Of a stretch of 64,000 bases of DNA, positions 1 to 64,000 are shown in pieces. The DNA comes from an uncultured Sphingomonadaceae bacterium. GTDB lineage: Bacteria > Pseudomonadota > Alphaproteobacteria > Sphingomonadales > Sphingomonadaceae. Positions within the stretch are counted from its first letter, which is position 1. Every line of letters starts with the position of its first letter. The position numbers were made by a program, and so were the translations under genes. Where the stretch lies: NCBI GenBank assembly GCA_937995515.1, contig CALKJZ010000005.1:62001-126000 (forward strand). Reading direction: 5' to 3'. Under the pieces are notes generated by a model. It was not told the DNA's origin and did not search any database. It saw nothing but the letters and a program-made list of their open reading frames with translations.

Positions 1-1
1 C

Positions 2-301
2 TCCGTGCAGGAAGAGGGCATCGTCCCCGACATCGTGGTGCCGCAGCTGACCGACGAGACCCGCAACGACCGCCCGCGGGTGCGCGAGGCAGACCTGCGC
101 AACCACCTGATCGGCGAGCGCAACGCCGACGACCGGCTGGTCGAGGATGACGGCAAGCCCGACCCGCGCTTTGCCGAGACGGCCGAGCAGCTGAAGGCGC
201 GCGGCATCACCGACTTCCAGCTCGACTATGCGGTGCGCATGCTCGCGCGGCTCGACGATCGGGCCCCGCTGGCCACCGCCGAGGTCCGCCGGGGCCGCTG
301 A
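2..301 (+). CDS. ctpA: C-terminal part of S41-family carboxy-terminal processing protease (truncated by window edge)
   Basis: Open frame at window start; EEGIVPDIVVPQLTDE... resembles the CtpA C-terminus. Confidence 0.7.
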   Translation, partial: SVQEEGIVPDIVVPQLTDETRNDRPRVREADLRNHLIGERNADDRLVEDDGKPDPRFAETAEQLKARGITDFQLDYAVRMLARLDDRAPLATAEVRRGR

Positions 302-309
302 GGCGCGCC

Positions 310-792
310 GTGCACGCGCCGGTCAAGCGCCCGTCGGGCCATGCGATCAACCCGGCGGCGCTGGTCCTCCTCGTATCGGGCTCGCTGCTCATCGGCGCGC
401 TGGGCTTCCAGCATCTCGGCGGGTTCGCTCCCTGCCCCATGTGCCACTGGCAGCGCTGGGCGCATGTGGCAGCAGCTGCCCTTGCGACCGTTGCGCTGGT
501 GGCGCGCAGCCGGGTGCTTGCCCTTCCCGCCATCTGCGCGCTGGCCGTGGCCGGTGCGATGGGCCTCTGGCATGCAGGGGTCGAGCAGGGCTGGTGGCCA
601 AGCCCGGTCGGATGCGCCGCCACCGTGGCACCAGCCGCCTCGGGCGCGGAGTTCCTCGGCCAGCTCATGCAGGCACCGCTCGTCCGCTGCGACCAGATTC
701 CCTGGTCTTTTCTCGGGATTTCCATGGCAGGATGGAATGCGATCCTTTCGTTCGGCGGCAGCCTGGTTGCCGCCCTTTCGTGGAGACGATGA
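310..792 (+). CDS. dsbB: disulfide bond formation protein B family
   Basis: Multi-TM, PCPMCHWQRW CXXC motif, second Cys pair. Confidence 0.85.
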   Translation: MHAPVKRPSGHAINPAALVLLVSGSLLIGALGFQHLGGFAPCPMCHWQRWAHVAAAALATVALVARSRVLALPAICALAVAGAMGLWHAGVEQGWWPSPVGCAATVAPAASGAEFLGQLMQAPLVRCDQIPWSFLGISMAGWNAILSFGGSLVAALSWRR

Positions 793-1323
793 ATGCGCCT
801 TGCCGGTGACCCGGTGCCCGATCGGTCTGCCATGATCCGTGTCGATCATGCCGGCGAATATGGCGCGGCCCGGATCTATGCCGGCCAGCTGGCGGTAATG
901 GGCGACCGCAGCCCCGTGGCCGGCGAAATCCGGCGCATGGCCGCGCAGGAACAGGCCCATCTTTCCGCCTTCGACCGGCTGCTCGTCGAGCGTGGCGTGC
1001 GCCCGACGCTGCTCCACCCGCTGTGGCACGTGGCCGGCTATGCGCTCGGCGTTGCCTCGGCGCTGGCTGGCCCGAAGGCGGCGATGGCCCTGACCGCCGC
1101 GGTCGAAACCGAGATCGACCGGCATTACGGCGAGCAGCTGGCCGCGCTCGACGGCGACGACCCGGAGCTTGAGGCGCTGATTGCGGAGTTCCGGACCGAC
1201 GAGGTGGCGCATCGCGACAGCGCGGTCGCCCACGGGGCCGAGGAGGTGCCGGCCTATCCGCTGCTCCGCCGCCTCATCCAGGCCGGGTGCCGGGCGGCGA
1301 TCCGCCTTTCCGAACGGATCTAG
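793..1323 (+). CDS. coq7: demethoxyubiquinone hydroxylase (COQ7 family)
   Basis: DHAGEYGAARIYAGQL...EQAHL...ETEIDRHY di-iron motifs. Confidence 0.9.
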   Translation: MRLAGDPVPDRSAMIRVDHAGEYGAARIYAGQLAVMGDRSPVAGEIRRMAAQEQAHLSAFDRLLVERGVRPTLLHPLWHVAGYALGVASALAGPKAAMALTAAVETEIDRHYGEQLAALDGDDPELEALIAEFRTDEVAHRDSAVAHGAEEVPAYPLLRRLIQAGCRAAIRLSERI

Positions 1324-1537
1324 CCCATCCTTGCCGATTGACTTCGGGGTGCCGTTGCGCCATCCGGCCCCCCAGCTTCACGCAGAGCGCGTGTTTCGTG
1401 ACATCCCGGCACCGGCAGCCCTTCGCCCCTGCGCTGCCCAAACCGGGTTGCCCGCCGGCCGGCGAAGGTTCGCCCGCCGGCGCGCGTTGCGTTGGGGCGG
1501 CTGACACGGCACGACCGAAGAAAGGACCATTGCAGCG

Positions 1538-3019
1538 ATGTTCGACAGCCTCTCCGAACGGCTGACGGCTGTCTTCGAAAGGCTGAAGGGCCGCGGCGCG
1601 CTCAGCGAGCTCGAGGTGCGCGCAGCGATGCGCGACGTGCGGGTAGCGCTCCTCGAGGCCGATGTCGCGCTGCCGGTGGTCAGGCAGTTCATCGACCGCG
1701 CAACCGAGCGCGCCATCGGCGCGGAGGTGCTGAAATCGGTCACGCCGGGCCAGCAGGTGGTGAAGATCGTCCACGACCAGCTGGTCGAGACCCTTGGCTC
1801 CGAGGCGGCCGGGCTCGACCTCGCCGTCACCCCGCCTGCGGTCATCATGATGGTGGGGCTCCAGGGCTCGGGCAAGACGACGACGACGGCCAAGCTCGCC
1901 CGTCTCATCCGGGAGCGGCACGGCAAGAAGGTCCTCATGGCCTCGCTCGACGTGAGCCGACCGGCCGCGCAGGAGCAGCTCAGGATCCTCGGCGAGCAGG
2001 CGGGCATCGCCACCCTGCCAATCATCCCCGGCCAGATCCCCACCGACATCGCGAAGCGCGCGCTCGAGGCCGCCCGGCTCCAGGGCTATGACGTGCTGAT
2101 GCTCGACACGGCCGGCCGGCTGCATGTCGACGAGCAGCTGATGGCCGAGATGGAGGCCGTGGCGGGCTCGGCGGCGCCGGCGGAGACGCTCCTCGTGGTC
2201 GATGCGCTGACCGGCCAGGATGCCGTGCAGGTGGCGCGCGCGTTCGGCGAGCGGGTGGCGCTCTCGGGCGTGATCCTCACCCGCATGGATGGCGATGCGC
2301 GCGGCGGCGCCGCGCTTTCCATGCGGCAGGTGACCGGCAAGCCGATCAAGTTCATCGGCACGGGCGAGAAGCTTGAGGCGCTGGAGCCGTTCCACCCCGA
2401 ACGCGCCGCCGGCCGCATCCTCGGCATGGGCGACGTGGTGAGCCTCGTCGAGCGCGCAGCCCAGAGCCTCGATGTCGCCGACGCCGAGAAGATGGCGGAG
2501 AAGCTCGAGAAGGGCAGCTTCGACATGAACGACATGCTCGCCCAGTTCCGGCAGATGAAGCGCATGGGCGGGCTTGGCATGCTTGCCAGCCTCATGCCCG
2601 GCCTTGGCAAGATGAAGCAGGCCATGGCCGACGCGCGCATTGACGACCGTGCGCTCGCGCGCATGGAGGCCATCATCCTCTCGATGACCCCGCGGGAGCG
2701 CAGCCGGCCCGAGATCATGAACGCGCGGCGCAAGATCCGGGTTGCCAAAGGCTCCGGCACGCAGGTGCAGGATGTGAACAAGCTTTTGAAGATGCAGGCG
2801 GAAATGGCCGGCGCGATGAAGCGGCTGAAGAAGATGGGCGGCCTTTCGGCCCTGGCGCAGATGTTCTCCGGCGGCGCACCGGGCCTCGCCGGCAGCGCCG
2901 ATCCGGCCGCCCTTCCCGGCGGCCTGCCGGGCCTTCCGCCGGGCCTCGTGCCGCCCGGCGCCCGGATGCCGCCGGGCCTCATGCCACCGCAGCGCGGCGG
3001 CAGGAAGAAGAAACGCTGA
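1538..3019 (+). CDS. ffh: signal recognition particle protein Ffh
   Basis: GLQGSGKTTTTAKLA, DTAGRLHVDE, Met-rich M domain. Confidence 0.98.
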   Translation: MFDSLSERLTAVFERLKGRGALSELEVRAAMRDVRVALLEADVALPVVRQFIDRATERAIGAEVLKSVTPGQQVVKIVHDQLVETLGSEAAGLDLAVTPPAVIMMVGLQGSGKTTTTAKLARLIRERHGKKVLMASLDVSRPAAQEQLRILGEQAGIATLPIIPGQIPTDIAKRALEAARLQGYDVLMLDTAGRLHVDEQLMAEMEAVAGSAAPAETLLVVDALTGQDAVQVARAFGERVALSGVILTRMDGDARGGAALSMRQVTGKPIKFIGTGEKLEALEPFHPERAAGRILGMGDVVSLVERAAQSLDVADAEKMAEKLEKGSFDMNDMLAQFRQMKRMGGLGMLASLMPGLGKMKQAMADARIDDRALARMEAIILSMTPRERSRPEIMNARRKIRVAKGSGTQVQDVNKLLKMQAEMAGAMKRLKKMGGLSALAQMFSGGAPGLAGSADPAALPGGLPGLPPGLVPPGARMPPGLMPPQRGGRKKKR

Positions 3020-3044
3020 ACTGACGGAAAGGACCGACTGAACC

Positions 3045-3437
3045 ATGGCACTATCAATCCGGCTGGCGCGCGGCGGCGCCAAGAAGCGGCCCGTCTACCG
3101 CATCGTCGTCACCGACAGCCGCTCGCCGCGCGATGGCCGCTTCCTCGAGAAGCTAGGCACCTACAACCCGCTCCTGCCGAAGGATTCGGCCGAGCGCGTG
3201 ACGCTCGATGCCGAGCGTGCGAAGCACTGGCTGAGCCAGGGCGCGCAGCCGACCGACCGGGTCGCCCGTTTCCTTGACAGCGCGGGGATCCGCCCGCGTG
3301 CGGCGCGCCACAACCCGAAGAAGGGCGAGCCGGGCGACAAGGCGCGCGAACGCGCCGAGGCGCGCGCCGCGCGCGCGGCCGAGGCCGCAGCCGACACGGG
3401 CGCTGACGCAGGTGACACGCCCGCCGCGGACAGCTGA
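3045..3437 (+). CDS. rpsP: 30S ribosomal protein S16
   Basis: [43 protein letters not shown]. Confidence 0.98.
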
Positions 3438-3933
3438 GCTGCGCCCGGCCGACCGGCCGGTCGCGCTTGCAGCCATCGCCGGCGCGCACGGGATCCACGG
3501 CGAGGTTCGGCTGAGGCTGTTTGCGGAATCGCTTGCAAGCCTCCGCCGCCACCGCCACTTCGACGCCGGCGGCCGCTCGCTCACCCTTGAGATCGTGCGC
3601 GACGGGCCCAATGGTCCGATTGCGCGCTTTGCCGAAGTCGCGGACCGGACCGCGGCCGAGATGCTGCGCGGCACGCTTCTGACCGTGCCGCGCGCGAGCC
3701 TTCCGCCACTGCCCGAGGGCGAGATCTACTGGCACGACCTCATCGGGCTTGCCGTCGTCTCGCCTGCGGGCGTGCCGCTCGGCACCGTGGTCGACGTGGC
3801 CAATCACGGCGCTTCCGACATTCTCGAGGTGGAGCGCCGGGATGGCCGGCGGGTGCTGGTGCCGCTCATCGAGGCGGCTGTCCCCCTGCTTGCCGACCCG
3901 CTGGTGATCGCGCCGGAATGGCTCGAGACATGA
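3412..3933 (+). CDS. rimM: ribosome maturation factor RimM
   Basis: [14 protein letters not shown]...YWHDLIGL; likely GTG start overlapping rpsP. Confidence 0.9.
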
Positions 3934-4709
3934 GCTGGTGCGCGCAGCCGATCACGCTCTACCCGGAGATGTTCCCGGGCCCGCTTGGCCTGTCGCTGGC
4001 CGGGCGGGCGCTCGCGCAGGGCATCTGGACGTGCCTGCCGCTGCAGCTGCGCGATTTTGCCCACGGCCGGCACCGCAGCGTCGACGACACGCCGGCAGGC
4101 GGCGGGCCCGGCATGGTGCTGCGGGTGGATGTGCTGGCGCGTGCGGTCGACGCCGCGCGCGCGCGCCTGCCGGATGCGCCGGTTCTCGCCCCGACCCCAC
4201 GCGGGCCGCGCATCGGGCAGGAGCGGATCCGGAAGCTGGTCGCAGGGCCGGGTGTCACGCTCCTGTGCGGGCGCTTCGAGGGAATGGACGAGCGCATCTT
4301 CGCCGGGCGCAACGTCGAGCCGGTGGCGCTTGCCGATATCGTGCTCTCCGGCGGGGAGCTCGCAGCGCTCGCCATCCTCGATGCTTGCATCCGCCTGCTG
4401 CCCGGCGTAATGGGCGCGGCCGCAAGCGGGGAGCATGAGAGCTTCGAGACCGGACTTCTCGAGCACCCGCACTACACCCGCCCGGCTGTCTGGGAGGGGC
4501 TGGAGATTCCGGAGGTGCTGCGCTCCGGAAACCATGCACGGATCGAGGCCTGGCGTCTGGAGCAGGCCGCGATGGCGACCCGGCACTGGCGGCCAGACCT
4601 GTTCGCGCCCGGCGCCCGGACAGGACCGCCCTCTGCCACGCGGCCCAGGCGCGCGGAGGCGCGCAACGGTGAGACGCGCCCCGAGAGGCGCCAAGGAGAC
4701 GGACCATGA
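3930..4709 (+). CDS. trmD: tRNA (guanine37-N1)-methyltransferase
   Basis: [39 protein letters not shown] overlap with rimM. Confidence 0.97.
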
Positions 4710-5122
4710 ACCTGCTGCAGCAGATCGAGGCAGCCGAGATTGAAAAGCTGAAGGCCGCACGCGCCGTGCCGGAGTTCCGCGCCGGCGACACGGTGCGCGT
4801 GGGCGTGAAGGTGAAGGAAGGCGACCGCACGCGGGTGCAGATGTTCGAGGGCGTGGTGATCGCGCGCTCGAACAAGGGCATCGGCTCCAACTTCACCGTG
4901 CGCAAGGTGAGCTTCGGGGAGGGGGTGGAGCGGGTGTTCCCGCTCTATTCGCCGATGATCGATTCGATCGAGGTGGTGCGCCGGGGCATGGTGCGCCGGG
5001 CCAAGCTCTATTACCTGCGCGGCCGCAGCGGCAAAAGCGCGCGGATCGTCGAGCGCCGCGATGCGCGCCCGGCAACCGGCGGGAGCGCCGAGGACGCCGC
5101 CACGGCCGAGTCCGAGGCGTGA
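4706..5122 (+). CDS. rplS: 50S ribosomal protein L19
   Basis: [43 protein letters not shown]. Confidence 0.98.
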
Positions 5123-5598
5123 GGCGCAAAGGCGGGGCCGGCACACGCCCCCCGCCGCCTGCGGGCCGAATCGAGGGCCCGCTGCACCGGCTTGAGGTGC
5201 GGGTCTATTTCGAGGACACGGATCTCTCCGGCCTCGTCTACCACGCCACCTATCTGCGCTACATGGAGCGCGGCCGGTCGGACCTGCTCGCCTGCCTTGG
5301 CATCGACCAGCGCGCGGCCTTCGAGGCCGGCACGGGTGTCTATGCCGTGGCGGGCCTTTCCATCCGCTATGTCGCCCCCGCCCGGCTGGGCGACTGCGTT
5401 GAGGTTGAAACCCTCTGCCGCGCTGTCGGCGGCGCGCGTGTGGTGCTGCTGCAGAAAGTGGTGCGCGGCACGACCCTTCTGGCCGAGGCCGAGGTGCGCG
5501 CGGGCTTCCTCGGGCCCGGCGGCCGGCCGCGCCGGCAGCCAGAGGCGTGGGTTGCGCGCTTGCGCGCCCTCATGGATGCCGCACCGCCCGCCGCTTGA
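5119..5598 (+). CDS. ybgC: Tol-Pal-associated acyl-CoA thioesterase
   Basis: [28 protein letters not shown] 4HBT motif; adjacent to tolQ. Confidence 0.92.
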
Positions 5599-5676
5599 GC
5601 TTTCCGGTTCAGCGCAGGTAAAGCCCGGGGGCGCGTCTTTCGCGCGACCCATCCCACACTGTGCGGAAAGAGGCCC

Positions 5677-6369
5677 TTGGACCCGATCACCCTCACCAGC
5701 GCGGCAGACATGTCGCCGCTTGCGCTCTTCCTCGAGGCGGATATCGTGGTGAAGGCGGTGATGCTGCTGCTGCTGGCAGCCAGCATCTGGTCGTGGGCGA
5801 TCATTCTCGAGCGCTCGCGGCGACTGTCCGCCATCAACCGCGATGTCTCGGAGTTCGAGGGGCGCTTCTGGAAGGCCACCTCGCTTGAGGAGCTGAAGGC
5901 CGACCGCGCCGCGAACCCGGCGGCCGACCTGTTCATGGCCGGCATGGACGAGTGGCGGGCCTCGACCGATGGCCGTGCCCAGGTGGATCGCGAGGGCGTG
6001 CGGGCGCGCCTGACCACCGTGATGGGCGCCTCGATCGACCGGGCGGTCTCCGATCTTGCCGACCGGCTGAACTGGCTTGCCACCATCGGCGCCGTGGCCC
6101 CGTTCGTCGGCTTGTTCGGAACGGTCTGGGGCATCATGCGCGCCTTCATCGCCATCGGTCAGACACAGAACACCTCGCTTGCCGTGGTGGCGCCGGGCAT
6201 CGCCGAGGCGCTGTTTGCAACCGCCCTCGGCCTGTTCGCAGCCATCCCGGCGGTGATCGGCTACAACCGCCTTCTCCACCGGGTCGGGCGGCTGGAAGAC
6301 CGGCTGCTCGGCTTTTCCGCGCGCTTCCACGCGATGATGTCGCGCGAGCTCGACCAGGAGGCCGGCTGA
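5677..6369 (+). CDS. tolQ: Tol-Pal protein TolQ
   Basis: GAVAPFVGLFGTVWGIMRAF MotA/TolQ/ExbB signature. Confidence 0.95.
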   Translation: MDPITLTSAADMSPLALFLEADIVVKAVMLLLLAASIWSWAIILERSRRLSAINRDVSEFEGRFWKATSLEELKADRAANPAADLFMAGMDEWRASTDGRAQVDREGVRARLTTVMGASIDRAVSDLADRLNWLATIGAVAPFVGLFGTVWGIMRAFIAIGQTQNTSLAVVAPGIAEALFATALGLFAAIPAVIGYNRLLHRVGRLEDRLLGFSARFHAMMSRELDQEAG

Positions 6370-6821
6370 TGGGCGCCGCACTTCCCGGCGGCACGGAGCG
6401 CGGCCGGCGCAGGCGCGCGCCCATGTCCGAGATCAATGTCACGCCGCTCGTTGACGTGATGCTGGTCCTGCTCATCATCTTCATGGTGGCGGCACCGCTG
6501 CTTGTGACCGGCGTGGCCGTCGACCTTCCGCGCACGGCTGCCGAGGCCCTGCCGCCAGACCGGGAGCCGGTCTCGATCACCATGGATGCACAGGGCCGCA
6601 CCTTCATCGGCGAGGAAGAGGTGGCGCCGGGCACGCTTGCGCGCAGGCTTGCCACGCTGCGCACGCTCGAGGGCGAAGGCGCAAGGATCCTCATCCGGGC
6701 CGACTCCAGCCTCCCCTACGGCGAGGTCGCGGCCCTGCTCGCAGAGGTGACCACATCGGGATTCACGCGCGTGGCGCTGGTCAACCAGCCCGGCCGGGTC
6801 ACGGAGCCCGGAGCACGGTGA
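6369..6821 (+). CDS. tolR: Tol-Pal protein TolR
   Basis: MSEINVTPLVDVMLVLLIIFMVAAPLL. Confidence 0.95.
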   Translation: MGAALPGGTERGRRRRAPMSEINVTPLVDVMLVLLIIFMVAAPLLVTGVAVDLPRTAAEALPPDREPVSITMDAQGRTFIGEEEVAPGTLARRLATLRTLEGEGARILIRADSSLPYGEVAALLAEVTTSGFTRVALVNQPGRVTEPGAR

Positions 6822-7597
6822 CCGACCGCCTTGCCCTCCTCGTGGCAAGCGGCGGCCACCTGCTGCTGCTTGCCCTCCTGTCGCTCAGCCTCGCGCAGAG
6901 CCTCGAGCCGATGGCCGGCCCGACGGACGTGACGACCGTCGATCTTGTCGAGCTTGCGGCGGCGGCACCCGCGCCGGCACGCGCGCCGGCCGATCCCGGC
7001 GCACCCAGCCTGCCGGCCGAGGCACCACCCGTTGCCGACCCGGAGCCGGCCGCGTTTGAACCGGCGCCCGCACCCGAACCGCCGGTGCGCCCGATGGACG
7101 ATCGCTCGCCGCAGGAGGCACTCGCTGACCAGGCGGCAGCCCCTCCGCCGCCGCGGGAGCGGCCACGCCGCCAGCCGCCGCCGCCCGCCTTCGACGCCGG
7201 CGCCATCGAGCGGCTGATCAACGAGGCGCAGCCCGGAAGCGCCGCCGGCGCGCAGACGTCGGGCGCCCAGCGGCTCGATGCGCGCACCGTTGCAAGCCTC
7301 GAGCAGGCCATCCGCGCACAGCTCAGGCACTGCTGGAACCCGCCGATCGGCGGCGCGGATGTGGCCAACATGACCGCGGTGCTGCGCATCCGGCTCAATC
7401 GCGACGGCTCGATTGCCGCGCCCCCGGAGCTTGTCAGCCAGACGGGCGCGACAGCGGGCAACGCGGCCTTTGCGCGCGCCTTCGTCGAGACCGCGCGCCG
7501 CGCCGTGCTGCGCTGCAGCCCGCTTACGCTGCCGCCCGAACTCTACAGCTGGTGGCGGGATTTCGAGCTCAACTTCGACCCGCGCCTGATGACCTGA
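6818..7597 (+). CDS. tolA: TolA-like cell envelope protein
   Basis: N-terminal TM, Pro/Ala-rich middle, TonB/TolA-like C-terminus; between tolR and tolB. Confidence 0.8.
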   Translation: MTDRLALLVASGGHLLLLALLSLSLAQSLEPMAGPTDVTTVDLVELAAAAPAPARAPADPGAPSLPAEAPPVADPEPAAFEPAPAPEPPVRPMDDRSPQEALADQAAAPPPPRERPRRQPPPPAFDAGAIERLINEAQPGSAAGAQTSGAQRLDARTVASLEQAIRAQLRHCWNPPIGGADVANMTAVLRIRLNRDGSIAAPPELVSQTGATAGNAAFARAFVETARRAVLRCSPLTLPPELYSWWRDFELNFDPRLMT

Positions 7598-7607
7598 GGA
7601 GCCTCCG

Positions 7608-8945
7608 ATGCGCCCTGCCCCCGCCGCCCAGCTGCGCCCTGCGCTCGTTGCCGCAGCACTTGCCATTGGCCCGGGGCCGGCCATGGCCCAGCTGCGAGTG
7701 GACATCACCGAGGGCGTGGCAGCGCCGATGCCGATCGCCGTGCCTGCCTTCCCGGCCTCTGCCCCCGCCGACACACCGGCCGGCGAGACGGCCGCGCTCG
7801 GCCGCCAGGTGGCGCAGATCGTGGAGAACAACCTGCGCGGCTCGGGCCTGTTCCGGCCGGTTGCAAGCACGGGCTTTCCGCTGGTGCTGATGCCGCAGGT
7901 GACCAACCCGGGCTTCCTGCAATGGCGGGCGACGAACGCGCAGGCGCTGGTCACCGGCTTTGTGACCGCCAATGCCGACGGCACGCTCACCATCGGCTGC
8001 TATCTCTACGACATCCTCGCCGAGACCGAGCTTGCCCGGCAGGGCTTCACCGTCCAGCCGGCGGGCTGGCGGCGGGCGGCGCACAAATGCTCCGACCTCG
8101 TCTATTCCCGGCTCACCGGGGAGGAGCCCTATTTCGACAGCCGGGTGGTCTATGTGTCGGAGACCGGGCCGCGTACGCGCCGGGTGAAGCGGCTGGCGAT
8201 CATGGACCAGGACGGCGCTAACCACCGCTTCCTCACCTCCGGGCAGAATCTGGTGCTGATGCCGCGCTTCTCGCCCACCCAGCAGACCATCACCTACATG
8301 AGCTTCGAGGGCGACCGGCCGCGCGTGTGGCTCTACGACCTCGGCTCCGGCCGCCAGCGCCCGGTGGGCAATTTCGCAACCATGAGCTTTGCGCCGCGAT
8401 TTGCACCCGATGGGCAGCGGCTGCTGTTCTCGGTGACCGGCGGCGGCGGCTCGAACATCGTGCTCCACGACATCGCAACCGGCACGAACCGGCGGCTCAC
8501 CTCCGGCAGCGCGATCGACACCTCGCCCAGCTTTTCGCCCGACGGGCAGCGGATCGTGTTCGAAAGCGACCGCGGAGGCCGCCAGCAGCTTTATGTGATG
8601 AATGCGGATGGCTCGGGCGTCGAGCGCATCACCTTCGGCGACGGGCAGGCCGCAAGCCCGGTCTGGTCGCCGCGCGGCGATCTCATCGCCTTCACCCGCA
8701 TCCAGGGCGGGCGGTTCCGGATCGCCATCATCCGCCCGGATGGCACGGGCGAACGGGTGCTGACCGACGGCTGGCAAGACGAGAACCCCAGCTGGTCTCC
8801 CAACGGCCGGGTGATCATGTTCAGCCGCCAGGAGCGCGGCGGCCGCAGCACCCTCCACGCGGTCGACCTGACAGGCCGCGCCGAGCGGCTGGTGCCAACA
8901 CCGCTCGAGGCGAGCGACCCGGCCTGGGGGCCGTTGCTGCCATGA
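7608..8945 (+). CDS. tolB: Tol-Pal beta-propeller TolB
   Basis: Repeated SPDGQRIVFESDRGGRQQLYVMNADGSG blades. Confidence 0.97.
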   Translation: MRPAPAAQLRPALVAAALAIGPGPAMAQLRVDITEGVAAPMPIAVPAFPASAPADTPAGETAALGRQVAQIVENNLRGSGLFRPVASTGFPLVLMPQVTNPGFLQWRATNAQALVTGFVTANADGTLTIGCYLYDILAETELARQGFTVQPAGWRRAAHKCSDLVYSRLTGEEPYFDSRVVYVSETGPRTRRVKRLAIMDQDGANHRFLTSGQNLVLMPRFSPTQQTITYMSFEGDRPRVWLYDLGSGRQRPVGNFATMSFAPRFAPDGQRLLFSVTGGGGSNIVLHDIATGTNRRLTSGSAIDTSPSFSPDGQRIVFESDRGGRQQLYVMNADGSGVERITFGDGQAASPVWSPRGDLIAFTRIQGGRFRIAIIRPDGTGERVLTDGWQDENPSWSPNGRVIMFSRQERGGRSTLHAVDLTGRAERLVPTPLEASDPAWGPLLP

Positions 8946-9060
8946 AACAAATATGGTTCAGACAGGCTTCATGTCGACCAGCAATCAGGCGTGCAGACCG
9001 AAGACCGGCAGCGCGCATCGACGGCGACGGCACGGGCTCGTTTCATCACGGGAGAACCAC

Positions 9061-9603
9061 ATGAACAGGATCATCCTCATGACCACGCTGGGGACAAGCC
9101 TCCTGCTTGCGGCCTGCGCCCGGCCCAGGCAGGATCTCCCGCCGCCGCCTCCGCAGCCGGCGCCGGTCGCACCGGTTGCACCCTCTGAGCCGGGTGTGGA
9201 CACGGCGCCGGTCATCCCGGGCCAGGTGCCCGGCAGCCAGGCCGATTTCCTCGCGCAGGCAGGATCGGACCGGGTGTTCTTCGCCTTCGACAGCTACAGC
9301 CTCGACGGCGAGGCACGCGACATCCTCGGCCGGCAGGCCGAATGGCTGATCCGCTACCCGAATGTGCGCGTGACCATCGAGGGCCACGCCGACGAGCGGG
9401 GCACGCGCGAATACAATCTCGCGCTTGGCGAACGGCGGGCCAATGCGGCGCGATCCTTCCTCGCCGCCCAGGGTGTGGCAGCCAGCCGGATGACCATCAT
9501 CAGCTATGGCAAGGAGCGGCCGGCTGTCGAAGGCTCAAACGAGGCAGCCTGGGCGCAGAACCGGCGCGCGGTCACTGTTCTCGTCTCGGGCTTCGTGCAA
9601 TAG
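9061..9603 (+). CDS. pal: peptidoglycan-associated lipoprotein Pal
   Basis: Lipobox LLLAAC; OmpA-like [24 protein letters not shown]. Confidence 0.96.
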
Positions 9604-9644
9604 GGCCTCGCAGCCAGCCTCTTTTCCTTTTCGCAGGAGCAGCC

Positions 9645-10772
9645 ATGTCGGTCAGACCCTGGCGGGACATTCACCGGCGCAAGTCGAGGCAGATCATGGT
9701 CGGGCGCGTCCCCGTCGGCGGCGACGCGCCCATATCCGTCCAGACCATGACGAACACGCCAACCGAGGATGCGAAGGCAACGATCGACCAGATCCGCCGC
9801 TGCGAGGAGGTGGGCGCAGACATTGTGCGCGTCTCCTGCCCCACCGAAGAGGCGACCCGGGCGTTCGCCACCATCGCGCGGGCCGCGCGCGTGCCGCTGG
9901 TGGCCGACATCCACTTCCACTACCGGCGCGCGCTCGAGGCGGCGGACGCGGGCGCGGCGTGCCTCAGGATCAACCCCGGCAACATCGGCAACCGGGAGCG
10001 GGTGCGCGAGGTGGTGCGCGCGGCGCGCGCCAATGGCTGCTCGATCCGCATCGGGGTGAACGCCGGAAGCCTCGAGCGGCACCTCCTCGAAAAATACGGC
10101 GAGCCGTGCCCGGAGGCCCTGGTCGAATCCGCGCTCGAGCACGCAAAATGTCTGGAAGACGAGGATTTCCACGAATTCAAGATTTCGGTGAAGGCCTCTG
10201 ACGTGTTCCTCGCTGTCGCCGCCTACAGCGAGCTTGCCGCGCGCACCGACTATCCCCTCCACCTCGGCATCACCGAGGCGGGCGGCCTCATCGGCGGCAC
10301 CGTCAAGTCGGCGATCGGGCTTGGCATGCTCCTCTGGTCCGGCGTGGGCGACACGATCCGGGTCTCGCTTTCGGCCGAGCCGGAAGAGGAGGTGAAGGTC
10401 GGGTTCCATATCCTGAAGGCGCTCGGAATCCGTGCGCGCGGTGTCAGGATCGTCTCCTGCCCGTCGTGCGCGCGCCAGGGCTTCGATGTCATCCGCACCG
10501 TCGAGGTGCTTGAGCAGCGGCTTGCCCACATCACCACGCCGATCTCGCTGTCGGTTCTCGGCTGCGTGGTCAACGGCCCCGGCGAGGCCCGCGAGACCGA
10601 CATCGGCCTGACCGGCGGCGGCGCCGGCCGGCACATGGTGTATCTCTCGGGCGTGACCGACCATCATGTGGAAGACGCCCGGATCGTCGACCATATCGTT
10701 GAACTGGTGGAAAAGAAGGCCGCCGAGATCGAGGCGGCCAATGCGGCTGCCGCGCTCCGGGCTGCGGAATAG
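9645..10772 (+). CDS. ispG: 4-hydroxy-3-methylbut-2-enyl-diphosphate synthase
   Basis: [40 protein letters not shown]. Confidence 0.97.
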
Positions 10773-10787
10773 GGCCGCCGCCTCTGG

Positions 10788-10829
10788 CCTCGCCCCCTGC
10801 CGGACCCGCACGGCAAAAGGCGGGCGAGG
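10788..10829. other. Nested stem-loop downstream of ispG (possible terminator or processing hairpin)
   Basis: cctcgccc...gggcgagg outer stem enclosing tgccg...cggca; no clear T-tract. Confidence 0.35.
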
Positions 10830-11127
10830 TTGACGAGGGGCGTGCGGCCGCAGCAGGCCTTGCCTTCTTCCGCGCGCACCCGGGGGCGTGCGGCCCACGC
10901 CCGCGGATGCACCGGCAGGGGATTCGCGGCCACCACCTCATGCCGACACCCGACGCCCCGCTGCCCGATGCGGCGACGCCGCCGGCAATGCCGCGGCTGC
11001 CCGTGAGGCGATCCGAGCACGAAAGGCGCTCCTGTCCCATGGCAGCCGGCAGCCGCACGGGGCGCGAGGCCCGGCTGCAACCGGCAGCGGGGGCGCGCCG
11101 GGGCATGGCCCACCCGGCATCCGGGCC

Positions 11128-11200
11128 GATTGCTGGCCAGCCCATGGCTGGCCGACCGATGGCTGATGGACCCATGGCCGGGGGGCGGATGGCTGGCCGC
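11128..11200. repeat. Degenerate short tandem repeats rich in (c/g)atggctggcc
   Basis: gctggccagcccatggctggccgaccgatggctgatggacccatggccggggggcggatggctggcc in a non-coding stretch. Confidence 0.5.
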
Positions 11201-11358
11201 GCACGAGGGGCTGCCAGCCCCGGCCCGGGATGCGACCGCGAGCCCTGCGGCAGCCGCGGCGGCCGATGGCTGTCGGCGGCGCGTGCGCAGACGCAGGTCT
11301 GCCGTGCGCCCCTGCCCGGTCTTGCGGCCTTGGCCGCGCGCCGGCGGGCCGTGACAGC

Positions 11359-11727
11359 TCAGGTCCGGCCGAGCTCCTGCACCACCTCGTCCAGCGGCGG
11401 CTCCAGTTCGGCGAGCGCTTCCATGTCCTGCTGCACGCCGCGCAGGATGCGCGCCACATAGGCGCGCGTGAGAAGCCCGCGCTCGTAGCCGGCCTGCGGA
11501 TCGGGGGCATAGCGTTCGATATCGGCCCGGGAGATCACGCCCTTGGCATCGAGCAGCCGCTCGATCGTGTCCATGCGCTCGCGGTTGACGGAGACCTCGG
11601 CGGCCAGCGCCATCACGATCGACAGCAGCCGGTCGATGGCCGGGTCGTCGAAGAAGGCCGGGCGCTTGCCCTTCGCCTTGGCGCCCGAAAGGCCGATCCA
11701 GTCGACATCTTCTGCAGTTGTCGCCAT
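11359..11727 (-). CDS. conserved small protein of unknown function
   Basis: 122-aa ORF, 3 bp from the methyltransferase; predicted helical; non-random composition. Confidence 0.65.
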   Translation of the reverse strand: MATTAEDVDWIGLSGAKAKGKRPAFFDDPAIDRLLSIVMALAAEVSVNRERMDTIERLLDAKGVISRADIERYAPDPQAGYERGLLTRAYVARILRGVQQDMEALAELEPPLDEVVQELGRT

Positions 11728-11730
11728 GGC

Positions 11731-12969
11731 TCAGGCCGCCTCCCTCAGTTCGGTCGCCTCGGGCTTCCAGGCCCCATAGGCATCCCAGACGGCCGCGCGG
11801 CCGAAATCCTCGCCCTGCCCCTCGCCCGAAGGCGCCTCGGGGAAGATGCTGCGGTCCACCTCGGCCCTGATGCGGATGGTGAACTGGCGGTCGCGCGGGA
11901 GCCCGGCCCGTTCCATCACCTCGGCCATGTCGAGCGCGTGCATCGCCGACCAGAAGGGTTCATTGTTGTTGAACGCGTCCCAGTCGCGCATGAACTGCTC
12001 GAACAGCGGCATGTCGTCGGTGTAGGCTGGCTGCTCGATGTGCAAAAGGAGGCCGCCGGGCTTCAGCACGCGGGCGGCCTCGGCCATGATCTTCGGCAGC
12101 GCCTTGCCGCTCAGCTCGTGCAGGAACATGGTGGTCTGCACCCAGTCGAAATGCCCGTCCGGGAAGCGGGAGAGGTCTTCCGCGTTCATCTGCACGAAAC
12201 GGATGTTGGTGGCACCAAGGGCGCGGGCGCGCGCGTGGCCATAGCGCAGCACCGGCGCGGCCGTGTCGATGGCGAACACCTCCGCCTCCGGATAGGCGAG
12301 GGCAAGCGGCACCGCATTGTGCCCGATGGTGCAGCCGAGGTCGAGGATGCGTCGCGGCTTCCAGTCCGGACGGGTCTCGCGCGCCCACTTCACGAGCGCC
12401 TGCCCGCCGCCGTCGGTCAGCCCGCCGAGCGCGCCGCCGGTGGTTGCAAAGATGCCGCAATCATAGTTCGCACCCGCCGAGACATCGCCGGGGAGCACCT
12501 CGCCATGATAGCTGCCCGGCATGCAATGGATGTCGACCGCTGCCTGGTAGCGCGGCACCTCGACCGAAGGGTCGAGCTCCAGCGTCTCGGCGCCCTCGTT
12601 GAACTGCCGCGCCCGGGCATTGAGCTCGCCAAGCTGGCGCAGCACCATCTGCCGGCCGTTCTGCTGGCGCATCTCCATCGAGTTGCGCCGCAGCGCGGAC
12701 CAGAAGCGGTGATAGGGGTCGCGGTTCATGGCGTGGCGCACCTCGAACCGGTCCTTCGGCTCGCGCCCATGCTCGGCGACGAACGCCGGCCGCACGCGCC
12801 GCTCCCACGCGAGGCGGTTCCCCGGCCCCAGGGTTCCGGCAATGTGCCGGTTGAGGTTGGCGAGGAAGTTGAACCGCGCCGCCTCGTCGTGCGTCGGCTC
12901 GGGAAACATCGCATGGCGCGTGACCATGGTATAGGGAGGCGGGATGTCGCTCCGCCGATGCTCGCTCAT
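11731..12969 (-). CDS. class I SAM-dependent methyltransferase with ~220-aa N-terminal extension
   Basis: ILDLGCTIGHNAVPLA motif I, VLKPGGLLLHIEQP. Confidence 0.85.
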   Translation of the reverse strand: MSEHRRSDIPPPYTMVTRHAMFPEPTHDEAARFNFLANLNRHIAGTLGPGNRLAWERRVRPAFVAEHGREPKDRFEVRHAMNRDPYHRFWSALRRNSMEMRQQNGRQMVLRQLGELNARARQFNEGAETLELDPSVEVPRYQAAVDIHCMPGSYHGEVLPGDVSAGANYDCGIFATTGGALGGLTDGGGQALVKWARETRPDWKPRRILDLGCTIGHNAVPLALAYPEAEVFAIDTAAPVLRYGHARARALGATNIRFVQMNAEDLSRFPDGHFDWVQTTMFLHELSGKALPKIMAEAARVLKPGGLLLHIEQPAYTDDMPLFEQFMRDWDAFNNNEPFWSAMHALDMAEVMERAGLPRDRQFTIRIRAEVDRSIFPEAPSGEGQGEDFGRAAVWDAYGAWKPEATELREAA

Positions 12970-13029
12970 GGATCAGGCCTCCTATGCCGTCTGTCCTTCG
13001 GTCTGTGCGTCCGTCACGTCCGTTGCCAC

Positions 13030-14118
13030 CTAGATGAGCCCTTCCGCCTCGCGCCTTGCGATGGTGGCGCGGGCAAGCTCCTCGAAGTGCGCCCGGTTCG
13101 GCACAATGATAGCGCCATCCGGGCCGATGAGCGAATCCGCCGGCTGCACCACGCCGGCATAGGCTGCCCGGAACAGCTCCAGCCGCTGGCGCGCCAGATA
13201 GTTGCTCATGCCCGGCTTGCGGCGGTGCCGGCGGACTGCCGCCAGATCGATCTCGGCAAAGGCCGTAAACGTCTCGCCGCTGTTCGATTCCGAGACCACA
13301 TGGCCCTTCCAGTCGATGACCGCGCTGTTGCCGTCGGCGCTTGCCAGGGGCAGCGCCTTGCCGGCAATGCCGGCCGTGTTGGCCGAGACGACATAGGCCA
13401 GATTCTCGAGCGCGCGGGCCCGCCGCGCGACATGTTTGGCGGTGGCGAGCGGCGAGCCGATCTCCGAGGAGCTGTGCAGGAACACCTCCGCGCCCTTGAG
13501 CGCATGGGCCCGCGCGATCTCGGGATAGAGGATCTCTTCCGAGGCGATGGCGGCAAGGCGGCCGATCTCGGTGTCGACCACCGGGAAGACGGCATCCGCG
13601 CCGTACACCTCGAGGAACCTCGACCAGATGTCGTGCGGGGTTGCCGCATACATGGAGTTGAGCCGCCGGTAGGTGAGGATGCGCCGGCCCGTGGGCGCGA
13701 ACACGAAGCAGCACTGGAAATGGATGCCGGGAAAGGCCGGGTCGCTCTCGTAGGCGTTGCCGGCAAGGTAGAGGCCAAGCCGCCGTGCCGCCGCGCCGAG
13801 GGCCGCATATTCCGGCCCGTCGGGTTCGAACACCGCGCGGGCCCGGAAATCGGCCGTCGCGCCGCTTTCGAAGCCGGTAAACAGATATTCCGGGAGCACC
13901 GCCAGCTTCAGCGGCGTGCCGGTGAACACCTCGAGAAAGGCGCGCGTTCCCGCGATCTGCCGCTCGACCTCGGCCACATAGTCGAGGATGGCGCGGCGCG
14001 CTGCGGCGGCCGAGCCGGCGCCATCGACCGAGCGCGCGGTCAGCTGCATCGCCACGGCGAGATATGGTTCCACGGTCATGTGCAGGCTCGGATGCCGCTG
14101 TGAAAGGCCATCGGGCAT
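13030..14118 (-). CDS. nitrilase-superfamily homologue with substituted catalytic Lys and Cys
   Basis: LAVLPEYLF (Glu), LTYRRLN (Lys to Arg), AIASEEILYPEIARAHALKGAEVFL (Cys to Ser); fold-level nitrilase pattern. Confidence 0.8.
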   Translation of the reverse strand: MPDGLSQRHPSLHMTVEPYLAVAMQLTARSVDGAGSAAAARRAILDYVAEVERQIAGTRAFLEVFTGTPLKLAVLPEYLFTGFESGATADFRARAVFEPDGPEYAALGAAARRLGLYLAGNAYESDPAFPGIHFQCCFVFAPTGRRILTYRRLNSMYAATPHDIWSRFLEVYGADAVFPVVDTEIGRLAAIASEEILYPEIARAHALKGAEVFLHSSSEIGSPLATAKHVARRARALENLAYVVSANTAGIAGKALPLASADGNSAVIDWKGHVVSESNSGETFTAFAEIDLAAVRRHRRKPGMSNYLARQRLELFRAAYAGVVQPADSLIGPDGAIIVPNRAHFEELARATIARREAEGLI

Positions 14119-14122
14119 GGTC

Positions 14123-15409
14123 TCAGGCGGGCTGGGGCTCGGCAAGGCTGTCGCCGGTACCGCCGCCCTCTCCGAGATCGGGGTATCGCCCGAGCGTGAG
14201 CAGGAGCAGCGCGCCGCCGACAAACAGCGCCGCTGCCACATAGAGCATCTGGTCGTAGTTGCCGGTCAGGTCGCGCACCCGGCCATAGATGGTGGGCGAG
14301 AAGGCCGCAGCGAGTGCGAACGGCATATAGAGCATACCGAAAATCTTCCCGTAATTGGCCAGCCCGAAATAGCGGCTGGCGAGATAGGCGATGAGATCGG
14401 ATTCCGCGCCCGCGGCAAAGCCGAGGAGGAAGGCCGAGAGCAGGATGAGCGAAAAGCCCGGATTGGCGCCGGCAATCAGCATCGCGGCAAACGCCGGCAT
14501 GGTGAGGATCGGAAGCGCCACAAGCGGCGCCCAGAAGCGGTCGAGCAGCAGGCCTGTGATGATCCGGCCGGCAAGGATGGAAAGGCCCACCACCTGCATC
14601 ACCTGCGCGGCCTGTTCAGGCGCATAACCGTGCAGCTGCACCATCTGCGGCATGTGGATGTGCGCGCCGCCATAGGCGAGCGCGACCATGAAGATCGACG
14701 CCCAGATCACCCAGAAGCGCCGGTCTCCCATCGCGTCGCGCAGCGTTGCGCCGGCAAGCGTGCCCGCACCCGCGCCGGAGGGCTGCTGCGCAACCGTGGG
14801 CTCGCGCAGGAACAGGAGCCCAAGCGGCAGGGCCACCAGCAGCGGCAGCGCTGCAATGACGAGATGGGCGCCCCGCCATCCGAACGCCTCGATCGCCCAT
14901 GTGACAAGCGGCGGGATCACCAGCGCGGCAAGGCTCGTGCCCATCAGCATGAGTCCAAGCGCGAGGCCGCGATTGCGAAAGAACCACTGGTTGACCAGCC
15001 GCGAGAAGGTGACCGGCGTGGTGCCGATGCCCACAAGGCCCACCAGCACCCACAGGCCGTAGAAGACGATGATCGAATCCTCGATCAGCGAGAAGCTGGC
15101 AAAGACGAGCCCGAAGCCGAACATCGCCAGCATGGCCACCTTGCGCGCGCCGTGCCGGTCTGCCAGCGCACCGAAGACGGGGGCGAGCAGCGCACCGATC
15201 ACGCCGTAGATGGTAATGCCCAGCGAGATCTCGGCAAAGCTCCAGCCGAACTCCGCGTTGATCTTCGGCATCACGAAGCCGATCGTGTTGTACGGGACAG
15301 GCGAGGCGCCGCACGCCACGCCCACGAGGCAGGCAAGGAGGACAAGCGAGCTCCGGGCGGTGAACTCGCCGCGCTGGGGGTGAGGCCCTTCGGGCTCGGA
15401 TTGTGCCAT
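14123..15409 (-). CDS. MFS transporter (monocarboxylate/oxalate-formate antiporter-like)
   Basis: 12-TM pattern, GALADRHGARKVAML MFS signature. Confidence 0.85.
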   Translation of the reverse strand: MAQSEPEGPHPQRGEFTARSSLVLLACLVGVACGASPVPYNTIGFVMPKINAEFGWSFAEISLGITIYGVIGALLAPVFGALADRHGARKVAMLAMFGFGLVFASFSLIEDSIIVFYGLWVLVGLVGIGTTPVTFSRLVNQWFFRNRGLALGLMLMGTSLAALVIPPLVTWAIEAFGWRGAHLVIAALPLLVALPLGLLFLREPTVAQQPSGAGAGTLAGATLRDAMGDRRFWVIWASIFMVALAYGGAHIHMPQMVQLHGYAPEQAAQVMQVVGLSILAGRIITGLLLDRFWAPLVALPILTMPAFAAMLIAGANPGFSLILLSAFLLGFAAGAESDLIAYLASRYFGLANYGKIFGMLYMPFALAAAFSPTIYGRVRDLTGNYDQMLYVAAALFVGGALLLLTLGRYPDLGEGGGTGDSLAEPQPA

Positions 15410-15427
15410 GCCCGAAGGGCTCCCGTC

Positions 15428-17962
15428 CTAGAAGTTGCGCCTGAGCCTCGCCATCCAGGTGCGCGGCCGGTTGAGATAGTTGTAGTTCACGAGGCTCGAT
15501 TGCGGATAGGCCTCGTCGAAGCAGTTGGAGCAGTCGACTGCGACGAGCCAGTTGCCATCATCGGTGCGCATGGAGACCCCTGCGTTCACCAGCCAGACGG
15601 CGCGGGTGAAAGAGCCGGTGACAAACTCGCCGGCAAAGGGATTGAAGGGGAAGGTCTGGCCGGTTGCGGCCGAGGTGATCGACCCGGTCCAGATCGTTGC
15701 GTTTGCAGTGCCCGACTCGGACTTTGAACGGTAAAGCGCGTTCGCATTGGGCTGGATGATGATGCCGGCTCCCGCCACCGGAATGTCCCAGCTGCCACCG
15801 AAGGCGAGGGTCCAGTCGGGCGTGCGCACCGGCTCGGCGATGCCGCCATCGACGGTCACAATCCCGGCGCCGCAGTCGGGGGCATTGGCAGCCCCGGGGG
15901 CCAGCGGCACCCGGCCGGCGGCCAGCTGCGCGCGGCAATCCGCCTGCTGCTGGCGGATGGCCTTCACTCCATAGGCGTTGGGCGCGGTCGTCTCGCGCAC
16001 CTTGTAGCGGTCGTCCTGGTAGCCAAGGTTCAGATAGAGGTTGAGCCCGTCCGTCGGCACGGCCGTGAGCTCCAGCTCGAGGCCCTTGTTCTGGTAGTCG
16101 GCAAAGTTCTGGGTGATGAAGGTCACCGAGCCATCGACCGGGTTCACAAACGCCGACGGGGTCTGGAGGTCCTTCACGTCGAGCCAGAAGCCGGTCAGGT
16201 TCACGCGCAGCCGCCGGTCGAGCCATTCCGACTTGAGGCCGAGCTCGTAGTTCCACGCGATCTCGGGGTCGAAGGGCAGCAGCGTGTCGCGCCGCGTGCC
16301 GCGCGCGTTCCAGCCGCCGGACTTGAAGCCGCGCGTCGCCGAGGCGAAGACAAGGATGTCGTCGTTGGCCTTCCAGTTGAGCGCGAAGCGCGGAGTCCAC
16401 AGCTTGGCCTTCTGGACAAGCGGGATCGGCACGCCGTTCGAAGCCACAAGACTGTTGTTGAGGCAGGTGATCGGCCCGCCCGTCGAGGGGCAGCTGGGCC
16501 GGTTGTCGCGGATGGAAAAGGTCTTCTCCTCGTCGGTGTAGCGGATGCCTGCGGTGGCCGTGAACCCTTCGGCAAAGTTGAGATCCACCTGCAGATAGCT
16601 CGCCGTTGCCTTGGTGCCGTTGCGCAGCACCCGGTCGGCAAGCAGCAGCGGAAAGCCGGTAGGGGTCCCGATGTCGACGGTGAACATGTCGGCGAAATCG
16701 GTGACGTTGCGTTCGTCGTAGAAATAGGCGCCCGCCACATAGGTCAGCAGGCCCTCGCCGAACCCGCCAGTGAGCTTCACCTCCTGGGTGACCTGCTGGT
16801 GCTTGCCGTCGTTCAGGATCGCAAAGCCGCCATTCTGGAAGCCGCGCACCGCCGGGAAGGGATTGGCGATGTTGGGAAGGCCCCGCCCGTCGGCAAAATC
16901 GAGCGCGAATCGCTGGCGCACGTCGACGATACCGGTGATCAGGTTGAGCGTGTGATTGTCGCCCGCCCATTCGAGGTTCGAGGTGATGAGCGTCGATTCG
17001 GCCTCGTTGCCAAGCGGGAAGGCGGCCTTCCGCCCGGTGACGGGCAGCGTGTACTGCGGCGCGCCGCCGGGCCGCCGCGCGGAGATCATGCCGGTGGTGG
17101 CAAAGCGCCCGCTGCAGTCCGTGGAGTTGCGCGGATCGCAGGTGAAGTTGAGCAGGTTCTCGCCGTTGGCCTGCATCCACGAGAGCGCGACATGCCAGCG
17201 CACGCGCTCCACCGGGCGCAGCTCCACGGCAAACCGGGCGCCGGCCATGTCGTTGTCGTTCAGCCGCTCGCCCGTTGTCGTGTTGCGGACATAGCCCTCG
17301 TCGTCCTGGATGAAGCCGGAGACCTTGATGCCGACCATGTCGGATGCGGGCAAGTCGACCGAGCCGCGCACCATCCACTGGCTGTAGCTGCCATAGCCCG
17401 CCTCGATGAAGCCGCCGAACCGGCTGCCCGGGCGCTTCATGATCACGTTGACCGCACCGCCCGTCGTGTTGCGCCCGAACAGCGTTCCCTGCGGGCCGCG
17501 CAGCACCTCCACCCGCTCGACATCGAAGAAGGCGAAGTTGTTGGCGTTCTGCCGGCTGATGTAGACATCGTCGATATAGGTGCCAACCGGCGGGTCGAAG
17601 GTCGCAATCGACTCGGTGTTGCCAAGGCCGCGGATATAGTAGGCGTTGGCAGAGCCGAGGCCGGTGTTGTTGGAGCCAATGAGGTTCGGCACATAGCCGA
17701 TAAGATCGAGCGTCTCGGTGATCCCCCGCGTTTCGAGCGCGGCGGCCGAGAAGGCGGAAACGGCAATCGGCACATCCTGCACCGATTGTTCGCGGCGCTG
17801 CGCCGTCACCACGATCTCGCCGAGGCCGGAGGCCGCGGGTTCTTCCTGCGAAGCCTGTGCCTGTGCCCCCGCCGGCAGCACGGCAAGAAGCGCAAGGGCC
17901 GTGGATGCCCGCGAGGCCGCGCGCATGGCCCGCCCGGCGATTGCCTTGCCAGTGATTGTCAT
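15428..17962 (-). CDS. TonB-dependent outer-membrane receptor
   Basis: Signal peptide, TonB box EIVVTAQRREQSVQDVPIAVSAF, plug RGLGNTESIATFDPPVGTYIDDVYI, C-terminal Phe. Confidence 0.95.
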   Translation of the reverse strand: MTITGKAIAGRAMRAASRASTALALLAVLPAGAQAQASQEEPAASGLGEIVVTAQRREQSVQDVPIAVSAFSAAALETRGITETLDLIGYVPNLIGSNNTGLGSANAYYIRGLGNTESIATFDPPVGTYIDDVYISRQNANNFAFFDVERVEVLRGPQGTLFGRNTTGGAVNVIMKRPGSRFGGFIEAGYGSYSQWMVRGSVDLPASDMVGIKVSGFIQDDEGYVRNTTTGERLNDNDMAGARFAVELRPVERVRWHVALSWMQANGENLLNFTCDPRNSTDCSGRFATTGMISARRPGGAPQYTLPVTGRKAAFPLGNEAESTLITSNLEWAGDNHTLNLITGIVDVRQRFALDFADGRGLPNIANPFPAVRGFQNGGFAILNDGKHQQVTQEVKLTGGFGEGLLTYVAGAYFYDERNVTDFADMFTVDIGTPTGFPLLLADRVLRNGTKATASYLQVDLNFAEGFTATAGIRYTDEEKTFSIRDNRPSCPSTGGPITCLNNSLVASNGVPIPLVQKAKLWTPRFALNWKANDDILVFASATRGFKSGGWNARGTRRDTLLPFDPEIAWNYELGLKSEWLDRRLRVNLTGFWLDVKDLQTPSAFVNPVDGSVTFITQNFADYQNKGLELELTAVPTDGLNLYLNLGYQDDRYKVRETTAPNAYGVKAIRQQQADCRAQLAAGRVPLAPGAANAPDCGAGIVTVDGGIAEPVRTPDWTLAFGGSWDIPVAGAGIIIQPNANALYRSKSESGTANATIWTGSITSAATGQTFPFNPFAGEFVTGSFTRAVWLVNAGVSMRTDDGNWLVAVDCSNCFDEAYPQSSLVNYNYLNRPRTWMARLRRNF

Positions 17963-18061
17963 CGCGTCCGTCTCCCTGTCTGGTGGCATGGTGCACCACC
18001 CTTCGATTGCCAATGTGCCCGTGCCCGCGCTCGTCCCCCGGGCCTGCCGCTTGGCGCGGCT

Positions 18062-18115
18062 TTGTCCGGACAACTTTGACACATCGGCCGCCTTTCGCAA
18101 TAGTGCGCGTGCGCA
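18062..18115 (+). promoter_or_regulatory. Candidate divergent operator/promoter: palindrome TTGTCCGGACAA plus TTGACA-N17-AATAGT
   Basis: Perfect 12-bp palindrome at 18062-18073; -35 at 18076-18081, -10 at 18099-18104. Confidence 0.5.
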
Positions 18116-18172
18116 ACAGGGCTGCGGAATTGTGCAGCCCGCCCGGGCTGGAGAGAGAGGAACGAGGGGGCG

Positions 18173-18496
18173 ATGATGCAGGGTGATACCAGCGACGATC
18201 GGCCGCACTATCTGGTGGTGACAGCAACCGTCACCGACCCGGCGAAGATGCAGGCCTACAATGCGAAGCTGGCGCAAACCGGCCTCTATGCCGCCCACGG
18301 CGGCCATTATGTGCTGATCGGCCGGCCGGTTGCTGAGCTTGAGAACTGGGACGGGCGGGCCGTGGTCGTCGCCCGCTTCCCGAGCCGGGCTGCAGCCGAG
18401 GCCTTCTGGAACTCCGAGACCTACCAGCGCGAGGTGAAGCCGCTGCGCGAGGGCGCTGGCGACTTCCACGTTTCCATCTTTGCCGGCGCGGCGTGA
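18173..18496 (+). CDS. DUF1330-like protein
   Basis: YLVVTATVTDPAKMQAYNAKLAQTGLYAAHGGHYVLIGRPV...VVVARFPSRAAAEAFWNSETYQ. Confidence 0.8.
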   Translation: MMQGDTSDDRPHYLVVTATVTDPAKMQAYNAKLAQTGLYAAHGGHYVLIGRPVAELENWDGRAVVVARFPSRAAAEAFWNSETYQREVKPLREGAGDFHVSIFAGAA

Positions 18497-19185
18497 TGGA
18501 TCTTCTCTACCCCACCCTCGTGTGGTTCCACATCCTGCTGCTCGTCTTCTGGCTGGGCGGCGACCTCGGCGTCTTCCTTCTCGGCCAACATTTCCGCAGG
18601 CGCCACGCCTACAGCTTGCCCGAGCGGCTGGCACTCCTCAGGCTGCTTGTCATCACCGACATGGGGCCGCGCACCGCCTGGGCGCTGATGGTGCCCTCTT
18701 CGCTGCTGCTGCTGAAGCTGGGGCCGTGGTGGCCTGCCATGCCGGACTGGCTGCTGTGGGCGGGCAGCCTTGTGGCGCTTGCGTGGCTGTGGCTGGTGTG
18801 GGAGGCGCATCTTCACGACCAGACCCCGCGCGCCCGGCGCGCGCGCGCGCTCGAAAACCCGCTCAAGTTCACCCTCACAGGCTTCTATCTCACCCTTGGC
18901 ATTGCAAGCCTCGCAAACGGCGGCCAGCCGCTGCCGGGCTTCCTTGGCTGGAAGGCTTTGCTGTTCGGCCTCATATTCGTGGCAGCCATCCTCATCGACA
19001 TCGCCTTCCGGCCGGTGGGGCCGCAGCTGATGGCGCTCATCCAGGAGGGCTCGTCCGACGAGACGGAGGTGCCATTGCGGCGAACGATGGACAGGACGCG
19101 CATCTTCGTCATGACAGTCTATGCCCTGCTGTTCCTTATCTCCTGGCTGGGCGTGCTGGTTTCCAAGGGCATCCTCGCACTCTGA
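18496..19185 (+). CDS. integral membrane protein of unknown function
   Basis: Multi-TM; TGATG overlap with the upstream gene. Confidence 0.75.
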   Translation: MDLLYPTLVWFHILLLVFWLGGDLGVFLLGQHFRRRHAYSLPERLALLRLLVITDMGPRTAWALMVPSSLLLLKLGPWWPAMPDWLLWAGSLVALAWLWLVWEAHLHDQTPRARRARALENPLKFTLTGFYLTLGIASLANGGQPLPGFLGWKALLFGLIFVAAILIDIAFRPVGPQLMALIQEGSSDETEVPLRRTMDRTRIFVMTVYALLFLISWLGVLVSKGILAL

Positions 19186-19295
19186 AGCCCCCATGACGTT
19201 TGCCGTTGTTGGGCGGTCACCTGCCGGCGCTTGATGCCTTCATCTCAAGCCTCTAGGCCCATTGCCATGCCCCATGGAAAGCGCGACGGTCCATC

Positions 19296-19967
19296 ATGGT
19301 CGATTTGCCCGAAGTTTCTCCTGACAGGCTGAACCGGTATCACGGGCAGGTTCGCAGCGACGCTTTGCTATCCATCCCAACATCTGCGGCGGGGACGCTC
19401 CTCGATGTGGGCGGAGGCACGGGTGCAACAGCCGTCGCGGCCAAGCAGCAGGGACTTGCCGAGCGGGCCGGCGTGGTCGACCTCATTCCCTTCGACCCGA
19501 CCGGAACCGACCTCGACTTTCACTTTGCAGGCGACCTTGAGCGATCCGATGCCCTCGACCGGGCCATCGCCGCCGAGGCGCCGTTCGACACCATCCTCGC
19601 GCTCGATGTTCTCGAGCATCTGGTTGACCCCTGGGCGATGGTCAAACGGCTCGATGCAGCGCTCAAGCCCGGCGGCGTGCTGATCGGAAGCATTCCGAAT
19701 ATCCGCCATTTTTCCGTGAGCTTGCCACTGTTGTTTGCCGGGCGATGGCAGTTGCAGGATGATGGGCTGCTGGATCGCACGCACCTGCGCTTCTTCGTGC
19801 GCGAGACGGCCATCGAGCTGATGACCTGCTCCGGGCTCGTTGTGGAGCATGTCGACGCGCGGGTGGGGGGCTCGCGGCCCATCCGGATCGCCCGCAGGCT
19901 CAGCCTTGGCCTTCTCGATCGCCTGACCGACTTCCGCTACATCATCCGGGTGCGCAAGCCTGCCTGA
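19296..19967 (+). CDS. class I SAM-dependent methyltransferase
   Basis: LLDVGGGTGATAVAAK; LALDVLEHLVDPWAMVKRLDAALKPGGVLIGSIPN. Confidence 0.85.
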   Translation: MVDLPEVSPDRLNRYHGQVRSDALLSIPTSAAGTLLDVGGGTGATAVAAKQQGLAERAGVVDLIPFDPTGTDLDFHFAGDLERSDALDRAIAAEAPFDTILALDVLEHLVDPWAMVKRLDAALKPGGVLIGSIPNIRHFSVSLPLLFAGRWQLQDDGLLDRTHLRFFVRETAIELMTCSGLVVEHVDARVGGSRPIRIARRLSLGLLDRLTDFRYIIRVRKPA

Positions 19968-19982
19968 ACAAGAAGGCGTGCC

Positions 19983-20540
19983 TCACCCCTGCCTGGGCGC
20001 GATCACCATCAGCATCTGCCGACCTTCCATGCGCGGGTGCTGTTCCACCTTGGCATAGTCGACCGTATCGTCGCGCACCCGCTCGAGCAGCCGGAGCCCG
20101 AGCTGACCGTGAGCAAGCTCGCGGCCGCGGAACCGCAGGGTAATCTTCACCTTGTCGCCATCCTCGATGAATTTCCTCACCGATTTCATCTTCGTCTCAT
20201 AATCATGATCGTCGATGTTGGGGCGCATCTTGATTTCCTTGATGTCCTGTACCTTTTGCGTCTTGCGGGCAAGGTTGGCCTTTTTCTGGGCTTCATATTT
20301 GAAGCGGCCGACATCTAGGAACTTGCACACCGGCGGATCGGCGTTGGGCGAAATCTCGACGAGGTCGAGCCCGGCCTCTTCGGCCAAAGCGCGCGCTTCC
20401 CGGGTGTACATCACGCCGAGATTCTCGCCATTCTCGTCGATCACCCTGACCCGGGGCACGTTGATATATTCGTTGTAGCGTGGCCCGTTGAGCGGTGGCG
20501 GCACAGGGGCAATCATGCGGCGGAACGGCGGCGGCGCTAT
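19983..20540 (-). CDS. infC: translation initiation factor IF-3 (probable AUA start)
   Basis: [15 protein letters not shown]-type motif, [44 protein letters not shown] 8 nt upstream of ATA at 20538-20540. Confidence 0.9.
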
Positions 20541-20626
20541 GGTCTTCACTCCTCTGGTTGCAGGACCCTCTCTATATACGGCAGGAGCACAGCCACGAAA
20601 AGGGGCGCTGCCCCCGGGAGATAGTG

Positions 20627-21217
20627 ATGCATCCTGCGCGTGCCACCCTTGCCACACTGGCCCTTGCCACGCTGGCCGCTGCCCTCTGGGCTGCCGCGCC
20701 CCTGCCCGCGCAGCCGCTGTCGCCGCCGTTCGAGCTCGCCGAGGGGCAGAGGGCCGCGCCGTTTGGCAACCAGGTCCCGCGGATGATCGTGAACTATGGC
20801 CGGGCGGCGCCGGCGGTCGGCATCTCCGGCCAGCCGACGGTTGCCGGAATCGATGCCGCGCGCGAGCTCGGCTTTGCCGTGATGGTGGACCTGCGCCAGC
20901 CCGACGAGCCGGGCGTTGCCGCCGAGGCGGCCCGGGCGGCCGACGTGGGGCTTCGCCGCCTTTCGGTGCCGATGCCGCCGCGGGCCGGGCCTGAGCTCGA
21001 TGCCTTTGTCGCGCAGCTGACCGGAATCCTCGACGAGCGGACAAACTATCCGATCCTGCTCAACTGCGGCTCGGCCAACCGGGCGGCCGCAGCCTGGGCG
21101 CTCTACCGCGCGCGCAAGGGCGTGCCGGCGGCCATCGCCATCGAGGAGGCCCGTGCGCTCGGCCTTACCTCCCGCGAGGCGCTGGTGCGCGAGGTGCTGG
21201 GGCTTCCAGCGCGCTGA
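20627..21217 (+). CDS. secreted protein-tyrosine-phosphatase-like/rhodanese-fold protein
   Basis: Signal peptide; [19 protein letters not shown] resembles the HC(x)SGNR loop of DUF442-type phosphatases. Confidence 0.65.
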
Positions 21218-21520
21218 GCGCGCCCGGCATTCGGGCCTCCCCGCCCGGCCGCCATCCAGCCGAGCGCGTGCGGCCCGATGGCCTCGACGGTCGCACGCAA
21301 GTCCCGGCGCCGGGGCCCGCACCCGGACAGGCAACAGGCGCGAGCCCGACCAGAGAGGGTGCGCGCGCAGGTCGATGCCGGTGCCCGGCGGGCCCTCAGC
21401 CGACCGACGGGGTCGAGCGCCACCAGCAGCCCAACGTGCGCCGCCTGTGGTGCGGCAGGAGCCGGCAGCCGGCAACGCATTGAGGATCCCGGCCGATACT
21501 TCCGGTTCGGGCCGCGATGC

Positions 21521-22237
21521 TCATGCGGAGCCCGACCGCACGGTGGCGGCCGACTGGTGGAACAGCCGCTGCCGCTCCTCCTCCGTCATGTCCCCGGCCT
21601 GATATTCGGGCCGGTCGGCAATGGCATAGGCGCGCGCGGTCGCCGGGCGGTCGCTGATCCGCGCCACCCAGGCATCAAGGTGCGGGAAGCTGCCCGCGGC
21701 CTCCTCGCCTGCAATCCGTGCGCCGAGCTTCGCCCACGGGAAGGCGGCCATGTCGGCGATGGTATAGGCCTCGCCGGCAACGAAGGGCCGGTCGGCCAAC
21801 CGCCGGTCGAGGACCGCAAGGAGGCGCAGGCTCTCGCCGGTGTAGCGCGTGATCGCGTAAGGGATGGGCTCAGGCGCATAGACCCGGAAGTGGCCGGCCT
21901 GGCCCATCATCGGCCCGAGGCCCGCCATCTGCCAGAACAGCCACTGGATCGTCTCCCACCGCCCCGCCGGCTCCCCGGGCAGGAACAGGCCGTGCGTCTC
22001 GGCGAGGTAGAGGAGGATCGCACCGGATTCGAACAGGCTCTGGCCCGTCTTTCGGTCCACCAGCGCGGGCATGCGGTTGTTGGGCGCGATCCGGAGGAAC
22101 TCGGGCCGGAACTGGTCGCCCTTGCGGATATTGACGGGCACCAGCTCGTAGGGGAGCCCGGCCTCCTCGAGAAAGAGGGTCACCTTGTGGCCGTTGGGGG
22201 TGGGCCAGTAGTGCAGCTCGTAGCGCGGTTCTGCCAT
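21521..22237 (-). CDS. glutathione S-transferase family protein
   Basis: NGHKVTLFLEEAGLPYELVPVNIRKGDQF...NNRMPALVD...LFESGAILLYLAE. Confidence 0.92.
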   Translation of the reverse strand: MAEPRYELHYWPTPNGHKVTLFLEEAGLPYELVPVNIRKGDQFRPEFLRIAPNNRMPALVDRKTGQSLFESGAILLYLAETHGLFLPGEPAGRWETIQWLFWQMAGLGPMMGQAGHFRVYAPEPIPYAITRYTGESLRLLAVLDRRLADRPFVAGEAYTIADMAAFPWAKLGARIAGEEAAGSFPHLDAWVARISDRPATARAYAIADRPEYQAGDMTEEERQRLFHQSAATVRSGSA

Positions 22238-22323
22238 GGGGGCTTCCTTTCACCCGCCATCTAGCCTCTCCGGGAGGTGGAGGCACCCCGCACCTGACGC
22301 TAGGGTTGGCCGGGGAGACAGAG

Positions 22324-23655
22324 ATGGCCAGCACCACAGAGACCGCAGCAGCCGAGCCCTTTCCTGGCTGGTCGCGCGACACGATTGACGACCGCATCGT
22401 CAACCCGGAACTCTACACCGAGCCCGAGGCACTGCATGCCGACTATGCGTGGCTGCGCGCCAACGATCCGGTGCACTGGACGGAGCCGCGCGGCTACCGC
22501 CCGTTCTGGGCGATCACCCGCCATGCCGACATCGTCGCCGTCTCCAAGGCGAACGACAGGTTCATCAACCGCGATCGCACCTATCTTTCGCCCATCGAGG
22601 GCGAGCAGTGGATCCGCGAGATGACGGGCGACACCCACCTGTTCCGAACGCTCGTCGACCTCGACGACCCCGAGCACCGGAAGCTGCGCCAGATCACCCA
22701 CGCCTGGTTCCAGCCGGGGGCGGTCAGGGCCAATCTCGAGGGGCGGGTGCGCGCGCTTGCGCGCGAGCATGTGGCGCTGATGCGGGCGCGGGGCGAGACG
22801 CTCGACTTCGTCAACGAGGTGGCGCTCTGGTATCCGCTGCGCGTCATTCTCGACATCCTCGGCCTGCCGCGCGAGGACGAGGCCCTGATGCTGAAGCTGA
22901 CTCAGGAGACGTTCGGCGCGCTCGACCCGGACGTGGTGGCCCGCTCGCAGATCCTCACCCAGGGGGTCGGCTTCCAGGGCACCGGCAATGCGCAGGTCGA
23001 TCTCATCCGGCTGGCGCAGATCTTCTTCGAGTATTTCGGCAGGGTGCTGGCCGACCGGCGCGCCAACCCGCGCGACGATGTGGCAAGCGTGATCGCCAAC
23101 GGCACCATCGACGGCGCGCCGATCCCGGAGCGGGAAGCCCTCTCCTACTATGTGATCACGGCCACCGCGGGCCACGACACCACCTCGAGCACCGCCGCCG
23201 GCGGCTTCGAGATGCTGGCCCGCAACCCCGCCCAGCTGGCGCTCCTCAAGGCCGATCCGTCGCGCATCCCGTTGTTCGTCGAGGAAAGCATCCGCTGGGT
23301 CACGCCGGTCAAGCATTTCATGCGCACGGCAACCGAGGATACGGTGGTCGGCGGCAGGACCATCCGCAAGGGCGATGGCCTTGCGCTCTTCTACTGGTCG
23401 GGAAACCGCGACGAGGCGGTGTTCGAGGACCCGTACAGCTTCCGCGCCGACCGGCAGCCCAACCCGCACATCGCCTTTGGCCACGGCGTGCACCTGTGCC
23501 TTGGCATGCACCTCGCGCGGCTCGAGCTCAGGATCCTGTTCGAGGAGCTGCTGCCGCAGATTGCCGAGCTCCACCTTGCCGGCGAACCGAGGCTGAGCCT
23601 CGCCAACTTCGTCTCCGGGCTCAAGACCCTGCCGGTCGCCGTCCGGTGGCACTGA
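22324..23655 (+). CDS. cytochrome P450
   Basis: TATAGHDTTSSTAA I-helix, EESIRWVTP, FGHGVHLCLGMHLARLELR heme loop. Confidence 0.95.
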   Translation: MASTTETAAAEPFPGWSRDTIDDRIVNPELYTEPEALHADYAWLRANDPVHWTEPRGYRPFWAITRHADIVAVSKANDRFINRDRTYLSPIEGEQWIREMTGDTHLFRTLVDLDDPEHRKLRQITHAWFQPGAVRANLEGRVRALAREHVALMRARGETLDFVNEVALWYPLRVILDILGLPREDEALMLKLTQETFGALDPDVVARSQILTQGVGFQGTGNAQVDLIRLAQIFFEYFGRVLADRRANPRDDVASVIANGTIDGAPIPEREALSYYVITATAGHDTTSSTAAGGFEMLARNPAQLALLKADPSRIPLFVEESIRWVTPVKHFMRTATEDTVVGGRTIRKGDGLALFYWSGNRDEAVFEDPYSFRADRQPNPHIAFGHGVHLCLGMHLARLELRILFEELLPQIAELHLAGEPRLSLANFVSGLKTLPVAVRWH

Positions 23656-24068
23656 AGGATGAGGGCTGGCGGCACGATCCGGCCTCCTATCCCGCGCGCA
23701 TCCCGCTCCCGGTGCGATATGGCGACATGGATGCCAATGCGCACCTCAACAATGTGGCGATCGCGCAGCTGTTCGAGGAGGCGCGCCTCCGCTTCCATGC
23801 CATCCTGCGCGCACGGGGCGCCGGGGTCGATCCCGGCGGGGTGCTGCTGGCGCATGTGGAGATCGACTATGTGGCCGAGGGCCGCTACCCCGAGGATGTG
23901 GAGGCAGGCGTGGCCGTGGTGCACATCGGGAGGCGCAGCTACCGGCTCGGCATCGGCCTGTTCCAGCTCGGGCGCACGCTGGCGCTGGCCGATTGCGTGA
24001 TGGTCCACCGCGGCCGAACGATCGAGCCCGGGCTGCGCGCGGCGCTTCAGACCCACGCCCATGGCTGA
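23646..24068 (+). CDS. acyl-CoA thioesterase (4HBT hot-dog fold)
   Basis: PLPVRYGDMDANAHLNNVAIAQLFEEARLRF; GTG start overlapping the P450. Confidence 0.85.
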   Translation: MALKDEGWRHDPASYPARIPLPVRYGDMDANAHLNNVAIAQLFEEARLRFHAILRARGAGVDPGGVLLAHVEIDYVAEGRYPEDVEAGVAVVHIGRRSYRLGIGLFQLGRTLALADCVMVHRGRTIEPGLRAALQTHAHG

Positions 24069-24906
24069 GGGCTTCGACCGGCCCGAGTCCGACCTCTTCG
24101 CGATCCGCCTGTTGCACGACTGCTATGCCGACGCGGTCAACCGCCGCGACGCGGATGCCTGGGGCGCGCTGTGGGCCGAGGACGCAAGAGGGGACCTGAT
24201 GGGCCGGCAGGTCAGCGGCCGCGCGGCGATCCTTGCCACCCGGCGCGCCACCATGGCGGGCCTGAGAGTCGTCGGCTTCTTCTGCCAGCCGGGCATGATC
24301 CGCGTGGGGGGCGACGAGGCCGAGGGCCGGGTGTGGACGCACGAGGTCCGCGGAGGCGCACGTCCTTGGCGGCGCACGTCCTTGGCGGCGCATGTCCTTG
24401 GAGGCACAAAAGGGAAGCGCCGGCCGCTCGGCTGCTACGAGGATCGCGAGGTGCGCGGCGCGGACGGCCGCTCGCGCTTTCGCGCGCGCCGCTTCACCCT
24501 GCGGCGCGACGAGGGCCGCGCCACAGGCGGAACAGCCAAACCGGGGGAGGAACGGATGCCGGTCGTGGTCGCAGGCGAGGTGGACATGGCGCCCGGAACC
24601 CGCAAGGCGGCGCTTGCCGGTGCACGGCCGCTCATCGCGCAGGCGCTCACCGAGCCGGGCTGCCGCCACGATGCGTGGACCGCCGACCCCTTCCGGCCAG
24701 ACCGCATTCAGGTGTTGGACGAGTGGGAGAGCGCCAAGGCGCTGGCCGCGCGCCTCCTCGCCCCCTCCTATGTCGGCATGCTGGCGCATCTGTCCGGCTC
24801 TGGAATCGCGGCAGCCACCACCCGGAAATACCGCTGCGACCGCGGGGAGCCCGTCTATGGCGCAGACGGGGTCGCAACCGCGCACTTCGAAGCCGGGACG
24901 GGCTGA
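24061..24906 (+). CDS. SnoaL-like domain fused in frame to antibiotic-biosynthesis-monooxygenase-like domain
   Basis: N-terminal RLLHDCYADAVNRRDADAWGALWAEDA; C-terminal MPVVVAGEVDMAPGTRKAALAGARPL...DEWES. Confidence 0.7.
   Translation: MAEGFDRPESDLFAIRLLHDCYADAVNRRDADAWGALWAEDARGDLMGRQVSGRAAILATRRATMAGLRVVGFFCQPGMIRVGGDEAEGRVWTHEVRGGARPWRRTSLAAHVLGGTKGKRRPLGCYEDREVRGADGRSRFRARRFTLRRDEGRATGGTAKPGEERMPVVVAGEVDMAPGTRKAALAGARPLIAQALTEPGCRHDAWTADPFRPDRIQVLDEWESAKALAARLLAPSYVGMLAHLSGSGIAAATTRKYRCDRGEPVYGADGVATAHFEAGTG
24355..24402 (+). repeat. Three tandem copies of a 16-bp unit (ggcgcacgtccttggc) inside the CDS
   Basis: 24355-24370 and 24371-24386 identical; 24387-24402 has 2 mismatches. Confidence 0.95.
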
Positions 24907-24917
24907 GGGGCGCTGCC

Positions 24918-25946
24918 ATGGACGGAAGCCCCGCTGCCCCGGACTGGCAGGCGGCCGCGCGGCACCTCTCCGCCGCCGGCCACGCGCTCGACCTGAGCGA
25001 GGTTCCGGTGCGGCTCGCCGGCGGGCTTGCCAACCGCAACTACCGGGTGGCGCTCGACGGCGCGCCGGCGGTGTTCCGGTGCCCGCCGGCCGGCGCGCTG
25101 GCACACGGCGCCTCCGACATGGCGCGCGAGGCACGGGTTCTGTCTGCCCTCCACCCCCATTTCCCGCTTGCGCCGCGCCTCCTCCACGCCTGTCTCGACC
25201 CCGGCGTGATCGGGGTTCCGTTCCTTCTTGTCGAGTGGCGGCCGGGCGTTGCCATCGGCGCCGAGGTGCCGCCCGCGCATGCGGGCGCGGCACCGGGCTG
25301 GATGCCCAAGGCGCTGGCCTGGTGCATGGCGGCACTGCACCGGCTGGACCCTCCGGCGATCGGCCTCGCCGGCCTCGGCCGGCCGGCGGGCTTCTGCGAA
25401 CGGCAGCTGAAGGGCTGGGCACGGCGCGCCGAGGCCGCCTTCGGCGCGCGCCGGCCGCCCGCGCTCGACCCGCTTCTGGCGCGGCTCGATGCGACGCGCC
25501 CGGCCGACGGTCCGGCGCGCCTGCTGCACATGGACCTGAAGCTCGACAATCTGCTGCTCGATCTCGAGGCGGCGCGCCCGACCGCGCTCATCGACTGGGA
25601 CATGGCAACGCTTGGCCCGCCCGCCTTCGAGATGGCCGTGCTTTTGTCCTACTGGATCGAGCCCGACGACCCGCCTGCCGTCAGGTCGCTCGGCGTGCTG
25701 CCCTCGCTGCAGGCCGGATGGCCCGACCGGAAGGCGATGTGCGCGCTGCTGTGCGGCGCGGCGGGCGCCATGCCGCCCGACCTTCCCTGGTATCTGGCGC
25801 TGGCGCGACTGCGGCTGGCAACCGCGTGGATGCAGCTCTATCGCTTGTGGCAGCGGGGCGCGCTCGAGGGCTCGCGCTACGAGGGGTTCGAGGCCCTGGC
25901 CAAGGCCATCCTCGCCCATGCGCTCGACCGGTTCGGAGACCTGTGA
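24918..25946 (+). CDS. aminoglycoside-phosphotransferase-fold kinase (ACAD10/11 or LvaA-type)
   Basis: GGLANRNYRV, LLHMDLKLDNLLLD, ALIDWDMATLG. Confidence 0.85.
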   Translation: MDGSPAAPDWQAAARHLSAAGHALDLSEVPVRLAGGLANRNYRVALDGAPAVFRCPPAGALAHGASDMAREARVLSALHPHFPLAPRLLHACLDPGVIGVPFLLVEWRPGVAIGAEVPPAHAGAAPGWMPKALAWCMAALHRLDPPAIGLAGLGRPAGFCERQLKGWARRAEAAFGARRPPALDPLLARLDATRPADGPARLLHMDLKLDNLLLDLEAARPTALIDWDMATLGPPAFEMAVLLSYWIEPDDPPAVRSLGVLPSLQAGWPDRKAMCALLCGAAGAMPPDLPWYLALARLRLATAWMQLYRLWQRGALEGSRYEGFEALAKAILAHALDRFGDL

Positions 25947-27187
25947 TGATCGATTTCGCCCCGCCTGCGGAGCTTTCGGACCTCGCGCGGCGCGTGCGCG
26001 CGTTTGTCGCCGAGCGGATCGTGCCCTACGAGCGCGATCCGCGGCTGACGGCGCACGGGCCGACCGATGCGCTGCGCGCAGAGCTTGTGGCAGAGGCGCG
26101 CGCGGCCGGCCTGCTCACCATCCAGGCGCCGCAGAAATGGGGCGGCATGGGCCTGTCCCACATCGGCCAGGCGCTGGTGTTCGAGGCCGCCGGCTGGTCG
26201 ACGCTCGGCCCCGTGGCGATGAACTGCGCCGCGCCCGACGAGGGCAACATGTATCTCCTCGGCCGGATTGCCCGGGAGGACCAGGCCGAGCAGTTCCTCC
26301 TTCCCATGATCCGCGGCGAGCGCCGCTCCTGCTTTGCGATGACCGAGCCCGGCGGCGCCGGTTCGGACCCGGCCCAGCTGCTGACCGAGGCGGTGTTCGA
26401 TGGCGCCACCTACACCATCTCGGGCCGCAAGTGGCTGATCACGGGGGCCGAGGGCGCGCGCACGTGGATCATCATGGCGCGGGTCGCGCCCAACGCCCAT
26501 GGCCCCGACGGGCCCACCCTGTTCGTCTGCGAGGGCGATACGCCGGGCATCCATATCGAGCGGCGGATGAACTCCATGGACCGCAACTATGTGGAAGGCC
26601 ATGCGGTGGTGCGCTTCGAGGGCCTCGCGCTCTCGCCCGCCCACGTGCTCGGCGAGGTGGGCCAAGCGCTGCGCTATGCCCAGATGCGGCTTGCGCCGGC
26701 GCGCATGACCCACTGCATGCGCTGGTTGGGCGCCGCCGCGCGCGCACACGCCATCGCGATCGACCATGCCCGCACCCGCACCGCCTTCGGCAAGCCGCTG
26801 GGTGAACACCAGGGTGTCTCGTTCATGCTGGCCGAAAACGAGATCGACCTGCATGTCGCCCGCCTGCTCATCTGGCGGACCTGCTGGCTGATGGACCAGG
26901 GCGCCAAGGGGCGGCACGAGAGCTCGATCGCCAAGGCCGAAGTCTCCGAGCGGCTGTTCCGCGTGGCAGACCGCTGCGTGCAGGTGCTGGGCGGCATTGG
27001 CACCACCGACGAGACGGTGGTGGAGATGATCTACCGCGACCTGCGCGGCTTCCGCCTCTACGACGGCCCGACGGAGGTGCACAAACATGCCATTGGCCGG
27101 CAGCTGATTCGCAACGGTACCGAGTTTGCAGCCCCGCCTGCGGCCGATGGCCTGCCGCAGGCCCCGCTGGCGAAGGCTGCGGAGTGA
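25946..27187 (+). CDS. acyl-CoA dehydrogenase (ACAD10/11-like)
   Basis: CFAMTEPGGAGSDPAQL, VQVLGGIGTTDETVVEMIYRDLRGFRLYDGPTEVHKHAIGRQL. Confidence 0.93.
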   Translation: MIDFAPPAELSDLARRVRAFVAERIVPYERDPRLTAHGPTDALRAELVAEARAAGLLTIQAPQKWGGMGLSHIGQALVFEAAGWSTLGPVAMNCAAPDEGNMYLLGRIAREDQAEQFLLPMIRGERRSCFAMTEPGGAGSDPAQLLTEAVFDGATYTISGRKWLITGAEGARTWIIMARVAPNAHGPDGPTLFVCEGDTPGIHIERRMNSMDRNYVEGHAVVRFEGLALSPAHVLGEVGQALRYAQMRLAPARMTHCMRWLGAAARAHAIAIDHARTRTAFGKPLGEHQGVSFMLAENEIDLHVARLLIWRTCWLMDQGAKGRHESSIAKAEVSERLFRVADRCVQVLGGIGTTDETVVEMIYRDLRGFRLYDGPTEVHKHAIGRQLIRNGTEFAAPPAADGLPQAPLAKAAE

Positions 27188-27699
27188 GCGTCTGCCGCTA
27201 CCGCGGGCGGTTCCTCGAGTTCCACGAGGTGCCATGGGGCGACGGAGGCCGATGGGAATATGTGAAGCGGTTGCGCGGGATCTCGGCGGCCGTGATCCTT
27301 GCCATCACTGACGCCCGCGAGATCCTGCTCGTCGAGCAGTTCCGCCCGCCGCTCGGCCGCCCGTGCATCGAGCTTCCCGCCGGCCTCGTGGGCGACGAGC
27401 GCGACGGCGAGGACCCGCTCGAGTCCGCGCGGCGGGAGCTTCTCGAGGAAACCGGTTTCAGGGCGGCCAACTGGGAGGATTTCGGCGAATGGGCCTCCTC
27501 GCCCGGCATGATCGGGGAAATCTTCCACTTCTACCGCGCAACCGGTCTCGAGCGGGTCGGCCGTGGCGGCGGCACGGCAAGCGAGGGCATCCGGGTGCAT
27601 GTCGTGCCGGTCGGGGATCTTCCCCGGTTCGTGGCGGATGCCCGGGCGCGCGGCTGCGCGGTCGATACGCGGCTCCTGATCGGCCTGCACCTCGTGTGA
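27184..27699 (+). CDS. NUDIX hydrolase (ADP-ribose pyrophosphatase-like)
   Basis: Nudix box: GLVGDERDGEDPLESARRELLEETGF. Confidence 0.9.
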   Translation: MSVCRYRGRFLEFHEVPWGDGGRWEYVKRLRGISAAVILAITDAREILLVEQFRPPLGRPCIELPAGLVGDERDGEDPLESARRELLEETGFRAANWEDFGEWASSPGMIGEIFHFYRATGLERVGRGGGTASEGIRVHVVPVGDLPRFVADARARGCAVDTRLLIGLHLV

Positions 27700-28193
27700 G
27701 CGGCAACCGCGCAGCGCTCGCCGCGGCCATGCCGTCGCTCCTCGCCCACGAGGGCGTGTGGGAGGGAAGCTATGTCCATCTCGACGCCGATGGCACGGAG
27801 CGCGACCGGCACGCGGCGCGGATCCTGTGCCGCTTCCCGGACGCCGGGCCGTTCCACTATGTGCAGCACAACCGCTTCCGCTGGGCCGACGGGCGCGAGA
27901 CGGAGGCCGAGCTTCCCGGCGTGCTGCGCGACGGGCGGCTGTGGTGGGACCTGCCGTCCTTCTCGGGCTGCGCGTGGGAGGGCGGCGAGGGCACCATCCT
28001 GCTGCGGCTGGACCGGCGCGACGAGCCCGGCGTCTCGTTCGTCGAGCTGATCGTGCTCGGCGCGGGCGGCATCGAACGCGGCCGGACGTGGCATTGGTTC
28101 CAGAACGGCCGGCTGATCCGGCGGACCCTGTGCACCGAGCGGCGGGTCAGCGCCGCCCCGCCTCCTGCGCCTCCCGGAGCAGGAACACCCTGA
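27696..28193 (+). CDS. lipocalin-like/DUF3598-like protein of unknown function
   Basis: GTG start in ATGA-type overlap with NUDIX; HEGVWEGSYVHLDADG...WHWFQNGRLIRRTLCTE. Confidence 0.65.
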   Translation: MSGNRAALAAAMPSLLAHEGVWEGSYVHLDADGTERDRHAARILCRFPDAGPFHYVQHNRFRWADGRETEAELPGVLRDGRLWWDLPSFSGCAWEGGEGTILLRLDRRDEPGVSFVELIVLGAGGIERGRTWHWFQNGRLIRRTLCTERRVSAAPPPAPPGAGTP

Positions 28194-28371
28194 GCGCGCT
28201 GGCCAGCGGCCGGTCGCGCGCCTCGTCGATCTGTGTGACCAGCGCGGTCGGGGTCGAGCCGCGCGCCGCGGCCGCGGCATCGAGGGCGGCCCAGAACTCG
28301 GGCTCGAGGGCCACCGAGGTGCGGTGCCCCTGGATGGTGAACGAGCGCTTGACGAGGGTCTGCCGCCTCAC
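28147..28371 (-). CDS. ribbon-helix-helix domain protein
   Basis: KRSFTIQGHRTSVALEPEFWAALDAAAAARGSTPTALVTQID. Confidence 0.8.
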   Translation of the reverse strand: MRRQTLVKRSFTIQGHRTSVALEPEFWAALDAAAAARGSTPTALVTQIDEARDRPLASALRVFLLREAQEAGRR

Positions 28372-28427
28372 GGGGCACCCGGGCCCGGCAGCCGCCGGCC
28401 GCTCACGCCACGCAGGCCATGGCGGCC

Positions 28428-29150
28428 TCAGTACATGTGCTGGCCGCCATTGATCGACAGGGTGGAGCCGGTGATGAAGCCGGCATCTTCGGCGCACAGG
28501 AACGCAACCCCGCGGGCAATCTCCTCCGCGCGCCCGAGCCGGCCGGCCGGGATCCGCGCCACGATCTTCTCCAGCACATCGGCGGGCACGGCCGCCACCA
28601 TGTCGGTATCGATGTAGCCGGGCGCCACGGCATTGACCGTCACGCCGAAGCGCGCGCCCTCCTGCGCGAGCGCCTTGGTGAAGCCGTGGATGCCCGACTT
28701 GGCCGCCGCATAGTTCACCTGCCCATATTGGCCAGCCTGGCCGTTGATGGAGCCGATGTTGACGATCCGGCCCCACCGGCCCTCCTTCATCCCCGGGAAC
28801 ACCGCCTTCGACATGTTGAAGCAGCCGCCGAGGTTCACGTCGATGACCTCCTTCCACATCTCGAAGCTCATCTTGAGGAGCGTGGCGTCGCGCGTGATCC
28901 CGGCATTGTTGACCAGGACCTGGACCGGCCCGTGGCGCTCGGCGATCTCGGCCACCGCGGCCTGGCAGGCATCGAAATCGGCCACGTTCCACCGGTAGGC
29001 CGGAATGCCGGTGCGCTCGGTGAACGCCCTTGCCCGCTCCTCGCTGCCGACATAGTTTGCCGCAACCACCATTCCCATGTCGCGCAGCGCCACCGAGATG
29101 GCCTCGCCGATCCCACGCGTGCCCCCCGTGACGATTGCCACCCGTGCCAT
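28428..29150 (-). CDS. phaB: acetoacetyl-CoA reductase
   Basis: TGGTRGIG, NNAGITRD, YGQVNYAAAKSGIHGFTKALAQE. Confidence 0.92.
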   Translation of the reverse strand: MARVAIVTGGTRGIGEAISVALRDMGMVVAANYVGSEERARAFTERTGIPAYRWNVADFDACQAAVAEIAERHGPVQVLVNNAGITRDATLLKMSFEMWKEVIDVNLGGCFNMSKAVFPGMKEGRWGRIVNIGSINGQAGQYGQVNYAAAKSGIHGFTKALAQEGARFGVTVNAVAPGYIDTDMVAAVPADVLEKIVARIPAGRLGRAEEIARGVAFLCAEDAGFITGSTLSINGGQHMY

Positions 29151-29180
29151 GCTGGTCCTCCCTCTGTCCCGGCGCAAGCC

Positions 29181-30200
29181 CTAGTCGGCCTCCACCCAGC
29201 CGGCAAGCTCCTGGCCGAGGATGCGGCGCAGCATGTCCATGCCTGCCGGGCTGTCGTTGAGGCAGGGGAGATAGGCGTAGTGGGTGCCGCCGGCCCCGAG
29301 GAAGGCGTCGCGCGCCTCGATGGCGATTTCCTCCAGCGTCTCGAGGCAATCGGCTGCAAAGCCCGGGCAGGCGATGGCAACCCGGGTGATGCCTGCGCGC
29401 GCAAGCCCGATGAGGGTGGGCTCGGTGTAGGGCTGCAGCCATTCGGCCGGCCCGAAGCGCGACTGGAAGGTGACGACCAGCCGCTCGCGCGGGAGGCCGA
29501 GCGCCTCGCCCACCAGCCGCGCGGTCTTCTGGCACTGGCAATGGTAGGGGTCGCCGAGCTCGAGCGTGCGGCGCGGCATGCCGTGGAAGCTGAGCACCAG
29601 CCGCTCCGGCTCGAAGTCGAGGCCGGCAAGGCCGGCGCCGAGGCTGGTGGCCAGCGCGGCGATGTGCGCCGGATGATCGTGATAGGGCGGCAGGGTGCGG
29701 ATGGCCGGGACCCACCGCTGGGTCTCGACATGGTGGAAGACGGCCTCGACCACGGTGCCGGTGGTGGCGCTCGAATATTGCGGGTAGAGCGGCGCGACAA
29801 GGATCCGGTCGCAGCCGGCCGCGCGCAGCGCATCGAGCCGCTCGGGGATTGCGGGGCGGCCGTAGCGCATTGCGAAATCGACGATCACCCGCCCGCCCCA
29901 GCACCCGGCGAGCGCCCGCGCCTGCCGCCGGGTGATGGCGCGCAGCGGGCTGTCGTGTTCCACCTCGTCCCAGATGGCGGCATAGGCCTCGGCGGTCCGC
30001 GCCGGGCGGGTTTTCAGGATCACCTTTTCCAGAAGGATGTTCCAGAGGGTGCGCGGCAGCTCGATCACCCGCGGATCCGACAGGAACTGGCGCAGATAGG
30101 GCTTGACCGCCTCGGGCGTCGGGGCATCCGGCGAGCCGAGGTTGACAAGCAGCACACCCACCCGCCCGTGGGCGACCTCGGGATGATCGTCCGGCCGCAC
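29181..30200 (-). CDS. hemH: ferrochelatase
   Basis: VNLGSPDAPTPEAVKPYLRQFLSDPRVIE, LSFHGMPRRTLELGDPYHCQCQKT; GTG start likely. Confidence 0.95.
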   Translation of the reverse strand: MRPDDHPEVAHGRVGVLLVNLGSPDAPTPEAVKPYLRQFLSDPRVIELPRTLWNILLEKVILKTRPARTAEAYAAIWDEVEHDSPLRAITRRQARALAGCWGGRVIVDFAMRYGRPAIPERLDALRAAGCDRILVAPLYPQYSSATTGTVVEAVFHHVETQRWVPAIRTLPPYHDHPAHIAALATSLGAGLAGLDFEPERLVLSFHGMPRRTLELGDPYHCQCQKTARLVGEALGLPRERLVVTFQSRFGPAEWLQPYTEPTLIGLARAGITRVAIACPGFAADCLETLEEIAIEARDAFLGAGGTHYAYLPCLNDSPAGMDMLRRILGQELAGWVEAD

Positions 30201-30204
30201 GGGG

Positions 30205-32455
30205 TCAGTCGAAGGCGCGGGCCAGCGGCAGTTCGCGCGCGCGCACCCCTGTGGCTGCGAACAGCGCGTTGGCAAGTGCCGGCGCGGCAGGCGGCGTGCC
30301 CACCTCGCCCACCCCGCCCAGCGGCCGCGCGGAGGGGACAATGACCGTGTGGAACCGCGGGGTTTCGGCCAGGCGCAGGATGCGCAGCCGGTCGAAGTTG
30401 CGCTCGCGCGCATAGCCGTCAGCGAAGCTCGTCTCGCCCCAGAGCGCGGCCGTCAGGCCGAAGATCGCGCCGCCCTCCATCTGCGCAACCACCGAGTCCG
30501 GGTTGATGGCCTGCCCGCAGTCGATCGCGGTCGTCACCCGCCGGACCCGCACCTCGCCGCCCGCCACCCCGGCCTCGACCACCTGCGCCACGATCGAGCC
30601 GAAGCTTTCGTGCAGCGCAACACCGCGGCCGAAGCCGTCGGCCACCGGGCTTCCCCAGCCGGCGGCCTCGGCCACCGCGCGCAGCACGCGCGCATGGCCG
30701 CCATCCGGATCGAGAAGCGAAAGGCGGAAGGCCATCGGATCCGCACCCGCCTCGGCGGCCACCTCGTCGATGAAGCTCTCGATGAAGAAGGCCGTGTAGC
30801 TGTGACCGACCGAGCGCCAATAGCCGAGCGGCACCGGCTGGGCGACGGCCACGTGCTCGGCGCGGAAGGCGCCGATTCGGTAGGGAAGGTCCGTTGCACC
30901 CTCGAGCGCCACGCCGCTCGAGCGGTCGCTTGCCGGCGCAAGGCGCGGCATATTGCGCCGCATGAAGCTGCCCGAAAGCGAGGGCACGGCGATCTTCACC
31001 TCGAGCGCGGCAACACCGCCTTGCAGATCGAGCGCACCGCGCATGCGTGCAGCGGCCGCAGGGCGGAACATGTCGGCGTGGCTGTCTTCCTCCCGGCTCC
31101 ACTGGAGCAGCACCGGGCGCCCGATGGCGCGGGCAATGAGCGCGGCCTCCACCATGGCATCGGTCTCGGCCTTGCGGCCGAAGCCACCGCCAAGCAGCGT
31201 CGGGTGGATGGTGACTGCGGCCTGCTCCAGCCCCAGCGCATCCGCAACCGCCCATGTGGCAAGGGTGAGCGACTGGGTGGGACCCCAGACATCGGCCCTG
31301 CCGTCAACGACGCGCGCGGCCGCCACCATCGGCTCCATGCAGGCGTGGGCGAGGAACGGGACGGCATATTCGGCTTGCAGGGGACCGCTGCCGAGCGCGG
31401 CAGCCACATCACCCCTGCGCACGATCTCGCCGCCCTCGCGCGCGAGCGCGCCCCTGACGCCGCGCGCGATCCAGTCGCCCGCCGGACGGCCGTCTGTGGC
31501 AAAGCGCGGGACAACGCGGCCAAGCGCCCGGCGCGCCTCCCAGGTGGTCGCCCCGATCGCGGCAACCCAGTTCGGCCCCTTCACCGTCTGCACCCCGTCG
31601 GGTGCCTCGACAGCCACGAGCCGCCCGCCAACGGGGCCGTGGCGGATGCTGGCGAACACCATGCCCGGCAGCCGGACATCCGCGCCGAAGCGCGCCGTGC
31701 CGTCGACCTTGGGCGGAATGTCGAGCCGGGGGACGGGCCGCCCGACGAGCGCGCGGCCGGAGGCCGGGCGCAGCACCGCCCCGGTCACCGTGCGCCGGGG
31801 GTCGACCCGCGCCGCCGCCTCGCCGAAGCCCATGCGCCGGGCCTGGTAGACGACGAAGCCGCCGCGCGTGTCGAGGAGCGCAGGGTCGACCGCCCAGTCG
31901 CGGGCCGCGGCCTCGACCAGCATCGCGCGCGCGGCTGCACCCGCCTCGCGCAGGATGTCGTGATAGCCCCTGACCGAGGTGCTGCCCCCCGTGAGGTGCA
32001 GGTTGAGCCGGCGGATGGCCGCCTCCCCCGCCAGGGCGGCCACCTCGCGCACCATCGGCGGCAAGCCTGCGGTGCCAGCCCGCACGAGGCCCACATGGGC
32101 GTAATCCGGGTGGAAGGTCGCCGGCTCGACACCCACCATGCGCCAGTCGGCGCCGAGTTCGTCCGCGAGGATCTGCGCAAGGGCCGACCAGCTGCCCTGC
32201 CCCATCTCGGCCTGCGGCACGGCGACCGTCACCCGGCCGTCCGTCCCGATCTTCAGCCAGGCGTTGAACAGCGTTTCGCCCTCCGCAGCCCGCCACGCCT
32301 CGGGGTAGCTGCGCGGCCAGAGCGCAAAGCCAACCACCACGCCGACGCTTGCCGCCGCCCCCACGAGGAAGGCCCGGCGGGTCGGCAACCGCCGCTGGCG
32401 CTTCTCGCCCTGGTCCGCCGCGTCGCCCGGCGTCGTCTGCAGCATCCTCGCCTCG
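30205..32455 (-). CDS. xanthine dehydrogenase-family molybdopterin-binding subunit (isoquinoline 1-oxidoreductase beta-like), Tat signal
   Basis: RRAFLVGAAASVGVVVG; LNAWLKIG-type start, VPQAEMGQGSWSALAQILADELG, GGGFGRKAETDAM. Confidence 0.9.
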
Positions 32456-32464
32456 TCCTGGTGA

Positions 32465-32656
32465 GCCGGCGCAAACCGCCAGACATCTGACGCCCGGCAC
32501 CGCACCTTGGCCATGTCGCACCGCGCGCGGCGGCGCAAGCCCGGCGGGGGTGGCACGGGGTCACGCAGCCGCCCCCCGCCCGCGCCGCGGGCGGCACCGC
32601 CAGGGAGCGTCAGGATTTTGACGCCGGGCGTCAGATGTCTGGCGGTTTGCGCCGGC
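32465..32656. repeat. Perfect 34-bp inverted repeat (arms 32465-32498 and 32623-32656) with 124-bp spacer
   Basis: gccggcgcaaaccgccagacatctgacgcccggc versus its exact reverse complement. Confidence 0.97.
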
Positions 32657-32697
32657 CTCGCGCCGCTTCCAGCGCCCTCGCCCGAGAGCAGCAGGCT

Positions 32698-32713
32698 TGG
32701 CACGGCACTTGCT
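32698..32713 (+). promoter_or_regulatory. sigma54 (-24/-12) promoter
   Basis: TGGCACGGCACTTGCT; GG-N10-GC spacing exact. Confidence 0.8.
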
Positions 32714-32852
32714 CGGCCATGCGCGCCAGCCGCCACGGCGAGCGGCGGCCCAGCGGCCCGCCCTGCCCTCTACGGCCAGGAGACCGGGCAGTTGCGGGGC
32801 CCGGCAGGCGGCTGACCGAAGGGGACATGTTCTGGACGGCAGTGGAGGACGG

Positions 32853-33916
<1,064 letters not shown>

Positions 33917-33920
<4 letters not shown>

Positions 33921-34273
33921 GCGGGATCGAGGCCGCCGGCGGAGCCGCGGGCGTGCTGGCGCTGCGGCAGAAGATCCTCGAACGCAGCCAGGCGCTGCAG
34001 CAGGCCATCGGCACCGCGGGGCCGCGCGCCCCGGCCGCCGCCGAGGCCGGCGCGCCGGCGTTTGGCGCGCTGATGAAGCAGGCGATCGAGCAGGTGAATG
34101 CGCTGCAGAGCCAGAGCGCGGCTGCCTCGGCCGCCTATGAACGCGGCCAGACCCACGACATCGCCTCGGTGATGCTCGCGCGGCAGAAGGCCTCGCTTGC
34201 GTTCGAGGCGACGGTGCAGGCGCGCAACCGCCTGCTCGCAGCCTACCGCGACATCATGAACATGCCGGTGTAG
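33917..34273 (+). CDS. fliE: flagellar hook-basal body protein FliE
   Basis: [33 protein letters not shown]. Confidence 0.93.
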
Positions 34274-34277
34274 CGGC

Positions 34278-35915
34278 ATGGCAGACCAGCCCGTTCTCGT
34301 CGCCGAGCCGCTGCGCGGGGAGCGCGGCGGCATCGACAGCCTGCTCGAGCGCCCGCGCGCCTTTCTCGAACGCAACCCGCTCCTGCGCCGCGCGCTGGTG
34401 CCGGCTGCAGTCTCCGCGGTGCTGCTGCTCGGCCTTCTCGGCTGGATCCTGCTTGCGGAGCCGGCGCGCAGCCCGCTGTTCTCAACCCTGCCCGATGCGG
34501 ACAAGGCCGCCGTCGTTGCAAGCCTTGAGAAACAGGGCTTCGACGTCAAGGTCGACCCGCAGACCGGCGCGGTGATGCTGCCGCCGGCCGAGCATGCGCG
34601 CGCGCGCATGGCGCTCGCTGCCGAGGGCCTGCCGCGCGCTGCGCCAGGCGCCTTCGAGATGCTGGGCGAGATGCCGCTCGGCACGAGCCGCGCCGTGGAG
34701 GCCATGCGCCTCCGGCAGGCGCAGGAGCGCGAGCTTGCCGCCGCCATCGAGTCACTCGATGGCGTGGAGCGCGCGCGGGTGCTGATCGCCTGGCCCGAAC
34801 CCTCGCCCTTCGTGCGCGACCGGCCACCGGTCTCGGCGGCCGTCACCGTCACCCTCGCCCCCGGCCGCACCCTGTCCGACCATCAGGCGCGCGCGATCCT
34901 CCATCTGGTGGCGGGCGCAGTCCCAGGCCTTTCGACCGACAATGTGGCGATCGCCGACCAGACCGGCCGGCTGCTTGCGGGCGAGCCGGGCGGCCGCGAT
35001 GCCGCCGGCGACCGGCGGGTGGCGCTGCAGGCGCGCCTCGAGGCCCGCGCCCGGGAGGCCATCCTCGCGCTGCTCGGCCCCATCCTTGGCCCGGAGAATG
35101 TGACTGCCCAGGTCAGCATCGATCTCGACCTCGCCGCGCGCGAGGCCGCGCTCGAACGGTTCGAGCCGCAGGGCTCGGTCCGCTCGGAAAGCGAAAGCCG
35201 CTCCACCTCCTCCGAGCCGCGCGCCATCGGCATCCCGGGCGCGCTCACCAACGCGGTGCCCGCCGCGCCCCAGGTGCAGGCCGACGCACCGCCCGAGGCT
35301 GCGGGCCCCACTGTCAACGCCACCGCCTCCGAAAGCCGGACCCGCAACTACGAGATCGGCCGCTCGGTCGAGGTGCAGGTGCAGGCTGGCGGCACGATCC
35401 GCCGGATGACGGCTGCCGTGGTGGTGCACGAGACCGCGCTCGGACCACCGCAGGGCCGCGCGGCCCGGCTGCGCGAGATCGAGCGACTGGTCGCGGGCGC
35501 CATCGGCTTCGACCCGGCGCGCGGAGACCGGATCGAGGTGGCCGCACGCCCCTTCGCACCGCCGCCCAGCAGCGCGCTGCCGCTGTGGCAGGAGCCGGTG
35601 GTCGTCGAGAGCTCGAAGTGGCTGGCGGTCGCGCTGATCGCGCTGGGTCTGCTTGGCTTTGTCATCCGCCCGCTGCTGCGCAAATGGGCGAGCGAGGCCG
35701 AGGCGGAGCGCGCGGCAGCCGCAGCAGGGCTTCCGCCATCCGGCGGGCCGGAGCCGCGCCGGATCGATTATGCCGCCAAGCTCACCGAGGCCCGGCTCGT
35801 CGCCTCGACGGACGCCGCGCGTGCCACCGCGGTTGCCCGCCGGCTCCTCGCCTCGACCGCGCCCGAGCCGGTTGCACCCGCAGCCCCTGCCCCCGCTCCC
35901 TCTGCCGGACGCTGA
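34278..35915 (+). CDS. fliF: flagellar MS-ring protein FliF
   Basis: YPLFSTL-type SPLFSTLPDADKAAVVASLEKQGFDVKVD; RNYEIGRSVEVQ. Confidence 0.95.
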   Translation: MADQPVLVAEPLRGERGGIDSLLERPRAFLERNPLLRRALVPAAVSAVLLLGLLGWILLAEPARSPLFSTLPDADKAAVVASLEKQGFDVKVDPQTGAVMLPPAEHARARMALAAEGLPRAAPGAFEMLGEMPLGTSRAVEAMRLRQAQERELAAAIESLDGVERARVLIAWPEPSPFVRDRPPVSAAVTVTLAPGRTLSDHQARAILHLVAGAVPGLSTDNVAIADQTGRLLAGEPGGRDAAGDRRVALQARLEARAREAILALLGPILGPENVTAQVSIDLDLAAREAALERFEPQGSVRSESESRSTSSEPRAIGIPGALTNAVPAAPQVQADAPPEAAGPTVNATASESRTRNYEIGRSVEVQVQAGGTIRRMTAAVVVHETALGPPQGRAARLREIERLVAGAIGFDPARGDRIEVAARPFAPPPSSALPLWQEPVVVESSKWLAVALIALGLLGFVIRPLLRKWASEAEAERAAAAAGLPPSGGPEPRRIDYAAKLTEARLVASTDAARATAVARRLLASTAPEPVAPAAPAPAPSAGR

Positions 35916-35918
35916 GCC

Positions 35919-36953
35919 ATGGCCTTCCAGCCCCCCGGACCGGTCGAGACCCGCAGCCAGCCCGAGCCGCTGACGGGCGCGCAGAAGGCCGCGCTCCTCG
36001 TGCTGCTGCTGGAAGAGCCCGAGGCCGCAGCCATGCTCGCGCGGCTGACCCCCGAGGAGGTCGATGCCATCGGCGAGGCCATGCTTTCGGTCGCCGAAGC
36101 CAATCCGGCGACGGTCGACCGGCTGCTCGACGAGGTGCTCGCATTGGCCGCCGACACCGTGGCCCTGGCCGAGGTGCCGGCATCGGTGCGCGCGATGCTG
36201 GAGGGCGCACTGGGGCAGGACCGGGCCGTCGGCGTGATCGAGCGGCTGGGAGACCGCGTGCGCACACCAGCCTTCGAGCGCCTGCTGTGGCTGGAGCCCT
36301 ATGCCATCGCGAGCCTTCTCGAGACCGAACATCCGCAGGCACAGGCGCTCGTCCTTGCGCACCTCCCGGCAGACCGCGCAGCGCGCGTGCTGGCACGGCT
36401 TCCGGCTGCAACGCAGGCGGATCTCGTCCGGCGCGTTGCAACCCTGGGGCCCGTGCTTCCGGCGGCCATCGACGCGCTCGACCGCGGGCTTGCCGAGCGC
36501 ATGTCGGCCACGCCGCCGCGCCCGCCGGTGACAGACCTCGGCGGCATGGGCCGGGCGGCGGACCTCATCAACCTTGCCGGGCTCGACGAGGCCGAGGCGC
36601 TCGCAGCCCTTGCCGATGCCGACCCGGCCGCAGCCGAGATCCTCTCCGAGCGGCTTTTTACCTTTGCCGATCTTGCCAAGCTCGACGACCGGGCACTGCA
36701 GGCGGTGGTCCGCTCGCTCGAGGCCGACCTTCTTATCCCGGCCATGCGCGCGGCCGACGAACCGCTGCGGCGGCGGATCCTCTCGGCCATGCCGGCACGC
36801 GCGGCGCAGGCGCTCGAAGACGAGATCGACGCGCGCGGCCCCGTCCGCATCGAGGATGCACAGGCTGCGCAGAAGGCGGTGGCGGCCGCCGCGCGCAGGC
36901 TCGCGGCCGAGGGCGTGATCAGCCTGCCGGGGCGGGGGCCGGCCTATGTCTGA
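35919..36953 (+). CDS. fliG: flagellar motor switch protein FliG
   Basis: ETEHPQAQALVLAHLP; LDDRALQAVVRSLEADLLIPAMRAADEPLRRRILSAMPARAAQALEDEI. Confidence 0.95.
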   Translation: MAFQPPGPVETRSQPEPLTGAQKAALLVLLLEEPEAAAMLARLTPEEVDAIGEAMLSVAEANPATVDRLLDEVLALAADTVALAEVPASVRAMLEGALGQDRAVGVIERLGDRVRTPAFERLLWLEPYAIASLLETEHPQAQALVLAHLPADRAARVLARLPAATQADLVRRVATLGPVLPAAIDALDRGLAERMSATPPRPPVTDLGGMGRAADLINLAGLDEAEALAALADADPAAAEILSERLFTFADLAKLDDRALQAVVRSLEADLLIPAMRAADEPLRRRILSAMPARAAQALEDEIDARGPVRIEDAQAAQKAVAAAARRLAAEGVISLPGRGPAYV

Positions 36954-37533
36954 GGGCAGCTCCGAGCGCGGACCGGCCCATCCGGGCACGCCGCCGCTGT
37001 GCGCGCTGCTGGGGCTTGCACCCCGGCCTTCGCACGCGCAGCCGCCCGAGCCTGCCCCCGTGCCGGAGGCCGCGCTCGTCGCCGCGCGTGCCGAGGGCGC
37101 ACACGCCGCCGACCTGCGATGGCAGGCGGTCTTGGCGGAGCGCGAACAGGCCCACGCCATCGAGCTGGCCGCAGCGCGGGCCGGCGCAGAGGCGATCGTC
37201 GATGCCGCAGCCGACTGCCTTGCCGACCTCCTCTTGGCCGCGCTTCGCGCCGTCGTGGGGCAACTGCCGCCGGTCGATGCGGCCCTCTTGCGCGCCCTTG
37301 CCGAAGAGGCCATCCGCGCCCTTCCCGAGCAGGCGGGCGGCATGCTGCGCCTTGCCCCGCAGGATCTCGCGGCCTGCGGTCTTGAGCCTCCCGAGGGCTG
37401 GGGCGTGCGGGCCGATCCATCCGTACCACCCGGCACGGTGCGCGCCGAACTGGGCCCCCGGCTGGCGATGGCAGGGCTTGAACAGCGCCTCGCCCAGCTG
37501 GCGGCAGCCCTGCTTGCGGAGCCCCGGTCGTGA
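36946..37533 (+). CDS. fliH: flagellar assembly protein FliH-like
   Basis: Position between fliG and fliI; helical C-terminal domain. Confidence 0.75.
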   Translation: MSEGSSERGPAHPGTPPLCALLGLAPRPSHAQPPEPAPVPEAALVAARAEGAHAADLRWQAVLAEREQAHAIELAAARAGAEAIVDAAADCLADLLLAALRAVVGQLPPVDAALLRALAEEAIRALPEQAGGMLRLAPQDLAACGLEPPEGWGVRADPSVPPGTVRAELGPRLAMAGLEQRLAQLAAALLAEPRS

Positions 37534-38870
37534 GCGTGGCGAGCCCTGCCCTTGCCCGAATCAGGGAGCGCGCCGGCCAGCTGCACGAGGCCATCGGCCG
37601 CGCGCGCCTCACAGCCGAGCGCGGCGGGCTGGTGCGTGCCTTCGACGGCATGCTGATCGAGGCCGAGGGGCTGGATGCGCCGCGCGGCGCGCTGGCCCGG
37701 GTGCACGGGCTCGATGGCCCGTTTCCGGCCGAGGTGGTCGGGTTTAGGGATACGCGGCTCTTGCTGATGGCGCTCAGCCACGCCCGTCTTGCGCCCGGTG
37801 CGCCGCTGATGCTCGCCGACCCGGTCGACAGCGTGCCGGCGGGGCCGGCCACGCTCGGCAGGGTGATCGACGCAATGGGCCGCCCGATCGATGGCGGGAT
37901 GGAGCTCCGCGGCCGTCCCTGGCCACTTGCCGGGCGGCCGGTCCCGCCGCTTGCGCGCGCGGATGTCACCGCCCCGCTTCCCACCGGGGTGCGCGCGATC
38001 GACATGCTGCTGACGCTCGGGGTCGGCCAGCGCATCGGCCTGATGGCGGGCGCCGGTGTGGGCAAGTCGGTGCTGATGCAGCAGATCGTGCGTGGCACGG
38101 CCGCCGATGCGATCGTCGCTGCCCTGATCGGCGAGCGCGGCCGCGAGATCAGCGCCTTTCTCGACCGGCTGCCGCCGGATCGCCTGGCCCGCACGACGGT
38201 GGTTGCCGTGCCTGCCGACGAGGCGGCCCCGCTGCGGATCCGCGGCGCCATGACGGCACTCGCGCTGGCCGAGGCGCTCAGGGCCGAGGGTCTTGGCGTG
38301 CTGCTGCTGATGGACAGCCTGACGCGCATCGCCCATGCCCAGCGCGAGATCGGGATCGCCATCGGCGAGCCGCCCGGCACGCGCGGCTTTCCCGCCTCGT
38401 CGCTTGCGCTCATTCCCCGCCTCGTCGAGCGCGCCGGCATCGATGCCCGCTCGGGCGGCGCCATCACGGCCATCTTCACGGTGCTCACCGAGGGTGACGA
38501 CCATCTGGCCGACCCGGTGGCGGATGCCGCGCGCGGCGTGCTCGACGGGCATGTCCTCCTCTCGCGCGAGGTGGCAGCCCACGGGCGCTACCCGGCCATC
38601 GATCTCGGCCATTCCGTGAGCCGCACCATGGCGGCGTGTGTCGACGAGGACCACGCCCGCGCGGCTGCGGCGTTGCGGCGGGAATGGGCGCTGATCGAGG
38701 CCAGCCGCGATCTCGTCGCCATGGGCGCGCACACGCCGGGGGTCGATCCCGCGCTCGACCGGGCGCTTGCCCATGCCCAGGCCATCGAGGCGTTCCTCGC
38801 GCAGGCGGAAGGCGAAACGGTACCGTTCGACGCGGCGCGCGCCCAGCTTGTCGAGGGCTGGGGCGGATGA
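37530..38870 (+). CDS. fliI: flagellum-specific ATPase FliI
   Basis: GAGVGKSVLMQQIVRG, IGERGREISAFLD, LLLMDSLTRIAHAQREIGIAIGEPPGTRGFP. Confidence 0.97.
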   Translation: MSVASPALARIRERAGQLHEAIGRARLTAERGGLVRAFDGMLIEAEGLDAPRGALARVHGLDGPFPAEVVGFRDTRLLLMALSHARLAPGAPLMLADPVDSVPAGPATLGRVIDAMGRPIDGGMELRGRPWPLAGRPVPPLARADVTAPLPTGVRAIDMLLTLGVGQRIGLMAGAGVGKSVLMQQIVRGTAADAIVAALIGERGREISAFLDRLPPDRLARTTVVAVPADEAAPLRIRGAMTALALAEALRAEGLGVLLLMDSLTRIAHAQREIGIAIGEPPGTRGFPASSLALIPRLVERAGIDARSGGAITAIFTVLTEGDDHLADPVADAARGVLDGHVLLSREVAAHGRYPAIDLGHSVSRTMAACVDEDHARAAAALRREWALIEASRDLVAMGAHTPGVDPALDRALAHAQAIEAFLAQAEGETVPFDAARAQLVEGWGG

Positions 38871-39286
38871 GCGGGCAAAGGCGCCTCCGGCGGCTGGAGA
38901 GGCTGCTCGCGCTCCGGCAGGCGGCCGCCGAGCGGGCACGGCAGCGCTTCGCGCAGAGCGTCTCGGATTCGACAAGCGCGGCCGAGCGCGTGGCGCGCGT
39001 GGGGAGGCTGATTGCAGCGGTCGCGCCAGCCGACCGCACGACCGCCTCGATCAAGGCGGCCGCCGCCCTGCGCCTGATGCTGCGCGAGGCCGAGACGGCC
39101 GCGCGCCAAGCGCTCGAGCAGCGGATCGCGCAGCGGGTGGAAGCCGAACGAGTGCTCGCACTGGCCAGCGCGCGGGCCGAGCGCCTTGCAGCCCGGACCG
39201 AAACCGAGCGCCGGGCGGCAAGGCGACAGGAGGATGTTCGCCTCGAGCACGCCAATCCGTCCCAACGGGCAAGGAAACCCGCATGA
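38867..39286 (+). CDS. fliJ: FliJ-like flagellar protein
   Basis: Coiled-coil basic protein immediately after fliI. Confidence 0.6.
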   Translation: MSGQRRLRRLERLLALRQAAAERARQRFAQSVSDSTSAAERVARVGRLIAAVAPADRTTASIKAAAALRLMLREAETAARQALEQRIAQRVEAERVLALASARAERLAARTETERRAARRQEDVRLEHANPSQRARKPA

Positions 39287-40794
39287 TCCCCGAGCTTGCC
39301 ATGCCTGTCTCCCTCCAGCCCGGCGGCCGGCCCGCATCCGGCACGACGATGGGGGCGGGGCCGAGAAAGCCCGGCTTTGAGGCCCACCTGCCCGCCAGCG
39401 AGCCCGCAGTCGTGCCGGCCGAAGACCAGGTGCCCGCAGACCGGCGAGCGCCCGCGCCGGGCCCACGCGGCGCCCGCCGCGCGGCGCCCAGGCCAGAGCC
39501 CGCCCTGCCCGCCGCCGAAGCCGGCGCGCCGCCTGCCCCGAGCCCTGCGACCAGCACCACTGAGGCCGCGCAGGCCTTGGTGCGAGAGCCGGGGCAGGCC
39601 GCCTCCGCACAGCCTTCCCACCACCCCGCGATGCTCCTGCCACAGGCCGAGAGCCCGGGTGCCAGCGTGACCGGAGGCGGCAAGGCGGCGCCAGCAGCTG
39701 GGCTTCCGCCCGAAGCCGCCCAGCCGCCTGCTGCCGGCGGGCCGCAGCCCGCAGCGCTGCAGGATCGAGCCGGGCCGCAGGCCGATGTCCCCCGGCCGGT
39801 TCGCCCGCTGCCGGGCCTGTTGCCGGGCGACGACAAGGCCCTGCACGAAGCCCCGCCCCACAGGGAGGCGCAGCAGGGCCACGCTGCGAGGGCGGCTGCG
39901 GCTCCCGTTCTCCTTGCGCCCGTGCCGTCGGCTGGTTCACCGCGCGCCGCCGCGCCGTCGGCGGGCCCCGTGCTCCGCACCGACCTGCCGCCAGCCGTGG
40001 GTGGCGCCGACGATGCACGAGGCGAGGCCGGGAGCGGCAGGCCGGCGCCCGGCGGACCACGCCGGGGCGCGCCGCCTGCCGGGCAGGCGAGCCCGGATTC
40101 CGCCCTGCGCGGACCGGTGCCCGAGGCGCCGCCAAGGGGGATGGGCAGCAGCGGCGCGCGCGTGCCGCAGGCGCCGCCTGCAGCGCCGCCCGGGCGCGAG
40201 ACGCCGGCGGCAGACCTGCCGGGCGTGCGGGGCGTGGGCATCGGCCTTCTGGGCGACATGCGCTTCTCGCTTCGGGTCGACGTGGGCACCACCGAGCTTG
40301 CCGCCCGCATTGCCGCCGAGGCCGGCCAGCTCAGGACCAGTCTCGCCGAGGTCGGTGCCGAACTGGATGCAGTTCGCGTGGAAGTGGCCGGGCAGACTGG
40401 TCCAGACATCGGGGGCGGCTGGCAGGGGTTCCGCCCGTCCTCGGGGGAGGATGGTGGCGACCGGGCCACCGGATGGGCCGTGCAAGAGGAGCGCAGCAAG
40501 GCACCGGGAGAGGAGCGACGGGCAGATGCAGGCGCAGGCAGCGCAGCGGGCCGCGGCAGTCCCTCATCGGCCGAGGGCGACGGCCGAGGTGCCGACGGCG
40601 GGGCGGCGGGCCATGGCGATGGCGGCGCGCCGCCGCGCGGCCAGCGCGGGTCGGCGCCTGAACCGACGACCGCGCTGCCAATGCCCGGCGGCGACGAGGC
40701 AGAGGATCGGGCCGCATCCCGTCTGGCCGGCACGTCAGGCGCGGCCGGGCAAGATCGGCCGGCGCGCCCTGGAGGTCTTGATGTCTATGCCTGA
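39283..40794 (+). CDS. fliK: flagellar hook-length control protein FliK-like
   Basis: Long Pro/Ala-rich region, C-terminal GVGIGLLGDMRFSLRVDVGTTELAARIAAEAGQLRTSLAEVG. Confidence 0.65.
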   Translation: MIPELAMPVSLQPGGRPASGTTMGAGPRKPGFEAHLPASEPAVVPAEDQVPADRRAPAPGPRGARRAAPRPEPALPAAEAGAPPAPSPATSTTEAAQALVREPGQAASAQPSHHPAMLLPQAESPGASVTGGGKAAPAAGLPPEAAQPPAAGGPQPAALQDRAGPQADVPRPVRPLPGLLPGDDKALHEAPPHREAQQGHAARAAAAPVLLAPVPSAGSPRAAAPSAGPVLRTDLPPAVGGADDARGEAGSGRPAPGGPRRGAPPAGQASPDSALRGPVPEAPPRGMGSSGARVPQAPPAAPPGRETPAADLPGVRGVGIGLLGDMRFSLRVDVGTTELAARIAAEAGQLRTSLAEVGAELDAVRVEVAGQTGPDIGGGWQGFRPSSGEDGGDRATGWAVQEERSKAPGEERRADAGAGSAAGRGSPSSAEGDGRGADGGAAGHGDGGAPPRGQRGSAPEPTTALPMPGGDEAEDRAASRLAGTSGAAGQDRPARPGGLDVYA

Positions 40795-40895
40795 CCGCGC
40801 CCCGGCGCAAACCCCGGGGCCTTGCCCCCCATGGTCCGTGCGCCTCGCGCCCCGGCGCGATGCCGCAACGGCACCCGCCACGGGGAGGGGATGCC

Positions 40896-41441
40896 ATGGC
40901 TGATGCCGCACCCGCGCAGGGGATCGTGGCGGAAGACGCCCCACAGCCGCGCAAGGGGCGGCTTGGCCGGATCCTCCTGCCGCTGCTGCTGCTCGTGGCA
41001 GGAGCCGCCGCCGGGTTCGCAGGCGGCCTGTTCGCACCAAGACTGCTGCCCGGCCTCGTCCCCACTGCGATCTCCGGGGCCGCGGCGGCTGGCGAAGGCG
41101 GAGAGCGGGCCCGGCCGAAGGTCGCGCCACTCGAATATCTGGAGATCGACAACAGCTTCACGGCCAACCTGCGGGACTCGGGCCGCTTCATCCAGGTCCG
41201 CATCGCGGTCTCGACCCATGGCGGCAAGCCGGTCATCGAGGCCCTCGAGCGGCACCGGCTGGCGGTGATCGCGGTGGTGCTCGACGTGCTGGCGCAGACC
41301 GGCGAGGCAGAGCTCAATGCACCGGGTGGCCGCGAGGCGCTCACCCGCCGGATTCGGATGGCGATCAACGATCTCCTCCAGCGCAAGAGCGGCATCGCCG
41401 GGATCGACGATGTCTATCTGACGAGCTTCGTGATGCAATGA
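40896..41441 (+). CDS. fliL: flagellar basal body-associated protein FliL
   Basis: Single TM, YLEIDNSFTANLRDSGRFIQVRIAVSTHGGKPVIEALERHRLAV. Confidence 0.88.
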   Translation: MADAAPAQGIVAEDAPQPRKGRLGRILLPLLLLVAGAAAGFAGGLFAPRLLPGLVPTAISGAAAAGEGGERARPKVAPLEYLEIDNSFTANLRDSGRFIQVRIAVSTHGGKPVIEALERHRLAVIAVVLDVLAQTGEAELNAPGGREALTRRIRMAINDLLQRKSGIAGIDDVYLTSFVMQ

Positions 41442-42355
41442 GGCCGCGCAGCCAGTCCGGGACGGCGCCGAGGCCCATCCGCTGGCCGTCGCCCGCGCGC
41501 ACATCCGGCCATGAAGGCGACGGCGCGCCGCCGGCGGGGGAACCGGGAGCCGGGGCGCACCGCCCGTTCGGGCTCGATCCGCGCGATCTCTGTGGAGAGG
41601 CAGGGCCAGAGCTCACGCGCGGGCTCGGCTTTCGCACCTCGCTCGACCCGGCAGCCCCGCCCGCGCCCGGCACGCCCGAGCCGCGCTGGCTTCCACTCGG
41701 ACACCTCGCCCATGCCGACGACCGGGTGTGCGTCGAGCTCTCGGCAGAGGTTGCCGGCCCGCTCATCGCACAGCTGTTCGGTGGCCGCGCGGGCGCAGGC
41801 ACGGCAGACCTTGCCGAGCCCGGTCGGCGCAGTGCCTCGTGGATGGCGCTCTCGACCCTGATGTGCGGCTGCCTTGCGGAAGCGTTCAGCCGCTGTCTCG
41901 GCGGGCAGCGGGTTGACCCGATCGCCGGGGATGCGCCGCGAGCATCGGGGCCGAAGGCCGGAACCGGGGCCTCGCTCACGGCCCGCCTCTCCACCCCGGC
42001 GGCTGCAGGCTGGCTCCGGCTGGTGCCGGCCGTTCTCTCCGGCACGGCTGCGGGTGCTGCAGCGGCGGCACCCGAGGCGCCCTCCCCCGGGTCGATCGCC
42101 GGGGCGGCTCCCGTCGATGCCGGCTGGGCCGCGCGTGCCCGGGCGCAGACGCTGCTCCTCGAGATGCAGCTGGCGCTCGAGGTCGCCCGGGTGCGCATTC
42201 CGCTCCACCGGCTGACGCGCCTTCGGCCAGGCGACGTGATCCCGATCGAGCCGCCACGCACGCTGCGCCTGATGTCGGGCGGGCGGTCGATCGCCCAGCT
42301 TCCCGTCGCAGACCTGGGGCCCGGCCGCAAACCGCCACGCGAGGAGCAGCCATGA
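41438..42355 (+). CDS. fliM: divergent flagellar motor switch protein FliM
   Basis: Operon position between fliL and fliN; C-terminal SpoA-like IPLHRLTRLRPGDVIPIEPP. Confidence 0.75.
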   Translation: MRPRSQSGTAPRPIRWPSPARTSGHEGDGAPPAGEPGAGAHRPFGLDPRDLCGEAGPELTRGLGFRTSLDPAAPPAPGTPEPRWLPLGHLAHADDRVCVELSAEVAGPLIAQLFGGRAGAGTADLAEPGRRSASWMALSTLMCGCLAEAFSRCLGGQRVDPIAGDAPRASGPKAGTGASLTARLSTPAAAGWLRLVPAVLSGTAAGAAAAAPEAPSPGSIAGAAPVDAGWAARARAQTLLLEMQLALEVARVRIPLHRLTRLRPGDVIPIEPPRTLRLMSGGRSIAQLPVADLGPGRKPPREEQP

Positions 42356-43095
42356 ACGCCATTCCCCCCCGGGGTCTCAAAGCCGCGCGCGCCGGCGCAG
42401 CCGGAAGGGCGGCCGCAGGCGCAAGCCGCCCTGACAACCCACCGGACGCCGCGCTGGCCGAGGCGCCGGTCACCGCACCCGACGGGTCGCAGGATGCCGC
42501 GGCCCCTGCCGGGCCGCGCAGTCGTGGCGCACCGCCCGCAACCGGCGCGGCCAGCCCGGCCCCGGAAGGTGTGCGCATCGAAGTGGCGGTCGACGGGCCC
42601 GAAATCGGTCTCGCAGCCGATCCGGGGGCGGGCGACGAGCCGGAGGGGCTGCCCGACCCGGCCGTCTTTGCCGGCTTCATGCCGCGCGGTGCCATCGGCG
42701 ATCCTGCCGCCGATGCCGGGCCCGACGGCGCCGCAGCCGGCACGGCAGGGGCGGAGCCCGAAGCCCCGGTGCAGCCGCGCCCCACCCATCGCGCCGGGCG
42801 CCCCGGGTTCGACGCGGCGAGCGCCCGGCCGGGCGGCGCGCCAAGGCCCGCCTCCGACCTTCCGCCGCATCTCGCAGGGATCGAGGTGGTGCTCTCGGTC
42901 GAGGTGGGCCAGACCCGCCTGCCGCTGGCGGAGCTTCTCGAGGTGCAACCCGGCCAGCTCTTCGATCTCGACCGGCTTGTGTCCGAGCCCGTCTCGATCC
43001 TCGTGAACGGCCGCCCCTTTGCAACCGGCGAGATTCTGGCGCTGGGTGACCGGTTCGGCGTCAGGCTGCTCGACCTTGTGGACCAGCCGGCATGA
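42352..43095 (+). CDS. fliN: flagellar motor switch protein FliN with long N-terminal extension
   Basis: C-terminal SpoA: GIEVVLSVEVGQTRLPLAELLEVQPGQLFDLDRLVSEPVSILVNGRPFATGEIL. Confidence 0.85.
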   Translation: MNAIPPRGLKAARAGAAGRAAAGASRPDNPPDAALAEAPVTAPDGSQDAAAPAGPRSRGAPPATGAASPAPEGVRIEVAVDGPEIGLAADPGAGDEPEGLPDPAVFAGFMPRGAIGDPAADAGPDGAAAGTAGAEPEAPVQPRPTHRAGRPGFDAASARPGGAPRPASDLPPHLAGIEVVLSVEVGQTRLPLAELLEVQPGQLFDLDRLVSEPVSILVNGRPFATGEILALGDRFGVRLLDLVDQPA

Positions 43096-43463
43096 TTGCC
43101 GACTTTCTCCTTCGGCTTGCAATCGCCCTGCCGGTCGTGCTGCTCCTTGCTGTGGCGCTGCTGCTGGCCGCGCGCCGCGGCTGGGTGCCGTCCGGAGCTG
43201 TTGCGCCTGCCATCGGCCCGTGGTGCGGCATCGGGCGCGGCATGGGGCGCGGCATGGGGCGCCCTGCTGCCGCTCCGGCCGCGCTCGACATTGTCGCCCA
43301 GCGCAACCTCAGCCCGGCGCTCCGTCTTGCAGTGGTGCGCTATGCCGGCGAGGAGCTCCTCGTGGGCGTGGCGCCGCAGGGCTTCCAGCTTCTGGCGCGC
43401 CGGCCTGCGCCCGCCGCTTCGCCTGCGGCTGCTCCGGCCGCGATGGAGGAGAGCGGCCCATGA
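43092..43463 (+). CDS. fliO: flagellar biosynthetic protein FliO
   Basis: Short TM protein, RNLSPALRLAVVRYAGEELLVGVAPQGFQLLA, between fliN and fliP. Confidence 0.75.
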   Translation: MIADFLLRLAIALPVVLLLAVALLLAARRGWVPSGAVAPAIGPWCGIGRGMGRGMGRPAAAPAALDIVAQRNLSPALRLAVVRYAGEELLVGVAPQGFQLLARRPAPAASPAAAPAAMEESGP

Positions 43464-44281
43464 TCCCCCTGCCCGGCCGGCACGTGCTGCTGCTCCTTGC
43501 GGGCCTCGTTGCGCTCCTGCTTTCGGCCGCGCCGGCAACCGCGCAGGAGCTGGCCGTGCCCCCGGCCGCGGCCGCCGAGGCGGGCCGCGCGCCTTCCGAG
43601 CTGTTTGAGGGCGTATCGGCGCTGGCCGAAGCCGGCGCCGGGCGCGGCGCGCTGTCGCTCTCGCTCCAGATCCTCATCCTGATGGCGCTCCTCACGGTGC
43701 TGCCCTCGGTGGTCCTGATGATGACGGCCTTCCTGCGCATCGTGATCGTCCTTGCCATCCTCCGGCAGGCCATCGGGCTGCAGCAGGCGCCACCCAACCA
43801 GCTGCTGGTCGGCCTTGCGCTGTTCATGACCTTCTTCGTGATGCAGCCTGCGCTTGCCGACATCAATGCCGCCGCGCTCCAGCCCTGGGCGGCCGACGCG
43901 ATCCCCGCCGAAGTGGCGATCAGCCGGGCAGGCGACGTGCTCCACAGCTTCATGATGGCCAACACCCGCACGGCGGACCTCAAGCTCTTTGCCGATCTCG
44001 CCGGGCTCGGCCCGTTCGCAACGCCAGAGGAGGTGCCCATGCGCGTTCTGATGCCGGCCTTTGCCACCTCGGAACTGAAGACAGCCTTCCAGATTGGCAT
44101 CCTCCTGTTCCTGCCCTTCCTCATCATCGATCTCGTGGTGGCAAGCGTTCTGATGGCGCTGGGCATGATGATGGTCTCGCCCATCATGATCGCCCTGCCC
44201 TTCAAGCTGATGCTGTTCGTCGCGGTGGATGGCTGGGCGCTGGTAATGGGCTCGCTGGCTGCCAGTTTCGCAGGAGGCTGA
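43460..44281 (+). CDS. fliP: flagellar biosynthetic protein FliP
   Basis: SVVLMMTAFLRIVIVLAILRQAIGLQQAPPNQLLVGLALFMTFFVM. Confidence 0.98.
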   Translation: MIPLPGRHVLLLLAGLVALLLSAAPATAQELAVPPAAAAEAGRAPSELFEGVSALAEAGAGRGALSLSLQILILMALLTVLPSVVLMMTAFLRIVIVLAILRQAIGLQQAPPNQLLVGLALFMTFFVMQPALADINAAALQPWAADAIPAEVAISRAGDVLHSFMMANTRTADLKLFADLAGLGPFATPEEVPMRVLMPAFATSELKTAFQIGILLFLPFLIIDLVVASVLMALGMMMVSPIMIALPFKLMLFVAVDGWALVMGSLAASFAGG

Positions 44282-44284
44282 GGC

Positions 44285-44554
44285 ATGGGTGAGGCGCTTC
44301 TCTACGACAGCGCGGTGCGCGCGCTCTGGGTGCTGGCGATGGCGGTGATGCCGGCGCTCGTGCCGGCGCTTGCCATCGGGCTCATTGTCGGGCTGGTGCA
44401 GGCGGCCACATCGGTCAACGAGGTCACGCTTTCGTTCGTGCCCAAGCTGGTGGGCGTCCTTGCCGCGATGCTGCTGTTCGGCGGCACGACAGGCGGGCTG
44501 CTGCTCGATTTCACCCGCGACGTGCTTGCCGCCATCCCGGCGATGGCGCGCTAG
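44285..44554 (+). CDS. fliQ: flagellar biosynthetic protein FliQ
   Basis: GLIVGLVQAATSVNEVTLSFVPKLVGV. Confidence 0.96.
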   Translation: MGEALLYDSAVRALWVLAMAVMPALVPALAIGLIVGLVQAATSVNEVTLSFVPKLVGVLAAMLLFGGTTGGLLLDFTRDVLAAIPAMAR

Positions 44555-44565
44555 GGGGCACTGCC

Positions 44566-45345
44566 ATGGAGGTGGTCGCAGCCCTTGCGGCGCCCGAGCG
44601 CTTCCTGTTCGAACTGGTGTTTGCCTCGCTGCGCACGGGGGCCGCGCTCGCGCTGCTGCCCGCGCTCGGCGGCCAGCTCGTGCCCGTCCAGGTCCGGGTC
44701 GGGCTTGCGGCCATGGTGGGCTTTCTCGTGCTCGCGCTCCCGGCTGCGCCCGCGCCCCCGCCCGATCCGCTCGGCGTGGCCGGCCTTGCGGCGATCGCCG
44801 GCGAACTGCTGATCGGTGCCGCCGCCGCCCTGTTTGTCCATGCCGCCTTCGCCGCCGCTCAGGTGGCCGGCGAATGGCTGGCCCAGGCCATGGGGCTTGG
44901 CTTTGCCATGGCGGCTGCCGCCGACGGCCCGCCGCTCACCATGCTCTCCACGCTCTTTGCGCTTCTCATGTGGTCGGTCTTTCTCGGCAGCGGCGGGCAC
45001 CTCCTGCTGCTGCAGGTGCTGGTGGAAAGCTATGCCGCCATGCCGCAGGCCGGCCTGCTGTTCGAGCCAGGCCGGCTTTCGGCCATCCTCGGCTGGGGCG
45101 GCTTTTCGCTTGCAAGCGGCCTTCTTGCCGCGCTGCCCTTGGGGGTGGCGCTGCTGCTCCTCAACATCGCGCTGGCCATGGCCGCCAAGTCCGCACCGCA
45201 GCTCAACCTCTTCTCGGTCGGCTTTCCGGTGATGCTCCTGGTCACGCTCGCGGGCCTGCCGCTTGCGCTGCCGGGCCTTGCGGCCAGCCTTGCCTCCGCC
45301 CTCGTTGCGCTGCAGCGCCAGCTCGGCGAGGTACTGCTTGGCTGA
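44566..45345 (+). CDS. fliR: flagellar biosynthetic protein FliR
   Basis: Multi-TM; GELLIGAAAALFVHAAFAAAQVAGEWLAQAMGLGFA. Confidence 0.95.
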   Translation: MEVVAALAAPERFLFELVFASLRTGAALALLPALGGQLVPVQVRVGLAAMVGFLVLALPAAPAPPPDPLGVAGLAAIAGELLIGAAAALFVHAAFAAAQVAGEWLAQAMGLGFAMAAAADGPPLTMLSTLFALLMWSVFLGSGGHLLLLQVLVESYAAMPQAGLLFEPGRLSAILGWGGFSLASGLLAALPLGVALLLLNIALAMAAKSAPQLNLFSVGFPVMLLVTLAGLPLALPGLAASLASALVALQRQLGEVLLG

Positions 45346-46471
45346 GAGCCAGACCGGGCAGGAGCGCACCGAGGCGCCGACCGAGCGCCGGCGGCGCGAT
45401 GCGAGACAGAAGGGCGACCGGCTCTTCTCCCGCGAGCTCGGCAATGCGATGAGCGCCGTGGCGGGGGCGCTGTGGCTGATGCTGTTCGCCGGCGACCTCG
45501 CGGCGGCGTTCCGCATCGGTGCAGCCCGGCTGTTCGCCATGCCCGCAGGCGAGGCCGAGGCCAGCAGCATGATCGAGCTCGCGCGCCTCTTCGCCGCCCC
45601 GCTCGTTCCGCCGCTTGCCGCGCTTGCAGTGGCCGTGGCAGCCGCCGTGCTGGCCGGGCAGGCGCTCACCGGCGGCATCAGCCTTGCGCCCAACCTGCTC
45701 GTGCCGAAAGCCGAACGGCTGAACCCGCTGAAGGGCCTCGCCCGCATGTTCGGCCGCAGGGGATTGGTAGAACTGGCCAAGGCGCTCGCCAAGGCGTGCC
45801 TCATCATCGGGCTGGGCGGATGGATCCTCTGGAGCGGGATTTTCGAGCTCGCCGCCCTTTCTGCCATGCCGCTCGAACAGGGGTTGGCAGCCGCGATGTC
45901 GCGGGGCCTCCTGCTGTTCGCAAGCCTCGCCCTCGGGCTGGTCGTGATCGCGGCGGGCGACCTTCCCATCCAGTTCGTGCAGTGGATCGGGCGGCTGCGG
46001 ATGACCCGCCAGGAGCTGAAGGACGAGCTGAAGGAAACCGAGGGGCGGCCGGAGGTCAAGGCCGCCCAGCGCCGCGCAGCGCGCGAGATGATGCGCCGCA
46101 GCAACCGGGCCGCTGTTGCCGCGGCAACGGTCGTGGTGACCAACCCCACGCATTTTGCCGTTGCGCTTCGCTACCGCCCCGAGACGGACCCGGCACCCGT
46201 CATCCTTGCCAAGGGGCGCGGGCTGCTCGCCGAGGTCATCCGCGAGATTGCCCGCGCGGAAGGGGTGATGACGCTCTCCTATCCCTCGGTCGCGCGCGCG
46301 CTCTACTACACCGGGCGCATCGGTGCGACCATCCGCGAGGATCTCTTCCCCGCGGTTGCGATCATCCTTGCCTTCGTGATGCGCTTCGAGCCCGGGCAGC
46401 GACAGCGCCCGCCCGAGGTCGAGGCCCCGGCCTCGGCGCGCTACGACGAGGAGGGGCGGCGCACGCCCTGA
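45338..46471 (+). CDS. flhB: flagellar biosynthetic protein FlhB (TTG start)
   Basis: QERTEAPTERRRRDARQKGD; NPTH autocleavage site VVVTNPTHFAVALRY. Confidence 0.96.
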   Translation: MAESQTGQERTEAPTERRRRDARQKGDRLFSRELGNAMSAVAGALWLMLFAGDLAAAFRIGAARLFAMPAGEAEASSMIELARLFAAPLVPPLAALAVAVAAAVLAGQALTGGISLAPNLLVPKAERLNPLKGLARMFGRRGLVELAKALAKACLIIGLGGWILWSGIFELAALSAMPLEQGLAAAMSRGLLLFASLALGLVVIAAGDLPIQFVQWIGRLRMTRQELKDELKETEGRPEVKAAQRRAAREMMRRSNRAAVAAATVVVTNPTHFAVALRYRPETDPAPVILAKGRGLLAEVIREIARAEGVMTLSYPSVARALYYTGRIGATIREDLFPAVAIILAFVMRFEPGQRQRPPEVEAPASARYDEEGRRTP

Positions 46472-46505
46472 ACCCCGTTTCTTGGCGATTCATGAAGGCT
46501 CTGCC

Positions 46506-47492
46506 ATGGCACCCCCCATGGGCAGGGCGCAACATCGGCTGGCCGTGGTGGGCGCAGGCGTGGCCGGCTGCGCGGCCGCGCGAGCAATTGCCGGGGCGGG
46601 CCTTGCCGTGACCCTCGTCGACAAGGGGCGCGTGCCCGGCGGGCGGCTTTCGCACAAGCGGCTCCAGACGCCGGCCGGGCCGGTAACCGGCGCCATTGGC
46701 GCGCAATATGCAACGGCCACCTCGGCGCGGTTCGGGGCGCATCTCGCCGCCCTCGCACAGCAGGGGCTCGCCGCGCAGTGGTGCCCGCAGGGCCTCGAGC
46801 CGGATCGGGCCCGCTTCGTGGGCGTGCCCACCATGCCCGCGCTGCTGGGAGAGATGGCCCCGCACGCCGAGCTGCGGATGCAGACGCGGGTGGCAGCGCT
46901 TGCGCGCGCTGGCGACGGCTGGCGCCTTGCAACCGACCGCGCGCCCCTTGGGCCGTTCGCAGCCGTGCTGGTGACCGCGCCGGCCCCGCAGGCGCAGGCG
47001 CTCCTGCAGCCGGTCGCCCCGAGGCTCGCCGAGGCGGCCGGGGCCGCACGCCTCAGCCCCTGCTGGTCAGCGCTCCTCTGGTTCGAGGAGAGGCTCGAGC
47101 CGGGCTTCGATGCCGCCCGCCCCGGCCATCCAGCGGCCGCCTGGGTCGCGCGCGAGGGTGCGCGGCCGGGGGCCGCCCCGTGCGGCGATCTCTGGGTGGT
47201 GCAGGCCGGTCCCGAATGGTCGGCAGCCCATCTCGAGGCAGACGGCGACGCGGTTGCCACCCTGATGGCCGAGGCCCTTGCCGTGGTGTGCGGCACGCGC
47301 GCGCGGCCGGCCGCGCGCCGCGCACACCGCTGGCGCTTCGCGCTTGTGGCAGAGCCCGCAGGGCCCGACACGCTGACCGACCCGGAGCGCCGGCTTGCAG
47401 CGGCCGGCGACTGGCTTTGCGGCCCCGGCATCGAGGCGGCCTTCCACGCCGGCGAGGCGGCCGGGCGTGCCATGGCGGGCTGGTTTGCCTGA
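46506..47492 (+). CDS. FAD-dependent oxidoreductase (renalase-like)
   Basis: AVVGAGVAGCAAARAIAGAGLAVTLVDKGRVPGGRLSHKR. Confidence 0.9.
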   Translation: MAPPMGRAQHRLAVVGAGVAGCAAARAIAGAGLAVTLVDKGRVPGGRLSHKRLQTPAGPVTGAIGAQYATATSARFGAHLAALAQQGLAAQWCPQGLEPDRARFVGVPTMPALLGEMAPHAELRMQTRVAALARAGDGWRLATDRAPLGPFAAVLVTAPAPQAQALLQPVAPRLAEAAGAARLSPCWSALLWFEERLEPGFDAARPGHPAAAWVAREGARPGAAPCGDLWVVQAGPEWSAAHLEADGDAVATLMAEALAVVCGTRARPAARRAHRWRFALVAEPAGPDTLTDPERRLAAAGDWLCGPGIEAAFHAGEAAGRAMAGWFA

Positions 47493-48724
47493 TGCCCCGC
47501 CTGCCGGCGCTCCTTGCCCTTCTCCTCCTGCTGCTCGGCGCGCCGCTTGCCGCGCAGACGGCACGGATCCTCGATCTCGTGCTGGCGGCAGAGGGCGATG
47601 CCGTGATCGCGCGCCTTGCCCTTTCGGGCCCGCCCGAGGGCGGGATGCGGGCGCTCGCGCTCCGCGATCCGGACCGGCTGGCGATTGACATTGCTGGCGC
47701 GGCGGCCGTGCGCCGCGAAGCCGCGGGCGCAGGCGGGGTGCGGGCTGCGCGCGCCGGGCAGTTCGACCCGCAGACGGTGCGCCTTGTGTTCGATCTCGCC
47801 CGGCCCATGGAGATTGTCGCAGCGCACCAGCCCGAACCGCACACGCTGGAGGTGCGGCTGCGGCCCGTTTCTGCTGCGGCCTTTGCGGCGCTGGCCCGGC
47901 GCGGGCGCGTGGCCCTGGCGCCCGGGCCGGGCGCTGCGGCGCCCCCGCCCATGCCGCCCTCCGATCGCGAGCTGGCCGAGGTGGAAGCGCTGCTTGCCGC
48001 CGAGGACCGGCAGCGCGCCGAGGCCGCCGCCCGGCAGCCGCGACGGGCGAAGCCGCTGGTGGTGATCGATGCCGGGCATGGTGGCAGGGACGTGGGCGCG
48101 ATCAGCGTCCACGGGCGGTACGAGAAGGATTTCACCCTTGCCGTCGCGCGCGCAGCGCAGCGGGCGATCGAGCGGCGCGGGGGCATCGAAGTCCGCCTCA
48201 CCCGTGCGGACGACCGATTCCTCACCCTTGGCGAGCGGGTCAGGATCGCGCGCGAGGCCGGCGCCGACCTCTTTCTCTCGATCCATGCCGACAGCGCACC
48301 CAATGCGCTCGCGCGGGGGGCCAGCGTCTACACCCTCTCCGAAGTCGCCTCCGACCGGGAGGCGGCCCGGCTTGCCCGGCGGGAAAACCGCGCCGACATG
48401 ATCGCCGGTGCCGACTTCTCCGGCCAGGATTCCGAGGTCGTGCCGATCCTCCTTGACCTCGGCAAGCGCGATTCGATGAACGCCAGTGCCGGGTTCGCAC
48501 AGCTGCTGCAGACGCACCTCGCCGCCCGCGGGGTGGGCTTCCGCTCGGAGTTCCATCGCTTCGCGGGCTTCCAGGTGCTGCGCAATCTCGGCGTGCCGGC
48601 GGTGCTGCTCGAAAGCGGCTATCTCTCCAACGAGGAGGACAGCCGGCTGCTGTTCGAACGGCGGACCCAGGAGGCGTTCGCGGAAGGAATAGCCGATGCG
48701 GTGCGCGCCTGGCTGGGGCGCTAG
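47492..48724 (+). CDS. amiC: N-acetylmuramoyl-L-alanine amidase with AMIN domain
   Basis: VVIDAGHGGRDVGAIS; FLSIHADSAPN; VLLESGYLSNEED. Confidence 0.95.
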   Translation: MPRLPALLALLLLLLGAPLAAQTARILDLVLAAEGDAVIARLALSGPPEGGMRALALRDPDRLAIDIAGAAAVRREAAGAGGVRAARAGQFDPQTVRLVFDLARPMEIVAAHQPEPHTLEVRLRPVSAAAFAALARRGRVALAPGPGAAAPPPMPPSDRELAEVEALLAAEDRQRAEAAARQPRRAKPLVVIDAGHGGRDVGAISVHGRYEKDFTLAVARAAQRAIERRGGIEVRLTRADDRFLTLGERVRIAREAGADLFLSIHADSAPNALARGASVYTLSEVASDREAARLARRENRADMIAGADFSGQDSEVVPILLDLGKRDSMNASAGFAQLLQTHLAARGVGFRSEFHRFAGFQVLRNLGVPAVLLESGYLSNEEDSRLLFERRTQEAFAEGIADAVRAWLGR

Positions 48725-48739
48725 GCCCGCGGCAGGCGC

Positions 48740-49466
48740 TCAGGATTCGAGCGCCGGGTGGCCGGCCGCGCGGGTGAGGAAGCGGATGCATTCCTCGCGG
48801 CAGCGGGCCTTGTCGGCGTCGGACAGGCCCGGCTGGAAATAGCGGTTGAGCGCCTCGCCGACCGTTGCAAAGATGAGCGAGGCGGCGATGTCGATGTCCA
48901 TGCCCGTCGAGCCGTAGCGCTGCTCGATGGCCGAAAGGTGGCTGCGCACCCATTCCTCCGTCACCTCGCGGGCCGCCATGAAGAAGGGCTCGGCCTCCGG
49001 ATTGCGGTGCCCCTTGGCCTTGGCGGATGCCACGCACTCGGAACCCTCGTGGACGATCGTGTCCCACGCGCTGTTGGCCTCGCAGAAATCGAAGCAGCGG
49101 TTGACCGTGGTGCGGAAGGTGAGTGTCTCGAGCGGCTCGTCACCCTGCATGGCGGCAATCATCTTGAGTCCGTGCAGCCGGCCGAGCTCGGCGAGCAGCG
49201 CCCCCTTCGAGCCGAAATGGTAGAAGATCGAGCCTTCCGAGACGTCTGCGGCGCGGGCGATATCGGCCGTGCCGGTGTGCGCATAGCCCTGGGCGAGAAA
49301 GAGCTGGTAGGCCGCCTCGAGCACGCGCGCACGCGTCTCCGAGGGGTCGTAGCGGCGCGTGCGCGCATCCCCGGGCCCCGGGGCCCGCGGTGCCCCGGCC
49401 GCCCCCGCGCGTGCGGCCAACGCACGGCTCCTCCCGCTGTCGCTCGCCCTTGTTGCCATGTCCATC
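48740..49466 (-). CDS. TetR/AcrR-family transcriptional regulator
   Basis: RVLEAAYQLFLAQGYAHTGTADIARAADVSEGSIFYHFGSKGALLAEL. Confidence 0.93.
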
Positions 49467-49565
49467 CCTGCCGGAAAGCCGAAAGAGCGCTTCCTGTGCC
49501 GCAAAACTGAGCCGCAGTCAAAAGCCGGGCTTGGGGCAGGATGGCCATAAGGCCATAAGGCGCGC

Positions 49566-50297
49566 ATGGGCACGCCCGCACGCAGGGGAGGGACAGACGG
49601 ATGCGGGCCCGGCGGCTGGCCGCGGCGGATCCTCGACGCGGCCGGGCGCTGCCTGCGCAGGCTTGCCCGCCTTGTCGCCGGCCTGATCGTGGCGCTTCTC
49701 CTTGCCCTGCTCGTGGGCGCGCTCTGGCCCGAGAACCGGCACTGGCAGGAACCCGAGCGGGGCATCACCATCTTCGTCGCCGGAACCGCCGCGCACACCG
49801 AGCTGATCCTGCCGGTGGCCGCCGCGGGGCACGACTGGCGCGACCGCATCAGCGGCCATCATTTCCGCGACGGGCGCACGCCAGCGGCCTATCTCAGCTT
49901 CTCGTGGGGGGAACGAAACTTCTTCCTGACGACTGAGACCTGGGCCGATTTCCGCCTCTCGGCCGGGCTTCGCGCGCTGGTGCGCGGGCACGAGACCCTG
50001 ATCCACGTCTACCGCATCGACGGGCCGCCGGAGGCCGCGCCGCTGCGGCTTTCGGAGGCGCAATATCGGCGGCTGGTGTCGCATCTGGGAGCCCAGTTTG
50101 CCGAAAGCCGCGAGGTCATTTCCGGCTATGGCGAGACCGACAGCTTCTTTCCGGCGCGCGGGCGCTACACCCCCTTTCGCACCTGCAACCAGTGGACCCG
50201 CGACGCGCTCGCCGAAGCCGGCGTGCGGGTGGGCCGCTGGACACCTCTGGCGCAATCGCTCATGTGGCGGTTCCGGCGGGAGGAGGAGGCCGAATGA
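49566..50297 (+). CDS. DUF2459/TIGR02117-like membrane-anchored protein
   Basis: TIFVAGTAAHTELILPV...SGYGETDSFFPARGRYTPFRTCNQWTRDAL. Confidence 0.85.
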   Translation: MGTPARRGGTDGCGPGGWPRRILDAAGRCLRRLARLVAGLIVALLLALLVGALWPENRHWQEPERGITIFVAGTAAHTELILPVAAAGHDWRDRISGHHFRDGRTPAAYLSFSWGERNFFLTTETWADFRLSAGLRALVRGHETLIHVYRIDGPPEAAPLRLSEAQYRRLVSHLGAQFAESREVISGYGETDSFFPARGRYTPFRTCNQWTRDALAEAGVRVGRWTPLAQSLMWRFRREEEAE

Positions 50298-51307
50298 GCA
50301 GCAAGAGGCGGGTGTGGCGGCTGGCGCGGCGGCCGGTTGGCGAGATTGCACCGGGAGACCTTGTCCTCACCGAGGAGCCGCTCCCCGAGCCGCGGGAGGG
50401 GGAGTTTGTCGTCGCCGTCCGCTACCTCTCGCTCGACCCGACCAACCGCATCTGGATGTCGGACATGGAGCAATACATGCCGCCCGTGGGCCTCGGCGAG
50501 CCGATGCGCGGCGGCATCGTGGGGCGCGTGATCCGCAGCCGCCGGCCAGACGTGCGCGAGGGCCAGCTGATGGCCGGGCTCGGCCAATGGGCCGATGCCA
50601 TCCTCACCGACGGCACGGGGCTGCAGCCCATGCCGGAGATCCCCGGCCTCTCCATCGCACAGGCGTTCGGGACCTTCGGCGTGGTCGGCCCGACCGCCTA
50701 TTTCGGCCTGCTCGAGATCGGCCAGCCGAAGCCGGGCGAGACGCTTGTCGTCTCGGCCGCCGCCGGCGGTGTCGGGCAGATCGTGGGGCAGATCGGCAGG
50801 ATCAAGGGCTGCCGCGTCATCGGCATTGCCGGCGGGCCGGAGAAGTGCCGGTTCGTGACCGAGGAGCTCGGCTTCGATTCGGCCATCGACTACAAGGCCG
50901 AGGACGTGGGCGCAGCGCTCGATCGGCTGGCGCCCGATGGGGTGGACATCAACTTCGAACAGGTGGGCGGACCCATCATGTGCGCTGTGGTGGAACGTCT
51001 GCGGCTGTTCGGCCGGATGCCGCTGTGCGGCATGATCTCCACTTACAATGCAACCAGGGCCCCGGAGGAACCCGGCTTCTGGACCCGAATCCTCATGCGC
51101 CGGCTCACCGTCCGCGGCTTCATCGTGACCGATTTTGCCCCGCGCTTTCAGGAATGTTTCCAGGAGCTTGGCATGTGGATGCTGAGCGGGCAGGTGAAGA
51201 CCCGGCAGGATATCCGGCCAGGCCTCGAACGGGCTGAGGAATGGGTGAAGCTCCTCTATTCCGGCGGCAACTTCGGCAAGCTGCTAGTGGAGGTCAGCCC
51301 CGACTAG
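50294..51307 (+). CDS. NADP-dependent medium-chain oxidoreductase (CurA-like)
   Basis: YLSLDPTNRIWM; VVSAAAGGVGQIVGQIGRIKGCRVIGIAGGPEKC. Confidence 0.93.
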   Translation: MSSKRRVWRLARRPVGEIAPGDLVLTEEPLPEPREGEFVVAVRYLSLDPTNRIWMSDMEQYMPPVGLGEPMRGGIVGRVIRSRRPDVREGQLMAGLGQWADAILTDGTGLQPMPEIPGLSIAQAFGTFGVVGPTAYFGLLEIGQPKPGETLVVSAAAGGVGQIVGQIGRIKGCRVIGIAGGPEKCRFVTEELGFDSAIDYKAEDVGAALDRLAPDGVDINFEQVGGPIMCAVVERLRLFGRMPLCGMISTYNATRAPEEPGFWTRILMRRLTVRGFIVTDFAPRFQECFQELGMWMLSGQVKTRQDIRPGLERAEEWVKLLYSGGNFGKLLVEVSPD

Positions 51308-51335
51308 GCCACTGCGAAAACCGGGCCCGAACCGG

Positions 51336-51632
51336 TCAGGACGCCTTGCGGCGCACCACCTCGCCTGGGATGACCGGGCCCTCGGCATCGCCCGGGCCGG
51401 CAAGTGCCGCGGCCGCCCTGCGCTGTTCGTGGCGCCGGATGGCGCGCGCTGCCGCATAGGTGCCGACAGCCGCCGCAACCATGCCCCACGGCCCGAGCGT
51501 GCGGGCGATCCGGGGCAGGACGACGGGCAGCACCACACTCGCCACGAGACCGACGGGGCCGGCCGCCGTTCCGAGCGTGCGAAGGAGCGACTGGCTTGCA
51601 GCCTGGGTGACAAGCGGTGCGATCAGGGCCAT
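51336..51632 (-). CDS. small membrane protein of unknown function
   Basis: 98-aa ORF with hydrophobic segments. Confidence 0.55.
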   Translation of the reverse strand: MALIAPLVTQAASQSLLRTLGTAAGPVGLVASVVLPVVLPRIARTLGPWGMVAAAVGTYAAARAIRRHEQRRAAAALAGPGDAEGPVIPGEVVRRKAS

Positions 51633-51642
51633 CGACGGTTCC

Positions 51643-52848
51643 TCATTGCGCGGCAGGCGCGGCCAACATTGGAGCGCCGGCCGGATTCCACAAGTGCGCC
51701 ACGAGCGAATCGAGGACACCCCGCCCGGCGCGGGTGGCGCAAAGCCGTGGGCCGGGCTCGAGAAAGCCGAGCGACTCGAGACTGTTGCGGGCGCCAGGGT
51801 CGACAATCTCGGAAAGTGCGAGCCCGGTTCGCTCGGCAAACTGGGCCGGGTCGATGCCTTCGGCGAGGCGCAGGCCCATCAGCAGCGCCTCTGCGGCCGC
51901 CTCGCGCGGCCGCAGGGGTGTCTCTGCCCCGATTCCGTGGCCGTGCACCGAGACCGCGGCGAGGAAGCTCTCCGGCCTGCGATGCCGCTCGGTTGCGTGT
52001 CCGCCGCGCCGGCCGTGCGCGCCGGGGCCGATGCCGCAATAGGCGCCATAGCGCCAGTATTGGAGATTGTGCCGGCATTCCTCGCCGGGCCGCGCGTGGT
52101 TGGAGATTTCGTAGGGCGCAAGGCCTGCGGCCTCGCACAGCGCGCCCGTGCGTTCGAACATGGCTGCCGCTTCCTCCTCGGGCGGCAGGTGCAGCTGCCC
52201 CCGGGCGTGGAGGGCGGCAAAGCGTGTGCCCGGCTCGATGGTGAGCTGATAGGCCGAGATGTGCCCGGTTCCAAGGCCAAGGGCGCGCCCGAGCTCGGCC
52301 TCCCAGGCCTCGGCCGTCTGCCCCGGACGGCTGTGGATGAGATCGATGCTGACGCGAGCGACTGCCGCCTGCGCGCGCTCAAGCGCCCGCAGGCCCTCTG
52401 CGAGGTCATGCGGGCGGCCGAGCAGGCGCAGGGCTCCGTCGTCGAGCGCCTGGAGGCCGAGGCTGATTCGGTTGACGCCTGCCTGCGCGAGCGCGGCAAA
52501 GCGCCCGGCCTCGGCGGAGGAGGGGTTGGCCTCGAGCGTCACCTCGAGGGCGGGATCGGTCGGCCAGAGGCCGACCGCCCGGTCGATGAGCGCCGCGACC
52601 GTCTGCGGCGGCATAAGCGACGGCGTGCCGCCGCCGAAGAAGATGGAGACGAGGCGGTGCCCGGGCGTGGCAGCCGCCTCGTGCGCCAGATCGGCAAGCA
52701 GCGCCTCGCGCCAGAGCCCATCATCCCAGTGCGGGCGGACATGGCTGTTGAAATCGCAGTAGGGACACCGGCTGACACAGAAGGGCCAGTGCACGTAGAG
52801 CGCCAGCGGCCCGGGGCCCGGCCCGGCGTTGCCCCCCGCCGGGCTCAC
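51643..52848 (-). CDS. hemW: radical SAM heme chaperone HemW
   Basis: [32 protein letters not shown] start overlaps rdgB stop. Confidence 0.94.
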
Positions 52849-53459
52849 CGTGGAAGGAGCGCGGCCGTGAGGCGCGCAAAGGCTTGCGCCCGGTGGCTGA
52901 TCCGGTGCTTGAGATCCGGGTCCATCTCGCCGAAGGTCTCCGCATGCCCATGGGGCACGAACATCGGGTCGTAGCCGAAACCGCGGGTGCCGCGCGGGGG
53001 CCACACCAGCCGCCCCCTGCAGCGCCCCTCGAACAGCGCATGGTCGCCGCCGGGCGAGGCCAGCGCGAGCGCGCAGACAAACGATGCATCGCGCGCGGCA
53101 CCGGGGCCGAGCGCGGCCAGCCGGTCTTCCACCTTCTGCATGGCAAGCGCCCAGTCCCGCCCGTGCGGCGTCTGTGCCCAGTCGGCGGTGTGCACCCCGG
53201 GCGCACCTCCCAGAGCCTCGACCTCGAGCCCGGAATCATCGGCAAGCGCCACGAGGCCTGATGCGGCTGCGGCCGCCCGTGCCTTGATCAGCGCATTGCC
53301 GGCAAAGCTCGTCTCCGTCTCGGCCGGCTCGGGCAGGCCGAGCGCGCCAGCCGAGACCGCCGCAATCCCCAATGGCGCAAGAAGCGCTGCGATTTCGGCA
53401 AGCTTTCCGGGATTGTGCGTGGCGATCACCAGCCGCCCGCCCGGCGCCGGCAGGTTCAT
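52845..53459 (-). CDS. rdgB: dITP/XTP pyrophosphatase
   Basis: [40 protein letters not shown]. Confidence 0.96.
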
Positions 53460-54172
53460 CGGCCGCAGGCGGCCAGCTGGGCGGCGAAGATCTGGCCGCA
53501 CCCGATGCGGGCAAGCCTCAGCATTCGCAGGAACAGCTCCTCGTCGAAGGGTTCCTTCTCGGCGGTTGCCTGCACCTCGGCGATCCCGCCATCGCTTGTG
53601 AGCACGAAATTGCCATCGGTCGCAGCGGTCGAATCCTCGGCATAGTCGAGGTCGAGCACCACGGTTCCTTCCCACACCCCGCAGGAGACGGCCGCCACCT
53701 GCCGCGGCAGCGGATCGCTGGCAAAGGGCTGTTCGGCGTGCAGGCGATCGAGCGCGAGGCGCAGCGCGACCCAGGCACCGGAGATGGCGGCCGTGCGGGT
53801 GCCGCCGTCGGCCTGCAGCACGTCGCAGTCGATCGTGTATTGCCGCTCGCCCAGCGCCTTCATGTCGGTGACAGCGCGCAGTGACCGGCCGATCAGCCGC
53901 TGGATTTCCTGGGTGCGGCCCGACTGCCGGCCGCGCGCCGCCTCGCGCGGCACGCGGCTGTGGGTGGCACGCGGCAGCATGCCATATTCGGCCGTCACCC
54001 AGCCCTCGCCACGGCCCTTGAGAAACGGGGGCACCTTTTCATCGAGGCTTGCCGTGACGAGCACATGCGTCTGGCCGAACTTGACGAGGCACGAGCCCTC
54101 GGCATGGGCGGCAATCCCGGGCACCATCTCGATGTTGCGCATCATGTCGGCAGCGCGGCCGGAGGGCCTCAT
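53456..54172 (-). CDS. rph: ribonuclease PH
   Basis: [43 protein letters not shown]-type motif. Confidence 0.96.
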
Positions 54173-54220
54173 GCAGTGTCTCCCGGGCAAGGCCGGCCGG
54201 GCATAGCGGCAGGCGGACCG

Positions 54221-54249
54221 GTTGAGAAGGCGCGGCGGCCCACCTATTT
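54221..54249 (+). promoter_or_regulatory. Candidate RpoH-type promoter upstream of hrcA
   Basis: GTTG-N18-CCTATTT, close to alphaproteobacterial CTTG-N17/18-CYTATNT. Confidence 0.4.
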
Positions 54250-54260
54250 CCAAAGAGGCC

Positions 54261-55313
54261 ATGCACGACCATGTGGAAAGCCCCGTCCAGAGTGTCGGTG
54301 CGCTCTCCGAACGGGCGCGCACCGTGTTCCGTGATCTTGTCGAAACCTATCTCGCCACCGGGCTTCCGGTCGGGTCGCGCACGCTGTCGCGCACCGGGGC
54401 GCTCGATCTCTCCCCGGCCTCCATCCGCAGCGTGATGCAGGACCTCGAGGAGCTCGGCCTGCTCGCCGCCCCGCACACCTCGGCCGGGCGCGTGCCGACG
54501 GAGGCGGGACTGCGCCTGTTCGTCGATGGCATGATGCAGGTTGCCGAGCCGCAGCCCGATGAGGTGGCAGCCATCGAGGCCGAGGCCTCGCGCAGTGGCA
54601 CCAGCCTCGAGGATGTGCTCGCGCGGACCACGGCGGCGCTCGCCGGCCTTGCCCGCTGCGCGGCCGTGGTTGCGGCCCCCAAGGTGGAAATGCGGCTGAG
54701 ACAGATCGGGTTCGTGCCGCTCGGCAACGGGCGGGCGCTCGCCGTGCTGGTGGGCAACGATGGCTCGGTGGAAAACCGGCTGCTCGAGCTCGGCGCGGAG
54801 GTGAGCCCCGCGCTGCTGCAACAGGCATCCGCCTATGTCTCGGCCCGCCTGTCGGGGCTCACGCTGGCCGAGGCGGGCGACCGGCTGCGCGAGGAGATTG
54901 CAAGCGGGCGCGCTGCGCTCGACCGGCTGACGGCCGACCTCGTGACCCGGGGGCTTGCCGCATGGTCGCGCGACCAGGCGGGCGCGGTCCTGATCGTCAA
55001 GGGCGCCTCGCACCTTCTGAACGGCGTGGACATCGAGCACGCCCGCGCCCTCCTCGAGGAGGTGGAAGAGAAGGAAGCGCTGCTGCGTGTCCTCGACCGG
55101 GCGCGGGTGGCCGAGGCGATGCGGATCTTCATCGGCGCCGAGACCCAGCTGTTCGCGCTGTCCGGATCGAGCGTCATCGCAGCGCCATTCCGTGGCGGAG
55201 ATGGCCGGGTGGTGGGTGTGATCGGGGTGATCGGCCCCACGAGGTTGAACTATGCCCGGGTTGTGCCCATGGTGGAGATGACGGCAAGCAGGCTGAACAG
55301 GTTGATGGGATGA
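54261..55313 (+). CDS. hrcA: heat-inducible transcription repressor HrcA
   Basis: [51 protein letters not shown]. Confidence 0.96.
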
Positions 55314-55879
55314 TGGATGTGAGCGACACTCCGCAGGCGGACGCAACGGCGGCTGGCGAGGCGGAGCCGGCCGGGGAGGTCGGCACGCTCGAAGCCGAGC
55401 TCGAGCAAGCCCGCGCGGACATTGCGGCCCTCACGGAGGAGCGCGACCGCGAGCGGGATCGTGCGCTGCGCATGGCCGCCGAGGCGGAGAACACGCGCCG
55501 CCGGCTGGAGCGCGACAAGGCCGATGCGGTGCAATATGCCGCAACCGCCTTTGCCCGCGACATGCTCTCAGTGGCCGACAATCTCGAGCGCGCGCTGGAA
55601 GCGCTCGGCAAGGTGGAGGATGACTCGCTGCGCCCGCTGCTGACCGGGATCGAGATGACCCACCGCGAGCTCTTGCAGGTGTTTGACCGGCACGGCATCC
55701 GGCGGATCGCTGCGCGCGGCCTGCCGCTGGACCCGCACCAGCACCAGGCGATGGTGGAGGTGGAGGCGGATGCCGAGCCGGGATCCGTCGTCTCGGAGCT
55801 GCAGTCGGGCTGGATGCTGAAAGACCGGCTGCTCCGCCCGGCGCTGGTGGCCGTTGCAAAGGCGCGAGCCGACGCCTGA
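55310..55879 (+). CDS. grpE: nucleotide exchange factor GrpE
   Basis: RMAAEAENTRRRLERDK; DPHQHQAMVEV; ATG overlaps hrcA stop. Confidence 0.95.
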   Translation: MMDVSDTPQADATAAGEAEPAGEVGTLEAELEQARADIAALTEERDRERDRALRMAAEAENTRRRLERDKADAVQYAATAFARDMLSVADNLERALEALGKVEDDSLRPLLTGIEMTHRELLQVFDRHGIRRIAARGLPLDPHQHQAMVEVEADAEPGSVVSELQSGWMLKDRLLRPALVAVAKARADA

Positions 55880-55897
55880 GCCGCGCGTCGGGCCGCT

Positions 55898-56458
55898 TCA
55901 GCCAGGCAGCGGCAGGGAAAGGCCCGGCAGGGGCTCCGCCCCCGCACTCCAGAAGGGGATGAGCGCGGCAAGGTGTCCAAGCGGCGGCACCCCCGCCCGC
56001 GGCACGCCGCGCAGCGCAAGCCAGGCATCGGCCACGATTTCGGCCTGCTGCTCGATGCCATAGGCTGAAAAGGGCTTGCCCGGCACCAGCGGCAGATAGG
56101 CGTAGCGGCAGAAGGGATGCCGCTCGAGCGGCAGGATCACGCCCTGCTGATGCTGCCACACATGCACCATCTCGTGGACGAAGAGATGCTGGAGACCGGG
56201 CGGCTCATACGCGAAATCGGCGCGAAAGCGCCGGCCATTGGGGTGGAACCACACATGGCCGTCGGGCGCCATCGTTACGTCGGCCGGCTGCCAGAAGGCC
56301 CATTTGGCGTTGCGGATGGTGGTCGCGCCGACATCGAGCGCGGCCCCGAACACGAGGCGGCAGATCGCCCGCTCACCCGGCGTCAGCGAGCGGACGAGGC
56401 CGGCCTCAGGATGCCCTGCCGGCAGCGCGGGCCTGTGCCGAAATGCTTGCGGTTGCAC
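55898..56458 (-). CDS. zincin-like protein (vgr-related protein type) with HEXXH
   Basis: LQHLFVHEMVHVWQHQQG. Confidence 0.75.
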   Translation of the reverse strand: MQPQAFRHRPALPAGHPEAGLVRSLTPGERAICRLVFGAALDVGATTIRNAKWAFWQPADVTMAPDGHVWFHPNGRRFRADFAYEPPGLQHLFVHEMVHVWQHQQGVILPLERHPFCRYAYLPLVPGKPFSAYGIEQQAEIVADAWLALRGVPRAGVPPLGHLAALIPFWSAGAEPLPGLSLPLPG

Positions 56459-56894
56459 CGCTGCGGAAGGTGAGCGTGATCGGGATCCGCTCGCCCGGCT
56501 TCAGCGCCGGGTCGAGGCCGAACAGCATCAGGTGGTGGCCGCCCGGACGGAACTCGACCGACTGGCCGGCAGGAATCGCGATGGCCGGCTCGGCGCGCAT
56601 CCGCATCACGCCGCCATCCATCACCATCGAGTGGATCTCGATCCGCTGCGCGGCAGGGCTCGAGGCGCCGACGAGCGCGTCCGCCTCGGCACCGCCGGTG
56701 ATCACCATGTAGCCCGCGCCCGGGCGCCCCGTTGCCGCCGGCAGGCGCACCCAGGCGTTCGACGCGCTGGGGGCCTGCTGCTGGCTCATGACCCCGCCGC
56801 CGCCGAACAGCGACAGTCCGAGGAGGACGACCGCGAGGAGGCAGCCCATCAGGCCGAGGTGGCGAGGCGACATTGCGACAACTCCCTGAAACAT
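56406..56894 (-). CDS. copper chaperone PCu(A)C
   Basis: IEIHSMVMDGGVMRMR...GGHHLMLFGL copper-binding pattern. Confidence 0.9.
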   Translation of the reverse strand: MFQGVVAMSPRHLGLMGCLLAVVLLGLSLFGGGGVMSQQQAPSASNAWVRLPAATGRPGAGYMVITGGAEADALVGASSPAAQRIEIHSMVMDGGVMRMRAEPAIAIPAGQSVEFRPGGHHLMLFGLDPALKPGERIPITLTFRSGATASISAQARAAGRAS

Positions 56895-56975
56895 GCCCGC
56901 CGGTTAGGCCGGGCAAGATGAACCAGCGATGAGGGGCCGCACATGCCGCCCCGGGGCGCGCACGGCTACCCGCCC

Positions 56976-57003
56976 ATTGATGGCCGTCTGCCACCACCTA
57001 TAT
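56976..57003 (+). promoter_or_regulatory. Candidate RpoH-type promoter upstream of dnaK
   Basis: ATTG-N17-CCTATAT. Confidence 0.4.
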
Positions 57004-57183
57004 CCGCTGGGCCATGCGTCGGCTGGACGCGTGCCGCGCTGCCGCGGCGACCGGCGTCCGGCTTGCGCGCGGCAGCGCGGCGCGCCGGTGCTCCGCCCGA
57101 GGCGGAGGCAGGCGTGCGCCGCAGACGGAATGCAGACGGACTTTTGCGCAACGACCGGGCGGTCCACCCCGGCAGGCACAGGC

Positions 57184-57209
57184 AACAGAGGAACAGGGAA
57201 CAGAGGAAC

Positions 57210-57213
<4 letters not shown>
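57184..57213 (+). repeat. 15-bp tandem duplication spanning the dnaK ribosome-binding region and start codon
   Basis: aacagaggaacaggg / aacagaggaacatgg. Confidence 0.9.
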
Positions 57214-59120
<1,907 letters not shown>

Positions 59121-59194
59121 GTGAAAAGGCGCCTCGGGCTGGCCGGGCAGCATGGCGCTGCCCGGCGGCCAGCTGAGATCCGGGGGGCGGAGCG

Positions 59195-60325
59195 ATGAGC
59201 GCCGGTCCCGACTACTACGCGATCCTCGGGGTCGACCGCACCGCTGACGAGCGCAGCATCAAGGCTGCCTACCGCAGGCTCGCCATGGAGCTTCACCCCG
59301 ACCGCAACCCGGGCGACCGCGAGGCCGAAGCCCGGTTCAAGGCCGTCAACGAAGCCTATTCCTGCCTCTCCGACCCGCACAAGCGGGCCGCCTACGACAG
59401 GTTCGGCCACGCAGGCGTGCGCGGCAACGGCAGCGCGGCGGAAGGTTTCGAGGGCTTCTCCGACATCTTCTCAGACATCTTCGAGCAGTTCATGGGCGGC
59501 GCGGGGGCACGGGCGCGCGGCCGGCAGGGCCCGCAGCGCGGCGCGGATATCCGCTACGATCTCGAGGTCAGCTTCGAGGATGCGCTGCGCGGCACCGAGG
59601 TGGAGGTGCACCTCGACGTGGCGGTCACCTGCGAGGTGTGCCTTGGCACCGGCGGCAAGCCGGGCGCGCGGCCGACGACCTGCGGCACCTGCGGCGGGCG
59701 CGGCACGGTGCGCATGCAGAACGGCATGTTCATCGTCGAGCGCACTTGCCCGGCCTGCCACGGCGCCGGCTCGGTCATCTCCGATCCGTGCGATGCCTGC
59801 CACGGCGAGGGCCGGGTCGAGCGGCGCAAGACGCTCAACATCAAGGTGCCTCCGGGTGTGGATGACGGCACGCGCATCCGGGTCGCGGGTGAAGGCGAGG
59901 CGGGCCCGCGCGGCGGCAGCGCCGGGGATCTCTACATCTTCGTGCACATGAAGCCGCACCCGATCTGGAAGCGCGACGGCACGACGCTTTTCGCCCAGGT
60001 GCCGATGAGCTTTGTCGATGCAGCGCTCGGCGGCGAAATCTGCATGCCCGGGCTCGATGGCGAGGAGGTGCGCGTGAGCGTGCCCGCCGGCACCCAGTCG
60101 GGCCGGCAGTTCCGGGTGCGCGGGCGCGGCATGCCGAGCCTCAACGGCGGCGGCCGCGGCGACCTCGTGCTGCAGGTGGAGCTCGAGACCCCGGTCAAGC
60201 TTTCGGCGCGGCAGAAGGAGCTTCTCGAGGAGTTCCGCTCGCTGGAAGGCGAGCGGCCCGAGGCCTGCCCGAAATCCCGCAGCTTCTGGGAACGGCTGAA
60301 GGATTCGGTCGGGATCGGCAGCTGA
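59195..60325 (+). CDS. dnaJ: molecular chaperone DnaJ
   Basis: DYYAILGVDRTADERSIKAAYRRLAMELHPDRNPGD; four CXXCXGXG-like zinc motifs. Confidence 0.98.
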   Translation: MSAGPDYYAILGVDRTADERSIKAAYRRLAMELHPDRNPGDREAEARFKAVNEAYSCLSDPHKRAAYDRFGHAGVRGNGSAAEGFEGFSDIFSDIFEQFMGGAGARARGRQGPQRGADIRYDLEVSFEDALRGTEVEVHLDVAVTCEVCLGTGGKPGARPTTCGTCGGRGTVRMQNGMFIVERTCPACHGAGSVISDPCDACHGEGRVERRKTLNIKVPPGVDDGTRIRVAGEGEAGPRGGSAGDLYIFVHMKPHPIWKRDGTTLFAQVPMSFVDAALGGEICMPGLDGEEVRVSVPAGTQSGRQFRVRGRGMPSLNGGGRGDLVLQVELETPVKLSARQKELLEEFRSLEGERPEACPKSRSFWERLKDSVGIGS

Positions 60326-60524
60326 CTGCCCGGCGCCCCCGGCACCCGCAGGCCCCTGCTGCAGCGCCGGCCGGAAAGCGCCGGCGGGATCCGCCCTGGC
60401 CGGGCTGCGCAGACGAAACCGCTGGTGAAACAGCTGCCGGCACACCTTTGGGCCTGATCGGCGCAGCCGCAGCCAGCAGGGGCATGTTCGGGGCGACAGA
60501 CGCCGTCATGACCGTGCCCGGCGA

Positions 60525-60662
60525 ACGGCCGGCGCCGACCACGCCCCCGACATCGGCCTCCGTCATCGGCTTGAGCAGGCTCTCGGCAATGCTGCGCAGG
60601 CAATCCCTGTCTCCGGTCTTCGCCACAAGCTCGACAAGCGGAAGTCTGCCCTCGGTCGTCGG
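60525..60662 (-). pseudogene. Remnant of IS256/Mutator-family transposase N-terminus
   Basis: TTEGRLPLVELVAKTGDRDCLRSIAESLLKPMTEADVGGVVGAGR resembles IS256-type N-termini (LAELLAK..D.LR..AE.VLQ.LMEADVEG.IGAGR); rest of transposase absent. Confidence 0.65.
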
Positions 60663-61200
60663 GATCAACGCCTCGGGTGGGTGTGACGTGTGGAAACTCC
60701 ACATGACCGACGAGCCCGATGGCCACCGAGATCGAAACAGCCGGGGTGGAGCGAGCCCCACCCGACACGATCACCTCAATCTCCACCAGAGACTACACCA
60801 CGCGCGCAGACGCTGACGGCCCACGGGCCTCTGCGCCGACAGGCATCACCGCTGCGCCTTCGGCCCGCACCGGTTCGGACCGCTGCCGCAGAAGCCGCCG
60901 GCCTTCGCCGGTTCGCCCCGGGCCCAGGCCCTCCCCGGGGTTCCGCTGTGATGGCCGCCTCCTGCCGGAGGCTCGGCCCTGCGGCCCGAAAGGCTTGCCA
61001 CGTGCCGCACCGGCCACAGCGGGCACCGCCCGAAGAGAGGGTGCCACGCCCGCCCCCAACACGCTGCTGCTCCCCCAACTTGCTGCCGCGCCTGTCGCCC
61101 GCCTTCCCCCGGCGGCCTTCAGGCGGGGATTGCAGGATGTTGGGCCCGGACAGGGGGGTCAGGCCTCCGCATGTGCCGGTGTGCAACACACAAAGGACAA

Positions 61201-61229
61201 GGGGGCCGGGAGAATCGCTCCCGGCCCCC
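61201..61229 (-). terminator. Rho-independent-like terminator of groESL
   Basis: Perfect 12-bp stem gggggccgggag-aatcg-ctcccggccccc, then ttgtccttt on the minus strand. Confidence 0.7.
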
Positions 61230-61310
61230 CAAGTTGCGTGCCTTTGGCGGGTGATCACGCCCCGGAACCCGGGCGCGGCGCCAGCGGGGCGCTGCGCCCG
61301 GCCCCTCGGG

Positions 61311-62996
<1,686 letters not shown>

Positions 62997-63311
62997 TTAC
63001 GCGGCCTTCTTGATCTCGGCGGCCGGCGTGATCACGCCCAGGATGTCGCTTTCCTTCATGATGATGAGGTCTTCGCCCTCGAGCTTGACCTCGGTGCCCG
63101 ACCACTTGCCGAACAGGATGCGATCGCCGACCTTCACGTCGAGCGCGATGCGCTGCCCGTTCTCGTCGCGGGCACCCGCGCCAACAGCGATGATTTCGCC
63201 TTCCTGCGGCTTTTCCTTCGCGGTGTCGGGGATGATGATGCCGCCAGCCGTCTTTTCCTCGGCCTCGATGCGGCGGACCAGCACGCGGTCATGCAGTGGC
63301 GTAAATCCCAT
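62997..63311 (-). CDS. groES: co-chaperonin GroES
   Basis: [40 protein letters not shown]. Confidence 0.99.
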
Positions 63312-63365
63312 GATGTCCCTCGATTGCTTGTCGGGAAGGGCAAACGCCTTCCCGGGGTTGCCCGT

Positions 63366-63392
63366 CTGGCACTCACCGGATGAGAGTGCCAA
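63366..63392. promoter_or_regulatory. CIRCE element (HrcA operator) upstream of groES
   Basis: ctGGCACTC-N9-GAGTGCCaa versus consensus TTAGCACTC-N9-GAGTGCTAA. Confidence 0.85.
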
Positions 63393-63400
63393 CAACGAGC

Positions 63401-63429
63401 TAGATATGTCGCAGCCATGGGCGCGTCAA
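63401..63429 (-). promoter_or_regulatory. groESL promoter
   Basis: Minus strand TTGACG-N17-TATCTA; also CTTG-N18-CATATCT; immediately upstream of CIRCE. Confidence 0.6.
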
Positions 63430-63479
63430 GGCATGCGAGCCGGGCAAGAGCCAAATTTTGGCTGCAGTCGCCGGCAAGC

Positions 63480-64000
63480 CCGCCGTCAGCCGGCGGCCTC
63501 CACGCCAGCAGATGTGCGCCACCGTGGGCCAGCAAGGCGTACGCGATGCCATTGCACCAGAACAGCCAGCCGAAGGCAAGGCTCGGCAGCAGGTTTCAGA
63601 CCAGCGCGACCGCCACCAGGGCCCACGCGGGTGCGGGCAGAGCCGCGCGCAAGAGCGGCAGATGGCGGGCAGCAAAGACCTGCACCGCGAGCAGCATGGC
63701 CGCTGCGACGGCGGCCGGAAGAAGGCCACGGCGCCGGCCAGCCGACCGCCATCCGATCGAGGCGAGACGCAGCATGAGGCCCCGGCGCATCCGAGGCTCC
63801 CTGCCGACGCCACCTCGGGGCGTCCGCGTGAGGTGCGGCAGGCGGATCGCAGCGACTGCCGCCCGGGGCCTGTCGGCCGCAGCCATCGGCCCGGCCGACC
63901 AGCGCCCGTGGGCCAGCAGCGGCACAACCACGGGCGCCGCCACCTGCGCGACAGCAACAAGGCCGGGGACGAACCGACGCAGATCGCCCGGCCCCGAACG
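63480..64000 (-). pseudogene. Decayed CPBP-family intramembrane protease-like gene (extends past the window edge)
   Basis: EPRMRRGLML...RHLPLLRAALPAPAWALVAVALV[TGA]NLLPSLAFGWLFWCNGIAYALLAHGGAHLL; in-frame TGA at 63596-63598. Confidence 0.55.

Follow-up and report, generated by a model that had tools for sequence, protein, structure and literature searches.

Members of the nitrilase superfamily whose chemistry is known use a covalent cysteine, and the superfamily is regarded as defined by the Glu-Lys-Cys (E-K-C) triad. A nitrilase-fold protein encoded in the DNA analysed here, a stretch of 64,000 nucleotides from an uncultured Sphingomonadaceae bacterium (the window), has arginine and serine in place of the lysine and the cysteine (E-R-S; Table 1). 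Is this the relic of a decaying gene, a protein that binds without turnover, or an enzyme that works with a different nucleophile? The original prediction offered a pseudoenzyme or a new chemistry using serine, and held that the gene was not simply decaying.

Arginine and serine in a nitrilase fold

The protein belongs to the nitrilase superfamily on the evidence of both fold and profile. Its match to PF00795 (CN_hydrolase; E = 2.3e-29, 102.9 bits against a cut-off of 23.2) spans positions 23-255 of the 256 in the profile. An AF2 model of the single chain, built from 64 homologues, has a mean pLDDT of 92.9 and predicts the alpha-beta-beta-alpha nitrilase fold; its top Foldseek matches are aliphatic amidase and formamidase (E ~4e-20, probability 1.00), with target-normalised TM scores against the amidases of 0.66-0.82. 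These enzymes (AmiE/AmiF; PDB 2uxy, 2plq, 5g3p and 2e2k) are the closest folds, and the aliphatic amidase 2uxy is also the top profile match of the E-R-S family. They share with the E-R-S protein the column of the Glu base, the column of Glu142 (here Asp163) and acidic residues after the nucleophile column, but Lys134 of the amidase is replaced by Arg152 and Cys166 by Ser193, at only ~18-22% identity. An assignment to the amidase or formamidase family was rejected: all scores against the NCBIfam equivalogs were far below their cut-offs (formamidase 61 against 406 bits, aliphatic amidase 46 against 427 bits) and E-K-C is missing. Since the protein fails on both counts, the name amidase is unsuitable.

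Translation may start at Met14 (14079) instead of 14118, since residues 1-10 have a mean pLDDT of 45 and the alignments of most close homologues begin close to Met14. A 957-residue open frame on the plus strand (11230-14103) runs antisense to three conserved genes, among them the nitrilase-fold gene; it is probably a side effect of the high G+C content, and the minus-strand genes opposite are backed by Pfam and by conservation.

The glutamate block LAVLPEYLF had been described as intact and is indeed found in the product, together with YRRLN in place of the usual YRKxH and IASEEILYPE with a serine (TCG, 13540-13542, minus strand) in place of the cysteine. The proposed alignment of these blocks held as well. 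Phmmer alignments with PDB 1j31 and 1f89 and the alignment of the family profile with 2uxy place R152 on the lysine column and S193 on the cysteine column, and alignments to solved nitrilase-fold proteins and amidases bring Glu77 onto the general base and Asp163 onto the fourth catalytic acid, Glu142, with Asp in place of Glu. According to DSSP, the AF2 model has E77 after strand 70-74, R152 immediately after strand 146-151 and S193 at the turn from strand 186-192 to helix 193-197, which is the position of the nucleophile elbow. A substitute cysteine or lysine elsewhere in the active site was considered and rejected: C136 and C137 are not conserved and are replaced by T, A or S in relatives.

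What remains of the amidase site is retained, namely the Glu base, Asp163, Tyr150, Asn121 and Glu195. In our motif alignment Tyr333 and Glu389 of Lnt from E. coli, which form a hydrogen bond with each other, are the counterparts of Tyr150 and Glu195; the E389A variant of Lnt was reported to be inactive (PMC5500890), and two Lnt papers of 2017 treat the roles of the base, the lysine, the cysteine and the acid at position C+2. The surroundings of the triad are thus retained, and it is the lysine and the cysteine that are replaced by arginine and serine.

Table 1 Positions of the E-R-S gene, its active-site codons, the neighbouring genes and two paralogues
Feature	Position	Strand	Evidence or remark
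122-aa protein, no known family	11359..11727	-	no Pfam match; 44/73 loci, adjoining methyltransferase
SAM-dependent methyltransferase, 412 aa	11731..12969	-	Methyltransf_25 E=6e-20; N-terminal part without Pfam match
Nitrilase-fold protein, 362 aa, E-R-S site	13030..14118	-	PF00795, AF2, Foldseek
Ser193-Glu194-Glu195 codons, Cys column, +1 and +2	13534..13542	-	S-E-E in 153/153
Asp163 codon, column of aliphatic amidase Glu142 (fourth catalytic acid)	13630..13632	-	2uxy profile alignment; invariant
Arg152 codon, CGG, catalytic-Lys column	13663..13665	-	Arg family-wide; Lys in 17/17 E-K-C sister rows
Glu77 codon, general-base Glu column	13888..13890	-	invariant in 153/153 family rows and all E-K-C sister rows
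MFS transporter	14123..15409	-	MFS_1 E=2.6e-42; 61/73 loci; 4 bp upstream of nitrilase-fold gene
TonB-dependent receptor (start approximate)	15428..18007	-	PF00593 and PF07715; 57/73 loci
DUF1330 protein	18173..18496	+	PF07045 E=5.7e-19
230-aa membrane-like protein	18493..19185	+	no Pfam match; 50/73 loci
Cys-less paralogue, EKTQ type, near TonB-dependent receptor	G000 C10:27419-28168 (L110/L124)		strong Tat-like signal (motif only)
Cys-less paralogue, AKVF type, near TonB-dependent receptor	G000 C18:12719-13486 (L111/L127)		

The E-R-S family and its neighbours

Scanning one genome per species yielded 405 confirmed relatives, the best 80 of which were kept; family rows were also drawn from the same order, class and phylum and from the actinomycete Nonomuraea gerenzanensis. 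All 153 family rows examined (150 distinct in the core) have Glu77-Arg152-Ser193-Glu194-Glu195 (109/109 and a further 44/44), down to members with only 43% identity to the query. Across more than 50% divergence the residue at column 193 is Ser throughout and in no case Ala, Gly or Thr. The swap is therefore not private to this species, an idea that was rejected, and the lysine and cysteine that sister species might have kept are found in none of the members. By these alignments it is far beyond chance. Also invariant in the family are Asn121, Tyr123, Glu124, Asp126, Tyr150, Arg151, Asp163, Glu219, Glu238 and Asn247, and the invariant polar residues that are specific to the family (N121, Y123, E124, D126, Q135, R151, S155, E194, E219 and E238) are predicted to form a pocket.

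In a careful maximum-likelihood tree, for which the trait columns R152 and S193-E195 were masked, the 31 E-R-S rows make up one side of a branch (support 90/96), corresponding to one change, and the presence of the cysteine switches six times across the tree. Long-branch KGED rows join beside the E-R-S family, a placement that we do not trust. The dN/dS ratio between close family pairs is ~0.02-0.14. Judged from the genomes sampled, the family is widespread in bacteria and crosses phyla, with one actinomycete included.

Neighbouring clades, at ~30-34% identity, have lysine at the Arg152 column. Some of them retain the cysteine (CHD, CGE, CME and CSD types). These E-K-C sisters (e.g. L101-L103, L141, L142 and L149, annotated as 'nitrilase-related carbon-nitrogen hydrolase') belong to the same branch and have, like the E-R-S family, a TPHD-type loop after the lysine, and a TonB receptor is encoded nearby in L187; they differ from the family in that both lysine and cysteine are intact. 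Other neighbours are Cys-less. At least two more families, EKA[NMI]E and EK[TVA]Q (e.g. L104, L168 and L110), both conserved, have lost the nucleophile cysteine family-wide as the E-R-S family has, but they keep the lysine and have Ala, Thr or Val where the E-R-S family has Ser; in EK[TVA]Q, unlike in the E-R-S family, two residues after the nucleophile column are missing. The EKA[NMI]E clade (L104, L138, L139, L167 and L168) comprises Proteobacteria, Tsukamurella and the haloarchaeon Haladaptatus. Several of the EK[TVA]Q copies have Tat-like signals, by motif only.

A recurring locus with a TonB-dependent receptor

The minus strand of the window carries, in this order, the genes for the 122-residue protein, the methyltransferase, the nitrilase-fold protein, the MFS transporter and the TonB-dependent receptor; the genes for the DUF1330 protein and then the 230-residue membrane-like protein follow on the plus strand. 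This set recurs in most relatives, with the methyltransferase in 50 of the 73 loci; in most close relatives its gene adjoins that of the nitrilase-fold protein. In 30 of 40 loci a 4-bp overlap joins the stop of the E-R-S gene to the start of the methyltransferase gene; in the window 60 bp lie between them. In several genomes (e.g. G024, G051 and G088) the methyltransferase gene is far from the E-R-S gene, and in some of the 73 loci none was found near it. An FAD-linked oxidase is usually encoded immediately upstream of the E-R-S gene in the loci of relatives, and genes for an aldehyde dehydrogenase, two polysaccharide-deacetylase-fold hydrolases, an isochorismatase-fold hydrolase, an alpha/beta hydrolase and an HpcH/HpaI lyase recur as well. 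The Nonomuraea copy adjoins an aldehyde dehydrogenase gene, seemingly of the same family by eye. The E-R-S gene is part of a recurring TonB-receptor-linked catabolic locus, and the searches found no known pathway that matches it. A Tat-like twin-arginine leader, by motif only, precedes 15 of the 27 members with a scannable upstream frame; the window's copy has none.

In the compact genome of the window, additional pathway genes are present yet scattered: an isochorismatase (72% identity) adjoined by an alpha/beta hydrolase, tandem deacetylases (60% and 35%) and an aldehyde dehydrogenase (59%), with a 37% homologue at best for the FAD oxidase. Among 100 relatives, an isochorismatase orthologue was found in 17 of the 20 genomes with the E-R-S gene and in 4 of the 80 without it (Fisher 9e-13); for the methyltransferase the corresponding numbers are 15 of 20 and 1 of 80. 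Both comparisons are uncorrected for kinship.

The structural model of the methyltransferase matches only small-molecule methyltransferases and gives no clue to the substrate. An N-terminal helical part outside Pfam is seen in this family (window 11731-12969, minus strand, and paralogues in L181, L182 and L184). The methyltransferase and its 122-residue partner recur in several paralogous catabolic clusters, twice beside Cys-less nitrilase-fold proteins; these are EK[TVA]Q copies (L181 and L182). By eye, the cluster in L181 (G001:C15:22000-41900) encodes a methyltransferase, a Rieske oxygenase, an EKVQ nitrilase-fold protein, an FAD amine oxidase, a TonB receptor, an aldehyde dehydrogenase, a UbiD-like protein, a GntR regulator and a peptide-type ABC binding protein.

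Possible chemistry of the E-R-S site

That two of the three residues of the triad are lost could in itself be taken as a sign of a degenerating gene or of a sequencing or annotation artefact. This is hardly credible and was rejected: the swap is found in 153/153 homologues from independent genomes, the frames are open and dN/dS is well below 1. Decay is excluded because the residues are invariant family-wide, the family is one clade under such selection and the operon is conserved, which strongly supports the original prediction on this point. All this argues that the E-R-S site is a real, specialised active site of a nitrilase-fold family.

What the site does is a matter of less certain choices. 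We lean, with somewhat less than even confidence, towards a working enzyme with Ser193 as nucleophile, a member of a monophyletic family in the amidase-like branch of the superfamily that would act in a TonB-receptor-linked catabolic pathway. That the family-wide change from Cys-Lys to Ser-Arg would have produced a serine-nucleophile hydrolase of amides or esters, in an undescribed pathway of this kind, we propose more tentatively. The lean is due to the invariance of the hydroxyl and of the rest of the catalytic apparatus: the serine is never replaced, unlike in the other Cys-less clades, and the base and the fourth acid are fully retained. In addition to these aligned residues, the polar pocket, the single clade, the low dN/dS, the conserved operon, the co-occurrence and the same E-R-S pair in cephalopod vanin homologues are counted in its favour. 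Glu77 would act as general base on the hydroxyl of Ser193, which would attack a small amide or ester intermediate at its carbonyl carbon; Arg152, anchored by Asp163, could supply the positive charge of an oxyanion hole or bind a carboxylate, and the acyl group would then be released by water, the protein being a hydrolase or an acyltransferase. Its product or substrate might be passed to or from the translationally coupled methyltransferase, and the oxidase, the aldehyde dehydrogenase and the isochorismatase- and deacetylase-fold hydrolases of the pathway may handle it as well. However, arginine is no easy proton donor, and serine usually performs badly in a site that is canonical in other respects, since Cys-to-Ser variants of E-K-C enzymes are seemingly used as dead enzymes; MtCPA C158S (5h8k/5h8l) is, to go by the PDB titles, presumably such a dead enzyme holding ligands. 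The conservation of two neighbouring clades without a nucleophile also suggests that the branch can be useful without covalent catalysis.

Because the branch repeatedly lost the nucleophile and yet conserves the proteins, a ligand-binding pseudoenzyme is nearly as likely, although still doubtful, and the serine enzyme is favoured over it only modestly. Such a protein would bind an amide- or carboxylate-bearing intermediate of the pathway without turnover and act as a sensor, a chaperone or a structural partner; the most plausible partners would be the co-translated methyltransferase and the 122-residue protein. The loss of both lysine and cysteine, the conserved EKA[NMI]E and EK[TVA]Q clades, the methyltransferase and 122-residue paralogues near EK[TVA]Q copies and the 4-bp coupling to the methyltransferase gene are all consistent with this, but the general base, the fourth acid and the serine hydroxyl are invariant whereas pseudo-sites often drift, and loci with a distant methyltransferase or none nearby indicate that the gene pair is not universally fixed. 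An active enzyme without a covalent intermediate, of the hydratase, lyase or isomerase type, is unlikely. Here Glu77, with Glu194 or Glu195, would activate water or abstract a proton, Arg152 would bind a substrate carboxylate and Ser193 would merely form a hydrogen bond. Arginine is a typical carboxylate binder, an extra invariant Glu194 stands beside Ser193, and the conserved clades with Ala, Thr or Val at the nucleophile column indicate that covalent catalysis may be dispensable in the branch; the members of the superfamily with known chemistry nevertheless use the cysteine, and nothing in this analysis supports a non-covalent reaction directly.

Serine with arginine in a nitrilase fold has a precedent. 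E-K-S and E-R-S triads were reported for symplectin/vanin homologues of squid, and the authors suggested that the serine could still serve as nucleophile (PMC5541922). These cephalopod proteins share the paired replacement of Lys by Arg and Cys by Ser, but they belong to the animal biotinidase/vanin branch, have an extra base domain and show the swap in some squid sequences only; coming from a different branch, their E-R-S site would be of independent origin, and their function is putative, as in the bacterial family. Of the original prediction, the choice between pseudoenzyme and serine chemistry stands, with the lean given above. In the searchable literature, which leaves most subscription titles outside, the squid paper was the only one on Cys-less nitrilase proteins and no description of the bacterial family was found, so that the family itself appears to be undescribed. 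Together with the E-K-C sisters and the two Cys-less clades, the cross-phylum E-R-S family provides a natural series on the necessity of the thiol and the lysine. It also points to a multi-gene catabolic locus that is conserved in sphingomonads, and it is a warning that annotations such as 'nitrilase-related carbon-nitrogen hydrolase' include proteins without the defining catalytic residues.

It should be added that the window's own genome encodes two more Cys-less nitrilase-fold paralogues related to EK[TVA]Q, one of which also lacks the Glu (Table 1), and that the EKA[NMI]E gene of Tsukamurella lies beside genes for indolepyruvate oxidoreductase and salicylyl-CoA hydroxylase. Two nitrilase-fold domains are fused in tandem in frames of 661-692 residues (G433:C17:14983-16398, G128:C25 and G258:C5); in the two fusions checked, G128 and G258, the first domain is Cys-less (-KGED) and the second is E-K-C.
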